NCBI GenBank assembly: GCA_002731275.1
Contig: PCBK01000148.1
Span: 1 to 52,330 of the forward strand
Reading direction: 5' to 3'
Length of the DNA: 52,330 nt
DNA from: Deltaproteobacteria bacterium
Lineage (GTDB): Bacteria > Myxococcota_C > UBA6777
A program made the position numbers and the translations under genes. Below are positions 1 to 52,330 of this stretch, piece after piece; within the stretch, counting starts at the first letter, position 1, and every line of letters starts with the position of its first letter. Under the pieces are notes generated by a model, which saw only the letters and a list, made by a program, of their open reading frames with translations, had not been told where the DNA came from and did not search any database.

Positions 1-1
1 A

Positions 2-139
2 AAGGAATACGTCAGGGCTTGGGTCAAGGCCATCAAGTTCGTTGTTCGTCGTTGGCAGAGCGTTGCTATGCCGCCTCCTCGCGCCTGCTTGCTGACTCTT
101 GAGCCTGCGCCCCTACGTGTGCTTTTTTCTATCTTCTGA
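2..139 (+). CDS. possible 3' end of an upstream gene (partial)
   Basis: One forward frame is open from the window edge to a TGA at 137-139. It encodes about 45 residues with a basic, Trp-containing stretch (WVKAIKFVVRRW) and a proline-rich end. The stop sits two bases before the stop of the convergent oxidoreductase gene, which would fit an ordinary gene end. The fragment is too short to name a family, and a chance open frame cannot be excluded. Confidence 0.3.
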   Translation, partial: KEYVRAWVKAIKFVVRRWQSVAMPPPRACLLTLEPAPLRVLFSIF

Positions 140-141
140 CC

Positions 142-1419
142 TTATGCGAGAATGGAGGTCGCCGCCAACTTTGCGCTCGCGGCGCTTGCGTCTGCCAATT
201 GTCCTTGTGTACCTACCCAATCCCCCGCAAAATACAGCCCTTTGATATCCGGGAATTGAACAGGGACGCGACCTTGAAGACCACCACTCTCCGCCTTTGC
301 GAAGTCTTGTGCGACGGTCATTCCTGGCAAGAACTGCGACGTGATCAGGTGTTCACGCCATCCTGGTTGCAGCAGCTCCAGGAAAGACTCCAGTTCTTCT
401 TTGCTGCCGGTCTTCTCCTCTGGTGGGAGATACTTGGCGAGGTGAATGACATGGCCTTCTTCGGCGAGCTGGGCATATTTTGTGTGGACAGAGTAATAGT
501 ATGGCTCGTCGAGCCCTAAACAGGATGTTCGTTCGGGATTAGGGAGTTCTTTGAGGGCGACATCAAGACAGGCTGCTTTGATCGGTTGGATCGTCTCCAT
601 CCACGGCGTCAGAGGAGAGTGGGCGCCCAACATCCGGTGTGCAGCGCGAGGGGGAACGGCAAGAATGACCTGCTCGCATGTGAGCTGTTGTCCATCTGCT
701 TTGTGGATGTGTACCTGTCCTTGTTGGAGCTCGACTTGGGAGATGGAGGATTTTGTGTGGAGGACAGCGCCAGCCTTTGTTACGACGTCTGTAAGGTCAT
801 GAATGAGTGTTTGCCAGCCTCCATCGAGATAGATGACGCTGTGTGTATTGGCGCATTGAAGAGGTTTGAGGACTGCGCTGGCGCTTTGGAGTGCAGGCGC
901 ATTTCCGTAAGTGGAGATACGTCCAAAGGCCTCAAATATTTGGCGCGTTCTCGTCGAGTGAAGACGTTGTTCAAGCCAGTCCTGGTAGCTGATGTCTTCG
1001 TAGGATTCAGGTGTGAGCATCCCAACAGAGGCGAGTGTGCGAAGTAGCTCCCAGCGTTGGGTGCCTTTGAGCAGAGAGGTCGTCAAGAGGCTGAACAGTC
1101 CAGACGGAAGCATGTGAAGTTCACCATCTATATAACCAAGTGTGCCAGCAGGATCGACGACACCACCTTTGCAGGCGAGTCCCAACTCCTGAAAGATCGT
1201 GTGGGCATAAAAGTTTTTGTAGAGGGCGTGTGCGCCGATGTTGAACAGAACACCCTCTTTTTCATTTGTGCGACCACGACCACCGAGCTGTTCGGCGCGT
1301 TCAAAGAGATGGACCTGTCGACCCGCTTTGGCGAGGAAGGCTGCGGCTGTAAGACCTGCGATGCCACCGCCAATGATGATCGTGTCGATGTGTGTGGATG
1401 TCGAGCGCGATGTGTTCAT
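142..1419 (-). CDS. FAD-dependent oxidoreductase (phytoene desaturase/amine oxidase-like)
   Basis: 425 residues, predicted cytoplasmic. A classical Rossmann FAD-binding motif lies at residues 14-22 (IIIGGGIAG), followed by the acidic ribose-binding Glu at 40 and the GGRGRT motif at 46-51. This arrangement is typical of the flavin amine oxidase, phytoene desaturase and protoporphyrinogen oxidase superfamily. The C-terminal FAD motif (GLYFAGDWVG) is also present. The ATG at 1419 has a strong GGAGG ribosome site 7 nt upstream. The substrate cannot be read from sequence. An ABA4-like gene (a carotenoid-associated family in plants) lies 21 kb away, but no carotenoid synthase is in the window, so a carotenoid role is only a possibility. 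Confidence 0.88.
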   Translation of the reverse strand: MNTSRSTSTHIDTIIIGGGIAGLTAAAFLAKAGRQVHLFERAEQLGGRGRTNEKEGVLFNIGAHALYKNFYAHTIFQELGLACKGGVVDPAGTLGYIDGELHMLPSGLFSLLTTSLLKGTQRWELLRTLASVGMLTPESYEDISYQDWLEQRLHSTRTRQIFEAFGRISTYGNAPALQSASAVLKPLQCANTHSVIYLDGGWQTLIHDLTDVVTKAGAVLHTKSSISQVELQQGQVHIHKADGQQLTCEQVILAVPPRAAHRMLGAHSPLTPWMETIQPIKAACLDVALKELPNPERTSCLGLDEPYYYSVHTKYAQLAEEGHVIHLAKYLPPEEKTGSKEELESFLELLQPGWREHLITSQFLPGMTVAQDFAKAESGGLQGRVPVQFPDIKGLYFAGDWVGTQGQLADASAASAKLAATSILA

Positions 1420-1444
1420 GGTGAACCTCCTGTGTGATGTGAAT

Positions 1445-1465
1445 GATCACAAAAACACTGTGATC
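1445..1465. promoter_or_regulatory. inverted repeat upstream of the oxidoreductase
   Basis: GATCACA and TGTGATC arms (7 bp each, perfect) are separated by 7 nt, between the end of the kinase gene (1522) and the oxidoreductase start (1419). It could be an operator in the oxidoreductase promoter or a leader hairpin. The arms are in the opposite order to a CRP site. Confidence 0.35.
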
Positions 1466-1521
1466 TACACATGCCACGATCGAGGTCCACGAAAGGTTAC
1501 AGATGGAGAAAAAAAGATCGA

Positions 1522-2718
1522 TTATCCTAGAAAGGCACCGAGGATGTAACCAATGAGCATCGAGGTGATGATGGAGAGGGCGAAGAACCACGTCTCTTTG
1601 TACCAAGGGAGAATGGCTGGCAAGGGAGCTTCTTGGGTGGGGCGTGAGGCTTTGGCTTCATCGTTGGAAGGTGTTGAGGTGTCCTCTTTGGGAGGGGTGT
1701 GGACTTCTTCGAAGGCGGGGGCGTTGGTAAAGTCGTTGTCTTCAACTGTGGGGGTTGATTGTACAGGAGGGAATTCTTCGAAGCTCGGTACATTTGAAGT
1801 GACCGCCGTTGGGGAGGAGACAACGGGGGCGCTGGTGACACCTTGTGTCGTCCGGATCGCTGTGAGCAGGGCCTCTTTGAACTCATTACATGTTTGGTAA
1901 CGGTTGTCCGCGTGTTTGGAGAGGCTCTTGGAGATGACAGGTTGAAGTGCTGCGGGGGCTTCTGAAGGTGCCGGAGGTGCTTGTTTCATGACAGCGGTGG
2001 CGATCTCGATGGGTGATCCATTAAATGGAAAACGCGCTGTGGTCATCATGTAGAGCAGGACGCCGAGGCTATAAATGTCGGCGCGATGGTCGACGGCGTG
2101 CGTCTCCATCAATTGCTCGGGGGGCATGTAGTGGACAGTCCCCATGATGGCACCTTCTTCCGTGAGGCGCTCGAAGCCTTCGTCTTTGGCGAGTCCAAAG
2201 TCGGTGACTTTGGGGTGGAGTTTACCTTTGTATTCGTGGATCAGGACATTTTGGGGTTTGAGGTCGCGGTGGACGACACCTTGTTCGTGAGCGTAGTGCA
2301 TGGCGTCGAGCAGAGGGATGAAGAGCTCTTCAATATGTTCCAGGGAGAGGGGGACGCCTGTTTTTTCCATCCAGTCGAGCAGGTCGCCACTGTTACACCA
2401 TTCTTGTGCAAAACCGAGGAGACCTTGTTCCTCGATGAACTCGAAGACGCGGACAATGTTTGGATGGTTGAGTTTGTATTGTACGCGGATTTCTCGAAAG
2501 AAGCGCTGTACTTTTTGTTGGGATTGCAGCCGCTCCTCTCGTAAGATTTTGAGCGCCATGGGTTCATCGAGGATGTTGTGGTGGGCGAGGTAGACCCACG
2601 CCATACCGCCTTGTCCGACGCGTTTTTTGATCAGATAATTTTCTCTTAGCGTTTCGCCTTCGAGGTTGGACACGTCCAACAGGTCGATCGTTTTGAGGAG
2701 TGCTTTTTCTGAGTCCAT
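1522..2718 (-). CDS. Hanks-type Ser/Thr protein kinase, C-terminally membrane anchored
   Basis: 398 residues. The kinase domain spans about 27-295: glycine loop GQGGMAWV at 35-42, ATP-binding Lys57, catalytic HRDLKPQN at 150-157, DFG at 173-175 and a PPE in place of APE at 199-201. All catalytic residues are intact, so it should be active. It is followed by a Pro/Thr/Glu-rich linker and one hydrophobic segment in the last 22 residues, which suggests a tail-anchored protein with the kinase in the cytoplasm. No periplasmic sensor is present. The start has GGAG 7 nt upstream and a near-consensus promoter about 40-65 bp upstream. Targets are unknown. Confidence 0.93.
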   Translation of the reverse strand: MDSEKALLKTIDLLDVSNLEGETLRENYLIKKRVGQGGMAWVYLAHHNILDEPMALKILREERLQSQQKVQRFFREIRVQYKLNHPNIVRVFEFIEEQGLLGFAQEWCNSGDLLDWMEKTGVPLSLEHIEELFIPLLDAMHYAHEQGVVHRDLKPQNVLIHEYKGKLHPKVTDFGLAKDEGFERLTEEGAIMGTVHYMPPEQLMETHAVDHRADIYSLGVLLYMMTTARFPFNGSPIEIATAVMKQAPPAPSEAPAALQPVISKSLSKHADNRYQTCNEFKEALLTAIRTTQGVTSAPVVSSPTAVTSNVPSFEEFPPVQSTPTVEDNDFTNAPAFEEVHTPPKEDTSTPSNDEAKASRPTQEAPLPAILPWYKETWFFALSIITSMLIGYILGAFLG

Positions 2719-2756
2719 GATGTTCTCCGTCCACGTAAATATCTGCTATTCTGAAG

Positions 2757-2785
2757 TGTATACACTGTTTTCGTGTCATTCACAA
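2757..2785 (-). promoter_or_regulatory. kinase promoter with a palindrome over the -10 box
   Basis: On the minus strand, -35 TTGTGA (2780-2785), 17-nt spacer, -10 TATACA (2757-2762). A perfect 12-bp palindrome AGTGTATACACT (2755-2766) covers the -10 box and could be a repressor site. The predicted leader to the kinase ATG is about 30 nt. Confidence 0.5.
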
Positions 2786-2841
2786 CGTGGGTGTGGCTGC
2801 GTGGAGGGCGGGAGGGGAGGTGTGATGTAGAGACGTGGTGC

Positions 2842-2871
2842 TTGTTTCGCCTGAGCGGATTGGGCTATGCT
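2842..2871 (+). promoter_or_regulatory. candidate antiporter promoter
   Basis: -35 TTGTTT (2842-2847), 18-nt spacer and -10 TATGCT (2866-2871), about 65 bp upstream of the antiporter start. The match is moderate. Confidence 0.35.
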
Positions 2872-2935
2872 CCCTCAAAAGGAGTCGGTGCCCACAATGG
2901 GTGCCCCGGACAAGATAGTTTGAGAGGAGTTGTGA

Positions 2936-4891
2936 ATGACCGCACCACAAGGGAATCCTTCTTTGGTTGTTGCGTTGGCGATGTTGATCGGGACTGTCTC
3001 ACAGTTGATCGCGCACCACCTGAAGATCCCTGGCATTGTTCTTTTTCTATTAGCTGGCGTGTTTTTTGGTCCAGAGGTGCTCGGTTGGGTTCAGCCGTCA
3101 TCATTAGGCTTTGCGCTTGAGTCGATCGTCGGCTTTGCCGTCGCGATCATCTTGTTTGAAGGTGGGATGGTTCTCAATCTCCACTTTCTGAGGAGGCAAG
3201 GAAAGAACGTCCAGCGGTTGATCTTTGTAGGGGCGCTCTTGACGCCTCTTGGTGGTGCTTTTCTTGCCCATTTTTTGATGGGATGGAGTTGGACGCTTTC
3301 GTTGCTCTTTGGGACACTCGTGATCGTGACTGGACCGACTGTTATCACGCCCATTGTCAGCAGGATCAATCTGCAACATAACCTCGGGACCATCCTGGAA
3401 GCAGAGGGGATCTTTATCGACGCGTTAGGTGCATCGATCGCGATTGTTGCGCTGGAGTTAGTCTTTTTGGACTCCTCTTCGTGGTTACTCCCTGGTGCGT
3501 GGGGATTGTTTGCCCGCTTGAGTCTCGGCGGTATTTTGGGTGTGCTTGGGGGACTCTTGGTCAGACAGGTTCTGCATCGTTGGTCTCATTGGGTGCCTGA
3601 GGGACTTGAGAACGTGCTGATCATGTCTTTTGCATTCGCCCTGTTTGAAGGCACCAACATGTTGGTCAGTGAGGGGGGGATTACGGCGGTCATCATCGCG
3701 GGTTTGCTCGTGGGGGAATCCAACAAACAGCTCACGCAACAGATCAAGGACTTTAAGGGGCAGATCGCGGCGTTGTTGATCCCGACGTTGTTTGTGTTGC
3801 TCTCCGCCAACGTCAAAATTGCGGGGATCCTTGCCCTCGGTTGGCAAGGTTTACTCGTCGTCTTTGGCTTGATGTTTTTGGTGCGACCGCTCGTCGTCTT
3901 GTTGTCGTTTATTGGCTCGGACCTCAAGTTTCGCGAGAAGATCTTTTTGAGTTGGCTCGCACCACGTGGGATCGTCGCTGCGGCTGTCGCTTCTCTGTTT
4001 GCCCATCGTTTGCACACTGGAGGGATTGCAGGAGGGGATGGGTTGTACTCTTTGGTCTTCTTGGTGATCGCGATCACGGTCATCTTGCAGGGACTCTCAG
4101 GTGGATGGGTGGCCAATAAACTTGGTCTTCAACGCACTGAATACTCGGGGACGATGTTTTTGGGGGCGAATGCGCTCGCTCGCTTGTGCGCGCTCGCGCT
4201 CGAAGCCAAAGGCGAAGAGGTCATCCTCGTCGATACCAACGCCTTTGAGTGTCAGGCTGCTGAAGAAGAAGGGCTCAAGGTGATCTACGGAAACGCCCTC
4301 GAAGACGCAATTCAACGGAGAGCCTACGCAGGAAGTCGCGGGACATTTGTGGGGTTGACTCCCAACGATACGGTCAATCTCTTGTTTGCCAATAAGATGC
4401 GACAGAAGTCCCGCATCTCTAGGATTCTCGTTGCTTACCACCCCGATTCTCGTAGCGTTTCAAAAAAGGTTCTCGATGAGAGCGAGATCTACTGTCTGTT
4501 TGGTCAAACTCACCACATCAGTCGCTGGTTGACCTCTCTCAATCACAACCAAGTGTCGCTTGCTGACTGGTTGTATACACCCATTCCCGAGCCCGAAACG
4601 CAAGAAGAAGACGAGGCCAAAGAGCAAGTCGAGACGAAAGAGGAGGAGACAAAGCGCGTCTCCTTGCTCTCTTTCGCACATCATCAAATCCTACCACTTG
4701 TGTATGTTCGCGATGAGAAGGTCAGTTTGTTCAGCGAAGAATATGAAGAGAAAGAGGGGGATGTTGTGCGTATCGCGATCCAGAAAAACCACTTTGAGGA
4801 TGTGAAGACAACACTCGAGACCTCTGGTTGGTCGATGGTTTGTGAGGTCCCTTGTCTTGAGGGCAGCGATGATATTTTGGACAACGATTGA
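2936..4891 (+). CDS. cation/proton antiporter with C-terminal RCK (TrkA-N/TrkA-C) domains
   Basis: 651 residues. The first ~395 residues form a multi-pass domain (about 12-13 hydrophobic segments) of the CPA monovalent cation:proton antiporter type. The unwound-helix motif TGPT lies at 132-135 and the conserved acidic helix EGIFID at 157-162. From about residue 398 a Rossmann TrkA-N domain follows (LGANALARLC, then DTNAFECQA), then a Glu/Lys-rich linker and a TrkA-C-like end. RCK domains normally gate transport by binding nucleotide. The likely role is K+ or Na+ export coupled to proton entry for pH/ion balance; the ion is not determined. GAGAGGAG precedes the ATG. The next gene starts 39 bp downstream. 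Confidence 0.92.
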   Translation: MTAPQGNPSLVVALAMLIGTVSQLIAHHLKIPGIVLFLLAGVFFGPEVLGWVQPSSLGFALESIVGFAVAIILFEGGMVLNLHFLRRQGKNVQRLIFVGALLTPLGGAFLAHFLMGWSWTLSLLFGTLVIVTGPTVITPIVSRINLQHNLGTILEAEGIFIDALGASIAIVALELVFLDSSSWLLPGAWGLFARLSLGGILGVLGGLLVRQVLHRWSHWVPEGLENVLIMSFAFALFEGTNMLVSEGGITAVIIAGLLVGESNKQLTQQIKDFKGQIAALLIPTLFVLLSANVKIAGILALGWQGLLVVFGLMFLVRPLVVLLSFIGSDLKFREKIFLSWLAPRGIVAAAVASLFAHRLHTGGIAGGDGLYSLVFLVIAITVILQGLSGGWVANKLGLQRTEYSGTMFLGANALARLCALALEAKGEEVILVDTNAFECQAAEEEGLKVIYGNALEDAIQRRAYAGSRGTFVGLTPNDTVNLLFANKMRQKSRISRILVAYHPDSRSVSKKVLDESEIYCLFGQTHHISRWLTSLNHNQVSLADWLYTPIPEPETQEEDEAKEQVETKEEETKRVSLLSFAHHQILPLVYVRDEKVSLFSEEYEEKEGDVVRIAIQKNHFEDVKTTLETSGWSMVCEVPCLEGSDDILDND

Positions 4892-4930
4892 ACTGTCGGA
4901 CTAGAAACGATGGACAGGAAGGAGATAGAC

Positions 4931-6037
4931 ATGAATGACTTCGATGAAGAGGCATTTTTGCAGATGTACGAAGATGCGCTTGTGCAGATCGAGGAGGAGC
5001 GATACGAAGACGCCCGTGAGACCTTACAAGAGCTGTTGGCGAATGGTAGAGACCGCCCTGAGGGGTGGTGCTTGGAGGCGCAGTTAAAGATGGTGTTGGG
5101 AGAGTGGGAAGAGGCTGAGGTCGCGCTCTCTTTTGCACGTCAGCTCGATCCTCTGCGCCCCGAGACTTGTCTCGTATGGGCGGATTATAGTGAAGCGCAA
5201 GAAGATTATCGTGGGGGGATGGATACCCTCTTTTTGGCGCTCAAGGAGCCGCTGGCACCTGAGCATCGTGAGGCGCTCGCGATTCGTCTCGCAGAGCTGA
5301 TCCTCAATTGGGGTGCGCTCGCTGTCGAGCTTGATGAGCAGGGGCTGCTCGACGAAGAAGAGGACGATACGATCGAGGATGTCGATGATAAGGTCTGTGA
5401 CATGCTCGACCTCCTCGACGATATAGATGTAGAAGAAGATGCCTGGGCTTGGGCCAGTCAAGCGCGTCTGTTGCAGTGGCTTGAGCGCGATGAAGAGGCA
5501 TTGGAGGCCTGGCAGCGCGCTGTCGCCTTGACGCCCGATGACGTCGAATATGTGTACGGACTCGCAAAAACCTACGAAGACCTCGAGATGTTTGAAGAGG
5601 CCCACATCCATTACAATGAAGTCTTCTCCCTGGAGTCCGTGTTGTACTCCGAAGAGGCGGCGTGGTCCTTGATGTTTGAGCCTGAGATCTTTAAGCAAGC
5701 CGCCAATGAGGCGTGGCTCGATGTCCAGATGCAGTTGATGGGTGAATCACTACCTTTTCAGTTCGAGTTTACGACAGAGGTGTACCCCACACAGGCGTTG
5801 ATGGAAGAGAGTCATCCGACGGATCTTTTTGACCCTCGTGTCGGTCTTCATGTTGCGTTCTCTGCGCTCTCTGAAGGGCAACCCAAGATCTATCTACAAC
5901 TCTTTCAGCGAAATATCGAGCGGGACATGGAAGGTGATGACCCAACAGAGCTTAAGCTCGCGATCCTCGAATTGTTGGAGACATGTGTGGACCGGATCTT
6001 CGCGATCCTTGATGAGCCAGACGAAGAGGATTGGTAG
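4931..6037 (+). CDS. acidic tetratricopeptide-repeat protein
   Basis: 368 residues from the ATG at 4931, chosen because AGGAAGGAG lies 6-7 nt upstream; an in-frame ATG at 4910 lacks such a site. TPR-like helical pairs are visible near the N-terminus (YEDARETLQELL, WEEAEVALSFARQLDP) and again in the middle (DEEALEAWQRAVALTP, FEEAHIHYNEVFSLE), with a strongly acidic spacer between. There is no signal peptide or membrane segment, so it is probably a cytoplasmic scaffold. It lies 39 bp behind the antiporter and is probably co-transcribed. The partner is unknown. Confidence 0.85.
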   Translation: MNDFDEEAFLQMYEDALVQIEEERYEDARETLQELLANGRDRPEGWCLEAQLKMVLGEWEEAEVALSFARQLDPLRPETCLVWADYSEAQEDYRGGMDTLFLALKEPLAPEHREALAIRLAELILNWGALAVELDEQGLLDEEEDDTIEDVDDKVCDMLDLLDDIDVEEDAWAWASQARLLQWLERDEEALEAWQRAVALTPDDVEYVYGLAKTYEDLEMFEEAHIHYNEVFSLESVLYSEEAAWSLMFEPEIFKQAANEAWLDVQMQLMGESLPFQFEFTTEVYPTQALMEESHPTDLFDPRVGLHVAFSALSEGQPKIYLQLFQRNIERDMEGDDPTELKLAILELLETCVDRIFAILDEPDEEDW

Positions 6038-6085
6038 CATCTTGGGTGTAGGGGACATATGGCAGATTTGAACGAAAAGTGAGCG

Positions 6086-6102
6086 AGAACAGCGTTCTTT
6101 TT
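6086..6102 (+). terminator. weak rho-independent terminator
   Basis: A 5-bp stem (AGAAC/GTTCT) with a 3-nt loop is followed directly by T residues, about 50 bp after the TPR gene stop. The stem is short, so support is modest. Confidence 0.35.
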
Positions 6103-6276
6103 CGATGAAAGCGGGGGATGGGTTGATTTCTTCAGGGGCAGCCGATATGCTTGGTGCATCTTTCTCACGAATCCACCCTAAGGATGCAATGTGTTTGCAG
6201 AAAATAGGGGCTCATCGCCCAGCTCAAGCGGCCTGCTCGCAGGTTGACAGTGTGGGCAGACAAAGGAGAGTCACGA

Positions 6277-7536
6277 ATGGCAATGGTAAGTTCATTTTCC
6301 TGGATATGGTTGAGTCTGTTGACGCTGCTGTTACCACAATCACCTGCTGGCAAGCCGACGCCAGCGAAGACGATGCTTCAACACGTCGCGCCTGATGCGC
6401 AGGTCGTGATGACTGTCGATCTCGGTGCATTTGGTGGGCAGATGTTGCAGGAGTTCACGAAACTCGGCAAAGATCCACTCATCCTCCAAACTCCTCCTAT
6501 CTCCCGAGGACATCGTATGATGTTGCGAAGCATCAAGCGCTCCCTTCGTAAGGTCAAAAGGCGCTTTGGTGTTGACGTTCTGCGTGACGTGAATTACCTC
6601 ACATTGATGATCAGACAAAGTCCTGTCTCTCGGCGTATGGATTTTGCGCTCGTCATAGGCGGCAATTTCCAACCTGATGTCGAAGGCAAATTGCGTCGCA
6701 TCAACCGAACAAAAGCAGAAGACGCTGTGGCTGTCGGTTCATTCCGTCTGTATGTGTCGACTCGTCGACGTCGTCAGGTGTTCGCGTGGTCCAACCAGAC
6801 CATCATCCTTGGCTCCAACCCCGCATTTATCCGTGGTGCACTCGCTGGCGCAAGTGTCTCTCCTCTCGCCAAGTGGATGGCGACACACGCAAATAAGCCT
6901 TCGATGATCAACGTCGGAGTACAGCCTTCATCAAAACTCGCACGTCTCTTTGGTCGCAGCCGTATGATCTACGATCTGCTCTTGAAGGATAACGCGATGT
7001 TGGGGATGTCTTTGTTGTACAAAGGTTCGAAGGCTATCGTAAAACCCCGCAACGCGACCGCTGCGCTTCGTGCGAAGTATCTCTTTGATGGGGTTGGGAC
7101 GTTGATGACGGCAGGTGCACACGGAATGACTGGTCTGCTGAAGATCGCTGATGGTGTGTTGTCTCCATCCGATACGAGTCTCCCCATGATGATGCGTTTC
7201 ATCGCAGCGAACAAAAAACCTCTGTTCACCAAGCTGTACAAGCATATCTCCGCGAGCAAAGTCACACACTCTGTGACCAAGGACGCGAATGGAAACATCG
7301 TCCTCGAAGCGACTGGAAACGGTAGCGCTGGGATGCTGCTGGGGAGCACAGCGAGTTTTGCGGTCTTTGGTTTGGCGATGGGGCGTCGAAGTCGACGCTA
7401 TAACTCTTACCCCAAGCGTGTGTCCAGGCGTCCAGTTCGTGCGTATGCCAGACCTGCTCAGGCTGTGGCTCCCAAAAAGCCAAAGAAAAACACCGCTGCC
7501 GTCAAAGTTGCACCTGCCTCACGCCCCAGCAAGTAA
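6277..7536 (+). CDS. secreted protein of unknown function
   Basis: 419 residues from the ATG at 6277, which has AAAGGAGAG upstream; an earlier in-frame TTG at 6244 is less likely. The N-terminus is a signal peptide (hydrophobic SWIWLSLLTLLLP followed by a small-residue region). The mature part is basic, with many Arg/Lys/Ser residues, no cysteines of note and a Pro/Lys/Ala-rich C-terminal tail of about 45 residues. A weak hydrophobic glycine/alanine stretch precedes the tail. I do not recognise a family. Probably periplasmic or outer-membrane-associated. It converges on the lipoprotein gene that follows. Confidence 0.75.
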   Translation: MAMVSSFSWIWLSLLTLLLPQSPAGKPTPAKTMLQHVAPDAQVVMTVDLGAFGGQMLQEFTKLGKDPLILQTPPISRGHRMMLRSIKRSLRKVKRRFGVDVLRDVNYLTLMIRQSPVSRRMDFALVIGGNFQPDVEGKLRRINRTKAEDAVAVGSFRLYVSTRRRRQVFAWSNQTIILGSNPAFIRGALAGASVSPLAKWMATHANKPSMINVGVQPSSKLARLFGRSRMIYDLLLKDNAMLGMSLLYKGSKAIVKPRNATAALRAKYLFDGVGTLMTAGAHGMTGLLKIADGVLSPSDTSLPMMMRFIAANKKPLFTKLYKHISASKVTHSVTKDANGNIVLEATGNGSAGMLLGSTASFAVFGLAMGRRSRRYNSYPKRVSRRPVRAYARPAQAVAPKKPKKNTAAVKVAPASRPSK

Positions 7537-7606
7537 CCACTTCGCTCCCTCCGCGGTCCCCTCCAAATCCTCGTCAATCCGTAATATTTTCTTCTCTTTT
7601 ATCGTC

Positions 7607-8560
7607 TTATTTGAGCGCCTTGAGGAGCTTCGCTTGCTTGGGGGGAACAAAGAAAGATGGCTGAAGTGTTGGGCGGAAGGAGACTTTCGTCATGTACGAG
7701 CGAGTGACGAGTTTTCCTGGTTTCTTTTTGTTCCACTTAAATGTACGGAATGTCTTGGGGAACTTGATCCCATCGATATCTTGCTGTCCATCGTATGCCA
7801 TAAACTTCTCCGGTGAGTGTTTCCCTTTGGGGAAGAAACCGGGGTAGGACACGATGTATCGGACACCTCCGACTCGCTTCGTCTTCTTCTCGATGTAGAC
7901 GACATAGAAGTCATCTGGTGCGTCGCCTGTTCCTGGTTTGTAGGTGACTTTGACCTGGTCGTAAGTCTTGCCCTCGAAGGTGATGGGGCCGAGCTGCTTG
8001 AGGATGATACCTGGATCGGCGAACACAAAGGGGACACCGACAAAATAGAAGGGAGTGAGGGACCAAAAGCGGATGCGCAGCTTGGTCTTCGCGTCTTTGG
8101 GATGGAGCCAGGCTTGTTTACCATCCCAGCCAAAGGTGACGTCCTTGTTGGCTGTCAGGACGTGATGTGCTTTGACAGACCACAACTCGATGGTCTGTAA
8201 ACTCTCTCTTGCGCGTCCTTTGAGCGGTTTATACGCAAAGTGAAAGGCCAGCGCGCCTTTTTGGAACCAATGCTTCAAGCCACCATGTGCTTCGATGGCC
8301 TGCCAGATCAATTTGCCTGCGTTTGTCTTGTGCAGACGGGCTTTGGCTTTGGCGACACGTTGGTCGATCCAACCTTGCGGTGCGACGACAGAGGGGGGAC
8401 CTTTTTTGGCGCGCGTGTTGGTCTTTGCCGGGCGGGATGATGCCGGGCGTGAGGTCGATTTCTTTGTGATCTGTGTTTTCTTCTTCGTGGGGGTTGGGTC
8501 GTTCTTCTTGCATCCTGCGATGACCAGTGCGCTTAGCGCGATAATCCATACGTTCCTCAT
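7607..8560 (-). CDS. lipoprotein of unknown function
   Basis: 317 residues. The N-terminus is a lipoprotein signal with the lipobox VIAGC (Cys17), followed by a Lys/Thr/Pro/Ser-rich linker to about residue 60. The globular part starts with an AIEAHGGLKHW motif and then alternates short beta-like segments ending in basic residues. This resembles the LolA/LolB-type half-barrel lipoproteins that often begin with 'A...GG...W' (inference, not proven). AAGGAG lies 6 nt before the ATG. It probably sits in the outer membrane or the periplasmic face of the inner membrane. Confidence 0.8.
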   Translation of the reverse strand: MRNVWIIALSALVIAGCKKNDPTPTKKKTQITKKSTSRPASSRPAKTNTRAKKGPPSVVAPQGWIDQRVAKAKARLHKTNAGKLIWQAIEAHGGLKHWFQKGALAFHFAYKPLKGRARESLQTIELWSVKAHHVLTANKDVTFGWDGKQAWLHPKDAKTKLRIRFWSLTPFYFVGVPFVFADPGIILKQLGPITFEGKTYDQVKVTYKPGTGDAPDDFYVVYIEKKTKRVGGVRYIVSYPGFFPKGKHSPEKFMAYDGQQDIDGIKFPKTFRTFKWNKKKPGKLVTRSYMTKVSFRPTLQPSFFVPPKQAKLLKALK

Positions 8561-8761
8561 TCATACTCCTTATTTGCCTGTGTACGGGTGGATGGGTGTG
8601 TCCTTTTGAGGTTTCAAGCAACGTGGGGACAGTGGACTTGGAAGTCAATAGAGAGGTTCTATGGGTGATCATGTCGGGGGATTGTGGTATGATGGACGTT
8701 TTGTGGGATAAATGTTCGACAAAGTCGGTCCTTCTGTCTTTGTGTGGATGTGGGTGAATAG

Positions 8762-9958
8762 ATGGTGACAAAAGTCGAGGTGACAAAAGCAGTGAGGTTG
8801 CCGGACAAGGTGAAGTTGGCGAGGTATCGTCGTGCACCTGAGCTGGGACCGAGATTGTTGTTTTTGAGTGGTGGTTCGGCGTTGCGCAAGTTGAGCCGTG
8901 TGTTGAAGTACGCAACGCACAACAGCGTGCATCTGATCACGCCCTTTGATTCGGGGGGAAGCTCGGCTCATCTTCGTCATGCTTTCCACATGCTCGCCGT
9001 GGGTGATTTGAGAAATCGTTTGATGGCGCTCGCTGACGAGAGCGCGCTCGGGAACATCGAGATGTACGCATTATTTGCGCATCGCTTCTCTCCTGACGCC
9101 ACACAAGCCGCGCTCCTCGAAGAGTTACAGACATTGATCGATGGGATCCATCCATTGACTGTCGAGATCCCCGAACCCCTGCGTTTGTTGGCCTGTCAGT
9201 ATCTTCAGATTTTTTACCGTGAGATGCCCGAGACGTTTGATCTACGTGGTGCGAGTATCGGAAACTTGATCCTCGCTGGTGGGTATCTCGCACACAACAG
9301 GAACATCGACACGGTGATCTTTCTCTTTTCGCAGCTCGCGAATGTCAGGGGGCGTGTGCAGCCGATTGTGGACGTGGACGTTCATCTTGCGGCGCTGTTG
9401 GAGGATGGGACGGAGATTGTGGGGCAGCATTTGCTGACAGGGAAGGAGTTTGCGCCACCTGCGTCTCCAGTCGCGAGGCTGCGTCTTGTCGATGACCTGG
9501 AAGATCCCAAGCCGATCACAGCGGAGATCTTGCCAAAGGTGAAGAAGCTGATCGCGAAGGCGGAGGTGATTTGTTTTCCGATCGGGAGCTTTTATTCGAG
9601 TGTGTTGGCGAACATCTTGCCTCGTGGTGTTGGACGGCAGATCAGGAAGGTGGTGTGTCCCAAGGTGTACGTCCCGAACTTGGGTGTGGATCCCGAGCAG
9701 GTCGGGATGACGTTGAGTCGCTCTGTGGCGACGTTGATTGCGTATCTTCGTAAGGATGCGGGAGCGGATACACCGACGAAGGAGCTGCTTCATTTTGTGT
9801 TTGTGGACACAAAGCGCGGTGATTACAGTATGCCATTGGATATCGAAGAGACAGAGGCGCTGGGTGTGCGTGTTCTGGATGTGTCTCTTGTCAAGGCTGA
9901 ACAACCCGACGAGATCGACCCTGGGCTGCTCGCGGCTCTGTTGTTATCGTTGGCTTGA
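8762..9958 (+). CDS. CofD/YvcK-family protein of the GAK type
   Basis: 398 residues, no signal or membrane segment. After a short basic N-terminus comes LLFLSGGSALRKLSRVLK, then THNSVHLITPFDSGGSSAHLR, the phosphate/nucleotide-binding core shared by CofD (2-phospho-L-lactate transferase) and YvcK (gluconeogenesis factor). The PFDSGGSSA form matches the CofD-like proteins assigned to the so-called GAK system, whose function is not known. The other GAK partners (ATP-grasp enzyme and small XXXCH protein) are not beside it here. The start ATG has only a weak GGTGA upstream. Confidence 0.8.
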   Translation: MVTKVEVTKAVRLPDKVKLARYRRAPELGPRLLFLSGGSALRKLSRVLKYATHNSVHLITPFDSGGSSAHLRHAFHMLAVGDLRNRLMALADESALGNIEMYALFAHRFSPDATQAALLEELQTLIDGIHPLTVEIPEPLRLLACQYLQIFYREMPETFDLRGASIGNLILAGGYLAHNRNIDTVIFLFSQLANVRGRVQPIVDVDVHLAALLEDGTEIVGQHLLTGKEFAPPASPVARLRLVDDLEDPKPITAEILPKVKKLIAKAEVICFPIGSFYSSVLANILPRGVGRQIRKVVCPKVYVPNLGVDPEQVGMTLSRSVATLIAYLRKDAGADTPTKELLHFVFVDTKRGDYSMPLDIEETEALGVRVLDVSLVKAEQPDEIDPGLLAALLLSLA

Positions 9959-10006
9959 GTGTGATTCAATTGGACGTCTCGTGCAAAGAGAGGTGATAAC
10001 AGAGAC

Positions 10007-11206
10007 ATGTCAACACAAGGTGTATTCGATTGTATCGTGATCGGTCGTGGCTTGATGGGAGCTGCGGCTGCCCGCCATCTCCAACAGTCCGGGTGGACTG
10101 TCCTCGCCATCGGACCTGATGAACCCCAACCTGATAGACTTGAAGAGTCCACTGTCTTCGCGAGTCACTACGATCAGGCTCGTGTCCTTCGGCAGCTTGG
10201 ACAGGATGATGACTGGACATGGCTGAACACACAAGCGATGAAGGGATTTGAAACACTTCAGCGACAAAGTGGGACGCAGTTTTGTCATCCTGTCGGCTCT
10301 TTGTATGTCTCACCACAACAAGATGATCCATACTTCTCACAGCTCCCCTCCGCAAGTGAGCAACACCAGATCCCCTACACGATCTACGAAGACGCCGACG
10401 CTCTCCACAAGGCCTTCCCGTCCTTTCACTTTGTTTCCTCCTCAAAAGGGATGCTCGAAGGTGCACCTGCCGGACACATCCATCCCCGTATGTTGGTCAA
10501 GGCCCAAATGAAGGTCTTCACAGAGGCTGGCGGGAGTATCGTGAACAACGTCGCCTCCTCGGTCCGATCCATCGATAAAGAGAAGGTCGTGACGTGTCTG
10601 GATGGTTCTTCCTATCGGGCAAAAAATGTCCTTGTCGCGGCTGGACTCTTCTCTCACTTCATGGATCTTTTACCCGGAACACTCGATGTGGTGTTGGAGA
10701 GTGAGACGATTATCCTCGCCGAAGTCACCCCACAAATCGCCGATGAGATGAAAACGCTCCCTTCACTTTTGTACGAGATTGATGAACCTCTTTTCAACGG
10801 CGTGTACTTGATTCGACCCCTTCAGTATCCTGATGGCCGCTATTATCTTAAGATGGGTTGTAATCTCGAAGGGGATCAATTCTTCACATCTTTGGACGAG
10901 ATCAAGCGTTGGTTCGTGAAGGGAGACAGTGAAGCACAACACCACCTATTACGTGAGGTCCTCGCGCTGGTGATGCCGACACTTCCCATCGTCTCGTCGA
11001 GAACCGGTCGCTGTGCGATTGTACGGACTGCACATCGGAAACCGTTCATCGGCCAGGTTGATGATGGACTCTTTTTGACGATGGGAGGCAATGGTTATGG
11101 TGCGATGTGTTCGGATGGATTGGGTTTTGTCGCGAGTACACTTGTCCAAACAGGCAGGCTCCCAGAAGGTCTGGATGAAGCGGCCTTCAAGATCCAATGG
11201 GTGTGA
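10007..11206 (+). CDS. FAD-dependent amine/amino-acid oxidase (DAO family, MTOX/sarcosine-oxidase-like)
   Basis: 399 residues. Rossmann motif IVIGRGLMG at 10-18 and a DAO-family layout; length fits monomeric sarcosine oxidase and N-methyltryptophan oxidase (about 370-390). Near the C-terminus, GRCAIVRTAHRKPFIG is followed by FLTMGGNGYGAM. In monomeric sarcosine oxidase a Cys in the equivalent block binds FAD covalently, so the Cys in GRC may do so here (inference). The stop is 24 bp from the chosen start of the PLP decarboxylase gene, so the two are very likely one operon acting on related amines or amino acids. AGAGGTG precedes the start. Confidence 0.87.
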   Translation: MSTQGVFDCIVIGRGLMGAAAARHLQQSGWTVLAIGPDEPQPDRLEESTVFASHYDQARVLRQLGQDDDWTWLNTQAMKGFETLQRQSGTQFCHPVGSLYVSPQQDDPYFSQLPSASEQHQIPYTIYEDADALHKAFPSFHFVSSSKGMLEGAPAGHIHPRMLVKAQMKVFTEAGGSIVNNVASSVRSIDKEKVVTCLDGSSYRAKNVLVAAGLFSHFMDLLPGTLDVVLESETIILAEVTPQIADEMKTLPSLLYEIDEPLFNGVYLIRPLQYPDGRYYLKMGCNLEGDQFFTSLDEIKRWFVKGDSEAQHHLLREVLALVMPTLPIVSSRTGRCAIVRTAHRKPFIGQVDDGLFLTMGGNGYGAMCSDGLGFVASTLVQTGRLPEGLDEAAFKIQWV

Positions 11207-11230
11207 TCTATGGGTGGAGGGGGTGATGAT

Positions 11231-12475
11231 ATGATGCCATGGGAAGGTTGGCGTGATGAGCACGATTATGAAGCGCTCGCGGAGCGCTTTGGGACGCCCT
11301 TTTATTTGTACGACCGCGCACGATTGCAGGCACAGTGTGCGCGCGTTCGTGAAGCCTTTGATCAACCTATATCATTATATTATGCGGTGAAGGCCAACCC
11401 AAACAAAGCGCTCCTGCAGCTCCTTCGAGAAGAGGGATGGGTGGATGGGTTGGATATTGCGTCTGCAGGCGAGTGGGAGCTAGGCCTCTCTGCGGGATGG
11501 TCGCCTGAGCAGATGAGCGTCGCTGGACCTGCGAAGACGGATACTTTCTTACAGAGCTTACTCGAACAGCGTGCGGGGGTGAGCTGTGTGGAGTCTCTTG
11601 AGGAGCTGCAGCGGTTAGAGCGACTTCATCGGGAGACGGGTTGTTCTCATCGTATTCATGTGATGTTGCGTATCAACCCCAAAACACCGATTCTGGCGTT
11701 TGGTCTGAAGATCTCTGGATTTGCCAACCCATTTGGGATCGATGAAGAGAGATTGCCGGAGGCGATTGAATGGATCAAAAAGAGGGAGCAGGTCTTCGCG
11801 TTCCAGGGTCTTCATGTCCACGGAGGTTCACAGTGTTTTAGTGGGAAGGCGATGGGGGTTCATTTGGAGACGGTCTTAGGACTTGTGGAGACATGTGAAG
11901 ATGCCGGGCTCCCTGTGAAGTGTGCCAATGTCGGTGGTGGTTTTGGCGTGTCGATCTGGAAGCCCGCGAGGATGATCGACGTAGGCGCTGTTGCGAGACA
12001 GTTGCGGCTTCGGTTCCGCGAGACGGATGTTAGACCACTTATCCGTTTTGAGTTGGGGCGTTATCTAAGCGCGCCGACAGGTTTATTTGTCGCGCGGGTG
12101 ATCAGCACAAAGGCATCACGGGATGGGCAACTGTGCATGGTGGATGGTGGCATGAATCACTACAAAGCAGCCAGTCTCCGAGAAGTCGAGGGCGGTAAGA
12201 AGGAGTTATTGGTCGAACATCTCTCATCATCTTCTGAGGTGCGTGAACAGTACATGCTCTGTGGTCCACTATGTACACCGTTGGATCGTATGGGTGACGA
12301 TATTACATTGCCACCTGTTGCGCCCGGTGATCTGCTTGGTTGGCCCAACGCCGGAGCGTATGGTTTGACGATGAGTCCGCTGTTGTTTCTCGGTCACGAG
12401 ACACCAGCAGAGGTCTTATTTGATGGCCATGAATATCGTTTGATTCGTCGACGTATTCGTGCGATTGAGTGGTGA
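11231..12475 (+). CDS. fold-type III PLP-dependent decarboxylase (LysA/ornithine decarboxylase superfamily)
   Basis: 414 residues from the ATG at 11231, preceded by GGAGGGGG; an in-frame ATG at 11210 is also possible. The PLP-binding Lys is in YYAVKANPN (Lys54 from this start). Other superfamily marks are GLDIASAGE, the HVHGGS segment, the phosphate-binding ANVGGGFG, and the C-terminal CGPLCTPLDRMGDD plus NAGAYG blocks that build the active site across the dimer. Diaminopimelate decarboxylase is one candidate, but a LysA-like decarboxylase for another diamino acid or a pathway-specific homologue is equally possible given its pairing with an amine oxidase rather than with lysine genes. Confidence 0.87.
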   Translation: MMPWEGWRDEHDYEALAERFGTPFYLYDRARLQAQCARVREAFDQPISLYYAVKANPNKALLQLLREEGWVDGLDIASAGEWELGLSAGWSPEQMSVAGPAKTDTFLQSLLEQRAGVSCVESLEELQRLERLHRETGCSHRIHVMLRINPKTPILAFGLKISGFANPFGIDEERLPEAIEWIKKREQVFAFQGLHVHGGSQCFSGKAMGVHLETVLGLVETCEDAGLPVKCANVGGGFGVSIWKPARMIDVGAVARQLRLRFRETDVRPLIRFELGRYLSAPTGLFVARVISTKASRDGQLCMVDGGMNHYKAASLREVEGGKKELLVEHLSSSSEVREQYMLCGPLCTPLDRMGDDITLPPVAPGDLLGWPNAGAYGLTMSPLLFLGHETPAEVLFDGHEYRLIRRRIRAIEW

Positions 12476-12682
12476 GGCTGTTGGAGCGATAAAAAGGACT
12501 CTCCATTCACAAGGGGGTGTTTGTGCATGCTCTCTCTGAGGCGGAGAGCGGGACCTCTGCGAGGACAAAATGACACGATATGACATGGCTCCCAGGTATG
12601 ATCACAGCCAAAAGGGGCCGTAAATGATTCTTGAGTCGGCCTTATCCACTTTTTGCTTGTGCAATGGACAGGAGGCAGAGTG

Positions 12683-13123
12683 ATGAGAAGAACGGATGAT
12701 GGTCGTTTGTGGCTCGCGTTGGACCGACTTGGACAGTATGAAGCGTGGCTTCAGGAAGGTGCGGTCAAGGCGAGCGAGTCGAGTGGGTTTTTTGGTTTGC
12801 ATTGGCGCCCAGGTTTCGAGATGTTAAAGGTCCCTGACGTTCCTGGGGTGTGTGTGTTGTTTTTCAAAGATGAAAACATGAAGCTCCGGCAATCGGACAA
12901 TCTGTTCCGTTTGTTGCAACAGGATTATCGTTCACCGAGTCGCTACATTCTATCTTTTTCGTGGATTCGTGTGGATTCTCCGAGAGAACGGGGGTCTTTA
13001 TTTATCAAGATGCAGCAGATGGATTTTGATGAATTGTGGGAGATGAGCGTCGATACATTCTCACCATTGACAAAGGCGTACGAGGCCTCGTTGGAAGTCA
13101 CTGAGGAGAAGAAGGCCGCTTGA
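12683..13123 (+). CDS. small conserved-looking protein of unknown function
   Basis: 146 residues from the ATG at 12683, which has GGAGG 7 nt upstream; a longer TTG start at 12653 is not favoured. Soluble, mixed charge, with aromatic-rich segments and no recognised motif. It follows the decarboxylase after about 200 bp with small imperfect hairpins between, so it may have its own promoter. Function unknown. Confidence 0.6.
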   Translation: MRRTDDGRLWLALDRLGQYEAWLQEGAVKASESSGFFGLHWRPGFEMLKVPDVPGVCVLFFKDENMKLRQSDNLFRLLQQDYRSPSRYILSFSWIRVDSPRERGSLFIKMQQMDFDELWEMSVDTFSPLTKAYEASLEVTEEKKAA

Positions 13124-13135
13124 GGTTGGATGGAA

Positions 13136-13897
13136 TCAGGGTTGGGGTGTGGGGAGATGTGCCGGGGCGTGTGTGGGGTGTGGGTGCCAGTGACGTCTCC
13201 AGCGGCGTTTATGGCGTTGCATTTGTTGGATCCTGAAGGCAAGGATGCGACGCTGCTCTGGGGTGAGGACGGCGCGAGCTTCGAGCAAGAGAGGTGTGTT
13301 GCTCAGAAGGACTTTTTGGATCTTTGCGATATGTTTGGTGACAAACGCATCCACTTCTTTTTGTGTGAGCTGTTCTTTGCTCAATAGATGGAAGAACTCT
13401 CTTCGCATCTCTTTGAATTCTTTGCGATGCTTGATGTTGTTGTGGTAGGCTTTGAAGCCAATCGAGATGAGCTTGTCTCGCTGCATGGGTGTGACCTGCA
13501 TCTCTTTGGCGAGCTTACGCATCTTGATAAAGCCCACGATCTTGTGCCCGTGGTGGAACGTCACAGACGCAGTGGCCCAAATGACTGCGATCAAACCGAG
13601 AAAGAAAAAGAACTTTCTGGAGCGACAGCGGCGCTTCTTGTGTCCTCCACAATGGTGTCCATTGTGACCGCTACACTGCTGGCATCCTTGTTGTTGGAGC
13701 GGCGCTTGCGGTGGATGCTGCATGCCGCCAACAGGTGGTGGATAGCCGTAGAACGCATGTGGTGGTGGATAGGGTGGGTAAGGTGGATAGACGACCTGTG
13801 CGTGATGGGTCTGTTGTGTCGGCTGTGATTGCTGTCCTGATGTGGATGGTTGTGCTTCGGGTGCCTGTGTACATTCGCCATGACGTGATCGACTCAT
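13136..13897 (-). CDS. membrane protein with Spy/CpxP-like periplasmic domain and cytoplasmic Pro/Tyr and His/Cys regions
   Basis: 253 residues from the ATG at 13897, which has AAGGAG upstream; an upstream in-frame start at 13981 lacks one. The N-terminal part carries a Pro/Tyr repeat (PPYPPYPPPHAFYGYPPP), then a Cys/His-rich patch (GCQQCSGHNGHHCGGH) and a basic run. One transmembrane helix follows (FFFFLGLIAVIWATASV). The rest is helical, with an LTPEQRR motif close to the LTxxQ signature of Spy/CpxP periplasmic chaperones and metal-stress proteins. The His/Cys patch would lie in the cytoplasm and might bind metal (inference). It ends in a His/Arg/Pro-rich tail. Confidence 0.72.
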   Translation of the reverse strand: MSRSRHGECTQAPEAQPSTSGQQSQPTQQTHHAQVVYPPYPPYPPPHAFYGYPPPVGGMQHPPQAPLQQQGCQQCSGHNGHHCGGHKKRRCRSRKFFFFLGLIAVIWATASVTFHHGHKIVGFIKMRKLAKEMQVTPMQRDKLISIGFKAYHNNIKHRKEFKEMRREFFHLLSKEQLTQKEVDAFVTKHIAKIQKVLLSNTPLLLEARAVLTPEQRRILAFRIQQMQRHKRRWRRHWHPHPTHAPAHLPTPQP

Positions 13898-14130
13898 GGT
13901 GGTTCTCCTTGTGAAGTCGGGACCTGTGTAAAGGCAGTCGATGACGGTGTCTCCGTCGTCTTCTTTCTCTGCCCTGTTCACAACACAGTCTGCAGCGAAT
14001 GTGTAAAGAAAGTATGTGGCGTACGTTCTGCATTTGTAAAAAACACTACAAATGCAAAGATCTGCATGTCGCAGCGAGTGATTAGCGAAGAAAAGGGCCT
14101 ATCCATCTGGCCTATAGAAAGGTTTGTTCG

Positions 14131-14661
14131 ATGAAGAAGAAGACATCCCACAACAAAGAGGAAGAAGATCAGTGGTTTGTGGAGATGATGGAGAAAGAAG
14201 GGGTGTTTGACTTCGAAGATGAATCGCCACAGCGAGAGATCTCAAAGCGCGAGGAAGACGAAGGCAAAAGAAAACCTTCCAAGAAGCGAAGAGGGGGTGT
14301 CGAGATCGATGAAGACATCGGTCCACTCTCCAAACTCGCGTACATCCACTCTTCCATCCATCCAAAGATCGCACGAAAACTCAAGCGAGGCGGACTCCGG
14401 CCAGAGGACGCGCTGGATCTTCACGGTCTCACATGGAAAGATGCCAAAGCTGAGATCGACATGTGGCTCGAAGAAGAACTCACCCACGCGCCATGCTGTT
14501 TGTTGTTGATTCATGGGAAAGCCCACGGCTCGATCTTCGGAAAAGCGACCCTCAAATCCATGGCCTACCACTACCTGAAAGCCCACCCTCATGTACGCGC
14601 TGTTGTGACCGCACTCCCCAAAGATGGCGGTCTTGGCGCTTCTTATCTCTGGATCACCTGA
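14131..14661 (+). CDS. Smr-domain protein (YdaL/SmrB-like)
   Basis: 176 residues. The N-terminal ~90 residues are highly charged and probably flexible. The Smr domain occupies about 92-176: LDLHG at 95-99, the HGKAHGS loop at 128-134 (usually HGKG), and the final DGGLGASYLWI strand. Smr domains nick or cleave nucleic acids; stand-alone forms such as E. coli SmrB act in rescue of collided ribosomes, while MutS2-linked forms act on DNA. Which applies here is not decided. Weak AAAGG ribosome site. Convergent with the following membrane gene, 15 bp between stops. Confidence 0.85.
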   Translation: MKKKTSHNKEEEDQWFVEMMEKEGVFDFEDESPQREISKREEDEGKRKPSKKRRGGVEIDEDIGPLSKLAYIHSSIHPKIARKLKRGGLRPEDALDLHGLTWKDAKAEIDMWLEEELTHAPCCLLLIHGKAHGSIFGKATLKSMAYHYLKAHPHVRAVVTALPKDGGLGASYLWIT

Positions 14662-14676
14662 CACTTCTTTGCATGT

Positions 14677-15381
14677 CTACTTGTCTCGTAGCGTCTGCCC
14701 GATCTTCCTAAACTCGTAGGAGAGCTGAAGGAACCACGCGAGCAGTGAAATCACCGCGAGTCTTTGCATAAACGGTACAAGTGGCGTCTCCATCACACCA
14801 AAGTACGACACCCTCACATACAAAATGGTATCTGCGACGGACGTTGTCAGCGCCACCAGCGCCAATAACGCGAGGCTGTGTGTGCCCACCCATGAGCGCG
14901 TCAACGTCACGATGATGATTCCCGTCGCGATGATCCCCGGAATGGCTGTGAGCACAACAGTCAATTCATGTGTCATGTGCAGCCAACCCATCCCGTCGAC
15001 GAACATCATGAAGGTGCCAAAAATCGATAGAAGGGCGAGACTTTGGACAATACGACGTAGCCATCCTCGTTCGATGAACACGGAAGGTGTCGTCACCCAC
15101 AGCATGACGAGACACCCATAGTACACAGCGGCAAAGGCGATCATCATCAAGATCGAAGCGAACGTGTTGGGCTGACCGTTGAGCGCTGTTGGTGTCATCA
15201 CATCACACAAGTAATTGTGCCAGAATTGATGTCCTACTGCTTTCAGTTGGAACTTTGTCCCACCGGGATAGTAAGCCATCGCAGTCCCTGCCGTCACGAT
15301 GAAAAGCAACACCGAGATACTCAGTGAGTACTGAAGCAAAACCCGACCTGGAAAATCTCTGCGTTCTTGTTGTTCTGACAT
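14677..15381 (-). CDS. multi-pass membrane protein, unknown
   Basis: 234 residues with six or seven hydrophobic helices. Recognisable features are YYPGGT early on and HNYLCD followed by ALNGQPN in the first loop, then evenly spaced helices and a short basic C-terminus. I recall similar 'YYPGGT...NYLCD...NG' patterns in unassigned membrane proteins but cannot name a function. A sigma70-like promoter lies about 60 bp upstream. Confidence 0.75.
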   Translation of the reverse strand: MSEQQERRDFPGRVLLQYSLSISVLLFIVTAGTAMAYYPGGTKFQLKAVGHQFWHNYLCDVMTPTALNGQPNTFASILMMIAFAAVYYGCLVMLWVTTPSVFIERGWLRRIVQSLALLSIFGTFMMFVDGMGWLHMTHELTVVLTAIPGIIATGIIIVTLTRSWVGTHSLALLALVALTTSVADTILYVRVSYFGVMETPLVPFMQRLAVISLLAWFLQLSYEFRKIGQTLRDK

Positions 15382-15437
15382 GCCTCAACCATCTCTTTTG
15401 TACGTTATCAATCGCTTATCTTGTCGATGACAACGAT

Positions 15438-15467
15438 ATGGTATCGCGTGCCTTTGTGACTTGTCAA
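15438..15467 (-). promoter_or_regulatory. promoter of the 14677-15381 membrane gene
   Basis: On the minus strand, a perfect -35 TTGACA (15462-15467), 18-nt spacer, and -10 TACCAT (15438-15443), about 57 bp upstream of the start codon. Confidence 0.45.
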
Positions 15468-16131
15468 TTGTCACTTGATGTGGTGGAGGTTTGTTTGGGA
15501 ATCACTTGGAGATGGAGGAGGCGGAGAGGGGCAAAAAAAAGTGGTCAAGGCTCTCTTCTCTGTTTGGGGGTATATGGTAGTGGTGTGTGGGGCTGTGGGA
15601 TATGTTGCTTGCAGATGTATGCTAGAAGAAGAGAGCCTTAACTGACTTTTTCGGACGCTGTCGTGGTCCGTGTGGAAAATATTCCACCTAACGTATTCTA
15701 AAAATTCTTACAGGCTTGACAGCCCGTTGTGTACTTTTCAGTTGCTATAGTGTTGATGCGTTAACATCGAAAAAGGGTTCTCATCTTTTTCTTTTTTTTT
15801 GAAAAAATTTTTGATGAGAATGATATCCTCTTTGTTTTCATTGTTTTACGTTTTGAAAAAAAGAATGAACTTTTTCTCTTGGCCTTGAATGGTGACGCAT
15901 CCATTTGGGTTTGTCGTTGTCATTCGTTCTGCCACTCACGTTGTGCAACGACTGTTCCTGGATCAAAAAGGTGTCTGAAAGACTAGTCTCCCTTATGGTA
16001 TATGCTTTGGGGATGTGTAAGTGCTTAAAATAAATGAGGTCTTTGTTGACCCTGTGAGGTGAAATGTGACCTACAGAGGAGGGAGGGCGATCAGATTTAT
16101 TCTGACTCGTCGGGTGAAAGGAGAGGAAAGG

Positions 16132-16159
16132 TTTGATTTGTGAGGTGTGGTGGTATATG
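16132..16159 (+). promoter_or_regulatory. candidate cyclophilin promoter
   Basis: -35 TTTGAT (16132-16137), 16-nt spacer and -10 TATATG (16154-16159) preceded by GG. The predicted leader to the ATG at 16201 is about 35 nt. Confidence 0.4.
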
Positions 16160-16200
16160 AAAGAGCAAATATTTTTGATTTTGTACAGGAGGACAGGGTG

Positions 16201-16707
16201 ATGGAGAACCCACATGTATACATCTCGACCAACGAAGGTGACATCCTCGTTGAGTTGTTTGCTGACAAAGCGCCAAAAAGTGTTGAAAACTTCCTTCGTT
16301 ATGTTGATGAAGGGCATTACGATGAGACGATCTTTCACCGCGTGATCCGGAAGTTTATGATCCAAGGGGGTGGGTACACACGCAAGCTGGTGCGCAAAGA
16401 GACCCACGCACCTATCCCCAACGAGGCCAAGAATGGTCTCACCAATGTCAAAGGGACGATCGCGATGGCGCGCGGACCTGAGAAAGACTCCGCGACCGAT
16501 CAATTCTTTATCAACGCGGCGGACAATCCTGATCTCGATCACAGCGGTGAGAGTGACGAAGAGTACGGGTACGCCGTGTTTGGACAGGTTGTCGATGGTA
16601 TGAATGTCGTCAAAAAGATCAACTGGAAGGTCGTTGAGGAGAGAGATGGGTTTCCGTCTATCCCTGCTGATATGATGGTGATCGGCTCGATCTCGCGATT
16701 TGAATGA
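16201..16707 (+). CDS. ppiB: cyclophilin-type peptidyl-prolyl cis-trans isomerase
   Basis: 168 residues from the ATG at 16201, chosen because AGGAGG lies 7 nt upstream; an in-frame start at 16147 would overlap the predicted promoter. The cyclophilin fold is clear: YISTNEGDILVELFADKAP at the start, VENFLRYVDEGHYD, the catalytic FHRVIRKFMIQGGG block, GTIAMAR and SATDQFFIN, then VFGQVVDGMNVVKKI. The length matches cytoplasmic bacterial PpiB, and there is no signal peptide. It catalyses Xaa-Pro isomerisation during protein folding. The gene is probably monocistronic. Confidence 0.93.
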   Translation: MENPHVYISTNEGDILVELFADKAPKSVENFLRYVDEGHYDETIFHRVIRKFMIQGGGYTRKLVRKETHAPIPNEAKNGLTNVKGTIAMARGPEKDSATDQFFINAADNPDLDHSGESDEEYGYAVFGQVVDGMNVVKKINWKVVEERDGFPSIPADMMVIGSISRFE

Positions 16708-16723
16708 TCAGGTCATGAGGGGG

Positions 16724-18358
16724 TTAGGGGGTCTTCAACGCGCCCTGACACACACCTGGGATGCAACGCCCTTTGACGATCCCTGGACGGCAACGTAAGC
16801 CATCCGCGCAGGTGAGGGTACATGATTCGCCTTCTTTGGGGATGCTGCGGCAGCGTTTGATCTTGTCTGTGTCCGTGATACAGGCGAGCGTCAACGCACA
16901 CTCAAAGCCAAGGGGACACTCTTCTCCTTCTTTCTTCCTTGGGACACAGGTCTTTTTTTGCAGATCACACACGACGGACTTGTGACAGATCACATCCTGA
17001 AAGCAAGGTTCGTTCTCTTTGGGGAGCAGTGTGCAACGTCCTGACTGACAACCATATACACCCGGTTCACACTCTTCGTCATCCTGGCATAATGCGTCGG
17101 CTTGTCCTGGGGGCTTGCATGTCGAGGAGCTTTGAAAACAGGTCAACCCCGTCGCACATTTGGGCTTGCTTGTACGACAGGTCTCACCGTCTTTTGGGAG
17201 CGCGACACATTTTTGACTGGTCGTATCGCAATAAGCGTCCTTTCGGCATCCTGGTGTTGGCTGACAGGTCTGTCCTGTCTGTGGAAGGGGCTGACAACTT
17301 CCGCTTATGCAACCATGATCATCGATACATTCTTTGGATTGTGTGCAAGCCTCGCCTTGTTGTTTGGCCTTTTGGCAGATCAGCCCTGTTGTGAGGGACT
17401 GGCAAGCCTCTTTGCGACCACAATGGAGCGGAAAGGAACAACTTTCACCAAGTTTTTGTGTGGCGACACACTTGGTCTGGCTGATATCACATGCGAAGCC
17501 TTCTTTACACTGAAAGACATTATCACAGGCTTTGCCTTCATCGAGTGGGTCGCTGCAGAGCTTGTTGAGACAAGCGAGACCCTCTTTGCAGTGTGCAGGC
17601 ACGCGGCATGCTTCTCCTTTGTCGGCTGGTGCGCGACACAGCGCGGGGACTGGATCTTGTGGATCACAGAACAGACCAGGGGCACAAGGAGCTTTGCTAC
17701 ACGCTTGGCCTTGTGGACTCCATATTTTACACGGGAAGCCTGTCGGTTCGGCAAAACAGACCCCTTTATTGTTGGCGCAGTGAACACCTCCAAGCTGGCT
17801 TTTGCACTCTTCGCCACCACTCGCTTTGTCCTGGATGATCCCCTGACAGGCGTCTTGTGAGAGCGCTGATGGGATGACGTGGCACTGTGCCCCTGCGTCC
17901 TTGGTGGCCTGGATACATCGCGCAAGCTGCGACTTGTCGATGATCATATGTCCTGCCGCGAGAGCTTTTTTTTCGCGCTCGTAGGCGCTCTGGCAGCTCT
18001 GCTGCAAGTTCGTCTGACACGCCGCTTCAGAAGCGTACTTGAGTCCATACGTCTGGCAACATTTGAATAGCACTGTACACGTCGTTTGGGCGATCCTGTC
18101 ACAGATCGCATCAATCGTAAGGGGAGCGGTATGCTCTGGTGTATTTTCAGCCACACTCTCTGTTGGTGTCTCTTGTGGCTCTGTGTTGTGTGTTTCGGGA
18201 AGTTCTGGTGGGCGCTCTGATGTGACTTCAGGCTCGTCTCGTTCTCCTCCATCTCGATGGGCGTGTTCTTGTGGGTGTTCTTGTGTTGTGGGAGGACTAC
18301 AAGCGGGCGGTGTGAGCAGCCAAAGAGTGAGAAAGCATAGGAAAAAGCGTGTCTTCAT
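16724..18358 (-). CDS. cysteine-module surface lipoprotein
   Basis: 544 residues. The signal peptide ends at PPAC (Cys20), an imperfect lipobox. A Glu/Pro/Thr-rich linker of about 60 residues follows, then a helical Cys-containing domain. The remaining ~330 residues hold about eleven repeats of a disulfide-type module of the form C-x4-5-C-x4-5-C-x5-9-C (for example CRVPAHCKEGLAC and CDNVFQCKEGFAC). Similar Dickkopf/EGF-like cysteine repeats occur in many Myxococcota lipoproteins. It is probably anchored in the outer membrane and exposed. An AGGAG site precedes the ATG. The gene is divergent from manA. Confidence 0.85.
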   Translation of the reverse strand: MKTRFFLCFLTLWLLTPPACSPPTTQEHPQEHAHRDGGERDEPEVTSERPPELPETHNTEPQETPTESVAENTPEHTAPLTIDAICDRIAQTTCTVLFKCCQTYGLKYASEAACQTNLQQSCQSAYEREKKALAAGHMIIDKSQLARCIQATKDAGAQCHVIPSALSQDACQGIIQDKASGGEECKSQLGGVHCANNKGVCFAEPTGFPCKIWSPQGQACSKAPCAPGLFCDPQDPVPALCRAPADKGEACRVPAHCKEGLACLNKLCSDPLDEGKACDNVFQCKEGFACDISQTKCVATQKLGESCSFPLHCGRKEACQSLTTGLICQKAKQQGEACTQSKECIDDHGCISGSCQPLPQTGQTCQPTPGCRKDAYCDTTSQKCVALPKDGETCRTSKPKCATGLTCFQSSSTCKPPGQADALCQDDEECEPGVYGCQSGRCTLLPKENEPCFQDVICHKSVVCDLQKKTCVPRKKEGEECPLGFECALTLACITDTDKIKRCRSIPKEGESCTLTCADGLRCRPGIVKGRCIPGVCQGALKTP

Positions 18359-18463
18359 GGGACGCTCCTGTGGTGGACCTGGTTGCGAGGGATGGTTATG
18401 TATGGGGTGTGGAGGAAGGGGGCGTCAAGAGGTTGATGAAGGACACTGGGATTGTTTTGTCCT

Positions 18464-18491
18464 TTGAGGTGTTCCATACTTATGGTATATC
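18464..18491 (+). promoter_or_regulatory. manA promoter
   Basis: -35 TTGAGG (18464-18469), 16-nt spacer, -10 TATATC (18486-18491) preceded by GG. It lies about 50 bp upstream of the manA start. Confidence 0.45.
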
Positions 18492-18539
18492 CGAAGAGGT
18501 ATGACCTTGTACGCAACATAGGATAAGGAGTCCATCTTT

Positions 18540-19748
18540 ATGTCAGGAATCTATTTGATGGAGAACCAGCTTCAACATTATGCCTGGGGCTCTCGTACAG
18601 CGATCGCATCGTTGACAAAGCGACCAACGCCTTCTTTGGAGCCTGAGGCGGAGCTATGGATGGGGGCGCACCCGAAAGCACCTTCCTCTGTATATATTGA
18701 TGGACAAAAACACTCCTTACTCGACCTGATCGAGGCAGATCCTGAACAATGGCTGGGGCACAATGTTGCCCGCAAATTCGAAGGGCAGCTCCCTTTTTTG
18801 TTCAAAATCCTGGCAGCGGAGACACCCCTGTCGATCCAGGCTCATCCCAATTTGGAGCAAGCCCGAGAAGGGTTTTTGCGTGAGAACCAACAGCAGATCC
18901 CGCTTGGTGCTTTTCGTCGAAACTACCGCGATGAACATCATAAACCTGAGCTGATCTACGCCCTCACACCTTTTTGGGCGTTGAGAGGGTTTCGGGATAT
19001 CCCCTCCATTTTGTCTCTCTTCTCCCAACTCTCCGATGATATCCTCAAGCAAGAGCGGGCTGCTTTGGCTGCGCAACCTGATAAACAAGGTCTGCGTACA
19101 TTCTTTGAACACTTGATGCGAACCCCCAAGCTCGAGATCGCGAAGGTCGTCGAACAAGCTATTTCATCGATTACACCTGCTCTTGAAGAAGAACCAACCT
19201 TCTCCTGGATGAAGACGCTTGATCAATATTATCCCGGTGATGTCGGTGTGTTGTGTCCACTGCTCCTGAATGTCATGTGTCTCCAACCTGGCGAGGCAAT
19301 GTTTTTGCCTGCTGGCGAGCTGCACGCATACCTTCAAGGGACGGGCCTGGAGATCATGGCCAACTCCGACAACGTGCTGCGTGGTGGTTTAACCCCCAAG
19401 CATATGGATGTTCCAGAGCTCCTGAAGACGTTGACCTTTTCGTATGGTGATATCGAATTGCAGCAGCCGATGAAGACCAAGAGAGGATGCCTGCGATTCT
19501 GTGTGCCGATCGATGAGTTTTGTTTTGAGAGAGTGGAAGTTCGTGAGGAAGATCTGTCTGTAGAGGCAGAGCATGGTGTGCAGATCTTGTTTTGCGCCAA
19601 GGGGTGTGTTGATGTCGTCGACGAATCTGGCGCTACAATCTCCCTCTCCCAAGGGCAATCAGCGTTTGTCTCCGCCTCTGCACCTGCCTACACTGTGAAA
19701 GGTGCCGGAAAGCTCTACTTCGCGTCTGTCCCAAGTCCCCGTAGGTAA
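18540..19748 (+). CDS. manA: mannose-6-phosphate isomerase, class I
   Basis: 402 residues, cytoplasmic. It interconverts fructose-6-phosphate and mannose-6-phosphate. Type I markers are the zinc-site blocks LSIQAHPN, HHKPELIYAL and FLPAGELHAYLQG, followed by NSDNVLRGGLTPKH and the second cupin-like domain at the C-terminus. Length is normal for the class. AAGGAG lies 8 nt upstream of the ATG. The gene stands alone between a divergent lipoprotein and a convergent amidase. The product probably feeds GDP-mannose for polysaccharide. Confidence 0.95.
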   Translation: MSGIYLMENQLQHYAWGSRTAIASLTKRPTPSLEPEAELWMGAHPKAPSSVYIDGQKHSLLDLIEADPEQWLGHNVARKFEGQLPFLFKILAAETPLSIQAHPNLEQAREGFLRENQQQIPLGAFRRNYRDEHHKPELIYALTPFWALRGFRDIPSILSLFSQLSDDILKQERAALAAQPDKQGLRTFFEHLMRTPKLEIAKVVEQAISSITPALEEEPTFSWMKTLDQYYPGDVGVLCPLLLNVMCLQPGEAMFLPAGELHAYLQGTGLEIMANSDNVLRGGLTPKHMDVPELLKTLTFSYGDIELQQPMKTKRGCLRFCVPIDEFCFERVEVREEDLSVEAEHGVQILFCAKGCVDVVDESGATISLSQGQSAFVSASAPAYTVKGAGKLYFASVPSPRR

Positions 19749-19788
19749 AACCTCTTCTTTTTCCCTTGTTCCTCTTCAACAGCACCTC

Positions 19789-21282
19789 CTATTTTGCAAA
19801 TGCAACCTCCCATCCTGTGCGTTGGGCCCATGGGCGCGCTTCTTCTAGCTGTGATGCCAGCCTGAAGAGTTGATCCTCTCGCCCAAATCCTGCGGCCAGT
19901 TGTACACCGATGGGGAGCCCTTTTTGATTCCAATACAGAGGAACAGACATCGCGGGTTGGCCTGTCTGGTTGAAGAGTTGTGTGTTGGGTGTTCGCGAGA
20001 GCGCGTTGGTGCCAAGTGAGTCGAGTGCTTTCTCGAAGAGGCTGCGCAGTGGGAGAGCCCGAAGAAAGGCTAGTTGCAAGCGCTCTGAAGATTTCAGCGC
20101 GAGGGCGCCGACTTCGATGGGAGGTTCGGCGAGGGTGGAGGTGAGCAACATATCGTACTCTTCGAAGAAGTTGGCGACGTCACGAGCTGCGCGTTGGATC
20201 AACTGCTGTGAACGTACAAGTTCGGGAGCGTTGAGGCTCCAGCCGACTTGTGCGAGGACCCAAGTTTGTGGTTCGAAGTCCGCAGGGGACGGCTTTTTCC
20301 CTGCTCTCTCTGCGGTCTCTTCGACGACAGCCGCGACACCTGAGGCGATCGTGAAGAAGTAGGCTCTCACCATCTCCTCTTTGGGGAAGGTGGGAGACGC
20401 CTCGACGACTTCGTGGCCAAGATCTGTGAGCAGTGTGATCGCGTCTTCAACAGCGGCGAGGCAGTCGGGGTGTGTTGTCCCTGCGTAGAGTGTCTCTTTG
20501 CGATACGCGATGCGCAGTGTGCCTGAAGCTTGTCCGACCTCCTCAAGCCAGGGGCGTGTTCTCGTTGGGGCGACGTAGGGCTCTCCTGGTGTCCTTTGGT
20601 CAGCGATGTCGAGTAGCAGCGCCGAGTCTCTTACGCTGCGGGAGACGACGTGTTCTTGTACGTATCCGCCCCAGGCTTCGCCGAGGTGAGGAGACATGCT
20701 GACGCGACCTCTTGTGGGTTTGAGTCCAAACAGTCCACACGCGCTCGCGGGGATACGAATGCTTCCACCACCGTCGCCAGCGTGGGCTGCAGGGACGATC
20801 CTGGCGGCGACGGCTGAGGCCGAGCCGCCAGAGGAGCCACCGGGGGTGTGGGCGATATTCCAGGGGTTGCGACAGGGACCACGTAGCGCAGGCTCTGTGA
20901 TGCCCATAATCCCAAATTCCGGCGTGTTGGTCTTGCCTACAATTTGGAGCCCTGCGGCCTCGTAGCGTTTGACAAGGACGGAGGAAACCTCGGCTTTTCG
21001 ATCTTTAGACAAGAGGGTACTGTTACTTGTGGGGGTTCCTGCGAGTGTCGCTTTGAGATCCTTGAGTAAGAAGGGGATGCCTTTGAGGGGACCTTCAGGG
21101 AGTGTGTCAACGCGCTCCTTTGCACGCGCAAACAGCTCCAGTACGACGGCATTTAATGCCGGGTTGCGTGCTTCTATACGTTCGATCGCTGCGCGCAATA
21201 GATCTTGTGGGGAGACATCGCCTTTCTGGACGAGCTCTGAGAGACCAATGGCATCGTGTTTATCGTACTCTGGTAAGAACAT
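19789..21282 (-). CDS. amidase (amidase signature family)
   Basis: 497 residues. The Ser-cisSer-Lys triad is intact: Lys74 in GIPFLLKDL, cis-Ser150 in GGSSGGSASA and nucleophile Ser174 in GDGGGSIRIPAS, followed by GLFGLKPTRGRVS. This identifies the amidase signature family, which hydrolyses carboxamides. It is not part of a gatCAB cluster, so a GatA role is less likely than a catabolic or broad-specificity amidase. No signal peptide. The N-terminus begins ALGLSE-like (AIGLSELVQKGDVSP), typical of the family. AGGAAG precedes the ATG. Confidence 0.92.
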   Translation of the reverse strand: MFLPEYDKHDAIGLSELVQKGDVSPQDLLRAAIERIEARNPALNAVVLELFARAKERVDTLPEGPLKGIPFLLKDLKATLAGTPTSNSTLLSKDRKAEVSSVLVKRYEAAGLQIVGKTNTPEFGIMGITEPALRGPCRNPWNIAHTPGGSSGGSASAVAARIVPAAHAGDGGGSIRIPASACGLFGLKPTRGRVSMSPHLGEAWGGYVQEHVVSRSVRDSALLLDIADQRTPGEPYVAPTRTRPWLEEVGQASGTLRIAYRKETLYAGTTHPDCLAAVEDAITLLTDLGHEVVEASPTFPKEEMVRAYFFTIASGVAAVVEETAERAGKKPSPADFEPQTWVLAQVGWSLNAPELVRSQQLIQRAARDVANFFEEYDMLLTSTLAEPPIEVGALALKSSERLQLAFLRALPLRSLFEKALDSLGTNALSRTPNTQLFNQTGQPAMSVPLYWNQKGLPIGVQLAAGFGREDQLFRLASQLEEARPWAQRTGWEVAFAK

Positions 21283-21417
21283 GAAGACTTCCTTTTTTGT
21301 GAGGTGTACAGGCGCTTTGTCTGACGGGACATGGTATCGTATCGAAAAGACTTGATGGATGCAATTGTACTTTGGAGAAAAGAAAGGGGAGCGAGGAAGG
21401 GGGATGGTTGGGGGGGG

Positions 21418-21759
21418 TTATTTCCAGTTGGACATCGCGCCAAGGTTGTGTACGCTGGCGTAGCCTTTTGCCTTGAGCATCTTTTGGGCACGACCGCTAC
21501 GGCGCCCACTGCGGCAGTAGACGACGATCGTCTTTTTCTTGTCTGGGAGCTCTTTTAAGCGAGACATCAACTCCGAAACGGGGATGTTGACGGCTTTGGT
21601 GATGTGTCCATTTTTGAACTCGCCTCTTGTGCGGACATCGAGTAAAAATGCCCCCTCTTTCACGAGTTTTTTGGCTTCTTTTGGTGTGATGTCGCTTTTG
21701 CAACCCATCAACAGGTAGGCCATGAGGATCAGCGCGAGTATCCAAATCATCGATTTCAT
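21418..21759 (-). CDS. rhodanese-domain lipoprotein
   Basis: 113 residues from the ATG at 21759, which has AAGGAG upstream. The signal peptide has lipobox LLMGC (Cys20). The single rhodanese domain contains FLLDVRTRGEFKNGHI and the active-site loop with Cys82 (VVYCRSGRRSGRA), so the persulfide-carrying Cys is present. It would act as a sulfurtransferase or thiol/redox protein on the periplasmic side. It has its own predicted promoter. It may or may not be related to the sulfur-relay operon 8 kb away. Confidence 0.9.
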   Translation of the reverse strand: MKSMIWILALILMAYLLMGCKSDITPKEAKKLVKEGAFLLDVRTRGEFKNGHITKAVNIPVSELMSRLKELPDKKKTIVVYCRSGRRSGRAQKMLKAKGYASVHNLGAMSNWK

Positions 21760-21815
21760 ATATGTATCTCCTTGCAATTGGTGAATGCCACTCTTTCGGA
21801 CGTATGTGTAGAGAC

Positions 21816-21843
21816 ATTGTGAATGAAGATGGTTGCTCGTCAA
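21816..21843 (-). promoter_or_regulatory. rhodanese gene promoter
   Basis: On the minus strand, -35 TTGACG (21838-21843), 16-nt spacer, -10 CACAAT (21816-21821), about 60 bp upstream of the start codon. Confidence 0.42.
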
Positions 21844-21858
21844 TGTCGTTTTGTATAT

Positions 21859-22716
21859 TTACATCGTAAAAAAGGGCAATCCACGTAAGGCTTGCCACAA
21901 CAAAAAGAGCACAGTACTGAGATACAAAGCGGAGAACAGATGGATGCTTGTGGTTGTTTGTGTTCGCCTAGAGAGCCACCAGCCGACAAGTGGAATGAGC
22001 TGCAGCGCATGAATACCAAAGAAGTGCGCAACTCTGAGATCGCCTCCCTGTGTGCTCCAGTTGAGAAAAGGTAATCCCGGACCTCCGTCTGGAACGCCGA
22101 TACTATGGCGCAGCATGCTCGCCGAGAGTCCTCCCACGGTGCTCCCAATCAAAAAGACCACAAACCCCCAACGCACACCCCACTGGTAGAGCGAAGGCTT
22201 TGACACCCGCCATCTTTGTGGAAGAAACGTGATGATACAGACGTAGCCAGCGACCAAGGTGTTCCAAAAGATCGCGATCCCCATGAGATTGAAGACAAGT
22301 CCATCAAAAGCTGTCGTGTTGTTAAAATGAGAGGTCGTTCCTCTTGCCGCTTGCATACAGATCGCGCCAAGCTCGATGCACATGACGACGATCACACTCC
22401 AGCGTATCACCTGCCGTTCGACACGGTGCCACCGAAACGTATCCATCAACCAACCGAGTGTCCAGGCGTAGACCCACAGTGAGGTCGCAAACTTGAACGG
22501 TTTGATCCAGACGTTGATGCCCGTCACTTGGCGTGGGTCGAAACACCAAAGAAGCACACAACACACACCCACACCTAGCGAGATCCAGCCAAATTGCCAA
22601 AGCAGTCTGTCTCTACCTGCGAGTGTGTTGTGCCACGTTCTCAATGATTGCATCGTGGGGAGGCTGGATAGACGTTCTGGTTCTTCCGAAGATTGGGAAC
22701 TCTGTGTGTCTTGCAT
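21859..22716 (-). CDS. multi-pass membrane protein, unknown
   Basis: 285 residues. A polar N-terminus of about 35 residues is followed by seven or eight hydrophobic helices. Loops contain DPRQVTGINVWIKPFKFA and a Gly-rich segment GVPDGGPGLPFLNWS followed by VAHFFGIHALQ, with a conserved-looking His in a membrane context. I do not recognise the family. It starts 12 bp after the ABA4-like gene and is almost certainly co-transcribed with it. Confidence 0.78.
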   Translation of the reverse strand: MQDTQSSQSSEEPERLSSLPTMQSLRTWHNTLAGRDRLLWQFGWISLGVGVCCVLLWCFDPRQVTGINVWIKPFKFATSLWVYAWTLGWLMDTFRWHRVERQVIRWSVIVVMCIELGAICMQAARGTTSHFNNTTAFDGLVFNLMGIAIFWNTLVAGYVCIITFLPQRWRVSKPSLYQWGVRWGFVVFLIGSTVGGLSASMLRHSIGVPDGGPGLPFLNWSTQGGDLRVAHFFGIHALQLIPLVGWWLSRRTQTTTSIHLFSALYLSTVLFLLWQALRGLPFFTM

Positions 22717-22728
22717 GACGTGACGATC

Positions 22729-23169
22729 TCATCCGTTGTTGGGGATCTGCTCGTGATGATCGGGACGAAAAAAGCGCATGGCGCCGTAAATAAGCAGCCC
22801 TGTCGGACCAAACAAAAAGGTCAACACCATGATCGGGACCATCCACAGGTGGTGGATGCCTCTCTTCCACGAATCCTGCAAACACCAGCTACCGACAAAC
22901 ATGTCAAAGGCCAAGTAGTGGATCCAACCTGCAAGTAGCGCCCAATCGTTGGAGAAAAGCTTGCGTACGTCGGATAAGGAACCAAAACCACCCTCTGCAG
23001 TCCCCCACGTCGAGACAAGGATGATCACATACGCCAACCCCAATAGTATGGGAAGAAGACCCTGGTGAATGAGCTTCTTGGTCCCCTCCCAACGTGGTGC
23101 AAATAACATCAAGATCCATCCGAGTAGGGCGAGTGTGTTGGCAACCGTGAAGCATTGCGCTGCGTTCAT
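22729..23169 (-). CDS. ABA4-like family membrane protein
   Basis: 146 residues from the ATG at 23169, preceded by GGAGAAG; an ATG at 23181 is possible but has no ribosome site. Four hydrophobic helices. The diagnostic stretch is GWIHYLAFDMFVGSW in the third quarter and FLFGPTGLLIYGAMRF near the end, matching the ABA4-like (DUF4281) family. In plants ABA4 is needed for neoxanthin formation and can isomerise or cleave carotenoids; bacterial members are uncharacterised. It forms a two-gene unit with the downstream membrane protein. Confidence 0.85.
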   Translation of the reverse strand: MNAAQCFTVANTLALLGWILMLFAPRWEGTKKLIHQGLLPILLGLAYVIILVSTWGTAEGGFGSLSDVRKLFSNDWALLAGWIHYLAFDMFVGSWCLQDSWKRGIHHLWMVPIMVLTFLFGPTGLLIYGAMRFFRPDHHEQIPNNG

Positions 23170-23393
23170 GAACTTCTCCATATCATTGATTTTTTCGACG
23201 TAGACGTGTTTTGATGCTGGGAAATGTGGTATGTTGATGAGAGGTTGTCAATTGAACAGGGAAAAGTTTCCTGTGGTTCTTGTCATATATACGGTTTTTT
23301 GTTTGACTTGGGAGGAGCCTGTAGATATCGTAACGGCATTTGTGATGGTTCTATGTGCAAGTGAATCTGTTTGTGTGGTTTGCTTGGGGCGAG

Positions 23394-25430
23394 ATGGTTG
23401 TTTTGGAAAAGGTTGCTTGTTTTTATTGTCATGCTGAGTACCCAAAGGGGACTGAGGAGTGCACGATGTGTGGTGCTTCTTTGGATCCCGGTGAGTGGAC
23501 GACGTTGGATCCCTCTGTCGGACAGGTGTCTCCTTTTTTCAAAGCGAACAACAAGCAAGCTGAGTTGGAGTTCGATGGACTCGACGAGGAGGGGGATTTT
23601 CCTACGATGATCGCCTCTCCAGGAGATGGCGAGCGGCTGTTGCGGCCCAAGAAAAAAACCAAAGAGACAACCCCCACACCGACCATCGATCATTCAGCAA
23701 CGCGACCGTCTCCTGCCTTCCGCATGGCGCCGCCTGAAGAAGCCGATGTCATCGTCGCTGATGTGGACTTACTCTCCGAAGAAGAGATGTTGCCAAGTAA
23801 GCCCAAATCTTCGGGATACAAAGATCCACTGCTCGGACAACGAATCGGCAATTACGAAGTGGTCGAGAAGATCGGGCGAGGTGGTTTTGGTTCTGTGTAC
23901 AAAGCACAGCAGATCTTCCTCGATGAGTCCTTCGCGATCAAGTTTCTCCACTCCGAACAAGACGTTGAATCAGAGAACACCAAGCGTTTTATACGGGAAG
24001 CCAGGGCGCTCGCACAGCTTCGCCATCCTTATATCGTACAGATCCTGGATTTTGGTCTGCTCGAAGAGCTTGGTTTCTACCTCGTGATGGAGCTGCTGCA
24101 GGGCAAAAGTCTCGCAGATACACTCAAAGAAGAGACGTTATCACACGAACGCATCCTCACACTCGTCAAACAATTGTGTCAGGTGCTCGACTTTGTCCAC
24201 AACAAATCCGTCCTACACCGCGACCTCAAACCCGACAACATCTACCTGACACGTTCTTTGCAAGGTCAAGAAGAGATCAAGTTGTTTGACTTTGGTATCG
24301 CCGCGCTGCGCCAGGAGACGGGAGACATTACACAAACTGGCGAATATGTCGGGACTGTCCGCTACGCCGCGCCTGAGCAGTTGGACAAAGATCTGCCGAT
24401 GGACGGTCGCGCCGATCTCTATGCCCTCGGTGTCATCGTCTACCAAATGCTTTGTGGTACAGAGCCATTTCACGACTTTGACGGTATCTCCTTGCTCTAC
24501 GCCAAACTGAATGAATCCGTGCGCTTGCTCTCTGATCTGGCCCCTGAGCGTCGTTGGGCACCTGAGCTGGAGTTGTTTTTGCAGACATCGCTCGCGATTC
24601 ATCCTGATAAACGCCCTGCAAACGCGCTGGCTTTTTACGATGCTTTCGAGAAGGCGATGAAGGCGCAGCAGACGTTCGAAGGGGAACCTCCTAATCTGCA
24701 AGATGTGACGACTGACCTGGAGAGTATCACTGCACGCTCTTCGCTCTCCGCGCTCCCCATCCACTTCCAAGACGGAGAAGACGAAGGCGACGCGACCTTC
24801 ATCGCCAATGATGACTTCTTGAAGGAGCTTGAAGAGGCGAGAGCGTCGCTCGAAAAGAGCCAGAAGATCCAGCAGATTGAAGAGGATGGGTTTAAAACCT
24901 ACGACAATCTCAGCGCATTCGAGACGACGCCTGAGATCCCCACACTCAAGGAACGACTCAGCAAGCGACCTAAGCTGAGTATGATCAAGGACGCACAAGG
25001 ACAACTCAGAGAGGTCTTCTCGTGGGGGATCTTTGAAAGTCCACCTCAACAGGCTGGTTTTTGGGCGCAGTGGAAGAAAGGTGTCCTTGAAGCCCAAGGG
25101 GACGTCTGTCATGTTCTCGCTGTCGACACATTGTTGTTAGGAGATATCGACGAGCTCGTTGGATTTTGCTGCAACGATCGCTTTGATATCACTCACTGTA
25201 CCAATCCCGCCGAAGGAATCTACCAACTCTACCAAGCCCCTCCTGCGCTTATGTTGATCCGTGTTGCTGGGAACAGTCTGCGCTGGATTCCGCTCTTTGG
25301 TGAGATGCAGCGCTCTGTACGACTCCGGAAAGTACCCATGCTGCTCTTTATCGAAGATGAAGACATGCAAGCTGAGTTTGACAACGCCATCCGTCCATTT
25401 TCTCACATCCTGTTTCGCAAGATATTTTGA
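23394..25430 (+). CDS. Ser/Thr protein kinase with N-terminal zinc ribbon and receiver-like C-terminus
   Basis: 678 residues from the ATG at 23394; a GTG at 23355 is an alternative. A zinc ribbon opens the protein (Cys9, 12, 23 and 26: CFYC...CTMC). After a disordered acidic/Pro-Thr linker the kinase domain runs about 148-410: GRGGFGSV at 161-168, Lys183, HRDLKPDN from 275, DFG from 299, and APEQL. All catalytic residues are present. No transmembrane segment. The last ~120 residues look like a degenerate receiver domain: VLAVDTLLLGD at the first strand and VPMLLFIEDED later, but without the usual phospho-Asp block (inference from pattern). The next gene starts 15 bp downstream. Confidence 0.88.
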   Translation: MVVLEKVACFYCHAEYPKGTEECTMCGASLDPGEWTTLDPSVGQVSPFFKANNKQAELEFDGLDEEGDFPTMIASPGDGERLLRPKKKTKETTPTPTIDHSATRPSPAFRMAPPEEADVIVADVDLLSEEEMLPSKPKSSGYKDPLLGQRIGNYEVVEKIGRGGFGSVYKAQQIFLDESFAIKFLHSEQDVESENTKRFIREARALAQLRHPYIVQILDFGLLEELGFYLVMELLQGKSLADTLKEETLSHERILTLVKQLCQVLDFVHNKSVLHRDLKPDNIYLTRSLQGQEEIKLFDFGIAALRQETGDITQTGEYVGTVRYAAPEQLDKDLPMDGRADLYALGVIVYQMLCGTEPFHDFDGISLLYAKLNESVRLLSDLAPERRWAPELELFLQTSLAIHPDKRPANALAFYDAFEKAMKAQQTFEGEPPNLQDVTTDLESITARSSLSALPIHFQDGEDEGDATFIANDDFLKELEEARASLEKSQKIQQIEEDGFKTYDNLSAFETTPEIPTLKERLSKRPKLSMIKDAQGQLREVFSWGIFESPPQQAGFWAQWKKGVLEAQGDVCHVLAVDTLLLGDIDELVGFCCNDRFDITHCTNPAEGIYQLYQAPPALMLIRVAGNSLRWIPLFGEMQRSVRLRKVPMLLFIEDEDMQAEFDNAIRPFSHILFRKIF

Positions 25431-25445
25431 GGGAGCACGTTTTTC

Positions 25446-27119
25446 GTGGATATGTCCTACCTCCATTCACTTGAGGATGTCCTGCGTCCTGATGAATCCC
25501 CTAAAGAGACCGAGCCTACATATTACTATGAGGGGATCTGTCCAGATACGAATATCCAGATGCAACTTCCTCGAACTGCGCTCGCTGAAGCCGTCGCGTC
25601 TGGGTTAATGCGTTCTTTTGAGGACGCACCTCCCTCGCCACATGAAGGGAAGATGTTTGGGGTCTTGCTCGTCGAGACAACACTCGGAGACACTGCTTTC
25701 TTGAAGGCCTTCTCTGGGGCGTTGTGTGGTGCGTCTTTTGTCGAAGGCTGGGTTCCACCTCTCCCCGGACACGAAGAGATCGCGCTCGATGAAGCGAGGA
25801 CGCTTGAGCAGCTCGAAGAGATGAAGCAGACGCTCATTGAGCTGAGCCAACGACCGGTATGGGATGCGCTTAAAGAACTTGAAGAGCGGTGTGAAGCTGA
25901 GATCGAAGCGCTCCGTGTGACACATCGCGCGGCGAAAAAGGCGCGTAAAAAGAAGCGCACGGCGTTGCAAAAAGACCTCTCCGGTGAGGCCCTCGCGGAG
26001 GCGATGGCTGCGTTGGATAAAGAGAGCGCAGATCATAGCTATGAGAGACGACGTCTTCGAGTGGCGCACAAGGAGGTCCTGACCCCCTTTCGTCAGGAGG
26101 TTGAAGAGCTTCGCGAGGAGATCAAACGCATCAAGTCCGAACGCAAAGCGCTCTCTCGCCAACTCCAAACACAAATGCACGCGGTCTACAGTCTTACGAA
26201 TTTTGCGGGGGAGACGAAGCCCCTGCAAGAGCTCGCCAAAAAGAAAGGGCTCCCCTCTGGGACTGGAGATTGTTGCGCGCCGAAGCTCTTGTTTTACGCC
26301 GCGACACACGGTCTCAAACCTCTGGGGATGGCTGAGTTCTGGTGGGGACCGCCACCGAGCAACCAATCCAAACAACACGGTACATTTTACGGTGCGTGTA
26401 AGGAGCGCTGTGAGCCGATCATGGGCTTTTTGCTCTCAGGGCTTCCCACAACGCCTCACAAACCGACATTCGCCATCTCACAGCAGTACGCCCTTGAGGT
26501 GCTCTACGAAGATCGCGACATGATCGTGGTCAACAAACCTTCTGGATTGCTCTCTGTGCCTGGACGTCGTGGCAGCGCGCAGGATTGTGTGTTGTTACGT
26601 GCGAGGCATCTGTTCCCGGATCTCACAGGTCCCATCCAGGTCCACCGTCTCGATCGTGGGACGTCGGGGATTCTGCTCCTCGCACGTCATGCTGAGAGTC
26701 AACGTTTGTTGAGCGGGCTTTTTAAGGAGCGCAAAGTCAAAAAGACATACGAGGCGCTTTTGTGTGGTCTGCTGCGTGAAGCGTCAGGTGTCATTGAGCT
26801 GCCTCTGCGTGCTTGCCCTGAACGTTCGCCACTTCAGGGAGTTGATCTTGTGAACGGAAAACCTGCACAGACACTGTACAAAGTGCTCTCACACGAAGGC
26901 GACTATACGCGGATACAGTTTATGCCAGTGACTGGACGGACACATCAGCTACGTGTCCACGCCGCAGATCTCAGGGGCTTGGGGATGCCGATTCTTGGCG
27001 ACTCATTTTACAATCATCTCCACGCACAAGGTCGCCTCCACTTGCACGCTCGTGAACTCACCCTCACACATCCTATCACTTCCGAATGTATGCACTTTAC
27101 GGCACCTGTCCCGTTTTGA
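25446..27119 (+). CDS. RluA-family pseudouridine synthase with N-terminal coiled-coil extension
   Basis: 557 residues. The catalytic domain lies at about 348-557: LYEDRDMIVVNKPSGLLSVPG, then HRLDRGTSG at 400-408 with catalytic Asp403, and the later GRTHQLRVHA block. The N-terminal ~340 residues include a charged coiled coil (about 120-240) and a Cys-containing region (SGTGDCCAPKLL) seen in the long class of bacterial RluA-like enzymes. It isomerises uridine to pseudouridine in rRNA or tRNA; the site is unknown. The GTG at 25446 has GGGAG 10 nt upstream; an ATG at 25452 is an alternative. It is only 15 bp behind the kinase gene and likely co-transcribed. Confidence 0.9.
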   Translation: MDMSYLHSLEDVLRPDESPKETEPTYYYEGICPDTNIQMQLPRTALAEAVASGLMRSFEDAPPSPHEGKMFGVLLVETTLGDTAFLKAFSGALCGASFVEGWVPPLPGHEEIALDEARTLEQLEEMKQTLIELSQRPVWDALKELEERCEAEIEALRVTHRAAKKARKKKRTALQKDLSGEALAEAMAALDKESADHSYERRRLRVAHKEVLTPFRQEVEELREEIKRIKSERKALSRQLQTQMHAVYSLTNFAGETKPLQELAKKKGLPSGTGDCCAPKLLFYAATHGLKPLGMAEFWWGPPPSNQSKQHGTFYGACKERCEPIMGFLLSGLPTTPHKPTFAISQQYALEVLYEDRDMIVVNKPSGLLSVPGRRGSAQDCVLLRARHLFPDLTGPIQVHRLDRGTSGILLLARHAESQRLLSGLFKERKVKKTYEALLCGLLREASGVIELPLRACPERSPLQGVDLVNGKPAQTLYKVLSHEGDYTRIQFMPVTGRTHQLRVHAADLRGLGMPILGDSFYNHLHAQGRLHLHARELTLTHPITSECMHFTAPVPF

Positions 27120-27229
27120 TGGAGGTGGGGAGCGCCCTAAAAGGTGCTTGACAAGACCTGCTCTATCAGGGACATCTGAGGGTGTGTTTGTCTTCCTGCT
27201 TACTCGCTCTTGACGAAAGAATAATTGCC

Positions 27230-28165
27230 ATGGCTCATATTTCAGTTGTTATCCCTTTTTATCGTGCCGAAGATTGTGTCGATGAGTTGTATCGCCGCTT
27301 AAAAGAGTCGATCGAGACGATCACAGAGGATTTTGAAATCATCCTTGTAGAGGACTGCGGTGGTGATCGTTCGTGGCCCAAAATCGAAGCTCTTTGCCAA
27401 CAAGACAAACGCGTCAAAGCCGTCCAGTTCAGTCGAAACTTTGGTCAACATTACGGGATCACTGCGGGGCTCGATCTTTGCGATGGGGATTGGGTCGTCG
27501 TGATGGACTGCGATCTACAGGATCGTCCCGAAGAGATTCCGCGTCTCTATGAGAAAGCACAAGAGGGATTTGATGTCGTGCTCGCCGAGCGTGCCGATCG
27601 ACAAGACCGCTTTCTTAAGATCCTCACCTCACGTCTCTTCTTTCGCGTCTTCAACTTCCTCTCGGATCTCAAGTACAACGGAGACGTCGGGAACTTCAGG
27701 ATCATCTCTCGTCGCGTTGTCGATGCCATACGCCCGATTCGCGAGCAGTTACGTTTCTTCGGTGGGATGGTGGAGTGGGCGGGGTTTCCCACGACCTCTA
27801 TCCCGGTCAAACATGCCGCACGTTTCGCGGGGACATCGACCTACACGCTGCGCAAAATGCTCAACCTGTCCCTGCATTTTATCGTCGCATATTCTGACAA
27901 ACCTCTACGCCTCTCGGTATATCTCGGTTTTTTGATCTCCTCACTCTCCTTTCTCATTGGAGGGTTCTACCTCGTGCAAAAGTTCGTCTATGGGATCCCT
28001 GTTGAGGGGTGGACGAGTCTGATCGTCTCACTGTATTTTTTGGGTGGATTGATCATCGCGATACTCGGACTCGTAGGGATTTACATCGGGAAAATCTTCG
28101 ACGAGGTGAAAAAAAGGCCTCTCTATATCATCGCCGAACGTCGGAATTTTTCTGATGATACCTGA
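27230..28165 (+). CDS. family 2 glycosyltransferase, GtrB/DPM1-like
   Basis: 311 residues from the ATG at 27230. The GT-A domain begins ISVVIPFYRAEDCVDELY, with ILVEDCGGD and the metal-binding DCDLQDRPEEIP (Asp93 and Asp95). Near the C-terminus are two hydrophobic helices and a basic end, the layout of polyprenyl-phosphate sugar transferases such as GtrB/ArnC and dolichol-phosphate mannose synthase. It probably moves a sugar from a nucleotide donor onto undecaprenyl phosphate at the inner membrane. About 110 bp follow the rluA-like gene, and TTGACA occurs there without a good -10. Confidence 0.9.
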   Translation: MAHISVVIPFYRAEDCVDELYRRLKESIETITEDFEIILVEDCGGDRSWPKIEALCQQDKRVKAVQFSRNFGQHYGITAGLDLCDGDWVVVMDCDLQDRPEEIPRLYEKAQEGFDVVLAERADRQDRFLKILTSRLFFRVFNFLSDLKYNGDVGNFRIISRRVVDAIRPIREQLRFFGGMVEWAGFPTTSIPVKHAARFAGTSTYTLRKMLNLSLHFIVAYSDKPLRLSVYLGFLISSLSFLIGGFYLVQKFVYGIPVEGWTSLIVSLYFLGGLIIAILGLVGIYIGKIFDEVKKRPLYIIAERRNFSDDT

Positions 28166-28295
28166 CTGAGTTTGTTAGACTTTTTCTATTCTTTGCGTTG
28201 CAGGGGTCGGTCCATTCGGTGTAATTCAATTGGACCTTTTGTGTTTACATGCTTGATTTTTGGCTGCGGTGGTGACAAACTACAAGATGCAATCA

Positions 28296-28319
28296 GTGGG
28301 TGGAGGAGCGTTCACCCAC
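28296..28319 (+). other. 7-bp stem hairpin in the gap after the glycosyltransferase
   Basis: Perfect arms GTGGGTG and CACCCAC with a 10-nt loop, 130 bp after the glycosyltransferase stop. It has no T-tract, so it may be leader structure rather than a terminator. The rest of the 28166-28448 gap has no gene that I can support. Confidence 0.35.
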
Positions 28320-28367
28320 CAAGAACAATGGGCATGTATGTATCTTTCTATTTTTCGGCGCGTGTTT

Positions 28368-28396
28368 CTTTTGTCGTATTGGGCATATGACAAAAG
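28368..28396 (+). other. 12-bp stem hairpin
   Basis: Arms CTTTTGTCGTAT and ATATGACAAAAG pair over all 12 positions (one G-T) around the 5-nt loop TGGGC. It is followed after 2 nt by a second hairpin and lies just upstream of the small TPR-like gene. Possible operator, terminator or leader element. Confidence 0.5.
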
Positions 28397-28398
28397 GG

Positions 28399-28421
28399 CA
28401 GTCAACGACGATTGACTGTTT
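28399..28421 (+). terminator. hairpin followed by TTT
   Basis: Perfect 7-bp arms CAGTCAA and TTGACTG, 6-nt loop, then TTT. It could end the glycosyltransferase transcript, or form the 5' leader of the gene starting at 28449. The T-tract is short. Confidence 0.4.
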
Positions 28422-28448
28422 GTAAGCAACACAATTGGAGTGATATAC

Positions 28449-28844
28449 ATGTCAACAAGTCAGGCGAAAGCCACGATGTTGTATCTCGATGTTGCGAGAA
28501 ATCTATTTCAGTGGGGTTACGTTGAGGAGGCCCGTCACTATTGGCGTACAGTGTTGGAGCTCGATCCTTCTAAAACAGAAGCGCTTCGGTATCTCCAGCA
28601 CACCCGTGGGCGGGTTGTTCCAAAACGGGTCTCAGGGCTGACCTACTCGATATCCAACCATTCATCCAAAAATTTTCGTCCAAAATCCGAGGTCTTGGAG
28701 TTCTCCAAACAACAAAAGCGCGAGATGCAGTACAGCTTCTCAAGAGCCCTTGAGGTGAGCGCTGAAAAACCAACTCGCAAGACACAAACACAACCCCACC
28801 TGCAGAAAGTGATCGCACCACAGACCCTACTTGAAGACGACTAG
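28449..28844 (+). CDS. small TPR-like protein
   Basis: 131 residues from the ATG at 28449, with TTGGAG 8 nt upstream. One TPR-like helix pair is visible (ATMLYLDVARNLFQWGYVEE, ARHYWRTVLELDPSKTEALRYL). The rest is basic, Ser/Gln-rich and probably disordered. No signal or membrane segment. Function unknown. It converges on the end of the sulfur-relay operon 52 bp away. Confidence 0.7.
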   Translation: MSTSQAKATMLYLDVARNLFQWGYVEEARHYWRTVLELDPSKTEALRYLQHTRGRVVPKRVSGLTYSISNHSSKNFRPKSEVLEFSKQQKREMQYSFSRALEVSAEKPTRKTQTQPHLQKVIAPQTLLEDD

Positions 28845-28896
28845 GGCAGTTGTAAGAACCTCATTGTTGAGAGAGTATTTGTTTGAGGGAGATGTA

Positions 28897-29274
28897 TCAG
28901 GTGAGCTTTCCAAGCAGGAGGCTGGTGGCTTTGGGGAGGACTTGATTGAGCTCTTCTTGGCTGATTGTATCTTCGCTGGTGATGTCTTTACGAAGAATAT
29001 CTTCAAGTACAAGATCGACATCGGGGACACGGCCTGCTTGTGAGCGGCAGGCGTGGAGATCACATCGACGTGAGCAACCTGCGAGGCCGATGAGCTGTGT
29101 CGCGCGTTTAACCTTCTCTACGGGCTCGGGGAGGCCTGCGAGCAGAGGTGTCAAGGACAGGACATCGACATCTTCATCGATATGCTCTTGTAGTTGTTGA
29201 ATCACCTTCGCTGTGAGCTGGCCACGGGCGCTGAGTCCATTGCAGGTGATGAGGACTACGCGATCATCCATCAT
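28897..29274 (-). CDS. DGC-domain putative zinc-binding protein (last gene of the sulfur-relay operon)
   Basis: 125 residues. The DGC-domain pattern is CNGLSARGQL at the start (Cys11), a middle Leu-rich part, and LIGLAGCSRRCDLHAC (Cys67, Cys71, Cys76). Family members have conserved cysteines thought to bind zinc, and no established activity. AAGGA precedes the ATG. Its gene is 27 bp behind a DsrE gene and closes a run of eight. Related DGC modules occur in two other proteins of the same operon. Soluble; a cysteine-based carrier or regulatory role is inferred. Confidence 0.82.
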   Translation of the reverse strand: MMDDRVVLITCNGLSARGQLTAKVIQQLQEHIDEDVDVLSLTPLLAGLPEPVEKVKRATQLIGLAGCSRRCDLHACRSQAGRVPDVDLVLEDILRKDITSEDTISQEELNQVLPKATSLLLGKLT

Positions 29275-29301
29275 TTCGCATCCTTCTTTTGTGGAAGGGG
29301 G

Positions 29302-29694
29302 TTAAAAGGAGAGGCACTTTCTCTCCATGATCAACGACGCAAGTGTCGTGAGACCTGCTGAGGTCACGCCTTCACGGAAGGGACCAAGGGTCGCCATCAC
29401 GTTCTCTTTGTAACCCGACGTTAGGCTATCGACACACGTCGCGCAGACGAAGAGTTCGCCACCTGCTTCCTGGAACAAATCGATGTAGTTTTCAAGGGGG
29501 TCAAAACCTTGGATATGTACGCGCTGTACAGGGAAGTTAAACGCCCAAATGGCTGACTGAGAGTTGAGATAGATCGCGACCTCACTGCCCATCGCCTGGA
29601 GGCTCACAGCGAGCGCAAACGCCAACGTCGCACGACTCCCACCATCTTCTTGGCCTCGTGTCAACACGAGGATATGTTTATGTCCTTGTTTCAT
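29302..29694 (-). CDS. DsrE-family protein (paralogue 2)
   Basis: 130 residues from the ATG at 29694; a GTG at 29715 is an alternative. The DsrE fold begins HILVLTRGQEDGGSRATLAFALAV-type (strand, then helix), and the CxxC motif in ELFVCATCV lies at Cys84/Cys87. DsrE-like proteins carry persulfides in sulfur relays such as DsrEFH and TusBCD. The cysteines fall at exactly the same residue numbers as in the neighbouring paralogue at 29736, which argues for a recent duplication. Cytoplasmic. Confidence 0.87.
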   Translation of the reverse strand: MKQGHKHILVLTRGQEDGGSRATLAFALAVSLQAMGSEVAIYLNSQSAIWAFNFPVQRVHIQGFDPLENYIDLFQEAGGELFVCATCVDSLTSGYKENVMATLGPFREGVTSAGLTTLASLIMERKCLSF

Positions 29695-29735
29695 CAAACA
29701 ACCTTTTGTGTGCACGACCCATGCGGTCGCTCGTC

Positions 29736-30128
29736 TTAAAATACAGTCGCTTCGCCGTCAAACATCTTCTCTGCGATCGTCGCGAGGCCGACATACCTGG
29801 AGTTTGGGCGGATCTTTTCTTGATAAAATTCTTCTTCCAGTCCAGGAAGATAACAGTACGCCTCAATGCAGGGAGAGCAGATCAAAAGCTCTCCATCGCT
29901 CTCGATAAACGAATCGATAAACTCTTCGAGGCTTGGCTCACCTGGCAAAATGAGGTCTTTCGCGGTCCCCTGAAATCCCCAGCGCGTTGCCGCGAGGGTC
30001 AAAAAAACAGAGGTTTTTTGCTGCATGGCCTGCATCGTCACTGCGAGCTTAAAGGCGAGCATCGCTGCGTGCCCACCGTCTTCGCGACCTTGTGTCAGGA
30101 TGATGACATGTTCTTTGTATTTGCTCAT
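29736..30128 (-). CDS. DsrE-family protein (paralogue 1)
   Basis: 130 residues. The N-terminus HVIILTQGREDGGHAAMLA closely resembles the downstream paralogue. CxxC at Cys84/Cys87 (LLICSPCIEAYC) with an extra Cys92 provides candidate persulfide sites. Soluble DsrE/TusD-like fold. The start is separated by one base from the stop of the DsrE2-type gene, so translation is probably coupled. Confidence 0.88.
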   Translation of the reverse strand: MSKYKEHVIILTQGREDGGHAAMLAFKLAVTMQAMQQKTSVFLTLAATRWGFQGTAKDLILPGEPSLEEFIDSFIESDGELLICSPCIEAYCYLPGLEEEFYQEKIRPNSRYVGLATIAEKMFDGEATVF

Positions 30129-30129
30129 C

Positions 30130-30699
30130 TCAGATCACCAAGAACATCTTGGATTGCAACGCTGAGCCCATGCAGGACGCGACACCACCATACTTTGCGT
30201 TGGGGAGGGCGAGAAGTTCGTCACTTTTGACACCCATAATCTCCATGGTCATCGAACAAATCGTAAACTCGACCTCGGACTCTACAGCCATATCCATCAG
30301 CTCAGGGAGTGTTGCGATGTTGTTGTTTTTCATAAACATCTTCATCATCAACGCGCCCATGCCACCGAAGTTCATCTTGGAGAGGCCGAGGGAGTCTGGA
30401 CCTTTTGGCATCATCATGCCCATCATCTTCTCCATCATCGATTTTTTTCCTTCGTCGACTTCGCTCGGTGGGTCCATCGAGGGTTGGTCCCCCTGACGTT
30501 TGAGCAAGTTGATCCCCCACAGCGCAAAAAAGATGTTGACCTCCATTCCCATAGAGCGCGCTGACATCGCAAGCATAAAAGCGAGAAAGACGCGATCAAA
30601 GTCATCGCTCGCGAGCAAGATCGTCATCTTGTTGTCGTTGGGCTGTGTGGACGCATCACACGTTTGCCCTGTGTCTTGTGGCGTTGGATTTTGTTGCAT
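30130..30699 (-). CDS. DsrE/DsrF/DrsH-like (DsrE2-type) protein
   Basis: 189 residues. After a ~24-residue Gln/Thr/Asn-rich lead, KMTILLASDDFDRVFLAFMLA starts the fold. The DsrE2 hallmark is the Met/Gly block KMNFGGMGALMMKMFMK, LPELMDMA, and FTICSMTMEIMG with the conserved Cys148; another Cys is at 176. The Met-rich insert is typical of the family, often linked to sulfur oxidation and to TusA and rhodanese genes. It follows the TusA-repeat gene by 32 bp. No clear membrane segment. Confidence 0.88.
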   Translation of the reverse strand: MQQNPTPQDTGQTCDASTQPNDNKMTILLASDDFDRVFLAFMLAMSARSMGMEVNIFFALWGINLLKRQGDQPSMDPPSEVDEGKKSMMEKMMGMMMPKGPDSLGLSKMNFGGMGALMMKMFMKNNNIATLPELMDMAVESEVEFTICSMTMEIMGVKSDELLALPNAKYGGVASCMGSALQSKMFLVI

Positions 30700-30731
30700 T
30701 TCTGTGCTCCTTTTGTGTTGTGCTCACTCTT

Positions 30732-33206
30732 TCAGGGTTTTCTTCGGAGGACGACGCGAAAGCTCCCACCACTCTCTTCCTCTTCCTCAACATCGAAAGG
30801 ATGGATCTCACACCAGGCTTTCAAATCGGCAGGGAAGGCCGGGTCGTCTGCTATAACCTCCAAAGATCGATTGGGATGTTTGTGGCTGGCTTGGGACAGC
30901 CTTACAATGGGCAATGGACAACGAAGCCCTCTGTAATCCAGCGCGACGAGGTCACCTTCGCTCAAAGAAGGTAAACCTGCCAATGACTCCTCTGGAAGCT
31001 CCAACTCCCAAACTGACGGTGAATATGTAATGGTCTCTTCTTTCTGCTCCGGAGGAGAATCCACTGCTTTTGTGTCTTCTATGAGTGCGGTGAAACCGAG
31101 CGCATCTTCTATGACTTCAATAATTTTAAAGTCTCGGTGTTCACACCACGCTTTGATATCCGCGGGGAAAGCCGGGTCATCTGCGATAACACGAAAGCGC
31201 GAGCCTGTGTGTTGTTGCACTGCTTTTGTCAACTTGACGATCGGCATAGGACATTTGAGCCCCGTAAAATCAAGCGTTTCAAATGAGATGGGGGGAGCAG
31301 GGGAGGAGGTCGAAACGTGGCTCTCAGAGGGCGTGTCAGCCCGACGCAACATATTCCCCGTGTGTGGGAGTCTGAGCGCCGAATAGCTCTCTGTGACCTG
31401 CCTCTTCTCCGTACTCGCGAGGACTGCGGTCCTTGGACGTGGTGAGGGCGTCTGCGCTGCTTGCTTGTTGGCTGTTACCGAACGTTCGAGCTGCGCATTG
31501 CTCACGATCTTTGCAGAGAACGGAGCAGTTGGCTCGATGGATTGGATCGTGAAGTTCTGTTGTGTACACCACGCCTCAAGATCAGCCGGAAACGCAGGGT
31601 CGTCTGCGAGGACTTCGTAGGATGGGTGGTCTGACTGCTTGAGCGCCTTGGTCAACCTAAGGATCGGCATCGGGCAACGTAGACCTCTAAAGTCCAAAAC
31701 CTCTACGCTCATAAGCGGCTCAGGGGTCAACACCTCTTCTGCAAAGAACTCACCTGACGATTCGAGGATGGACTCGATAAAGCTCGGCTCTGCAAAGTCC
31801 GAATCGGAGAAAGCATCCGAGATGTTTGATGTGTCGATGGAGCCCGATTGTTCCAGAGATTCAGTGTTGCCAAAATGGCTCGCTAGATCGAGCTGATTGG
31901 AGAACTCTATCTCATCGGAGAATTCAGCTTCGTCGGAGAACAACTCTTCCTCAGGTGTGCTTTTTTTGATCAGGACAGAGGCTTTCTGTGAGTCGGCCTG
32001 TGCATCAAACGAAAGGATCTGGTGTCCGCTTTGTTTGCTCCAGTTTTCCAGATCGGTCTGGAATTGTGGATCATTTGTTTCGATGCGGATGATGCCAGAG
32101 GTCTCATGGCGGGAGAGTGCTTTTTGCAGCTTGGCGATCTGCATTGGAGAGCGCAACGCTCGGTAGTCGAGGACTTCGTGGATGGGATATTGCTGCTGTG
32201 CTGTTTCGAGGGGGATGATGGGCCGAGCTTTGGGCTGTGTCTGGGCGGGCGGTGCCACAGGGAAGGCTTCTTTGGGTAGAGAGATGATGCCAGAGGTCGG
32301 TCTGGGTTGTGGCAACGTCAACAACGCTCTGTGGATCTTGTCCTGTTTGGTGGAGAGCCATTCAAATGTCGCGTCTGTTTGGCCACACCACGCTTCAAGG
32401 TCAGATGGAAAGGCCGGGTCGTCAGCCTGAATTTCGAGTACGCCCCCATTCATCTGCTTGGCTTTTTTCGAGAGCTTGATGATAGGCATGGGACAGCTTA
32501 GCCCAACGCAGTCGAGGGTTTCCGTCATTGGCAGCGTGGCAGGAGGGGGGATCACCTGTTCAAAGACAATCTCGTCGCTGCTCTCTGCTGGTAGCTCTGC
32601 GAGCAGCTCGGGAAGCGCTAGGGAGACGAGCGCGCGGGTGACAGCACCTGGTTCGAGGGATTCGAGTGTGTGCCCTTTTTGAGCACACCAGCTTTGTACA
32701 TCTGCCATAAATGTAGGATCTGTGGCCTCTACCTCGATCTGGCTTCCCGGTGGGAGATTGGCCGCGAAGCTCGAAAGTTTGGTGATCGGCATGGGGCAGC
32801 GAAGGCCTTTGCAGTCGAGCTGGTAGAGCTCTACTGGTTGGAAGGCTTGCCTTCTCAGTTGTCCCATCTTCTGGTGGACGTCACTCCGGATGTCTTCGTA
32901 GGTGCTGTCTGGGGCGATATTGAAGATGGCCTGTGGACGTTTGATCGTCTGAAGCACCTTCTGTGCGCAACCTTCAGTACATCCTTCAACGGCGATGATT
33001 GCGTGCGCTAGTTTGACGCGCCGCCGTGCGATCGTCTCAGCGCTCCCTAGCTGTCCAACATCGTAATGCTCGCCGACAGGTGAGAGATGGGACATGAGCG
33101 CATGTTTGTTCTCTTTTGAGATACATGCGTCACAAGTCACGACTGCGATCTCTTCTAATAAATCCACGGGGATGCCCAGGACATCCTGGATGTCCAAATG
33201 TGTCAT
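30732..33206 (-). CDS. DGC module fused to six TusA (SirA-like) sulfur-carrier domains
   Basis: 824 residues, cytoplasmic. Residues 19-97 form a DGC-type module with CDAC (Cys25, Cys28) and CTEGC (Cys76, Cys80). Six TusA domains follow at about 127-197, 228-298, 343-413, 500-568, 641-710 and 752-822, joined by Pro/Ser/Gln-rich or acidic linkers. Five carry the sulfur-accepting Cys of the CPMP/CPLP motif (137, 238, 511, 652, 763) and a second Cys in a W-C motif 36-37 residues later (174, 274, 547, 688, 799). Repeat 3 has Ser at both places (353, 390). TusA is normally a single ~80-residue domain. The start overlaps the previous stop (ATGA). Confidence 0.93.
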   Translation of the reverse strand: MTHLDIQDVLGIPVDLLEEIAVVTCDACISKENKHALMSHLSPVGEHYDVGQLGSAETIARRRVKLAHAIIAVEGCTEGCAQKVLQTIKRPQAIFNIAPDSTYEDIRSDVHQKMGQLRRQAFQPVELYQLDCKGLRCPMPITKLSSFAANLPPGSQIEVEATDPTFMADVQSWCAQKGHTLESLEPGAVTRALVSLALPELLAELPAESSDEIVFEQVIPPPATLPMTETLDCVGLSCPMPIIKLSKKAKQMNGGVLEIQADDPAFPSDLEAWCGQTDATFEWLSTKQDKIHRALLTLPQPRPTSGIISLPKEAFPVAPPAQTQPKARPIIPLETAQQQYPIHEVLDYRALRSPMQIAKLQKALSRHETSGIIRIETNDPQFQTDLENWSKQSGHQILSFDAQADSQKASVLIKKSTPEEELFSDEAEFSDEIEFSNQLDLASHFGNTESLEQSGSIDTSNISDAFSDSDFAEPSFIESILESSGEFFAEEVLTPEPLMSVEVLDFRGLRCPMPILRLTKALKQSDHPSYEVLADDPAFPADLEAWCTQQNFTIQSIEPTAPFSAKIVSNAQLERSVTANKQAAQTPSPRPRTAVLASTEKRQVTESYSALRLPHTGNMLRRADTPSESHVSTSSPAPPISFETLDFTGLKCPMPIVKLTKAVQQHTGSRFRVIADDPAFPADIKAWCEHRDFKIIEVIEDALGFTALIEDTKAVDSPPEQKEETITYSPSVWELELPEESLAGLPSLSEGDLVALDYRGLRCPLPIVRLSQASHKHPNRSLEVIADDPAFPADLKAWCEIHPFDVEEEEESGGSFRVVLRRKP

Positions 33207-33691
33207 GAGCCTGTGCTTCCTATTTGAAGAATGAGAAAGAGTTCGTCGGAGCGCAGGCGACCTTCTCGTTGTTCGCGGATCGTGACCTTATGTCCGGCGT
33301 GTTGTAGTGCGCCTTCGAGGAACAAAGAGAGGAAAGGGTAGACAGGTTGTTTATTCTTGATGCGTGGGGCACCGACGTAACGAGAGGCCATGCACCGGAG
33401 GGCCAACATCAGGCATTGTGTCTCTGACTGCTCTGTAGGTTCGAGGACACGGAGCAGCCCAATGGTCGAGAGGAGCTGAGAGAGCTGCTCAAGACATGGG
33501 TAGAGGGCGCCTGTGATGTTGTTTTGGGTGGCGAGTTGCTGTCCCCAAGAGCGGACCAACTGCTCATACACTTGGGGTGACAGTGAATCTTCGTCGATCT
33601 GTTGTTGCATCGTTTGCAAGAAGGAGAGGAAGACCTCTGCTCCTCCAAAAGACCAGACTGGAGATGATCTGTGCTCTCTTTGGCTATTCAC
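33203..33691 (-). CDS. small protein of unknown function in the sulfur-relay operon
   Basis: 162 residues from a GTG that overlaps the stop of the upstream gene (GTGA). Its own stop overlaps the TusA-repeat start (ATGA), so all three are translationally coupled. Helical N-terminal half. The C-terminal half ends YPFLSLFLEGALQHAGHKV followed by beta-like IREQREGRLRSDELFLILQI, which is reminiscent of small-molecule-binding V4R or haem-NO-binding-like folds (weak inference). Two Cys, no zinc motif. Confidence 0.7.
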   Translation of the reverse strand: MNSQREHRSSPVWSFGGAEVFLSFLQTMQQQIDEDSLSPQVYEQLVRSWGQQLATQNNITGALYPCLEQLSQLLSTIGLLRVLEPTEQSETQCLMLALRCMASRYVGAPRIKNKQPVYPFLSLFLEGALQHAGHKVTIREQREGRLRSDELFLILQIGSTGS

Positions 33692-35055
33692 TGCTTTGCT
33701 CCGTTGGTGAGTGATGTGACTGAAACTGGTACACAGACAGACTCTACGCGTTTGCTTCTCTTACGAAGAGGGAGTCTTTTACAGATGGTTCCGATGCGGC
33801 AGCCTGTACGAGGGAATCGCTTTTTGTCGCACTTGGAGAGGCAAAGTCCGTAACGAAATGATGGTAGTTGAGGGAGTGTTTTGCGGATACTCGAAAGGCC
33901 GATGCAATAGGAAGCTGTGTAGGCTGCGCCTTTTTGATCCACGCAAAATTTGTCACAGAATCGCGAGCAAAGTCCGCCGTATGGTTGTTTGAGGCAGATC
34001 GCGTCGTTACCAGGACATTGCTCGGCACCTTTACAAAAACCACCTGTCCAGCCCTTGTTGATGCGTTGTTGTGCGCGCAAGCGTGCCTTGGAGATGAGGG
34101 GTTTTTTGCGCTTGGTGGGTTTTGTTCTTCGTCTCGGTGTTGGCTTCGGGCGCTTTCTTACAGGTGTGGGGCTTTGTTTTGCCTTCTCCTGTTTTCCCTT
34201 CTCTGGCGAATCTGTTCCCTTTTTCGGTGCGTTCTCCTCAACAGGGGGCACTCTGGAGGGGGTCTTTGGAGGAGTCGTCTTTGCTGCCTTTGTGTTCGAT
34301 GGAGCCACATCACCACGTGCTTTCATGGGATCATTTTTAGATGGGGCAGGGCTTCTTTTGGGTGTTTGTGTGTGGTTTGCCTGTGCCTCGTTGGGTGCTT
34401 GTTGTTTGCTTGGTGGGATGAACCACCAGGCGAGTCCACCGAGTAAGAGCGCAACAAAGAGCACGAGTGGCACACGCGAGGATGTTTTCTTGCTGCCAGA
34501 GAAACGACCATATTGTGTATTTTTTTGACTAAAGTGCCCGCGTTTAGGTGTTTGGCTTACTTTTGTTGGGGGCTTTGAGGGAGGCGTGGGGGGCGTCTGA
34601 ATGAACGACTTACGGGACGCTTGCGCGGCTGGAGGTGGTTGTAGTGAGGACAACGGCCCCACGACATGTTCGCTCAATTGCTTGATCATATGCTCAAGCT
34701 CGGTCATTTGCTGTGCAAGAGACTCTGCAGGGTCCAACTGGAGACGTTCGGAACGAGCTGGTAAGGCTGTCAGAAGGCGCCCCGCGCAGTTCTCTGCGCA
34801 CGCGGAGACTGCAAGTCGTGTATTGGCGTGTTTGTAACGCAATTGGGCGTGGGCGTCTTCACCGGTCACGAGAGGGGGTAGTGAGAGCACACAGGTTTTG
34901 TGTGGGTATCGGTCCTCCGCAAATTGACGCACATGTTCGGCAAAGTCGGGGTGCACTGAGCAACCATCGCAGGGAACGAGCACGATCTCTTCTGTGGCTG
35001 AAGGAGAGATCTGTAAGAGGGACCATCGATTCGAGAGGCTTGGGCTTTGGTTCAT
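33688..35055 (-). CDS. membrane-tethered DGC-type protein with periplasmic cysteine-rich end
   Basis: 455 residues. N-terminal DGC-type module at about 22-100 with CDGC (Cys29, Cys32) and CAENC (Cys86, Cys90), the same spacing as in the TusA-repeat protein. A Pro/Ser/Lys linker leads to one transmembrane helix (LVLFVALLLGGLAWWFI, near residue 200). Then come about 130 Lys/Pro/Thr-rich residues and a C-terminal ~110-residue domain with about ten cysteines (GFCKGAEQC, CSRFCDKFC). By topology the DGC module is cytoplasmic and the cysteine-rich domain periplasmic. Second gene of the operon, 48 bp after the kinase gene. Confidence 0.85.
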   Translation of the reverse strand: MNQSPSLSNRWSLLQISPSATEEIVLVPCDGCSVHPDFAEHVRQFAEDRYPHKTCVLSLPPLVTGEDAHAQLRYKHANTRLAVSACAENCAGRLLTALPARSERLQLDPAESLAQQMTELEHMIKQLSEHVVGPLSSLQPPPAAQASRKSFIQTPPTPPSKPPTKVSQTPKRGHFSQKNTQYGRFSGSKKTSSRVPLVLFVALLLGGLAWWFIPPSKQQAPNEAQANHTQTPKRSPAPSKNDPMKARGDVAPSNTKAAKTTPPKTPSRVPPVEENAPKKGTDSPEKGKQEKAKQSPTPVRKRPKPTPRRRTKPTKRKKPLISKARLRAQQRINKGWTGGFCKGAEQCPGNDAICLKQPYGGLCSRFCDKFCVDQKGAAYTASYCIGLSSIRKTLPQLPSFRYGLCLSKCDKKRFPRTGCRIGTICKRLPLRKRSKRVESVCVPVSVTSLTNGAKQ

Positions 35056-35103
35056 TAAAGTGTGCCTGTCTTTTAGTCGTGGACAGAGCGTGTCAAAGAC
35101 ACG

Positions 35104-36594
35104 TTACTTGCTGGCTTTTTTGTTTTGAAACTCTTCGAGCATACGGACGTTCGCTTGTGCGAGTGCGATGATCTGTTGCTTGAGCGCTTCTTCTTTTTTC
35201 TCGGTGTGTAGGATCTGCTCTCGAAGGAAGTCGCTCTCTCGCCTCTCTCGGCTCTGCTGTTTATCGACAGTCTGGATCAGTGTGATGTACAGTTCCTCTA
35301 CGGAGATGGGGGCGCGAATAAACTTCGTCAACCCACATAGTTCAACGGACATCTCCAAGATTTCTGAACTGCTGTGGTCCATCACCAAGATCTTCATAAT
35401 CTCGGGATAATCCTGTAACGCCTTAAGAAACGGATGTTCCATCGCGACGAAGAGACCACCAAATAGCACCGCGAAGGGTTTCTTTTTCCCTCGGCTGAGC
35501 TGTGCGAGCGCGATATCTTGCTCTTGGCGTTTGGTGAGCACCTTGAAGTCGAGGCTCCCGTTGTACATCGTCATGTCCTGAAGTTTTCTTTTGATATCCG
35601 CTGGAAAGATCGGATCATTTTCTTGCTTGAGGATGTACACAAGAGGTCTTGGTGGTTGGTTGATCTGGACGAAGTTACGTAGAGAGATACTCTCTCGCTC
35701 CGCTGGGGATGTGTAGGCTTTGATGTACGTGCTGGTATAGCGACGCATTTTTTCGTCGGAGTACTTTGTTAAAAAGGCCTCCAAACCATCGTGAAACTCC
35801 CGCGCGCTTTGATAACGAGTGTCGAGGTCTTTGGTCAGGGCTTTCATGATGATGTGTTCAAGATCTGGATGGATGCCTGGTAAAAACTCTCGAATAGGTG
35901 GAATGGTTGAGTTTTGGACGAGTTTGAGGGTGGACATCAAGTTGTCATTTTTAAACAACCGAACGCCAGTCAGTCCTTCGTAGAGGATAATACCGACTGA
36001 GTAAACGTCAGATCTTCGGTCGACTCGAAGCCCCGCACTCTGTTCGGGAGACATATAACCTAGCTTACCTTTTAAGATCCCAGGTGCAGTCTGTTTGGAG
36101 TGCTCTCGAGCCTTCGCGAGACCAAAGTCTGTGAGCTTGGCGACCCCTTGTTGACTGAGCAAAATGTTGTCTGGGCTGATGTCTCTATGCACGAGGTGGA
36201 GGGGGTGTCCAGTCGGTGAGGTCATCTCGTGAACATAGTCAAGTCCACGTAGCACTTGAAGGATCGTCCACAATAAGATTGTCGGTGGAAGCAGCTGACC
36301 GTCATTGAGCAAGTGAGCGAGCGTGACGCCATTCACAAACTCCATTACGAGGTAGTACTCACCGTCTTCTTTGGAGAGGTCATAGACAGATACGATATTG
36401 GGGTGCTCAAAAAGGCTGGCGATTTTGGCTTCGCTGATGAGCGCCGAAATCAACGCCTCATCTTGCGAAAAAGCAGGATGAAGTTTTTTGATCACAAAGG
36501 GCTTCTCAAATCCCTCTACACCACATTGTGTGGTCAGATAGGTTAAGCCCATCCCACCCGCACCAAGCTTCCGCTGGATCTGGTATTTCTTCAT
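35104..36594 (-). CDS. Ser/Thr protein kinase with receiver-like and coiled-coil C-terminus (first gene of sulfur-relay operon)
   Basis: 496 residues, no transmembrane helix. Kinase domain about 4-290: GAGGMGLTYL at 11-20, Lys36, HRDISPDN at 136-143, DFG at 156-158 and SPEQ. The HRDISPDN form is common in myxobacterial kinases. Residues ~325-450 resemble a degenerate receiver domain (beta strands at FAVLFGGLFVAM and IMKILVMDHSSSEIL, then KFIRAPIS where a receiver has its conserved Lys-Pro). A predicted coiled coil closes the protein. Position as the first gene suggests it controls, or is controlled by, the sulfur-carrier proteins downstream (inference). Confidence 0.9.
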   Translation of the reverse strand: MKKYQIQRKLGAGGMGLTYLTTQCGVEGFEKPFVIKKLHPAFSQDEALISALISEAKIASLFEHPNIVSVYDLSKEDGEYYLVMEFVNGVTLAHLLNDGQLLPPTILLWTILQVLRGLDYVHEMTSPTGHPLHLVHRDISPDNILLSQQGVAKLTDFGLAKAREHSKQTAPGILKGKLGYMSPEQSAGLRVDRRSDVYSVGIILYEGLTGVRLFKNDNLMSTLKLVQNSTIPPIREFLPGIHPDLEHIIMKALTKDLDTRYQSAREFHDGLEAFLTKYSDEKMRRYTSTYIKAYTSPAERESISLRNFVQINQPPRPLVYILKQENDPIFPADIKRKLQDMTMYNGSLDFKVLTKRQEQDIALAQLSRGKKKPFAVLFGGLFVAMEHPFLKALQDYPEIMKILVMDHSSSEILEMSVELCGLTKFIRAPISVEELYITLIQTVDKQQSRERRESDFLREQILHTEKKEEALKQQIIALAQANVRMLEEFQNKKASK

Positions 36595-36671
36595 GAATCT
36601 GTCGTTCCTTCAAAATGACATCTCTGTGTACAAGGTGAAAGCATCATCCATGCACGGTGAAGATATACATG

Positions 36672-36693
36672 ATTCCCACCTCATCGTGGGAAT
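36672..36693 (-). promoter_or_regulatory. hairpin/operator in the leader of the sulfur-relay operon
   Basis: Perfect 8-bp arms ATTCCCAC and GTGGGAAT with a 6-nt loop, about 80 bp upstream of the kinase start and downstream of the predicted transcription start, so it would lie in the mRNA leader. Confidence 0.4.
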
Positions 36694-36785
36694 GTCGTTC
36701 GATCTTTGCTTGGGCATGCAATCTAGAACAATGGGCGTGAGACCATCAAAGCAAGAGACATGCCATCTACATTTCTATAGATTGA

Positions 36786-36814
36786 ATAGTGTGGAAAGTA
36801 GAGCTTTTTGTCAA
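36786..36814 (-). promoter_or_regulatory. candidate promoter of the sulfur-relay operon
   Basis: On the minus strand, a perfect -35 TTGACA (36809-36814) with a weak -10 CACTAT (36786-36791) at 17-nt spacing. The poor -10 may mean that an activator is needed. Confidence 0.35.
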
Positions 36815-36895
36815 TTGTCATGTCATCGTTTCTTTGGGAGAAGTGATTACTTTGCTATGCGGTGAGTGTAGCAAAATTGCCATGCTACGTGCTTG

Positions 36896-36923
36896 TTGAT
36901 TGCCTTGCGGAACGTGGTATATT
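36896..36923 (+). promoter_or_regulatory. promoter of the membrane GTPase operon
   Basis: -35 TTGATT (36896-36901), 16-nt spacer, -10 TATATT (36918-36923) preceded by GG. The predicted leader to the GTG at 37014 is about 85 nt. Confidence 0.48.
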
Positions 36924-37013
36924 CGTCGTGAGAAAAGTGCACGCAAAAGCATCTGGACTGTGTCACCTGACGTTTCGTGTACATCCGGACGCGTTGACTA
37001 TCTGGGAGGTGTC

Positions 37014-39542
37014 GTGAAGGCTGATCAAGCATCGGAAGTGGTTTTGGTACATGCTGTGGAGTCCGTGGACGAGGCCGGAGAGCTGCTCTCCTTTGAAGAG
37101 CGTCGTGAGGCTGATGCCGCGCTCGAAGGAGAAGGTGCGGGCTCACCGCTCGAATCATTTGTCGAGCGGGCCGCGGTCCTCAGCCCTCACCTGAAAAAAC
37201 GCGCGTCGTGGCTGTGGGGGATGACACAACAACTGTCTTCCTTTGCGTGGCCGCTGATGTTCGGTGCCATCGGGATGGCGATCTTCTTTGGGGCGAGCGT
37301 TCAAATCCTCGATGGTGGACGTAAATTCCACGTGCTGTCGACACCCTTACTCGGTCTGTTTGTCTGGAACGCGATCAGCCTGAGCTTGTTGTTATTTGGT
37401 CCCTCTCTCGCACGTCGTCTCTCTCCTGATAAGCCGATCAGCTGGCTTGAATCCTGGGGGCAGTCCGCCCTGAAGGCGTTCTTGTGGTTGCGTCAAAAGT
37501 GGCTCAACGCAAAGCTCCCCACATCACAAGACCTCGTCCATCAGACCTCGCTCAAAGCAATTCAGGAGTATTGGCAACAGTGGACGCGGATCGCTGGCGG
37601 TTTACTGCGATGTCAGGTGTCACAGATCCTTCACGTTGGCGCCATCGTCTTTGGGCTCAGCGCGCTCTTTGTTGCGTATGCGAGTGGCCTGACAAAAGCC
37701 TACCAAGCCACCTGTGAGAGCACCTTCCTCAGCGCTTCGCAGATCGGATTTGTGCTCAACATCGTCTTTGGTCCCTCACAGGTCTTGCTCGGTACCCTCC
37801 CCACACTCAAATCCACAACGACTGGTGTGATCGGACCTGCTGCGCCATGGATTCATCATTACACTGTGACGTTGATCCTGTTCGTCTTCATCCCCCGTCT
37901 ACTCCTCCTTGCCTGGACCTCGTGGAAGAGTATGATGCTCTCTGAGCGCCTTCCCATCTCCATCCGTTCGTTATCACGTGTGCCTACACTCAATATCGCG
38001 CTCTCCTCTCACACCAATGTCGGCAAGACCTCACTCGCCCGCACCTTGTTGCGACGGGATGTTGGAGAGGTCCGTGACGCTGAGCACGTCACGAGACGCC
38101 GCGCCGGATATTTTCTTCTCCACACCCCCGGAGCCTGTCTACGACTCTGGGATACTCCGGGGTTTGGAGACGCACAACTGCTCGCCAAACACCTACAAGA
38201 AAAGGATGGATGGGCGTGGTTGCAGGCGCTTCAAGATCCCAAACTTCGATACGATCGAGAAGCTGCACTCTCTCTCAAAGAAGAGGCTGACCTGATCCTC
38301 TACCTCGTCCCCGCCCATGGTGGCAAAGATGTCGAACGTACACTTGAGAGAGAGTGGGCTGTCCTCAAAGAGATCGGGCGCCCTGTGCTCTGTCTGCTCA
38401 ACCGACTCGAAGACGTCGACGCCGCTGAAGAGGAACAATTACTCGCCCATTGGAAGACCTTCTTTAAGAAGAAGCCTTTGTGTCGTGGGGTGATGGCTCT
38501 CGATGCTTTCTCTCGTAGTTGGGAGAACGAAGCGGAGCTGTTTGAGGCGATCGTCTCCGCTGTCGACGAAGATCGACGCAGCCTCGCAGCGGACCTTCGT
38601 GATATCTGGCAACAGCGTGTTGAAGCGCAGAAAAAACAAGCCAGCGATATGCTCTCCGATGTCCTGCGACAGCTCAGCAAGGACAGTGAGATGGATTCAC
38701 ACAAAGAGGCCTCTCGGGCGCTCCAAAAACGCGCACAAAAGCGCATTGAAGAGACACAAGCCCGCCTCCTCGAACACCTCGGACTGAAAGGTGAGATCCG
38801 CGACCGTATGCTCTCGGAGTCCGAAGACTTTCTACGTCGCATGGTCCCTGACCGTGGGGAACGAACCATCGGCGCGATCATTGGCGGTGCGCTGAGTGGT
38901 CTCGCGACTGGGATCGTCACCGATTTACTCGCCGGTGGGATGACCTTCTTTGGTGGCGCTGCTGTTGGCTTGATCGCTGGGGCGATTGGTGGCGCAAGTA
39001 TCGGTGAAGGTTACAGGCGGATCGGTAAACGCGGCGCACGTAAACTCATCTGGGAAGAAGATTTTCTCAAGGGTGTGACCTTGCGTCTTACACTCCTCTA
39101 CGTCGCCGCGACTTCGTTTGGTCGCGCTCGTGGTGACTTCACGGATGATGCTTTTTTGGAGTCTACAAAGGTCGAGTCTTCGCAAGCAGAGCCCGCAGAT
39201 ACTCTCACACAAAGGCAACTTGAGCGACAGGCGTTGTTCTTGAAAGCCGTCGAGTTGGCGATGGAAAAGCATTGGCCTTTTTTGTGGCCACTGCTCGCTG
39301 CTGAACACGACAGCCAGGGCAAGAAGATCTGGGATGATCTGCTGGTGAATGTCGCAGGTGTCCCCTCCTGGATCGAGACGATCAAAGAAAAAGAACCCAC
39401 ACTTCAGGAGCTGCTCTCCAAAGACAGCGCCCGCCAACACAACCTCGAATTGGGATGTCAGGCGCTCCTGGATGAAGCTCTTCAACGTCTTCAAGACCTT
39501 CGTCGCGAAGGTGTGGAGACGACAGCGTTGACAAAGACATGA
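37014..39542 (+). CDS. DUF2868-DUF3482 fusion membrane GTPase
   Basis: 842 residues from the GTG at 37014, chosen for GGAGGT just upstream. The N-terminal half is DUF2868-like with four hydrophobic helices. The C-terminal half is a DUF3482-like GTPase: P-loop SHTNVGKT at 332-339, DTPGFGD from 380, a long helical region, and a Gly/Ala-rich hydrophobic hairpin. In many proteobacteria DUF2868 and DUF3482 are two adjacent genes (recalled knowledge); here they are one chain. The first P-loop glycine is Ser332, while Lys338 and Thr339 are intact. The role of the family is not established. Its stop overlaps the start of the next gene. Confidence 0.85.
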   Translation: MKADQASEVVLVHAVESVDEAGELLSFEERREADAALEGEGAGSPLESFVERAAVLSPHLKKRASWLWGMTQQLSSFAWPLMFGAIGMAIFFGASVQILDGGRKFHVLSTPLLGLFVWNAISLSLLLFGPSLARRLSPDKPISWLESWGQSALKAFLWLRQKWLNAKLPTSQDLVHQTSLKAIQEYWQQWTRIAGGLLRCQVSQILHVGAIVFGLSALFVAYASGLTKAYQATCESTFLSASQIGFVLNIVFGPSQVLLGTLPTLKSTTTGVIGPAAPWIHHYTVTLILFVFIPRLLLLAWTSWKSMMLSERLPISIRSLSRVPTLNIALSSHTNVGKTSLARTLLRRDVGEVRDAEHVTRRRAGYFLLHTPGACLRLWDTPGFGDAQLLAKHLQEKDGWAWLQALQDPKLRYDREAALSLKEEADLILYLVPAHGGKDVERTLEREWAVLKEIGRPVLCLLNRLEDVDAAEEEQLLAHWKTFFKKKPLCRGVMALDAFSRSWENEAELFEAIVSAVDEDRRSLAADLRDIWQQRVEAQKKQASDMLSDVLRQLSKDSEMDSHKEASRALQKRAQKRIEETQARLLEHLGLKGEIRDRMLSESEDFLRRMVPDRGERTIGAIIGGALSGLATGIVTDLLAGGMTFFGGAAVGLIAGAIGGASIGEGYRRIGKRGARKLIWEEDFLKGVTLRLTLLYVAATSFGRARGDFTDDAFLESTKVESSQAEPADTLTQRQLERQALFLKAVELAMEKHWPFLWPLLAAEHDSQGKKIWDDLLVNVAGVPSWIETIKEKEPTLQELLSKDSARQHNLELGCQALLDEALQRLQDLRREGVETTALTKT

Positions 39543-41560
39543 GTCTCTCTTTGCGTGTCCTCCTCGCAGGCCGCTTCTCGGCCATTACCCTGGAAGAAGC
39601 GACCGAACAACTCGAAGCTCTTGACATCGAAGTGGTCTCCTCGCTTCAGCAATCACCTGACGTGTTGTTTGCAGGCATCCGGCCCGGTCAGGTGTTGAAA
39701 AAAGCTGAGGCCCAAAAGCTCCCGATCTGTGATGAGTCCACACTTCAAAGGTGGCTCTTGACCTCGACACCACCCGATACACTCCTCGAAGCGCTTGGCA
39801 TTCTTCAGGATGACGGACAGACCTTTTTGGAGTCGCTGGAGATTGGTCCTTACGCCTCCGAAGAGGCTCTTATGGACGCGTTCTCCCAGGCTGACTGGTC
39901 GACCTTCTCACCAAAACACGATCTAGCAGCGCTGCGACGTGTCTGTCTGCATCTCGAAGCTCGCGTGGGTATTCGTCCTGTCCATCATCTGTGCACTGAG
40001 CAGCTTCGTGCGTATGGTCTCTACCTCACCCATTCTTTTGGACATGAATCGGATATTGTCACCTCAGCTTTGTCACCTGATGGCCACTTTCTCGTGACCG
40101 GAAGTCGCCATCGCGATGACGCGACACATGGCGGTGTCCTACAGCTTTGGGATATCTACGCGGCGAGATGTTTGAACACAGTCACACACATCCCACAGGG
40201 GGTTGTCGCAGCGAAGGGGGCACTTCAGTGGCGACCTGATGGCCGCGCCCTCGCTGTGATGTATGGACATCATCTGGTCAGTCAACTCGATCCTTTTTCT
40301 CACTCCCCATCACTCACTGAGCCAGCCCTTTTGACACTTATTCAGATCGTGGATAAGCCGGGTTCACCTCTCGTCTGGACGTGGTCACCTGATGGCAAAG
40401 AGCTCTGTCTCACGCTGCACGATCCTGACGAGCAGAAGCTACCTTTATGTGTTGTCCCAATGGACGAAGGGTGGCACTTTCGCGAGGACGTCTCATCTGT
40501 CTCTGCTGCTCGCAAACAACACTTTCCGCCCAAGCAGTACCCATTACCTGGACGACTGTGGTGGTTGTCCGACGGGAGCGCATTGCTCGCAGCGCGTCGA
40601 GAGACGCTGACGGAGAAAGGTGCTGTCTACGCGATCCATCCAAAGAGTGGTCGCTGTGAGTGGCGTGATGAAGTCGGACAGGCTGTCTCCCTGAGTCCTG
40701 ATGAAGCCTATGTTGCCATCGAACAAGCGATGCCTTCGCAGGGATTTTTGACAGGACGTAAGAGTCAATTGTGTCTCTTGGAGACGCAAACAGGTGAGAG
40801 TCTTTTGAAGATGCCTTTGTGGGGGGAGTGTGTCGGGTTGTCTTGGACGCTCTTCGAAAAGCGTCGTCGTTTGGCGGTCTTCTTGAAGGAGTCGAGGGAT
40901 GCGAGTGTCTTACTCCTTGAAAATGAACAACTGTTGGCGACGCTCCCGCCGTCTCCATACTTTGTGCCAGATGAGGCGCGATGGGCTTGGTCTCCTGAAG
41001 GCGATAAAGCCGCGTTTTGGACACAAGAGGGGCTGGAGGTCTGGTCTGTTTCTACAACGCCAGCGCGTATATGGCGTGTTCCTCACGACGGATGTGAGGC
41101 CGTGTATTGGGCGGCTGGAGAACAGATACTTTGTGTTGGGCGTCGTGATATCGAATGGTGGGATGCGTTGACAGGACAATTGCGTCATCGTCACGAGGTG
41201 AAGGGGCCGCGCTCTGTTCTTGGTGGAGGGCAAAAAGATCCGCTCTCACAAACTGAGCCATCGATCGCGGAACGTTACCCTGTGCATCCATGTATTCCTG
41301 TCGATGGACAGTGGGTGACGGCGTTCCCTGATGGGACGATCGTATGTCCCGAGGCATTACATGACCGACTTGATGGACTCCTGCACTTTGTCGTGGGGCA
41401 CGAGTCAGAGGAGGGAGAGCTTGTGGGGACGTGGCCAAGGCGGTGGGCTGCGTCGACGATCTACCCTGACATGAAGAGCGCGCTCGCCGATCCCTTTTTA
41501 CCTGTGAGTGAAGAAGATAGGTCGGTGCTGCTCACCTCTCTCAAGGGCGAAGATGAGTAA
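39539..41560 (+). CDS. BRCT-like domain plus beta-propeller (WD40-like) protein
   Basis: 673 residues; ATG overlaps the GTPase stop (ATGA), so the two are coupled. Residues 5-75 resemble a BRCT domain: hydrophobic LRVLLAGRF, EEATEQLEALDIEVVSS, PDVLFAGIRPGQVLKKAEAQ, then ICDESTLQRWL. From about 165 there are repeated propeller-type strands with SPDGHFLVTGS, LQLWD, WRPDGRALAV, TWSPDGKELCL, SPDEAYVA and WSPEGDKAAFW motifs, five to seven blades. No signal peptide, so it is cytoplasmic. It probably scaffolds the membrane GTPase; no enzymatic motif is seen. Confidence 0.8.
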   Translation: MSLSLRVLLAGRFSAITLEEATEQLEALDIEVVSSLQQSPDVLFAGIRPGQVLKKAEAQKLPICDESTLQRWLLTSTPPDTLLEALGILQDDGQTFLESLEIGPYASEEALMDAFSQADWSTFSPKHDLAALRRVCLHLEARVGIRPVHHLCTEQLRAYGLYLTHSFGHESDIVTSALSPDGHFLVTGSRHRDDATHGGVLQLWDIYAARCLNTVTHIPQGVVAAKGALQWRPDGRALAVMYGHHLVSQLDPFSHSPSLTEPALLTLIQIVDKPGSPLVWTWSPDGKELCLTLHDPDEQKLPLCVVPMDEGWHFREDVSSVSAARKQHFPPKQYPLPGRLWWLSDGSALLAARRETLTEKGAVYAIHPKSGRCEWRDEVGQAVSLSPDEAYVAIEQAMPSQGFLTGRKSQLCLLETQTGESLLKMPLWGECVGLSWTLFEKRRRLAVFLKESRDASVLLLENEQLLATLPPSPYFVPDEARWAWSPEGDKAAFWTQEGLEVWSVSTTPARIWRVPHDGCEAVYWAAGEQILCVGRRDIEWWDALTGQLRHRHEVKGPRSVLGGGQKDPLSQTEPSIAERYPVHPCIPVDGQWVTAFPDGTIVCPEALHDRLDGLLHFVVGHESEEGELVGTWPRRWAASTIYPDMKSALADPFLPVSEEDRSVLLTSLKGEDE

Positions 41561-41696
41561 GGCCGTTGTGTGGAAAAAGAATACGAAAACACCCAACTGA
41601 CATCTCCGGTACAGCCTTTTCTTCTTGGGTGGGGTTATGTCCCCGATGTTATGGGAATATCTTTCTTTTTCTCTTGAGGGGATTTGGGTCAGGCTC

Positions 41697-41725
41697 TTGA
41701 AACGAAAAGCCTCAACCAATATACG
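41697..41725 (+). promoter_or_regulatory. promoter of the OPA permease
   Basis: -35 TTGAAA (41697-41702), 17-nt spacer, -10 TATACG (41720-41725), about 55 bp upstream of the start codon; one of the best matches in the window. Confidence 0.52.
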
Positions 41726-41781
41726 AAGAGTGCAAAAAAGAAGTGTTCGTCTTTTTCACATGACTCGAATAAGGATGGGAT

Positions 41782-43614
41782 ATGAAACAGTGGATTCGTA
41801 TAGAGATAGCGGTCTCTATACTGCTCGTGTTGGGAACTCTCTTTTTCAGTGTCCAGATTGGTGCAGAGACACCAGCCGCCAAAAAAGATGCAAAGGTGGC
41901 AGCGCGGACTGCACCCGCAGCGCGTCGTGATGCCCCTACCGTTCGTAACGCCGTTGCCAATGATAAGAAAGCAAAGGCTGCGACACCAGACGCGAAGAAT
42001 GTCGCGGCACGTAAAGCGCCTGCCGCACGCCGCAACGCACCTGCGAAACGTGAAGCCAAGACCAAGGCCTCTGCGAGTGCGACAAAAGGCAAGTCCAAGA
42101 AGGGGAAGAAAGCCAAGGCTGGCTTCTTCGAGAAGCTCACCCCGATCTTGCTCTTTCTCGTCGTCGTCGTCTTCATCCTCGGTCGTTTACCGCCTCCTGA
42201 CTTTGGTGGTGTGGATGTCGGTTGGCGTACATCTTCCTTTTTGCGTCGTCGTATCCTCAACTGGCTTCCACTCGGATTGACATATGCCTTCCTTTATATG
42301 GGGCGTTACAACCTCAAGGTGAGTAAGTTTGCCTTCGAGAACATCGCAGGCGCAGATGGCGCGTCGATGATGAGTAACCAGGACTTTGGCTTTATCTTTG
42401 CCGCTGGGACCGTCGTCTATGGCTTCTCCTTTTTGATCAATGGTCCTCTGACGGACAAACTCGGTGGTAAATTTGCGATCCTGATCGGTGCCGCCGGTTC
42501 CTGTGTGATGAACCTGTTGATGGGGCTCGCGTCCTGGAGTTTGTTGACGAAAGGGGCGATGTCTACTTTCCTCGCAGCCAACTTTGTCCTCGTCTTCTCC
42601 GTACTGTACGCAGTGAACATGTACTTCCAGAGCTTTGGCGCGGTCGCGATCGTGAAGGTCAACGCGCACTGGTTTCACGTCCGTGAGCGCGGTGTGTTCG
42701 GTGCGATCTTTGGTATTTTGATCTCGTTGGGGATCTACTTTGCCTTCGACCTTGGGTACATGATCCTCAAGGGGCCGGGATTGATCTGGGTCTTCTTGAT
42801 TCCAGCGATCTTGCTCGCCATTTTCTGGGTTTTGGACTTTATGTTTGTCGAGGACACCCCCGGCGAAGCAGGTCTCGAAGACTTCGATACTGCTGATGCG
42901 TCCTCTGGTGATGATGGTCCTCAGCTCGGTGCTGTAGAGGTCTTCAAGTTGATGATGAAGAACCCCATCGTCATCACGATCGCGCTGATCGAGTTCTGTT
43001 CGGGCTTCCTTCGTCAGGCGATCATGCAGTGGTATCGGACATTTGCCAAGCAAACAGACGCGATCTTGCACCTCAAAGATAGCTTTGTGTACGACAACTG
43101 GGGAATGTTGCTCTGTATCGCAGGGATCTCTGGTGGTGTGCTCGCGGGGATCATCTCCGACAGGATGTTCCAATCCCGTCGTGGCCCTGTGGCTGGATTG
43201 TTGTACGGAGTGATGGCGGTCTGTGCGATCATTTTGAGCTTCACCTATACCAACCCTGCGGTTGTTGGGATCCTCGTGATCGTCATGTCGATGGCGGTCA
43301 TCGGTGTCCACGGGATGCTCTCTGGGACGGCGAGTATGGACTTTGGTGGGAAGAAGAACGTCGGTATCGCGGTCGGGATTATCGATGGATTCGTCTATCT
43401 TGGGACGGCTGTGATGAGCCTGACGTATGCGATCATCCTGCCCAAAGAAGGTAAACTCGTGGGTGGTAAGATCGTGGGGGCTGCGACACAGCCTGAGAAC
43501 TGGATCGGTTGGCCTGTTGCGATGATTCCCCTCGCGGTGATCGGCTTCCTGCTCGCGTTGCGCGTCTGGAACGCCAAACCCAAAGGGAAAGAAAAGCCTG
43601 CCACTGAAAGCTAA
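41782..43614 (+). CDS. MFS permease of the organophosphate:phosphate (OPA) type with basic N-terminal insert
   Basis: 610 residues, longer than the usual ~450. Residues 8-28 form a signal-like hydrophobic helix. An Ala/Lys/Arg/Pro-rich stretch of about 80 residues follows (repeats such as AARKAPAARRNAPAK), then a second helix (PILLFLVVVVFILG). The transporter proper starts near 160 (LTYAFLYMGRYNLKVSK) and has about twelve helices, with the NGPLTDKLGGK loop and a FQSFGAVAIVKVNAHWF segment typical of OPA permeases (GlpT/UhpT type). The likely substrate is a phosphorylated sugar or glycerol phosphate exchanged for phosphate (family inference). AAGGATGGG precedes the ATG. Confidence 0.87.
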   Translation: MKQWIRIEIAVSILLVLGTLFFSVQIGAETPAAKKDAKVAARTAPAARRDAPTVRNAVANDKKAKAATPDAKNVAARKAPAARRNAPAKREAKTKASASATKGKSKKGKKAKAGFFEKLTPILLFLVVVVFILGRLPPPDFGGVDVGWRTSSFLRRRILNWLPLGLTYAFLYMGRYNLKVSKFAFENIAGADGASMMSNQDFGFIFAAGTVVYGFSFLINGPLTDKLGGKFAILIGAAGSCVMNLLMGLASWSLLTKGAMSTFLAANFVLVFSVLYAVNMYFQSFGAVAIVKVNAHWFHVRERGVFGAIFGILISLGIYFAFDLGYMILKGPGLIWVFLIPAILLAIFWVLDFMFVEDTPGEAGLEDFDTADASSGDDGPQLGAVEVFKLMMKNPIVITIALIEFCSGFLRQAIMQWYRTFAKQTDAILHLKDSFVYDNWGMLLCIAGISGGVLAGIISDRMFQSRRGPVAGLLYGVMAVCAIILSFTYTNPAVVGILVIVMSMAVIGVHGMLSGTASMDFGGKKNVGIAVGIIDGFVYLGTAVMSLTYAIILPKEGKLVGGKIVGAATQPENWIGWPVAMIPLAVIGFLLALRVWNAKPKGKEKPATES

Positions 43615-43621
43615 TTGCTCT

Positions 43622-43652
43622 ATCGCTTGAAGAAGCGATTGCCGCCTTTTTT
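43622..43652 (+). terminator. terminator after the OPA permease
   Basis: 7-bp stem ATCGCTT/AAGCGAT with GAAG loop, then seven bases and a run of six T, starting 8 bp after the permease stop. The offset T-tract makes it less than ideal. Confidence 0.45.
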
Positions 43653-43791
43653 GTGAAAGTCACCAATCCCACCCCATGAAAACTTCGTCTTTCTCTCCAA
43701 TTGTAAAGTCACTATCTAGCTCTGACATTCCATCATCACGTGTATCGAACCTGTTTTTTTAGGCATCGGCTACAGAATGATTTTGAGTGTG

Positions 43792-43821
43792 TTGTGTTGT
43801 GACATGTTGGTCAGGTATATC
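43792..43821 (+). promoter_or_regulatory. candidate promoter of the DUF4240 gene
   Basis: -35 TTGTGT (43792-43797), 18-nt spacer, -10 TATATC (43816-43821) preceded by GG, about 77 bp upstream of the ATG at 43898. The rest of the 43615-43897 gap holds only the permease terminator. Confidence 0.38.
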
Positions 43822-43897
43822 GAGGCTACTCTGTTGTGTGGCATGTACCTACACGCAACCCATGTCCCCAAAACATCGATTTGTACGAGAGGTTATG

Positions 43898-44413
43898 ATG
43901 AACGAATCACAATTTTGGACTGTTATTGAGAACGCTTGGGCGACGACGCCTGCTTTGCAGGCATTCCAGCAAGAGGTGCTTGGAACAATGGCGTCACAAG
44001 CCAAAAAGACAGCCTTTGAAGAAAAATACGCAGAGGTTGAACCATATATCCCTGATGAGCAGGTCTTTATCCAGGCTATCAACGATCAACTTGATACATT
44101 GTCAGCCGAAGATCTTTTGGCATTCGATCGTATCCTTGAGCGCAAGCTCTACGACATCGATCGAAAAGATGTACACCGATACACTGATGGTTCAGATGAC
44201 GGGTTTTTGTATTGCCGTGGATTCATTGTTGCGATGGGGGAGACTTTTTACAACGCTGTTGACAACACACCTTCCCATGCGATGTTCGATTGGGATTGTG
44301 AAGCGCTGACGTACATCTCCAGCCACGTATATGAAGAAAAGTTTGGTGAGATACCTTGCTCGGATATTTCTCGTGAGAGTTTTAGCAATGCCTCTGGTTG
44401 GCAGATGGATTAG
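43898..44413 (+). CDS. DUF4240-domain protein
   Basis: 171 residues from the ATG at 43898, with GAGAGG 5 nt upstream; an adjacent ATG at 43895 is nearly equivalent. The DUF4240 pattern is visible: MNESQFWTVIENAW at the start, LDTLSAEDLLAFDRILERKL, and GFLYCRGFIVAMGETFYNA. Small, acidic, soluble. Members of this family are often found near toxin/immunity or polymorphic loci, but none is seen here. Function unknown. Confidence 0.75.
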   Translation: MNESQFWTVIENAWATTPALQAFQQEVLGTMASQAKKTAFEEKYAEVEPYIPDEQVFIQAINDQLDTLSAEDLLAFDRILERKLYDIDRKDVHRYTDGSDDGFLYCRGFIVAMGETFYNAVDNTPSHAMFDWDCEALTYISSHVYEEKFGEIPCSDISRESFSNASGWQMD

Positions 44414-44416
44414 GTC

Positions 44417-44437
44417 GAGGTTTTGGGTCTATACCTC
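44417..44437. terminator. possible bidirectional terminator between convergent genes
   Basis: 5-bp arms GAGGT and ACCTC around an 11-nt loop, followed on the plus side by TTCTT. It lies at the shared end of the DUF4240 and DUF6794 genes and overlaps the last codons of the latter. Confidence 0.28.
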
Positions 44438-44695
44438 TTCTTGCAGATATGACCAGACAGCGTGGACGATAACCATCGATGCGCTGTCTGGATGAGGTTC
44501 GCCTGTGTCTTCCAAAAGCGCAGGGTTTTGTCCCCACAGACCAAATCGACTGCGGATCGACGCTGCCCACCCGATATGAAAGCGCTTCAAATCCTCTTTG
44601 TCTGCGGCGAGTAAATTTGCCTTGATGTCTTCGTCCAGATCTTTGACGAGGATGAAGACGGCTTCTTGGACTGTTTGGGGGAGTGTTGTGCTCAT
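44429..44695 (-). CDS. DUF6794-like small protein
   Basis: 88 residues. The pattern PQTVQEAVFILVKDL, KRFHIGWAASIRSRFGLWGQNPALLE, HPDSASMVIVHAVWSYL matches small proteins grouped as DUF6794 (from memory). Soluble, no known role. The ATG overlaps the ceramidase stop (ATGA), making it the last gene of a three-gene operon with the K+ channel and the ceramidase. Confidence 0.72.
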   Translation of the reverse strand: MSTTLPQTVQEAVFILVKDLDEDIKANLLAADKEDLKRFHIGWAASIRSRFGLWGQNPALLEDTGEPHPDSASMVIVHAVWSYLQEEV

Positions 44696-46509
44696 GGTGT
44701 TTTGTGCCTGTGTTGGTAACGCAAGGCTCTCTTGAGTCGCTCTTGCTGTTCATTTGGAGGAAGTGGGAGGGTGTCTTCACTCCCTGGTCCCCAACACCAT
44801 TGTCGTCCTTTCTCTCTTCGTGAGAGCAATAACTCGTAGGTGATGAGAGGCATCTGAATGCCATCTGCGGGACGTGTTGGATTGTCTGCCAGACCCTTTT
44901 GGGCGAGTCTGTAGAGGATCGTCTGATACCCACCGAGTGTGTGTTGTCCAAACAACGTGTAGGCACCTTCGTATTCTTGCTGAATGTACTCCTGTGAGGT
45001 CGCAATATATCCGGCGTATCCATTGGCATAGCCGTTAATCACGATCTCTTGTACGGAGTCTGGGTGACGACAGGGATATGCGTACTGAATGGCACGGCGC
45101 ATTCGTATGCCGGACATGGTTGTGGGTTCACCGGGGATGCCCGCGATGATCAGAGGGCCGAGACGCAGAAGTTGGACAGGGACGCGGTTGGGGAGCCATC
45201 CTTCTTCGCCCATTTCTCCGTCCTTGTTGATCTTGTACAGGTAACCGATGACCGGATCGACGCGCCCGACGAGGGAGAGTCCAAATCGCGAGGGCATCCA
45301 GCCAAGGAATCGACCATGTGGACCTTTTCCCAACTCCAGAAAGTGAATCTTGAGGTCTTTTTGGGGAAGGACTCGATCGCGGAGTCTTCGCACCTTCATC
45401 CATTGTCGCAGGAGCGGAAGGAGCGGTCTGAGGGGACCAGGTCCTTCCGCTGTCCCTGCGGGCATAACGAGTCCCCACATACCCGGCTGTGTCTTGATCC
45501 CACGTTGTCCCTCTGCAAATTGAGGGAGCACCTCCAATGCACCCATATCCACATGTTCAACACGTCCACCAAGGGGCCCTTGAAGGGGAGCTTGTTGGGC
45601 TGCTTGTGTGTGCGCTTGTTTGGCGTACTTGAGCTGAAGCCTTGCGTTGTCCCGTGCGCTCTGTTCGTCGTCGTCGTGTATGCCGAGATTTTTGTTGCGC
45701 TTGCGATGGTAGCGGAAGTTTGGAGAGACATCTCCTGGAGCTTCTTGGGCAAAGATCGCGACGGCGTCCTGTCGTCCTTGTGGACTCTCACGTAGTTCAT
45801 CTTCCCACATACAGGCCGCCAAACCTTTGTTGTCGCTGTGGATCAAGTCGTTCTCCGCGTGGACACTTGTGGCGTGGACGGCGAACCAATTCACGCTCCC
45901 GATGCAGCGACCTTGTGCGTCATCGATGCGCAGGGTGACGGTTTTGCGTCTGGTGGCGAGTGTTTTGTCTTTGCTCTGTGCGCTGCTGACCTCCGGATTA
46001 TGTCGAAAGGCCGTCAAAGAGCGGTTAAACGCGACAGGTTCTTGATGAGGGATGTGGACGTGACCGAGACGTAGCTGTGCTGGCTCACATTTGTCGTCTG
46101 CTTCGATGAGCGCAGCCACCATGCCTTCGAGGATGGTTGAGAAGATCAGCGGTGAGAAGCCAAAGGATGCGCTGTTTTGTCCTGAGCGATCGGAGTAACC
46201 ATTGGGACCGCTATGTGTGTGTGTTGCGGTCAGCATGACGTTGTGGGGGCCAAAACCCCGCGTGGGGTGTTCGAGCTGGAGCAGGGCGAGCAAAGCTCTA
46301 CGCAAACCGACACTGATAAAGCCGATATCTGCGCAGAGATAGGCTACACACTCAGTCTGTGAACGGACCACAAGTGCGCGGACATACAATGGGGTTTTGA
46401 CGCCTTTGCTACGGTTCTCTGGGGCAAACCAGCCCCACATTTGTTGATCTTGTTCCCAGGCGGTGATCTCTTTGCGGGCCATGCCTGCTCGCCAAGTATG
46501 TGTGTTCAT
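44692..46509 (-). CDS. neutral/alkaline ceramidase-family protein
   Basis: 605 residues from the ATG at 46509. The family signature is strong: AGMARKEIT near the start, NVMLTATHTHSGPNGYS (zinc-site His), NWFAVHATSVHAENDLIHSDNKG (more zinc/His ligands), AGIPGEPTTMSG, and NGYANGYAGYIATSQEYIQQEYEG near the end. Neutral ceramidases hydrolyse the amide bond of ceramide to sphingosine and fatty acid. No signal peptide is visible, unlike most secreted bacterial homologues, so the protein may be cytoplasmic or the true start may differ. Some members have other amide substrates. Eight bp separate it from the channel gene. Confidence 0.88.
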   Translation of the reverse strand: MNTHTWRAGMARKEITAWEQDQQMWGWFAPENRSKGVKTPLYVRALVVRSQTECVAYLCADIGFISVGLRRALLALLQLEHPTRGFGPHNVMLTATHTHSGPNGYSDRSGQNSASFGFSPLIFSTILEGMVAALIEADDKCEPAQLRLGHVHIPHQEPVAFNRSLTAFRHNPEVSSAQSKDKTLATRRKTVTLRIDDAQGRCIGSVNWFAVHATSVHAENDLIHSDNKGLAACMWEDELRESPQGRQDAVAIFAQEAPGDVSPNFRYHRKRNKNLGIHDDDEQSARDNARLQLKYAKQAHTQAAQQAPLQGPLGGRVEHVDMGALEVLPQFAEGQRGIKTQPGMWGLVMPAGTAEGPGPLRPLLPLLRQWMKVRRLRDRVLPQKDLKIHFLELGKGPHGRFLGWMPSRFGLSLVGRVDPVIGYLYKINKDGEMGEEGWLPNRVPVQLLRLGPLIIAGIPGEPTTMSGIRMRRAIQYAYPCRHPDSVQEIVINGYANGYAGYIATSQEYIQQEYEGAYTLFGQHTLGGYQTILYRLAQKGLADNPTRPADGIQMPLITYELLLSRREKGRQWCWGPGSEDTLPLPPNEQQERLKRALRYQHRHKTP

Positions 46510-46517
46510 GATGTGGT

Positions 46518-47462
46518 CTAGTCTCCGAGATGGGTGCCGCAATATTTACAGTAGACCGCGTCACTGTCGTGTCCTTCGGCTGAACACTCCATACACGCGA
46601 CTGTATTGGCGACCTGATTGGCGTCCTTGATGATCTCTGCGGAGACGATCCCTGTGGGGACCGCGATGACCGCATAGCCGATGATCATGACGATCGAAGC
46701 CAAAAATTGTCCGGGGGCTGTTTTGGGAGCGATGTCACCGTATCCAACAGTGGTCAATGTCACGATCGCCCAATACACGCTGCGTGGGATGTTGGTGAAG
46801 TCGCTCTTTGGACCCGTCTCGATCAAATACATGAGTGAGCCAATGATCATGACGATGAGTAAGACAAAGGTCAGGAAGACCGTGAGCTTGGCGCGACTGG
46901 CTTTCAATGCGTTGGTGATGACTTTGCCTTCATTCATGAAGTGCCCAAGCTTGAACACCCTGAAGATCCTCATGATACGAAGTGCGCGGACGATCAAGAG
47001 CGATTGTGTGTTGGCGATAAACAACCCCGCGTACGCAGGAAGGATCGCGAGGAGGTCGATGATTCCGTAGAAGCTGAAGATGTACTTCCAAGAGCGAGAG
47101 ACACAATAGATGCGCAAAAGATATTCGATGGTAAAGAAGATCGTAAAGGACCACTCAAGGATATCGAAGACACGTCCATACTGTGTGCGCAGTGAGACAA
47201 CACTCTCCAACATGACGACGAGAATGCTCGCGGAGATGAGGATCAAGAGGATCACATCAAAGGCTTTCCCTGCAGGGGTCTCCGCTTCAAAGATGATCTC
47301 GTGGAGCTTCTCCTGTAGGGGACTCAGATCCGGGTGCTTGGACACTGGTGTCTCTGGGGCAGGAGACGGACCTTGGGACTCTTCTGTCGGAGCTGCTGTG
47401 TGTTTATCCACATCATTTGGCTTCTTCCGGGACTTCTTCTTGGACTTCTTTTTGACCATCAA
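46518..47462 (-). CDS. voltage-gated potassium channel with C-terminal zinc ribbon
   Basis: 314 residues. A Lys/Ser-rich cytoplasmic N-terminus (about 60 residues) precedes six transmembrane helices. S4 carries basic residues at every third position (Arg159, 162, 165, 168 and Lys171), and the selectivity filter is TTVGYGD at 237-243. The end of the protein is a four-Cys zinc ribbon (Cys290, 293, 305, 308). The pore motif predicts K+ selectivity; the S4 pattern predicts voltage sensing. The zinc ribbon after S6 is unusual and could couple gating to zinc or redox state. First gene of the operon. Confidence 0.92.
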   Translation of the reverse strand: MMVKKKSKKKSRKKPNDVDKHTAAPTEESQGPSPAPETPVSKHPDLSPLQEKLHEIIFEAETPAGKAFDVILLILISASILVVMLESVVSLRTQYGRVFDILEWSFTIFFTIEYLLRIYCVSRSWKYIFSFYGIIDLLAILPAYAGLFIANTQSLLIVRALRIMRIFRVFKLGHFMNEGKVITNALKASRAKLTVFLTFVLLIVMIIGSLMYLIETGPKSDFTNIPRSVYWAIVTLTTVGYGDIAPKTAPGQFLASIVMIIGYAVIAVPTGIVSAEIIKDANQVANTVACMECSAEGHDSDAVYCKYCGTHLGD

Positions 47463-47502
47463 AGACTCCTTTTGGTTGGGGGAGTTTCCACTTTTTATCG
47501 GA

Positions 47503-47610
47503 CAAGTTGCCTGTGTAGGGGCAAGTTACCTGTATTGGGGCAAGTTGCCTGTGTTGGGGCAAGTTGCCAGGGATGAGGGCAAGTTGCCTGTATTGGGGCA
47601 AGTTGCCACT
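47503..47610. repeat. 19-bp tandem repeat (five units plus a partial one)
   Basis: Units of the form CAAGTTGCCTGTRTWGGGG start at 47503, 47522, 47541, 47560 (one base longer, diverged) and 47580, with a partial unit at 47599. Adjacent head to tail without spacers. They lie 40 bp upstream of the K+ channel start, inside its predicted leader. Confidence 0.85.
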
Positions 47611-47622
47611 TGCCCTTACTTA

Positions 47623-47714
47623 CTGCCGCGCTTCGCTTGCCCTGGCTGCCGCGCTCCGCTTGCCCTGGCTGCCGCGCTCCGCTTGCCCTGGCTGCCGCGC
47701 TCCGCTTGGCATGG
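47623..47714. repeat. 23-bp tandem repeat, four units
   Basis: Units CTGCCGCGCTCCGCTTGCCCTGG begin at 47623, 47646, 47669 and 47692 with few changes. The fourth (ending GGCATGG) is also the first 23 bp of the four-hairpin element. Its counterpart at 52184 occurs singly. Confidence 0.85.
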
Positions 47715-47800
47715 TGGGTTTGCCACCCACACCCGCTTGGGGTTGTGCAACCCCAAACCCCACGATGCTCATGCATCGTCTGTTTTGCGCCTTCGGCGTG
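47692..47800. repeat. four-hairpin dispersed element, copy A
   Basis: 109 bp shared with copy B at 52184. Consecutive inverted repeats: GTGGGT/ACCCAC, GGGGTT/AACCCC around GTGC, ACGATGC/GCATCGT around TCAT, and GCGCC/GGCGT around TTC. No coding potential is needed to explain it. Lies between the histidine kinase end and the K+ channel start, with an apparent promoter beyond it. Confidence 0.82.
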
Positions 47801-47825
47801 GGAGAGCTTGGGAGGGGGTTGTTTG

Positions 47826-47854
47826 GATATACCATAGGAGCGTTTACAACCCAA
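47826..47854 (-). promoter_or_regulatory. candidate promoter of the K+ channel-ceramidase operon
   Basis: On the minus strand, -35 TTGGGT (47849-47854), 17-nt spacer, -10 TATATC (47826-47831) preceded by GG. Transcription from here would carry the hairpin element and both tandem repeats in a leader of about 350 nt. The 47463-47931 gap contains no gene otherwise. Confidence 0.4.
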
Positions 47855-47931
47855 GGGATGTGGTGAGTGCGTTTTGAGAGAGGAAGGGTGTTGGAAGGAA
47901 AAAGCAATTTTCGAGAAGTGCTGTTTATTGT

Positions 47932-49350
47932 TTACATCAGAGCGTTGTTTTGGTGTTGGAGATGTGTTTCTTGGGTTGTGCTGGTTTCAAGAGAGAGGGG
48001 AGTTTCGGCTGTTTCGTTTGCTGCTTGGTAGTGCAGTGGGACTTGAAGGGTGAAGGTTGAACCTTTGCCTTCAGTGCTTTGGCATTGAATATCTCCACCC
48101 ATCAGGAGAGCGTAGTTCTTTGTGATCGCCAGCCCAAGTCCTATCCCACCATATTTTCGGGTGGAAGAGTTATCTCCCTGTTCGAATTTTTGAAAAATGC
48201 GATCAATTTGTTCTTGAGACATACCAACACCTGTATCCTGCACTTGAAACTCGATAAAAGGGGGTCTCTCTGCTGGGTTCTCGTAGAGTGTGATGCTGAG
48301 TGTGATTGTGCCGTGATGTGTGAACTTGCACGCATTGCTCAGCAAGTTTAGCAAGCACTGCCGTATTTTGTGTTGATCTCCGAAGATACATATGGATGGA
48401 TCTGCAGCTTGGATATCGAGTGTGTTTTCGTTTGGTTTGAGTAGCGGGGGCATCACCGTGCCGATATCTTTGAGGAGCGAGTGCAAAAAGAAGTTGTTGG
48501 CGATGACATCAGCTTTTCCAGCCTCTATTTTGGAGATGTCGAGGATGTCGTTGATCAAGATGAGCAAGTGGTTTCCCGCACGGTAGATCTTGTTAGCGTG
48601 TGTGATAAGTTCGTGTTCTTCGAGCTCTTCAAGATCTTCTTCCAAGATCTCAGCATATCCAATGACTGCGTTCAGGGGTGTGCGTAGCTCGTGGCTCATC
48701 GTCGCTAGAAACTCTGATTTTGCGATACTTGCGAGCTTCGCGGCGTCTCTTTGGCGTACTAACTCGTGATTCTTTTTGACGGATTCGACAAGTGTGTTGT
48801 TGGTTTTTTTGCGTGCTGACTCAGAGAGATATCCCAATACAACCAAAAGAGTGATGAATTGTACCTGTTGGAGCACATGTCGCAAGGGATAGCTCATGTC
48901 GAGCTTTGGGAGGGCATATCCTGTAACGTCAATCCAGTAAAAAACAGCGACCTCAATGAGAGGGAACGAGACAAAAAACAAACCTTTTCGAGTGCCTACG
49001 AGTTGCATTGCGAGGAGAGGGCAGACCGCGCTCCAATACAAAGAAGACGAGTAGAGTCCCCCCATGTAAAAACTGAAGAGGCTGGTCATCGTAAACATCA
49101 AAAAGAGAAAGAGAAATGCGGATGTATAGTAACGTCCAATCTTGCGAAGAGCTATCAGATTTGCTGTGTGGAGGACAAAGTTGACGATCAAGCCAATGCT
49201 CATTGGGTGGGTCCAAGGAATCGCAAGTGCGCTCAGTCCTGTCGCCGAGAACAAAGCAATACTTGCCGAAAAGCTCGCAAGAAGTCTTGCTTTTCTCGCC
49301 AACTCAAAATCTTCTGACCTGAGCCGCTCATGTAGAAAAACATCTAGCAT
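47932..49350 (-). CDS. membrane sensor histidine kinase
   Basis: 472 residues. The N-terminal ~175 residues contain about six hydrophobic helices with short loops and no large periplasmic domain, so it probably senses a membrane or intracellular signal. A coiled linker leads to the HisKA domain with phospho-acceptor His220 (MSHELRTPLNAV). The HATPase_c domain has NLLSNACKFT (N box), DTGVGMS (G1), FEQGD (F box) and GIGLGLAI (G2). There is no receiver domain and no response-regulator gene next to it, so it is an orphan kinase. AAGGA precedes the ATG, and a near-consensus promoter with a palindrome lies upstream. Confidence 0.93.
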   Translation of the reverse strand: MLDVFLHERLRSEDFELARKARLLASFSASIALFSATGLSALAIPWTHPMSIGLIVNFVLHTANLIALRKIGRYYTSAFLFLFLMFTMTSLFSFYMGGLYSSSLYWSAVCPLLAMQLVGTRKGLFFVSFPLIEVAVFYWIDVTGYALPKLDMSYPLRHVLQQVQFITLLVVLGYLSESARKKTNNTLVESVKKNHELVRQRDAAKLASIAKSEFLATMSHELRTPLNAVIGYAEILEEDLEELEEHELITHANKIYRAGNHLLILINDILDISKIEAGKADVIANNFFLHSLLKDIGTVMPPLLKPNENTLDIQAADPSICIFGDQHKIRQCLLNLLSNACKFTHHGTITLSITLYENPAERPPFIEFQVQDTGVGMSQEQIDRIFQKFEQGDNSSTRKYGGIGLGLAITKNYALLMGGDIQCQSTEGKGSTFTLQVPLHYQAANETAETPLSLETSTTQETHLQHQNNALM

Positions 49351-49433
49351 CAGTGCGTTCCTTTTGTTGTCTTTTACATCGATTGAAGTTTTTGCATTTG
49401 CAAAGGTTTGGACCGTAAAAGGTCGCTCTTCAG

Positions 49434-49462
49434 ATTGTATTTATCTGTTTCTTCCTTGTCAA
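49434..49462 (-). promoter_or_regulatory. histidine kinase promoter (near consensus)
   Basis: On the minus strand, -35 TTGACA (49457-49462), exactly 17 nt, -10 TACAAT (49434-49439). The best sigma70 match in the window. Predicted leader about 75 nt. Confidence 0.6.
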
Positions 49463-49478
49463 CTCAGTCGACTGAGTT
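49461..49478. promoter_or_regulatory. perfect 18-bp palindrome at the -35 box
   Basis: AACTCAGTCGACTGAGTT reads the same on both strands. It overlaps two bases of the histidine kinase -35 box and extends upstream of it, the position expected for a repressor or an activator that touches RNA polymerase. Confidence 0.5.
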
Positions 49479-49902
49479 ATCTACTTCTTGTTTCAGTGGC
49501 TATGCCTCATTGCAATTACCATTCCTGCTCTTTTGCTACCCATCGTTTTTGATTTGTCAATCTATTCCATATGTTAATTCTCTTCTTGAAGGGCAGTGGG
49601 TGTATATAGACTGAGTTTTGATTGACCCTGTGTCAATGTTTTGACTTGGAGGTTGTTTGTTGGCTGCTTGGGAGGGATCCACCAACGTCGTTGATGAATG
49701 TGGTGGGGGTTTTGGCTTGGACTCCTCATTTATTTTTCCAGAGAGATTGTGCGGTTTTGCCTTTTGTTTCGATTCTCCTTGGTACATGGGTGCTTTGTCA
49801 TGGACGATAGCACAAATGTGGTGAGCGATATGTTTGGGTAGGTAACCTGTGTGTACTGCGCATGTTCCGATTGTATGAAGTTGTTGTGAAAAGGAGAAGT
49901 CA

Positions 49903-50772
49903 ATGACAGGTAGGCGTCATGGGTCCATTTGTGCATGGTTATGTGCGACGTTGTTGGGAGTGGTTTTGCTGTGTGGGACGTTTCATTCGGTGGAAGCAAG
50001 GCGGCGGGTCCCTAGAGATAAAAAATCGTACTTCAAGAAAGCAGATCAAATCGCCGATATCATGGGGACATGGCCTATCGGTTTTTATGTTCGAATGATG
50101 TTGCCCATTGGCTTGCATCAGTACACATTTGCAGGTGACAATAGGATTGAAATTTCGGGGAATCCAGGCTTCTCAGCTCATTTTCAACTCGGTGTGTTCT
50201 TTGGGCCAAATATCGGTATTCACGGACTTTACTCGTACACTCTCGCACGTAATGACAAGACGACACTGCGCGTCGAGGGAGGTTCGCGTGAAGATGAGTC
50301 ATTGATCACAGGCCACTCCTTTGGAGCAGGTATCTTCATTCGTCCATTCTACCGTCCCTTTGCTGCCGATCCGATGAAAAAGTACTTGGGGATTACAGGC
50401 GACCCTGCGCCAAATGGCTTCGAATCGTTTTTGCAAGGTCTTTACATCATGGCGGACGGCTTTATCACGACAAGTCAGATCGAGATCTTTCGTGGTGCAC
50501 AGAGCGCCGCAACGAGATTTGAGATGGGTTGGGGATGGGGAGCACTGGCCGGCGTTGGGTACGAGTTTTACAGAGGGCTCTTTAGCATTGGTCTTTTTGC
50601 TCGCTACTCGACGAGTCCTTCGACTGTTGTTGATGATTTTGTGCAAGGTTCGTTGAGTGAGCGCAAGAAGGTCGAACTTCCTGGAGTGTGGACGGAGGTT
50701 TTTGTGGGTGTGTTGTTCTCCATCGCCATGCAATTTCCTGAACGACGAATGCTCAGAGGTTTTTTCCGATGA
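49903..50772 (+). CDS. secreted, probably outer-membrane beta-barrel-like protein
   Basis: 289 residues. Signal peptide: basic start, hydrophobic LCATLLGVVLLCGTF, then SVEA before the mature basic region. The mature part alternates hydrophobic and polar residues with many Gly and aromatics (GFYVRMMLPIGLHQYTF, FSAHFQLGVFFGPNIGIHGLYSY, GWGWGALAGVGYEFYRGLFSIGLFARYS), as in outer-membrane beta barrels. It ends in a Phe-Arg pair rather than the classical terminal aromatic. Family unknown. AAGGAGA lies before the ATG. It is followed at once by a lipoprotein gene. Confidence 0.78.
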   Translation: MTGRRHGSICAWLCATLLGVVLLCGTFHSVEARRRVPRDKKSYFKKADQIADIMGTWPIGFYVRMMLPIGLHQYTFAGDNRIEISGNPGFSAHFQLGVFFGPNIGIHGLYSYTLARNDKTTLRVEGGSREDESLITGHSFGAGIFIRPFYRPFAADPMKKYLGITGDPAPNGFESFLQGLYIMADGFITTSQIEIFRGAQSAATRFEMGWGWGALAGVGYEFYRGLFSIGLFARYSTSPSTVVDDFVQGSLSERKKVELPGVWTEVFVGVLFSIAMQFPERRMLRGFFR

Positions 50773-50837
50773 AACAATCCAGTCAAACACCCAACATGAC
50801 AACGGCAGTCGATTTGATGATACAGGGAGGAAAAATG

Positions 50838-52112
50838 ATGCGCAGTGGATGGATTGTACTCTTGGTGTTGATGGGAGGATGTCTAAGTGGTTGTGTGTGG
50901 CCTTATTATGGTTTTTCACAGAGCCAAATGAAGAGTTTGATTCGGATAGACAACGTCAAAAAGGAGCTAAAAGTGCTCCGTCAAAAGCAGATATGGTCAA
51001 ACACATCGAAGTTTACGCCAAATGTTGTCATGCAAGGATGGAGACCATTGCGCAACAAAGTGGCTCGGATCAATTCGATTGCAGGTCGAAATAAGGAAAT
51101 CCATAAGTTTTTGCAGACACGAATGTTAAGTGGTTACTATGGAGAGCTTGGGCATCGTATTGATTTGATGATATCGAGGAGACAATATCGATTGGCGAGA
51201 AAAGCCGCGCTCGGTTTGTGGAAGGGAGCGCCCAAAGCGAATCATGCAGACGAGGCCTTGGGATTGGCGCTTGGACGAGAAGCTGACCAGAAGAAATCAA
51301 AGTATCCAGGGCTCGCTGCATATTACTATTATACTGCAGCGTCCTTAATGAAGGATTCTGGTGATACATCCCACTTTAGAAAGAAAGCCAATGAGCTCGC
51401 TGATGCTATCCATCGTCGGATGGCTTTGCGATTGAATGTCTCTGTGAGAGGTTCGATGCGGGCGATGGTTTCTTCCAAGTTGAAGGGCATTTTCAAAAAA
51501 CGTTTTGACACGATCTTGGGTGGTGGAGGCGTGAGGTTGTCGATCTCACATCGCAACCCGTACTCCTCGCGTCGGATGGGTCGAGGTTCAAGGAGTAAAC
51601 GTTACGTTGCAGGGACCAAGCGTATACGTTATCGCTATCGCAATGGCGATTACTACTCCAAGCTTGTCAAGCGCTATGCGACGTACACATACTCGACGAG
51701 AATCTATACATTGAAGACAAGTATTCAGGCACAAGGAACACTCCGTCGTGGTTCACGGACCGTAAAACGTTGGTCTGGCGCGGGTCGAATCACACTACAA
51801 AATGAAGGGTGGGATTCAGTTTCGCGTGTTGGTTTGTATGGTAGGAGCGCGACATATCCTTCAGAGAGCGCTGGACGAAAGAGAGCGGTTAGCTCATTGG
51901 CGAACAACATCTCTCGGAAGTTCGTAACACCTTATATTCAAGCACTTGGTCGTCGTTTCATTCGACGTTATCGAGGTCGGGGAGGCGATGTCGAGATCAA
52001 CGCTTGTGCTGAGTATTTGATCCACTTCAAGGTCGCCACATCGAGAGAGCGAGCCCCAATTACTCAGAGATTGAAATCCTTGACTAAGTTGGATTATGGT
52101 AGTGTGCCCTGA
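50838..52112 (+). CDS. lipoprotein of unknown function
   Basis: 424 residues from the ATG at 50838, with GGAGG 7 nt upstream. A longer start at 50769 overlaps the previous stop but would place 23 polar residues before the signal peptide. Lipobox LSGC is followed by VWPYYG. The mature chain is very basic: an N-terminal helical part, then about 200 residues rich in Arg, Tyr, Ser and Gly with beta-type alternation (RIRYRYRNGDYYSK, YATYTYSTRIYTLK). Family not recognised. It forms a pair with the barrel-like gene upstream, so it may be an outer-membrane partner. Confidence 0.75.
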   Translation: MRSGWIVLLVLMGGCLSGCVWPYYGFSQSQMKSLIRIDNVKKELKVLRQKQIWSNTSKFTPNVVMQGWRPLRNKVARINSIAGRNKEIHKFLQTRMLSGYYGELGHRIDLMISRRQYRLARKAALGLWKGAPKANHADEALGLALGREADQKKSKYPGLAAYYYYTAASLMKDSGDTSHFRKKANELADAIHRRMALRLNVSVRGSMRAMVSSKLKGIFKKRFDTILGGGGVRLSISHRNPYSSRRMGRGSRSKRYVAGTKRIRYRYRNGDYYSKLVKRYATYTYSTRIYTLKTSIQAQGTLRRGSRTVKRWSGAGRITLQNEGWDSVSRVGLYGRSATYPSESAGRKRAVSSLANNISRKFVTPYIQALGRRFIRRYRGRGGDVEINACAEYLIHFKVATSRERAPITQRLKSLTKLDYGSVP

Positions 52113-52183
52113 TGTTTTACAGGGACTCTTTTTCATCCTGATGACGTGATTTTGTCGGGGGGCAGGGGGGTTGCTTGTTTTGT

Positions 52184-52290
52184 CTGCCGCGCTTTGCTTG
52201 GCATCGTGGGTTTGCCACCCACACCCGCTTGGGGTTTGCACCCCAAACCCCACGATGCTGACGCATCGTCTGTTTTACGCCTTCGGCGTG
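52184..52290. repeat. four-hairpin dispersed element, copy B
   Basis: 107 bp aligned to copy A (47692-47800) over its whole length. The second hairpin is GGGGT/ACCCC around TTGC, one base pair shorter than in copy A. The third keeps the 7-bp stem with loop TGAC, and the fourth is ACGCC/GGCGT with full pairing. It starts 72 bp after the lipoprotein gene and nothing else is seen in the window end. Confidence 0.82.
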
Positions 52291-52330
52291 GAAAAAGGGA
52301 TTTCAGTGGAAGAGGGGAGAATTCACAGAA

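Follow-up and report, generated by a model that had tools for sequence, protein, structure and literature searches.

Eight genes on the minus strand of a deltaproteobacterial contig form a conserved, operon-like block that encodes a Ser/Thr protein kinase together with TusA, DsrE2, DsrE and DGC-type proteins. We give about an even chance to the reading that this cluster encodes a sulfane-sulfur relay feeding into a signal-transduction pathway as its input. The evidence comes from the block itself, from its conservation in related species, and from signalling genes that lie beside TusA-DsrE2 genes in other phyla. Throughout, "the window" means the whole 52,330-nucleotide stretch analysed.

Gene cluster and its conservation

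Reading the ORFs from the sequence confirmed all eight genes, which run on the minus strand from 36594 to 28897:

g1, 35104..36594, minus strand: Ser/Thr protein kinase, 496 aa (Pkinase profile match)
g2, 33688..35055, minus strand: DGC-like N-terminal module and Cys-rich C-terminal domain with one hydrophobic segment (sub-threshold DGC score, invariant Cys)
g3, 33203..33691, minus strand: small protein with a predicted V4R/TRAPP (Bet3)/XylR-sensor-type fold (AF2 model and structure comparison)
g4, 30732..33206, minus strand: DGC-like N-terminal part, then six TusA domains (TusA profile, domain alignment)
g5, 30130..30699, minus strand: DsrE2-type sulfur carrier (PF13686 match, tree placement)
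g6, 29736..30128, minus strand: DsrE-family protein with a CSPC motif (PF02635 match)
g7, 29302..29694, minus strand: DsrE-family protein with a CxxC motif (PF02635 match)
g8, 28897..29274, minus strand: stand-alone DGC-domain protein (PF08859 match over cut-off)

The kinase gene is separated from g2 by 48 bp. g2 and g3 overlap by 4 bp (GTGA), as do g3 and g4 (ATGA), and gaps of 32, 1 and 27 bp separate g4/g5, g5/g6 and g7/g8, respectively. The g6/g7 gap is ~41 bp if g7 starts at the ATG at 29694; the ORF list instead gives a GTG at 29715. The sequence-only reading of this DNA, which described eight same-strand genes with gaps of at most about 50 bp and two 4-bp overlaps, was confirmed. In a promoter and terminator scan, promoter-like sites equalled the shuffled expectation and terminator-like sites were within about 1.2 sd of it, which gives no information on co-transcription.

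The eight-gene order was identical in the window's genome (G000) and in two other species (G002, G004). A third species (G001) had the same order across two overlapping contigs (252 bp overlap at 95.6%). These three species belong to two further genera of the window's family, giving four species of one family in all. Their flanking genes are not common to the four, generic kinase similarity aside. Since three other species repeat the order amid different flanking genes, a chance arrangement is ruled out. Comparison of G002 with G004 gave dN/dS values of 0.008-0.34 for all eight genes, which are under purifying selection. The cluster was not seen in G003, a family member whose assembly is 86% complete. 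Conserved synteny, named earlier as the support to look for, was found in the three other species, but the exact eight-gene version was seen in this family only.

Protein products

The g1 product matched Pkinase in Pfam (144.8 bits, 4.2e-42) and has intact HRD and DFG motifs. It scored 239 bits against the NCBIfam equivalog for PASTA Stk1/PknB kinases, under the 450-bit cut-off. Its orthologues in G001, G002 and G004 are 38-44% identical to it. The C-terminal module of g1 had no match in Pfam. Its very C-terminal end (ALAQANVR) is only the first half of an ALAxANxR coil, which is full in the three orthologues.

Three products belong to the DsrE superfamily, as had been proposed, and can now be specified as one DsrE2 and two DsrE proteins. 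g5 matched DsrE_2 (PF13686; 137.6 bits, 4.6e-40, cut-off 25) and falls among DsrE2 proteins in the tree; against NCBIfam SulfCarrDsrE2 it reached 57.9 bits, under that model's stricter 210-bit cut-off. g6 (23.4 bits, 6.9e-5) and g7 (37.2 bits, 3.8e-9) both exceeded the DsrE cut-off (PF02635; 22.7). The invariant cysteines are C148 and C176 in g5 and C84, C87 and C92 in g6; both motif cysteines are invariant in g6 and likewise in g7. The TusA profile (PF01206) matched g4 over six stretches (309 bits, total 3.9e-94, cut-off 28.6), in agreement with the six TusA domains described before, except that one lacks the catalytic residue: the Cys of the CPxP motif is present in five of the six, and the sixth reads SPMQ, with Ser for Cys. 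All four species keep this Ser form. It parallels the TusA C18S variant, which cannot be loaded with sulfur (PMC4175335).

Three DGC modules had been proposed. g8 exceeded the DGC cut-off (PF08859; 46.2 bits vs 27, 5.3e-12), but g2 (14.6 bits) and g4 (19.6 bits) were under it and are called DGC-like only. The g8 residues C11, C67, C71 and C76 are invariant in the four species, and its AF2 model has a pLDDT of 86. Foldseek gave no match to the DGC fold at E<=1e-3. A resemblance to peptidyl-tRNA hydrolase (best VIA Z 8.8) reflects a generic alpha/beta arrangement and was not used. We found no solved relative of the DGC domain, and no paper on it in the open-access literature. g2 is predicted from its sequence to consist of the DGC-like module, a Pro-rich linker, a hydrophobic segment, a Lys-rich linker and the Cys-rich domain; its CxxC...CxxxC set is kept in all four species, across which 16 Cys are invariant.

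g3 matched no Pfam family. Its AF2 model (pLDDT 81, pTM 0.77) resembled Bet3 (Z 12.9 over 135 residues) and the MopR sensor (Z 11.8) in Foldseek and VIA comparisons, a likeness of structure with no sequence-family match. The protein carries a single invariant Cys, C100. The V4R-like gene was not found in the 189 genomes searched from the G199 phylum, a set that holds no positive control.

Linkage of TusA-DsrE2 genes to signalling genes in other phyla

Outside the family, TusA-DsrE2(-DsrE) genes adjoin signalling genes in several phyla (loci L059, L061, L062, L063, L049, L135 and L136). The neighbours are hybrid histidine kinases, GGDEF proteins, and small proteins with a coil and a Cys ribbon. 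A 38-residue coil motif is common to many of these proteins and to the orthologues of the window kinase. A 38-aa model of the coil, built from some of the signal-linked proteins and used in phylum-level searches (E<=1e-3), gave ten independent matches. Five lay in new TusA/DsrE2 operons (G454, G552, G819, G649, G828), including all three matches with E<1e-4. The chance of five in ten is ~6e-11 for a background in which 0.3% of genes are that close, and 2e-8 for one of 1%; both rates are assumed. In seven genomes (G193, G195, G196, G001, G002, G004, G103), every coil match fell in a gene that belongs to a TusA/DsrE operon or adjoins one. Matches with no TusA/DsrE2 gene nearby occurred in G524, G135 (apparently the same match as in G630), G136, G614 and G634. 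The GAF-kinase loci L135 and L222 are without the coil, and the window's genome, with its truncated kinase coil, had no match to the model at E<=1e-3.

The signal-linked DsrE2 proteins are not one clade: at least three changes are forced, and six occur on the best tree. Because they do not group together, the linkage to signalling is recurrent. None of the other signal-linked loci that were examined showed DGC modules or a V4R-like protein. Independent support for the earlier suggestion of a sulfur relay tied to the output of a kinase comes from the TusA-DsrE2-DsrE genes that recur beside histidine kinases and GGDEF proteins in other phyla, and from a shared coil that predicts such operons. 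Histidine kinases are common enough that part of the adjacency is chance.

Alternative roles

The proteins could instead form a sulfur-metabolic relay for assimilation, detoxification, or dissimilatory oxidation of thiosulfate or polysulfide, with the kinase merely regulating the pathway. Kinases regulate many operons in kinase-rich large genomes, and the window encodes other kinases too. The DsrE2 loci surveyed mostly adjoin metabolic genes: most TusA-DsrE2 loci elsewhere are accompanied by metabolic genes, for example sulfide:quinone reductase-like, rhodanese/beta-lactamase-fold or Fe-S genes, and signal-linked loci amount to ~2/37 across phyla and 4/~20 in the phylum of G199. However, the conserved block encodes no oxidising or reducing enzyme, and none of its eight products had a Pfam match to rhodanese or Hdr/lipoate proteins. 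Three genomes out of the four (G000, G002, G004; assemblies 86-95% complete) gave no match to DsrC/TusE (PF04358), and a Tus/Dsr relay via DsrC was rejected on this ground. This result extends to the window's genome the lack of usual partners reported earlier for the window, and argues against the classical Tus/Dsr pathways. Moreover, histidine kinase or GGDEF genes directly adjoin other TusA-DsrE2 operons. We consider a metabolic role possible but rather unlikely.

A sulfur store, with the multi-TusA protein as a reserve for biosynthesis and the kinase as a stress sensor, would fit the several TusA domains per chain (3 to 6 by species) and the extra Cys copies in the window's protein. Against this, one 824-aa chain could carry no more than five sulfurs, only two domains bear Cys in two of the species, and the conserved Ser form suggests docking over storage; storage seems improbable. 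Supply of sulfur for tRNA thiolation or cofactors has a precedent in E. coli, where TusA and DsrE-fold proteins supply MnmA, and the 10.75-Mb genome as a whole has no TusA domains beyond the six of g4, its sole TusA gene. This role is very improbable, given the absent TusE/DsrC match in the three genomes, and it leaves the kinase, DGC and V4R-like partners unexplained. YedF-type selenium metabolism is hardly credible and the YedF identity was rejected, the TusA domains scoring 90.5 bits on the YedF model (cut-off 110) and 169.3 on the TusA model (cut-off 78).

Comparison with known systems

The rhd-tusA-dsrE2 and dsrE3A-dsrE2B-tusA clusters of the sulfur oxidisers Allochromatium and Metallosphaera cuprina likewise bring together TusA, DsrE2 and DsrE with conserved catalytic cysteines, but they adjoin Hdr/lipoamide or Dsr oxidation genes (PMC4175335). 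The window block contains no oxidation gene, and adds a kinase, DGC modules, a V4R-like protein and a multi-domain TusA. In sulfur-disproportionating bacteria, the YTD cluster (YedE, TusA, DsrE and two conserved hypotheticals; PMC9751629) also places TusA and DsrE among functionally uncharacterised proteins. The partners differ: the window block has no YedE transporter, and YTD has no counterpart of the kinase. The DsrEFH-DsrC and TusBCD-TusE relays have DsrE-fold carriers that exchange sulfur with TusA, as those of the window may, but DsrC/TusE had no match in the window's genome, and in place of an EFH or BCD set the block has a DsrE2 and two DsrE proteins. In Hyphomicrobium, SoxR/sHdrR with SoxT1B use cytoplasmic sulfane sulfur as a signal, as is proposed here, and TusA has been discussed as one protein that could donate sulfur to the repressor (PMC11582611). 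That system acts through an ArsR-type repressor instead of a kinase and has no DsrE2-linked signalling enzyme.

Proposed relay and its meaning

The best explanation of the window cluster is that it is an elaborate Ser/Thr-kinase version of a relay feeding diverse signalling enzymes. Sulfane sulfur, in persulfide or thiosulfonate form, would be captured by the two DsrE proteins and DsrE2 and traded back and forth with the cysteines of the multi-TusA chain, whose row of carrier domains includes the conserved Ser domain, which could not be loaded. Transfer of sulfur groups between DsrE3A and TusA is biochemically established (PMC4175335). The DGC modules and the V4R-like protein would read the loading state and pass it on to the kinase, probably via its C-terminal coil, and the membrane-spanning g2 protein, with its DGC-like and Cys-rich parts, may tie the relay to the cell envelope. 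We infer the loading of sulfur and its direction, docking on the coil, control of the kinase, and targets. A broader proposal, to which we give slightly less than an even chance, is that TusA-DsrE2-DsrE relays are a general class of sensory input that docks on a shared coiled-coil and controls Ser/Thr kinases, histidine kinases and GGDEF proteins. In that case the most elaborate form would be that of the window, with DGC modules as persulfide readers.

We found no description of such a system in the open-access literature, consistent with the sequence-only view of it as undescribed. To our knowledge, sulfane-sulfur sensing systems so far act by direct chemistry on a repressor or sensor. If the proposal is true, bacterial signalling would have a new mode of input, in which carrier proteins relay sulfur to kinases, and the relay would give the DGC domain its first functional context. 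The coil provides a simple sequence signature for finding and testing further cases of what may be a form of cellular sulfur sensing not described before.

Organization of the gene cluster

The eight minus-strand ORFs described as an operon in the sequence-only reading were found in the window, separated by 1 to 48 bp or, at two junctions, overlapping by 4 bp. Pfam analysis bore out the kinase, six TusA stretches and one DGC domain. The three proteins assigned to the DsrE superfamily were one DsrE2 and two DsrE; g2 and g4 scored under the Pfam cut-off for DGC and are termed DGC-like here.

Features in the window
36594 to 28897, minus strand: g1 (kinase), g2 (membrane DGC-like), g3 (V4R-like), g4 (DGC-like plus multi-TusA), g5 (DsrE2), g6 and g7 (DsrE), g8 (DGC)
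1522-2718 and 23355-25430: two more apparent Ser/Thr kinase genes
28440-28844, plus strand: short ORF with weak TPR similarity, convergent with the cluster end; no counterpart seen at related loci

The assembly holding the window (contig 137) is 10.75 Mb and 94.65% complete, and its only TusA domains are the six of the cluster. The two extra kinase genes in 52 kb indicate that kinases are common in this genome.

The g1 kinase carries the motifs HRDISPDN and DFG; its orthologues in relatives are longer. Of the invariant Cys in g2, four lie in the N-terminal module and twelve in the C-terminal part; these two parts probably flank one hydrophobic stretch. g3 gave no Pfam match; the fold of its AlphaFold2 model (pLDDT 81, pTM 0.77) resembles TRAPP Bet3, XylR/MopR aromatic-sensor and V4R proteins (VIA Z 12.9 to 10.3). 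The number of TusA domains in the multi-TusA protein varies from 3 to 6 among species, with a Cys domain, a Ser domain after it and a C-terminal Cys domain corresponding across species. Cys was absent from the Ser domain in every species compared; in Metallosphaera TusA, a C18S variant made loading impossible (PMC4175335). Two Cys of DsrE2 (g5) and the CxxC of both DsrE proteins (g6, g7) are kept in all four species.

Conservation within the family

Conserved synteny, proposed earlier as a check, was observed: the eight genes occur in identical order in three more genomes of the family (G002, locus L045; G004, L046; G001, labelled a Myxococcales MAG, L047 and L048). The G001 cluster is split over two contigs that overlap by 252 bp (95.6%) within the TusA gene. 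The cluster was not seen in the 86% complete assembly of G003, congeneric with G001. Window proteins share 28 to 62% identity with those of relatives (best BLAST), and the flanks differ between genomes apart from generic kinase similarity. All eight genes are under purifying selection between G002 and G004, with dN/dS from 0.008 (DsrE2) to 0.34 (membrane DGC-like protein). Relatives beyond the family were listed as "same domain" only, which suggests that the lineage has few sequenced members.

Another kinase of the g1 type adjoins the cluster in G002 (L045 13605-17036; C-terminal DUF4388 domain) and G004 (L046 8502-11846), and a further membrane protein, with an NnrU domain in G002, lies between the two.

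The genomes of the window, G002 and G004 gave no DsrC/TusE match, which, within the limits of assembly completeness, argues against operation of the cluster via the classical TusBCD-TusE or DsrEFH-DsrC routes. G001 and G003 each have one match, located apart from the cluster and next to an additional DsrE2. These loci (L102 5551-8315 in G003; L103 5590-8434 in G001) encode a sulfide:quinone reductase-like flavoprotein, the DsrC-match protein and DsrE2.

Signal-linked TusA-DsrE2 loci in other genomes

TusA or DsrE2 genes beside signalling genes (signal-linked loci) were reached from a search for TusA relatives and from a DsrE2 survey of about 190 genomes, generally a single one for each lineage, which gave about 37 loci.

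Table. Signal-linked loci
L059; Actinomycetota MAG; TusA, DsrE2, DsrE, hybrid histidine kinase
L063; Deltaproteobacteria MAG; DsrE, TusA, DsrE2, two hybrid kinases
L061, L062; Planctomycetota MAGs; DsrE2, TusA, hybrid kinase
L049; G001 itself; TusA, DsrE, GGDEF
L136; DsrE2 survey; TusA, DsrE2, kinase
L135; DsrE2 survey; TusA, DsrE2, GAF kinase
The first four rows came from the TusA search; in these the signalling genes come after the sulfur-carrier genes.

The signal-linked arrangement is a minority among DsrE2 loci (2 of about 37 in the survey; 4 of about 20 in the phylum of G199, a genome labelled Myxococcaceae). Because kinases are common, adjacency alone is weak evidence. The main rival explanation is a metabolic sulfur relay accompanied by an ordinary regulatory kinase.

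Several signal-linked proteins share a 38-residue coil motif of the form LAxANxRAAELxAELExKxEEL, with one copy in each of the G001, G002 and G004 Ser/Thr kinases, two in the GGDEF protein and three tandem copies in the L136 kinase. Phylum-level searches with the coil model (E<=1e-3; training proteins, which match by construction, not counted) gave new matches in G135 (apparently a repeat of a G630 match), G136, G454, G524, G552, G614, G634, G649, G819 and G828. Of the ten, five (G454, G552, G649, G819, G828) lie in TusA-DsrE2 operons, and all three matches with E below 1e-4 are among these five; the chance of such co-location is about 6e-11 or 2e-8 if 0.3% or 1% of genes, respectively, are assumed to be as near to an operon of this kind. 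The sole match in G195 (E 1.1e-3), a kinase beside DsrE2-TusA, is supportive only, because that genome was picked for its locus. Only the coil's first half is present in the window kinase, which did not match the model.

In two small proteins (L168 1357-1818; L169 1312-1839), a single or double coil motif precedes a conserved Cys module, PICMHCHxIRD...FSHxxCPxC, with no convincing Pfam match; their genes are last in TusA-DsrE2-DsrE operons of two genomes in the phylum of G199. L135 (4667-7751) and L222 (3567-6548), from two distant genomes, represent a second type of signal-linked locus: they encode TusA, a DsrE2 that bears an unusual insertion, and a GAF-like hybrid histidine kinase that lacks the coil. 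Their DsrE2 proteins group as fully supported sisters.

On a DsrE2 tree of 75 sequences (16 signal-linked), the signal-linked label required six changes, three being forced by well-supported branches (shuffled mean 14.7). Signalling linkage was therefore gained more than once or lost repeatedly, and this recurrence favours a functional reason for it.

Discussion

The open-access papers searched did not describe any kinase system with TusA and DsrE2. The known arrangements that come nearest are the rhd-tusA-dsrE2 and dsrE3A-dsrE2B-tusA clusters (PMC4175335), the YTD cluster (PMC9751629) and the SoxT1B-SoxR sulfur signal (PMC11582611). The predicted steps of the proposed relay are loading with sulfur, docking and control of the kinase. 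The best-supported reading is that a sulfane-sulfur relay serves as input to signalling enzymes, the window holding a Ser/Thr-kinase form extended with DGC modules and a V4R-like protein.
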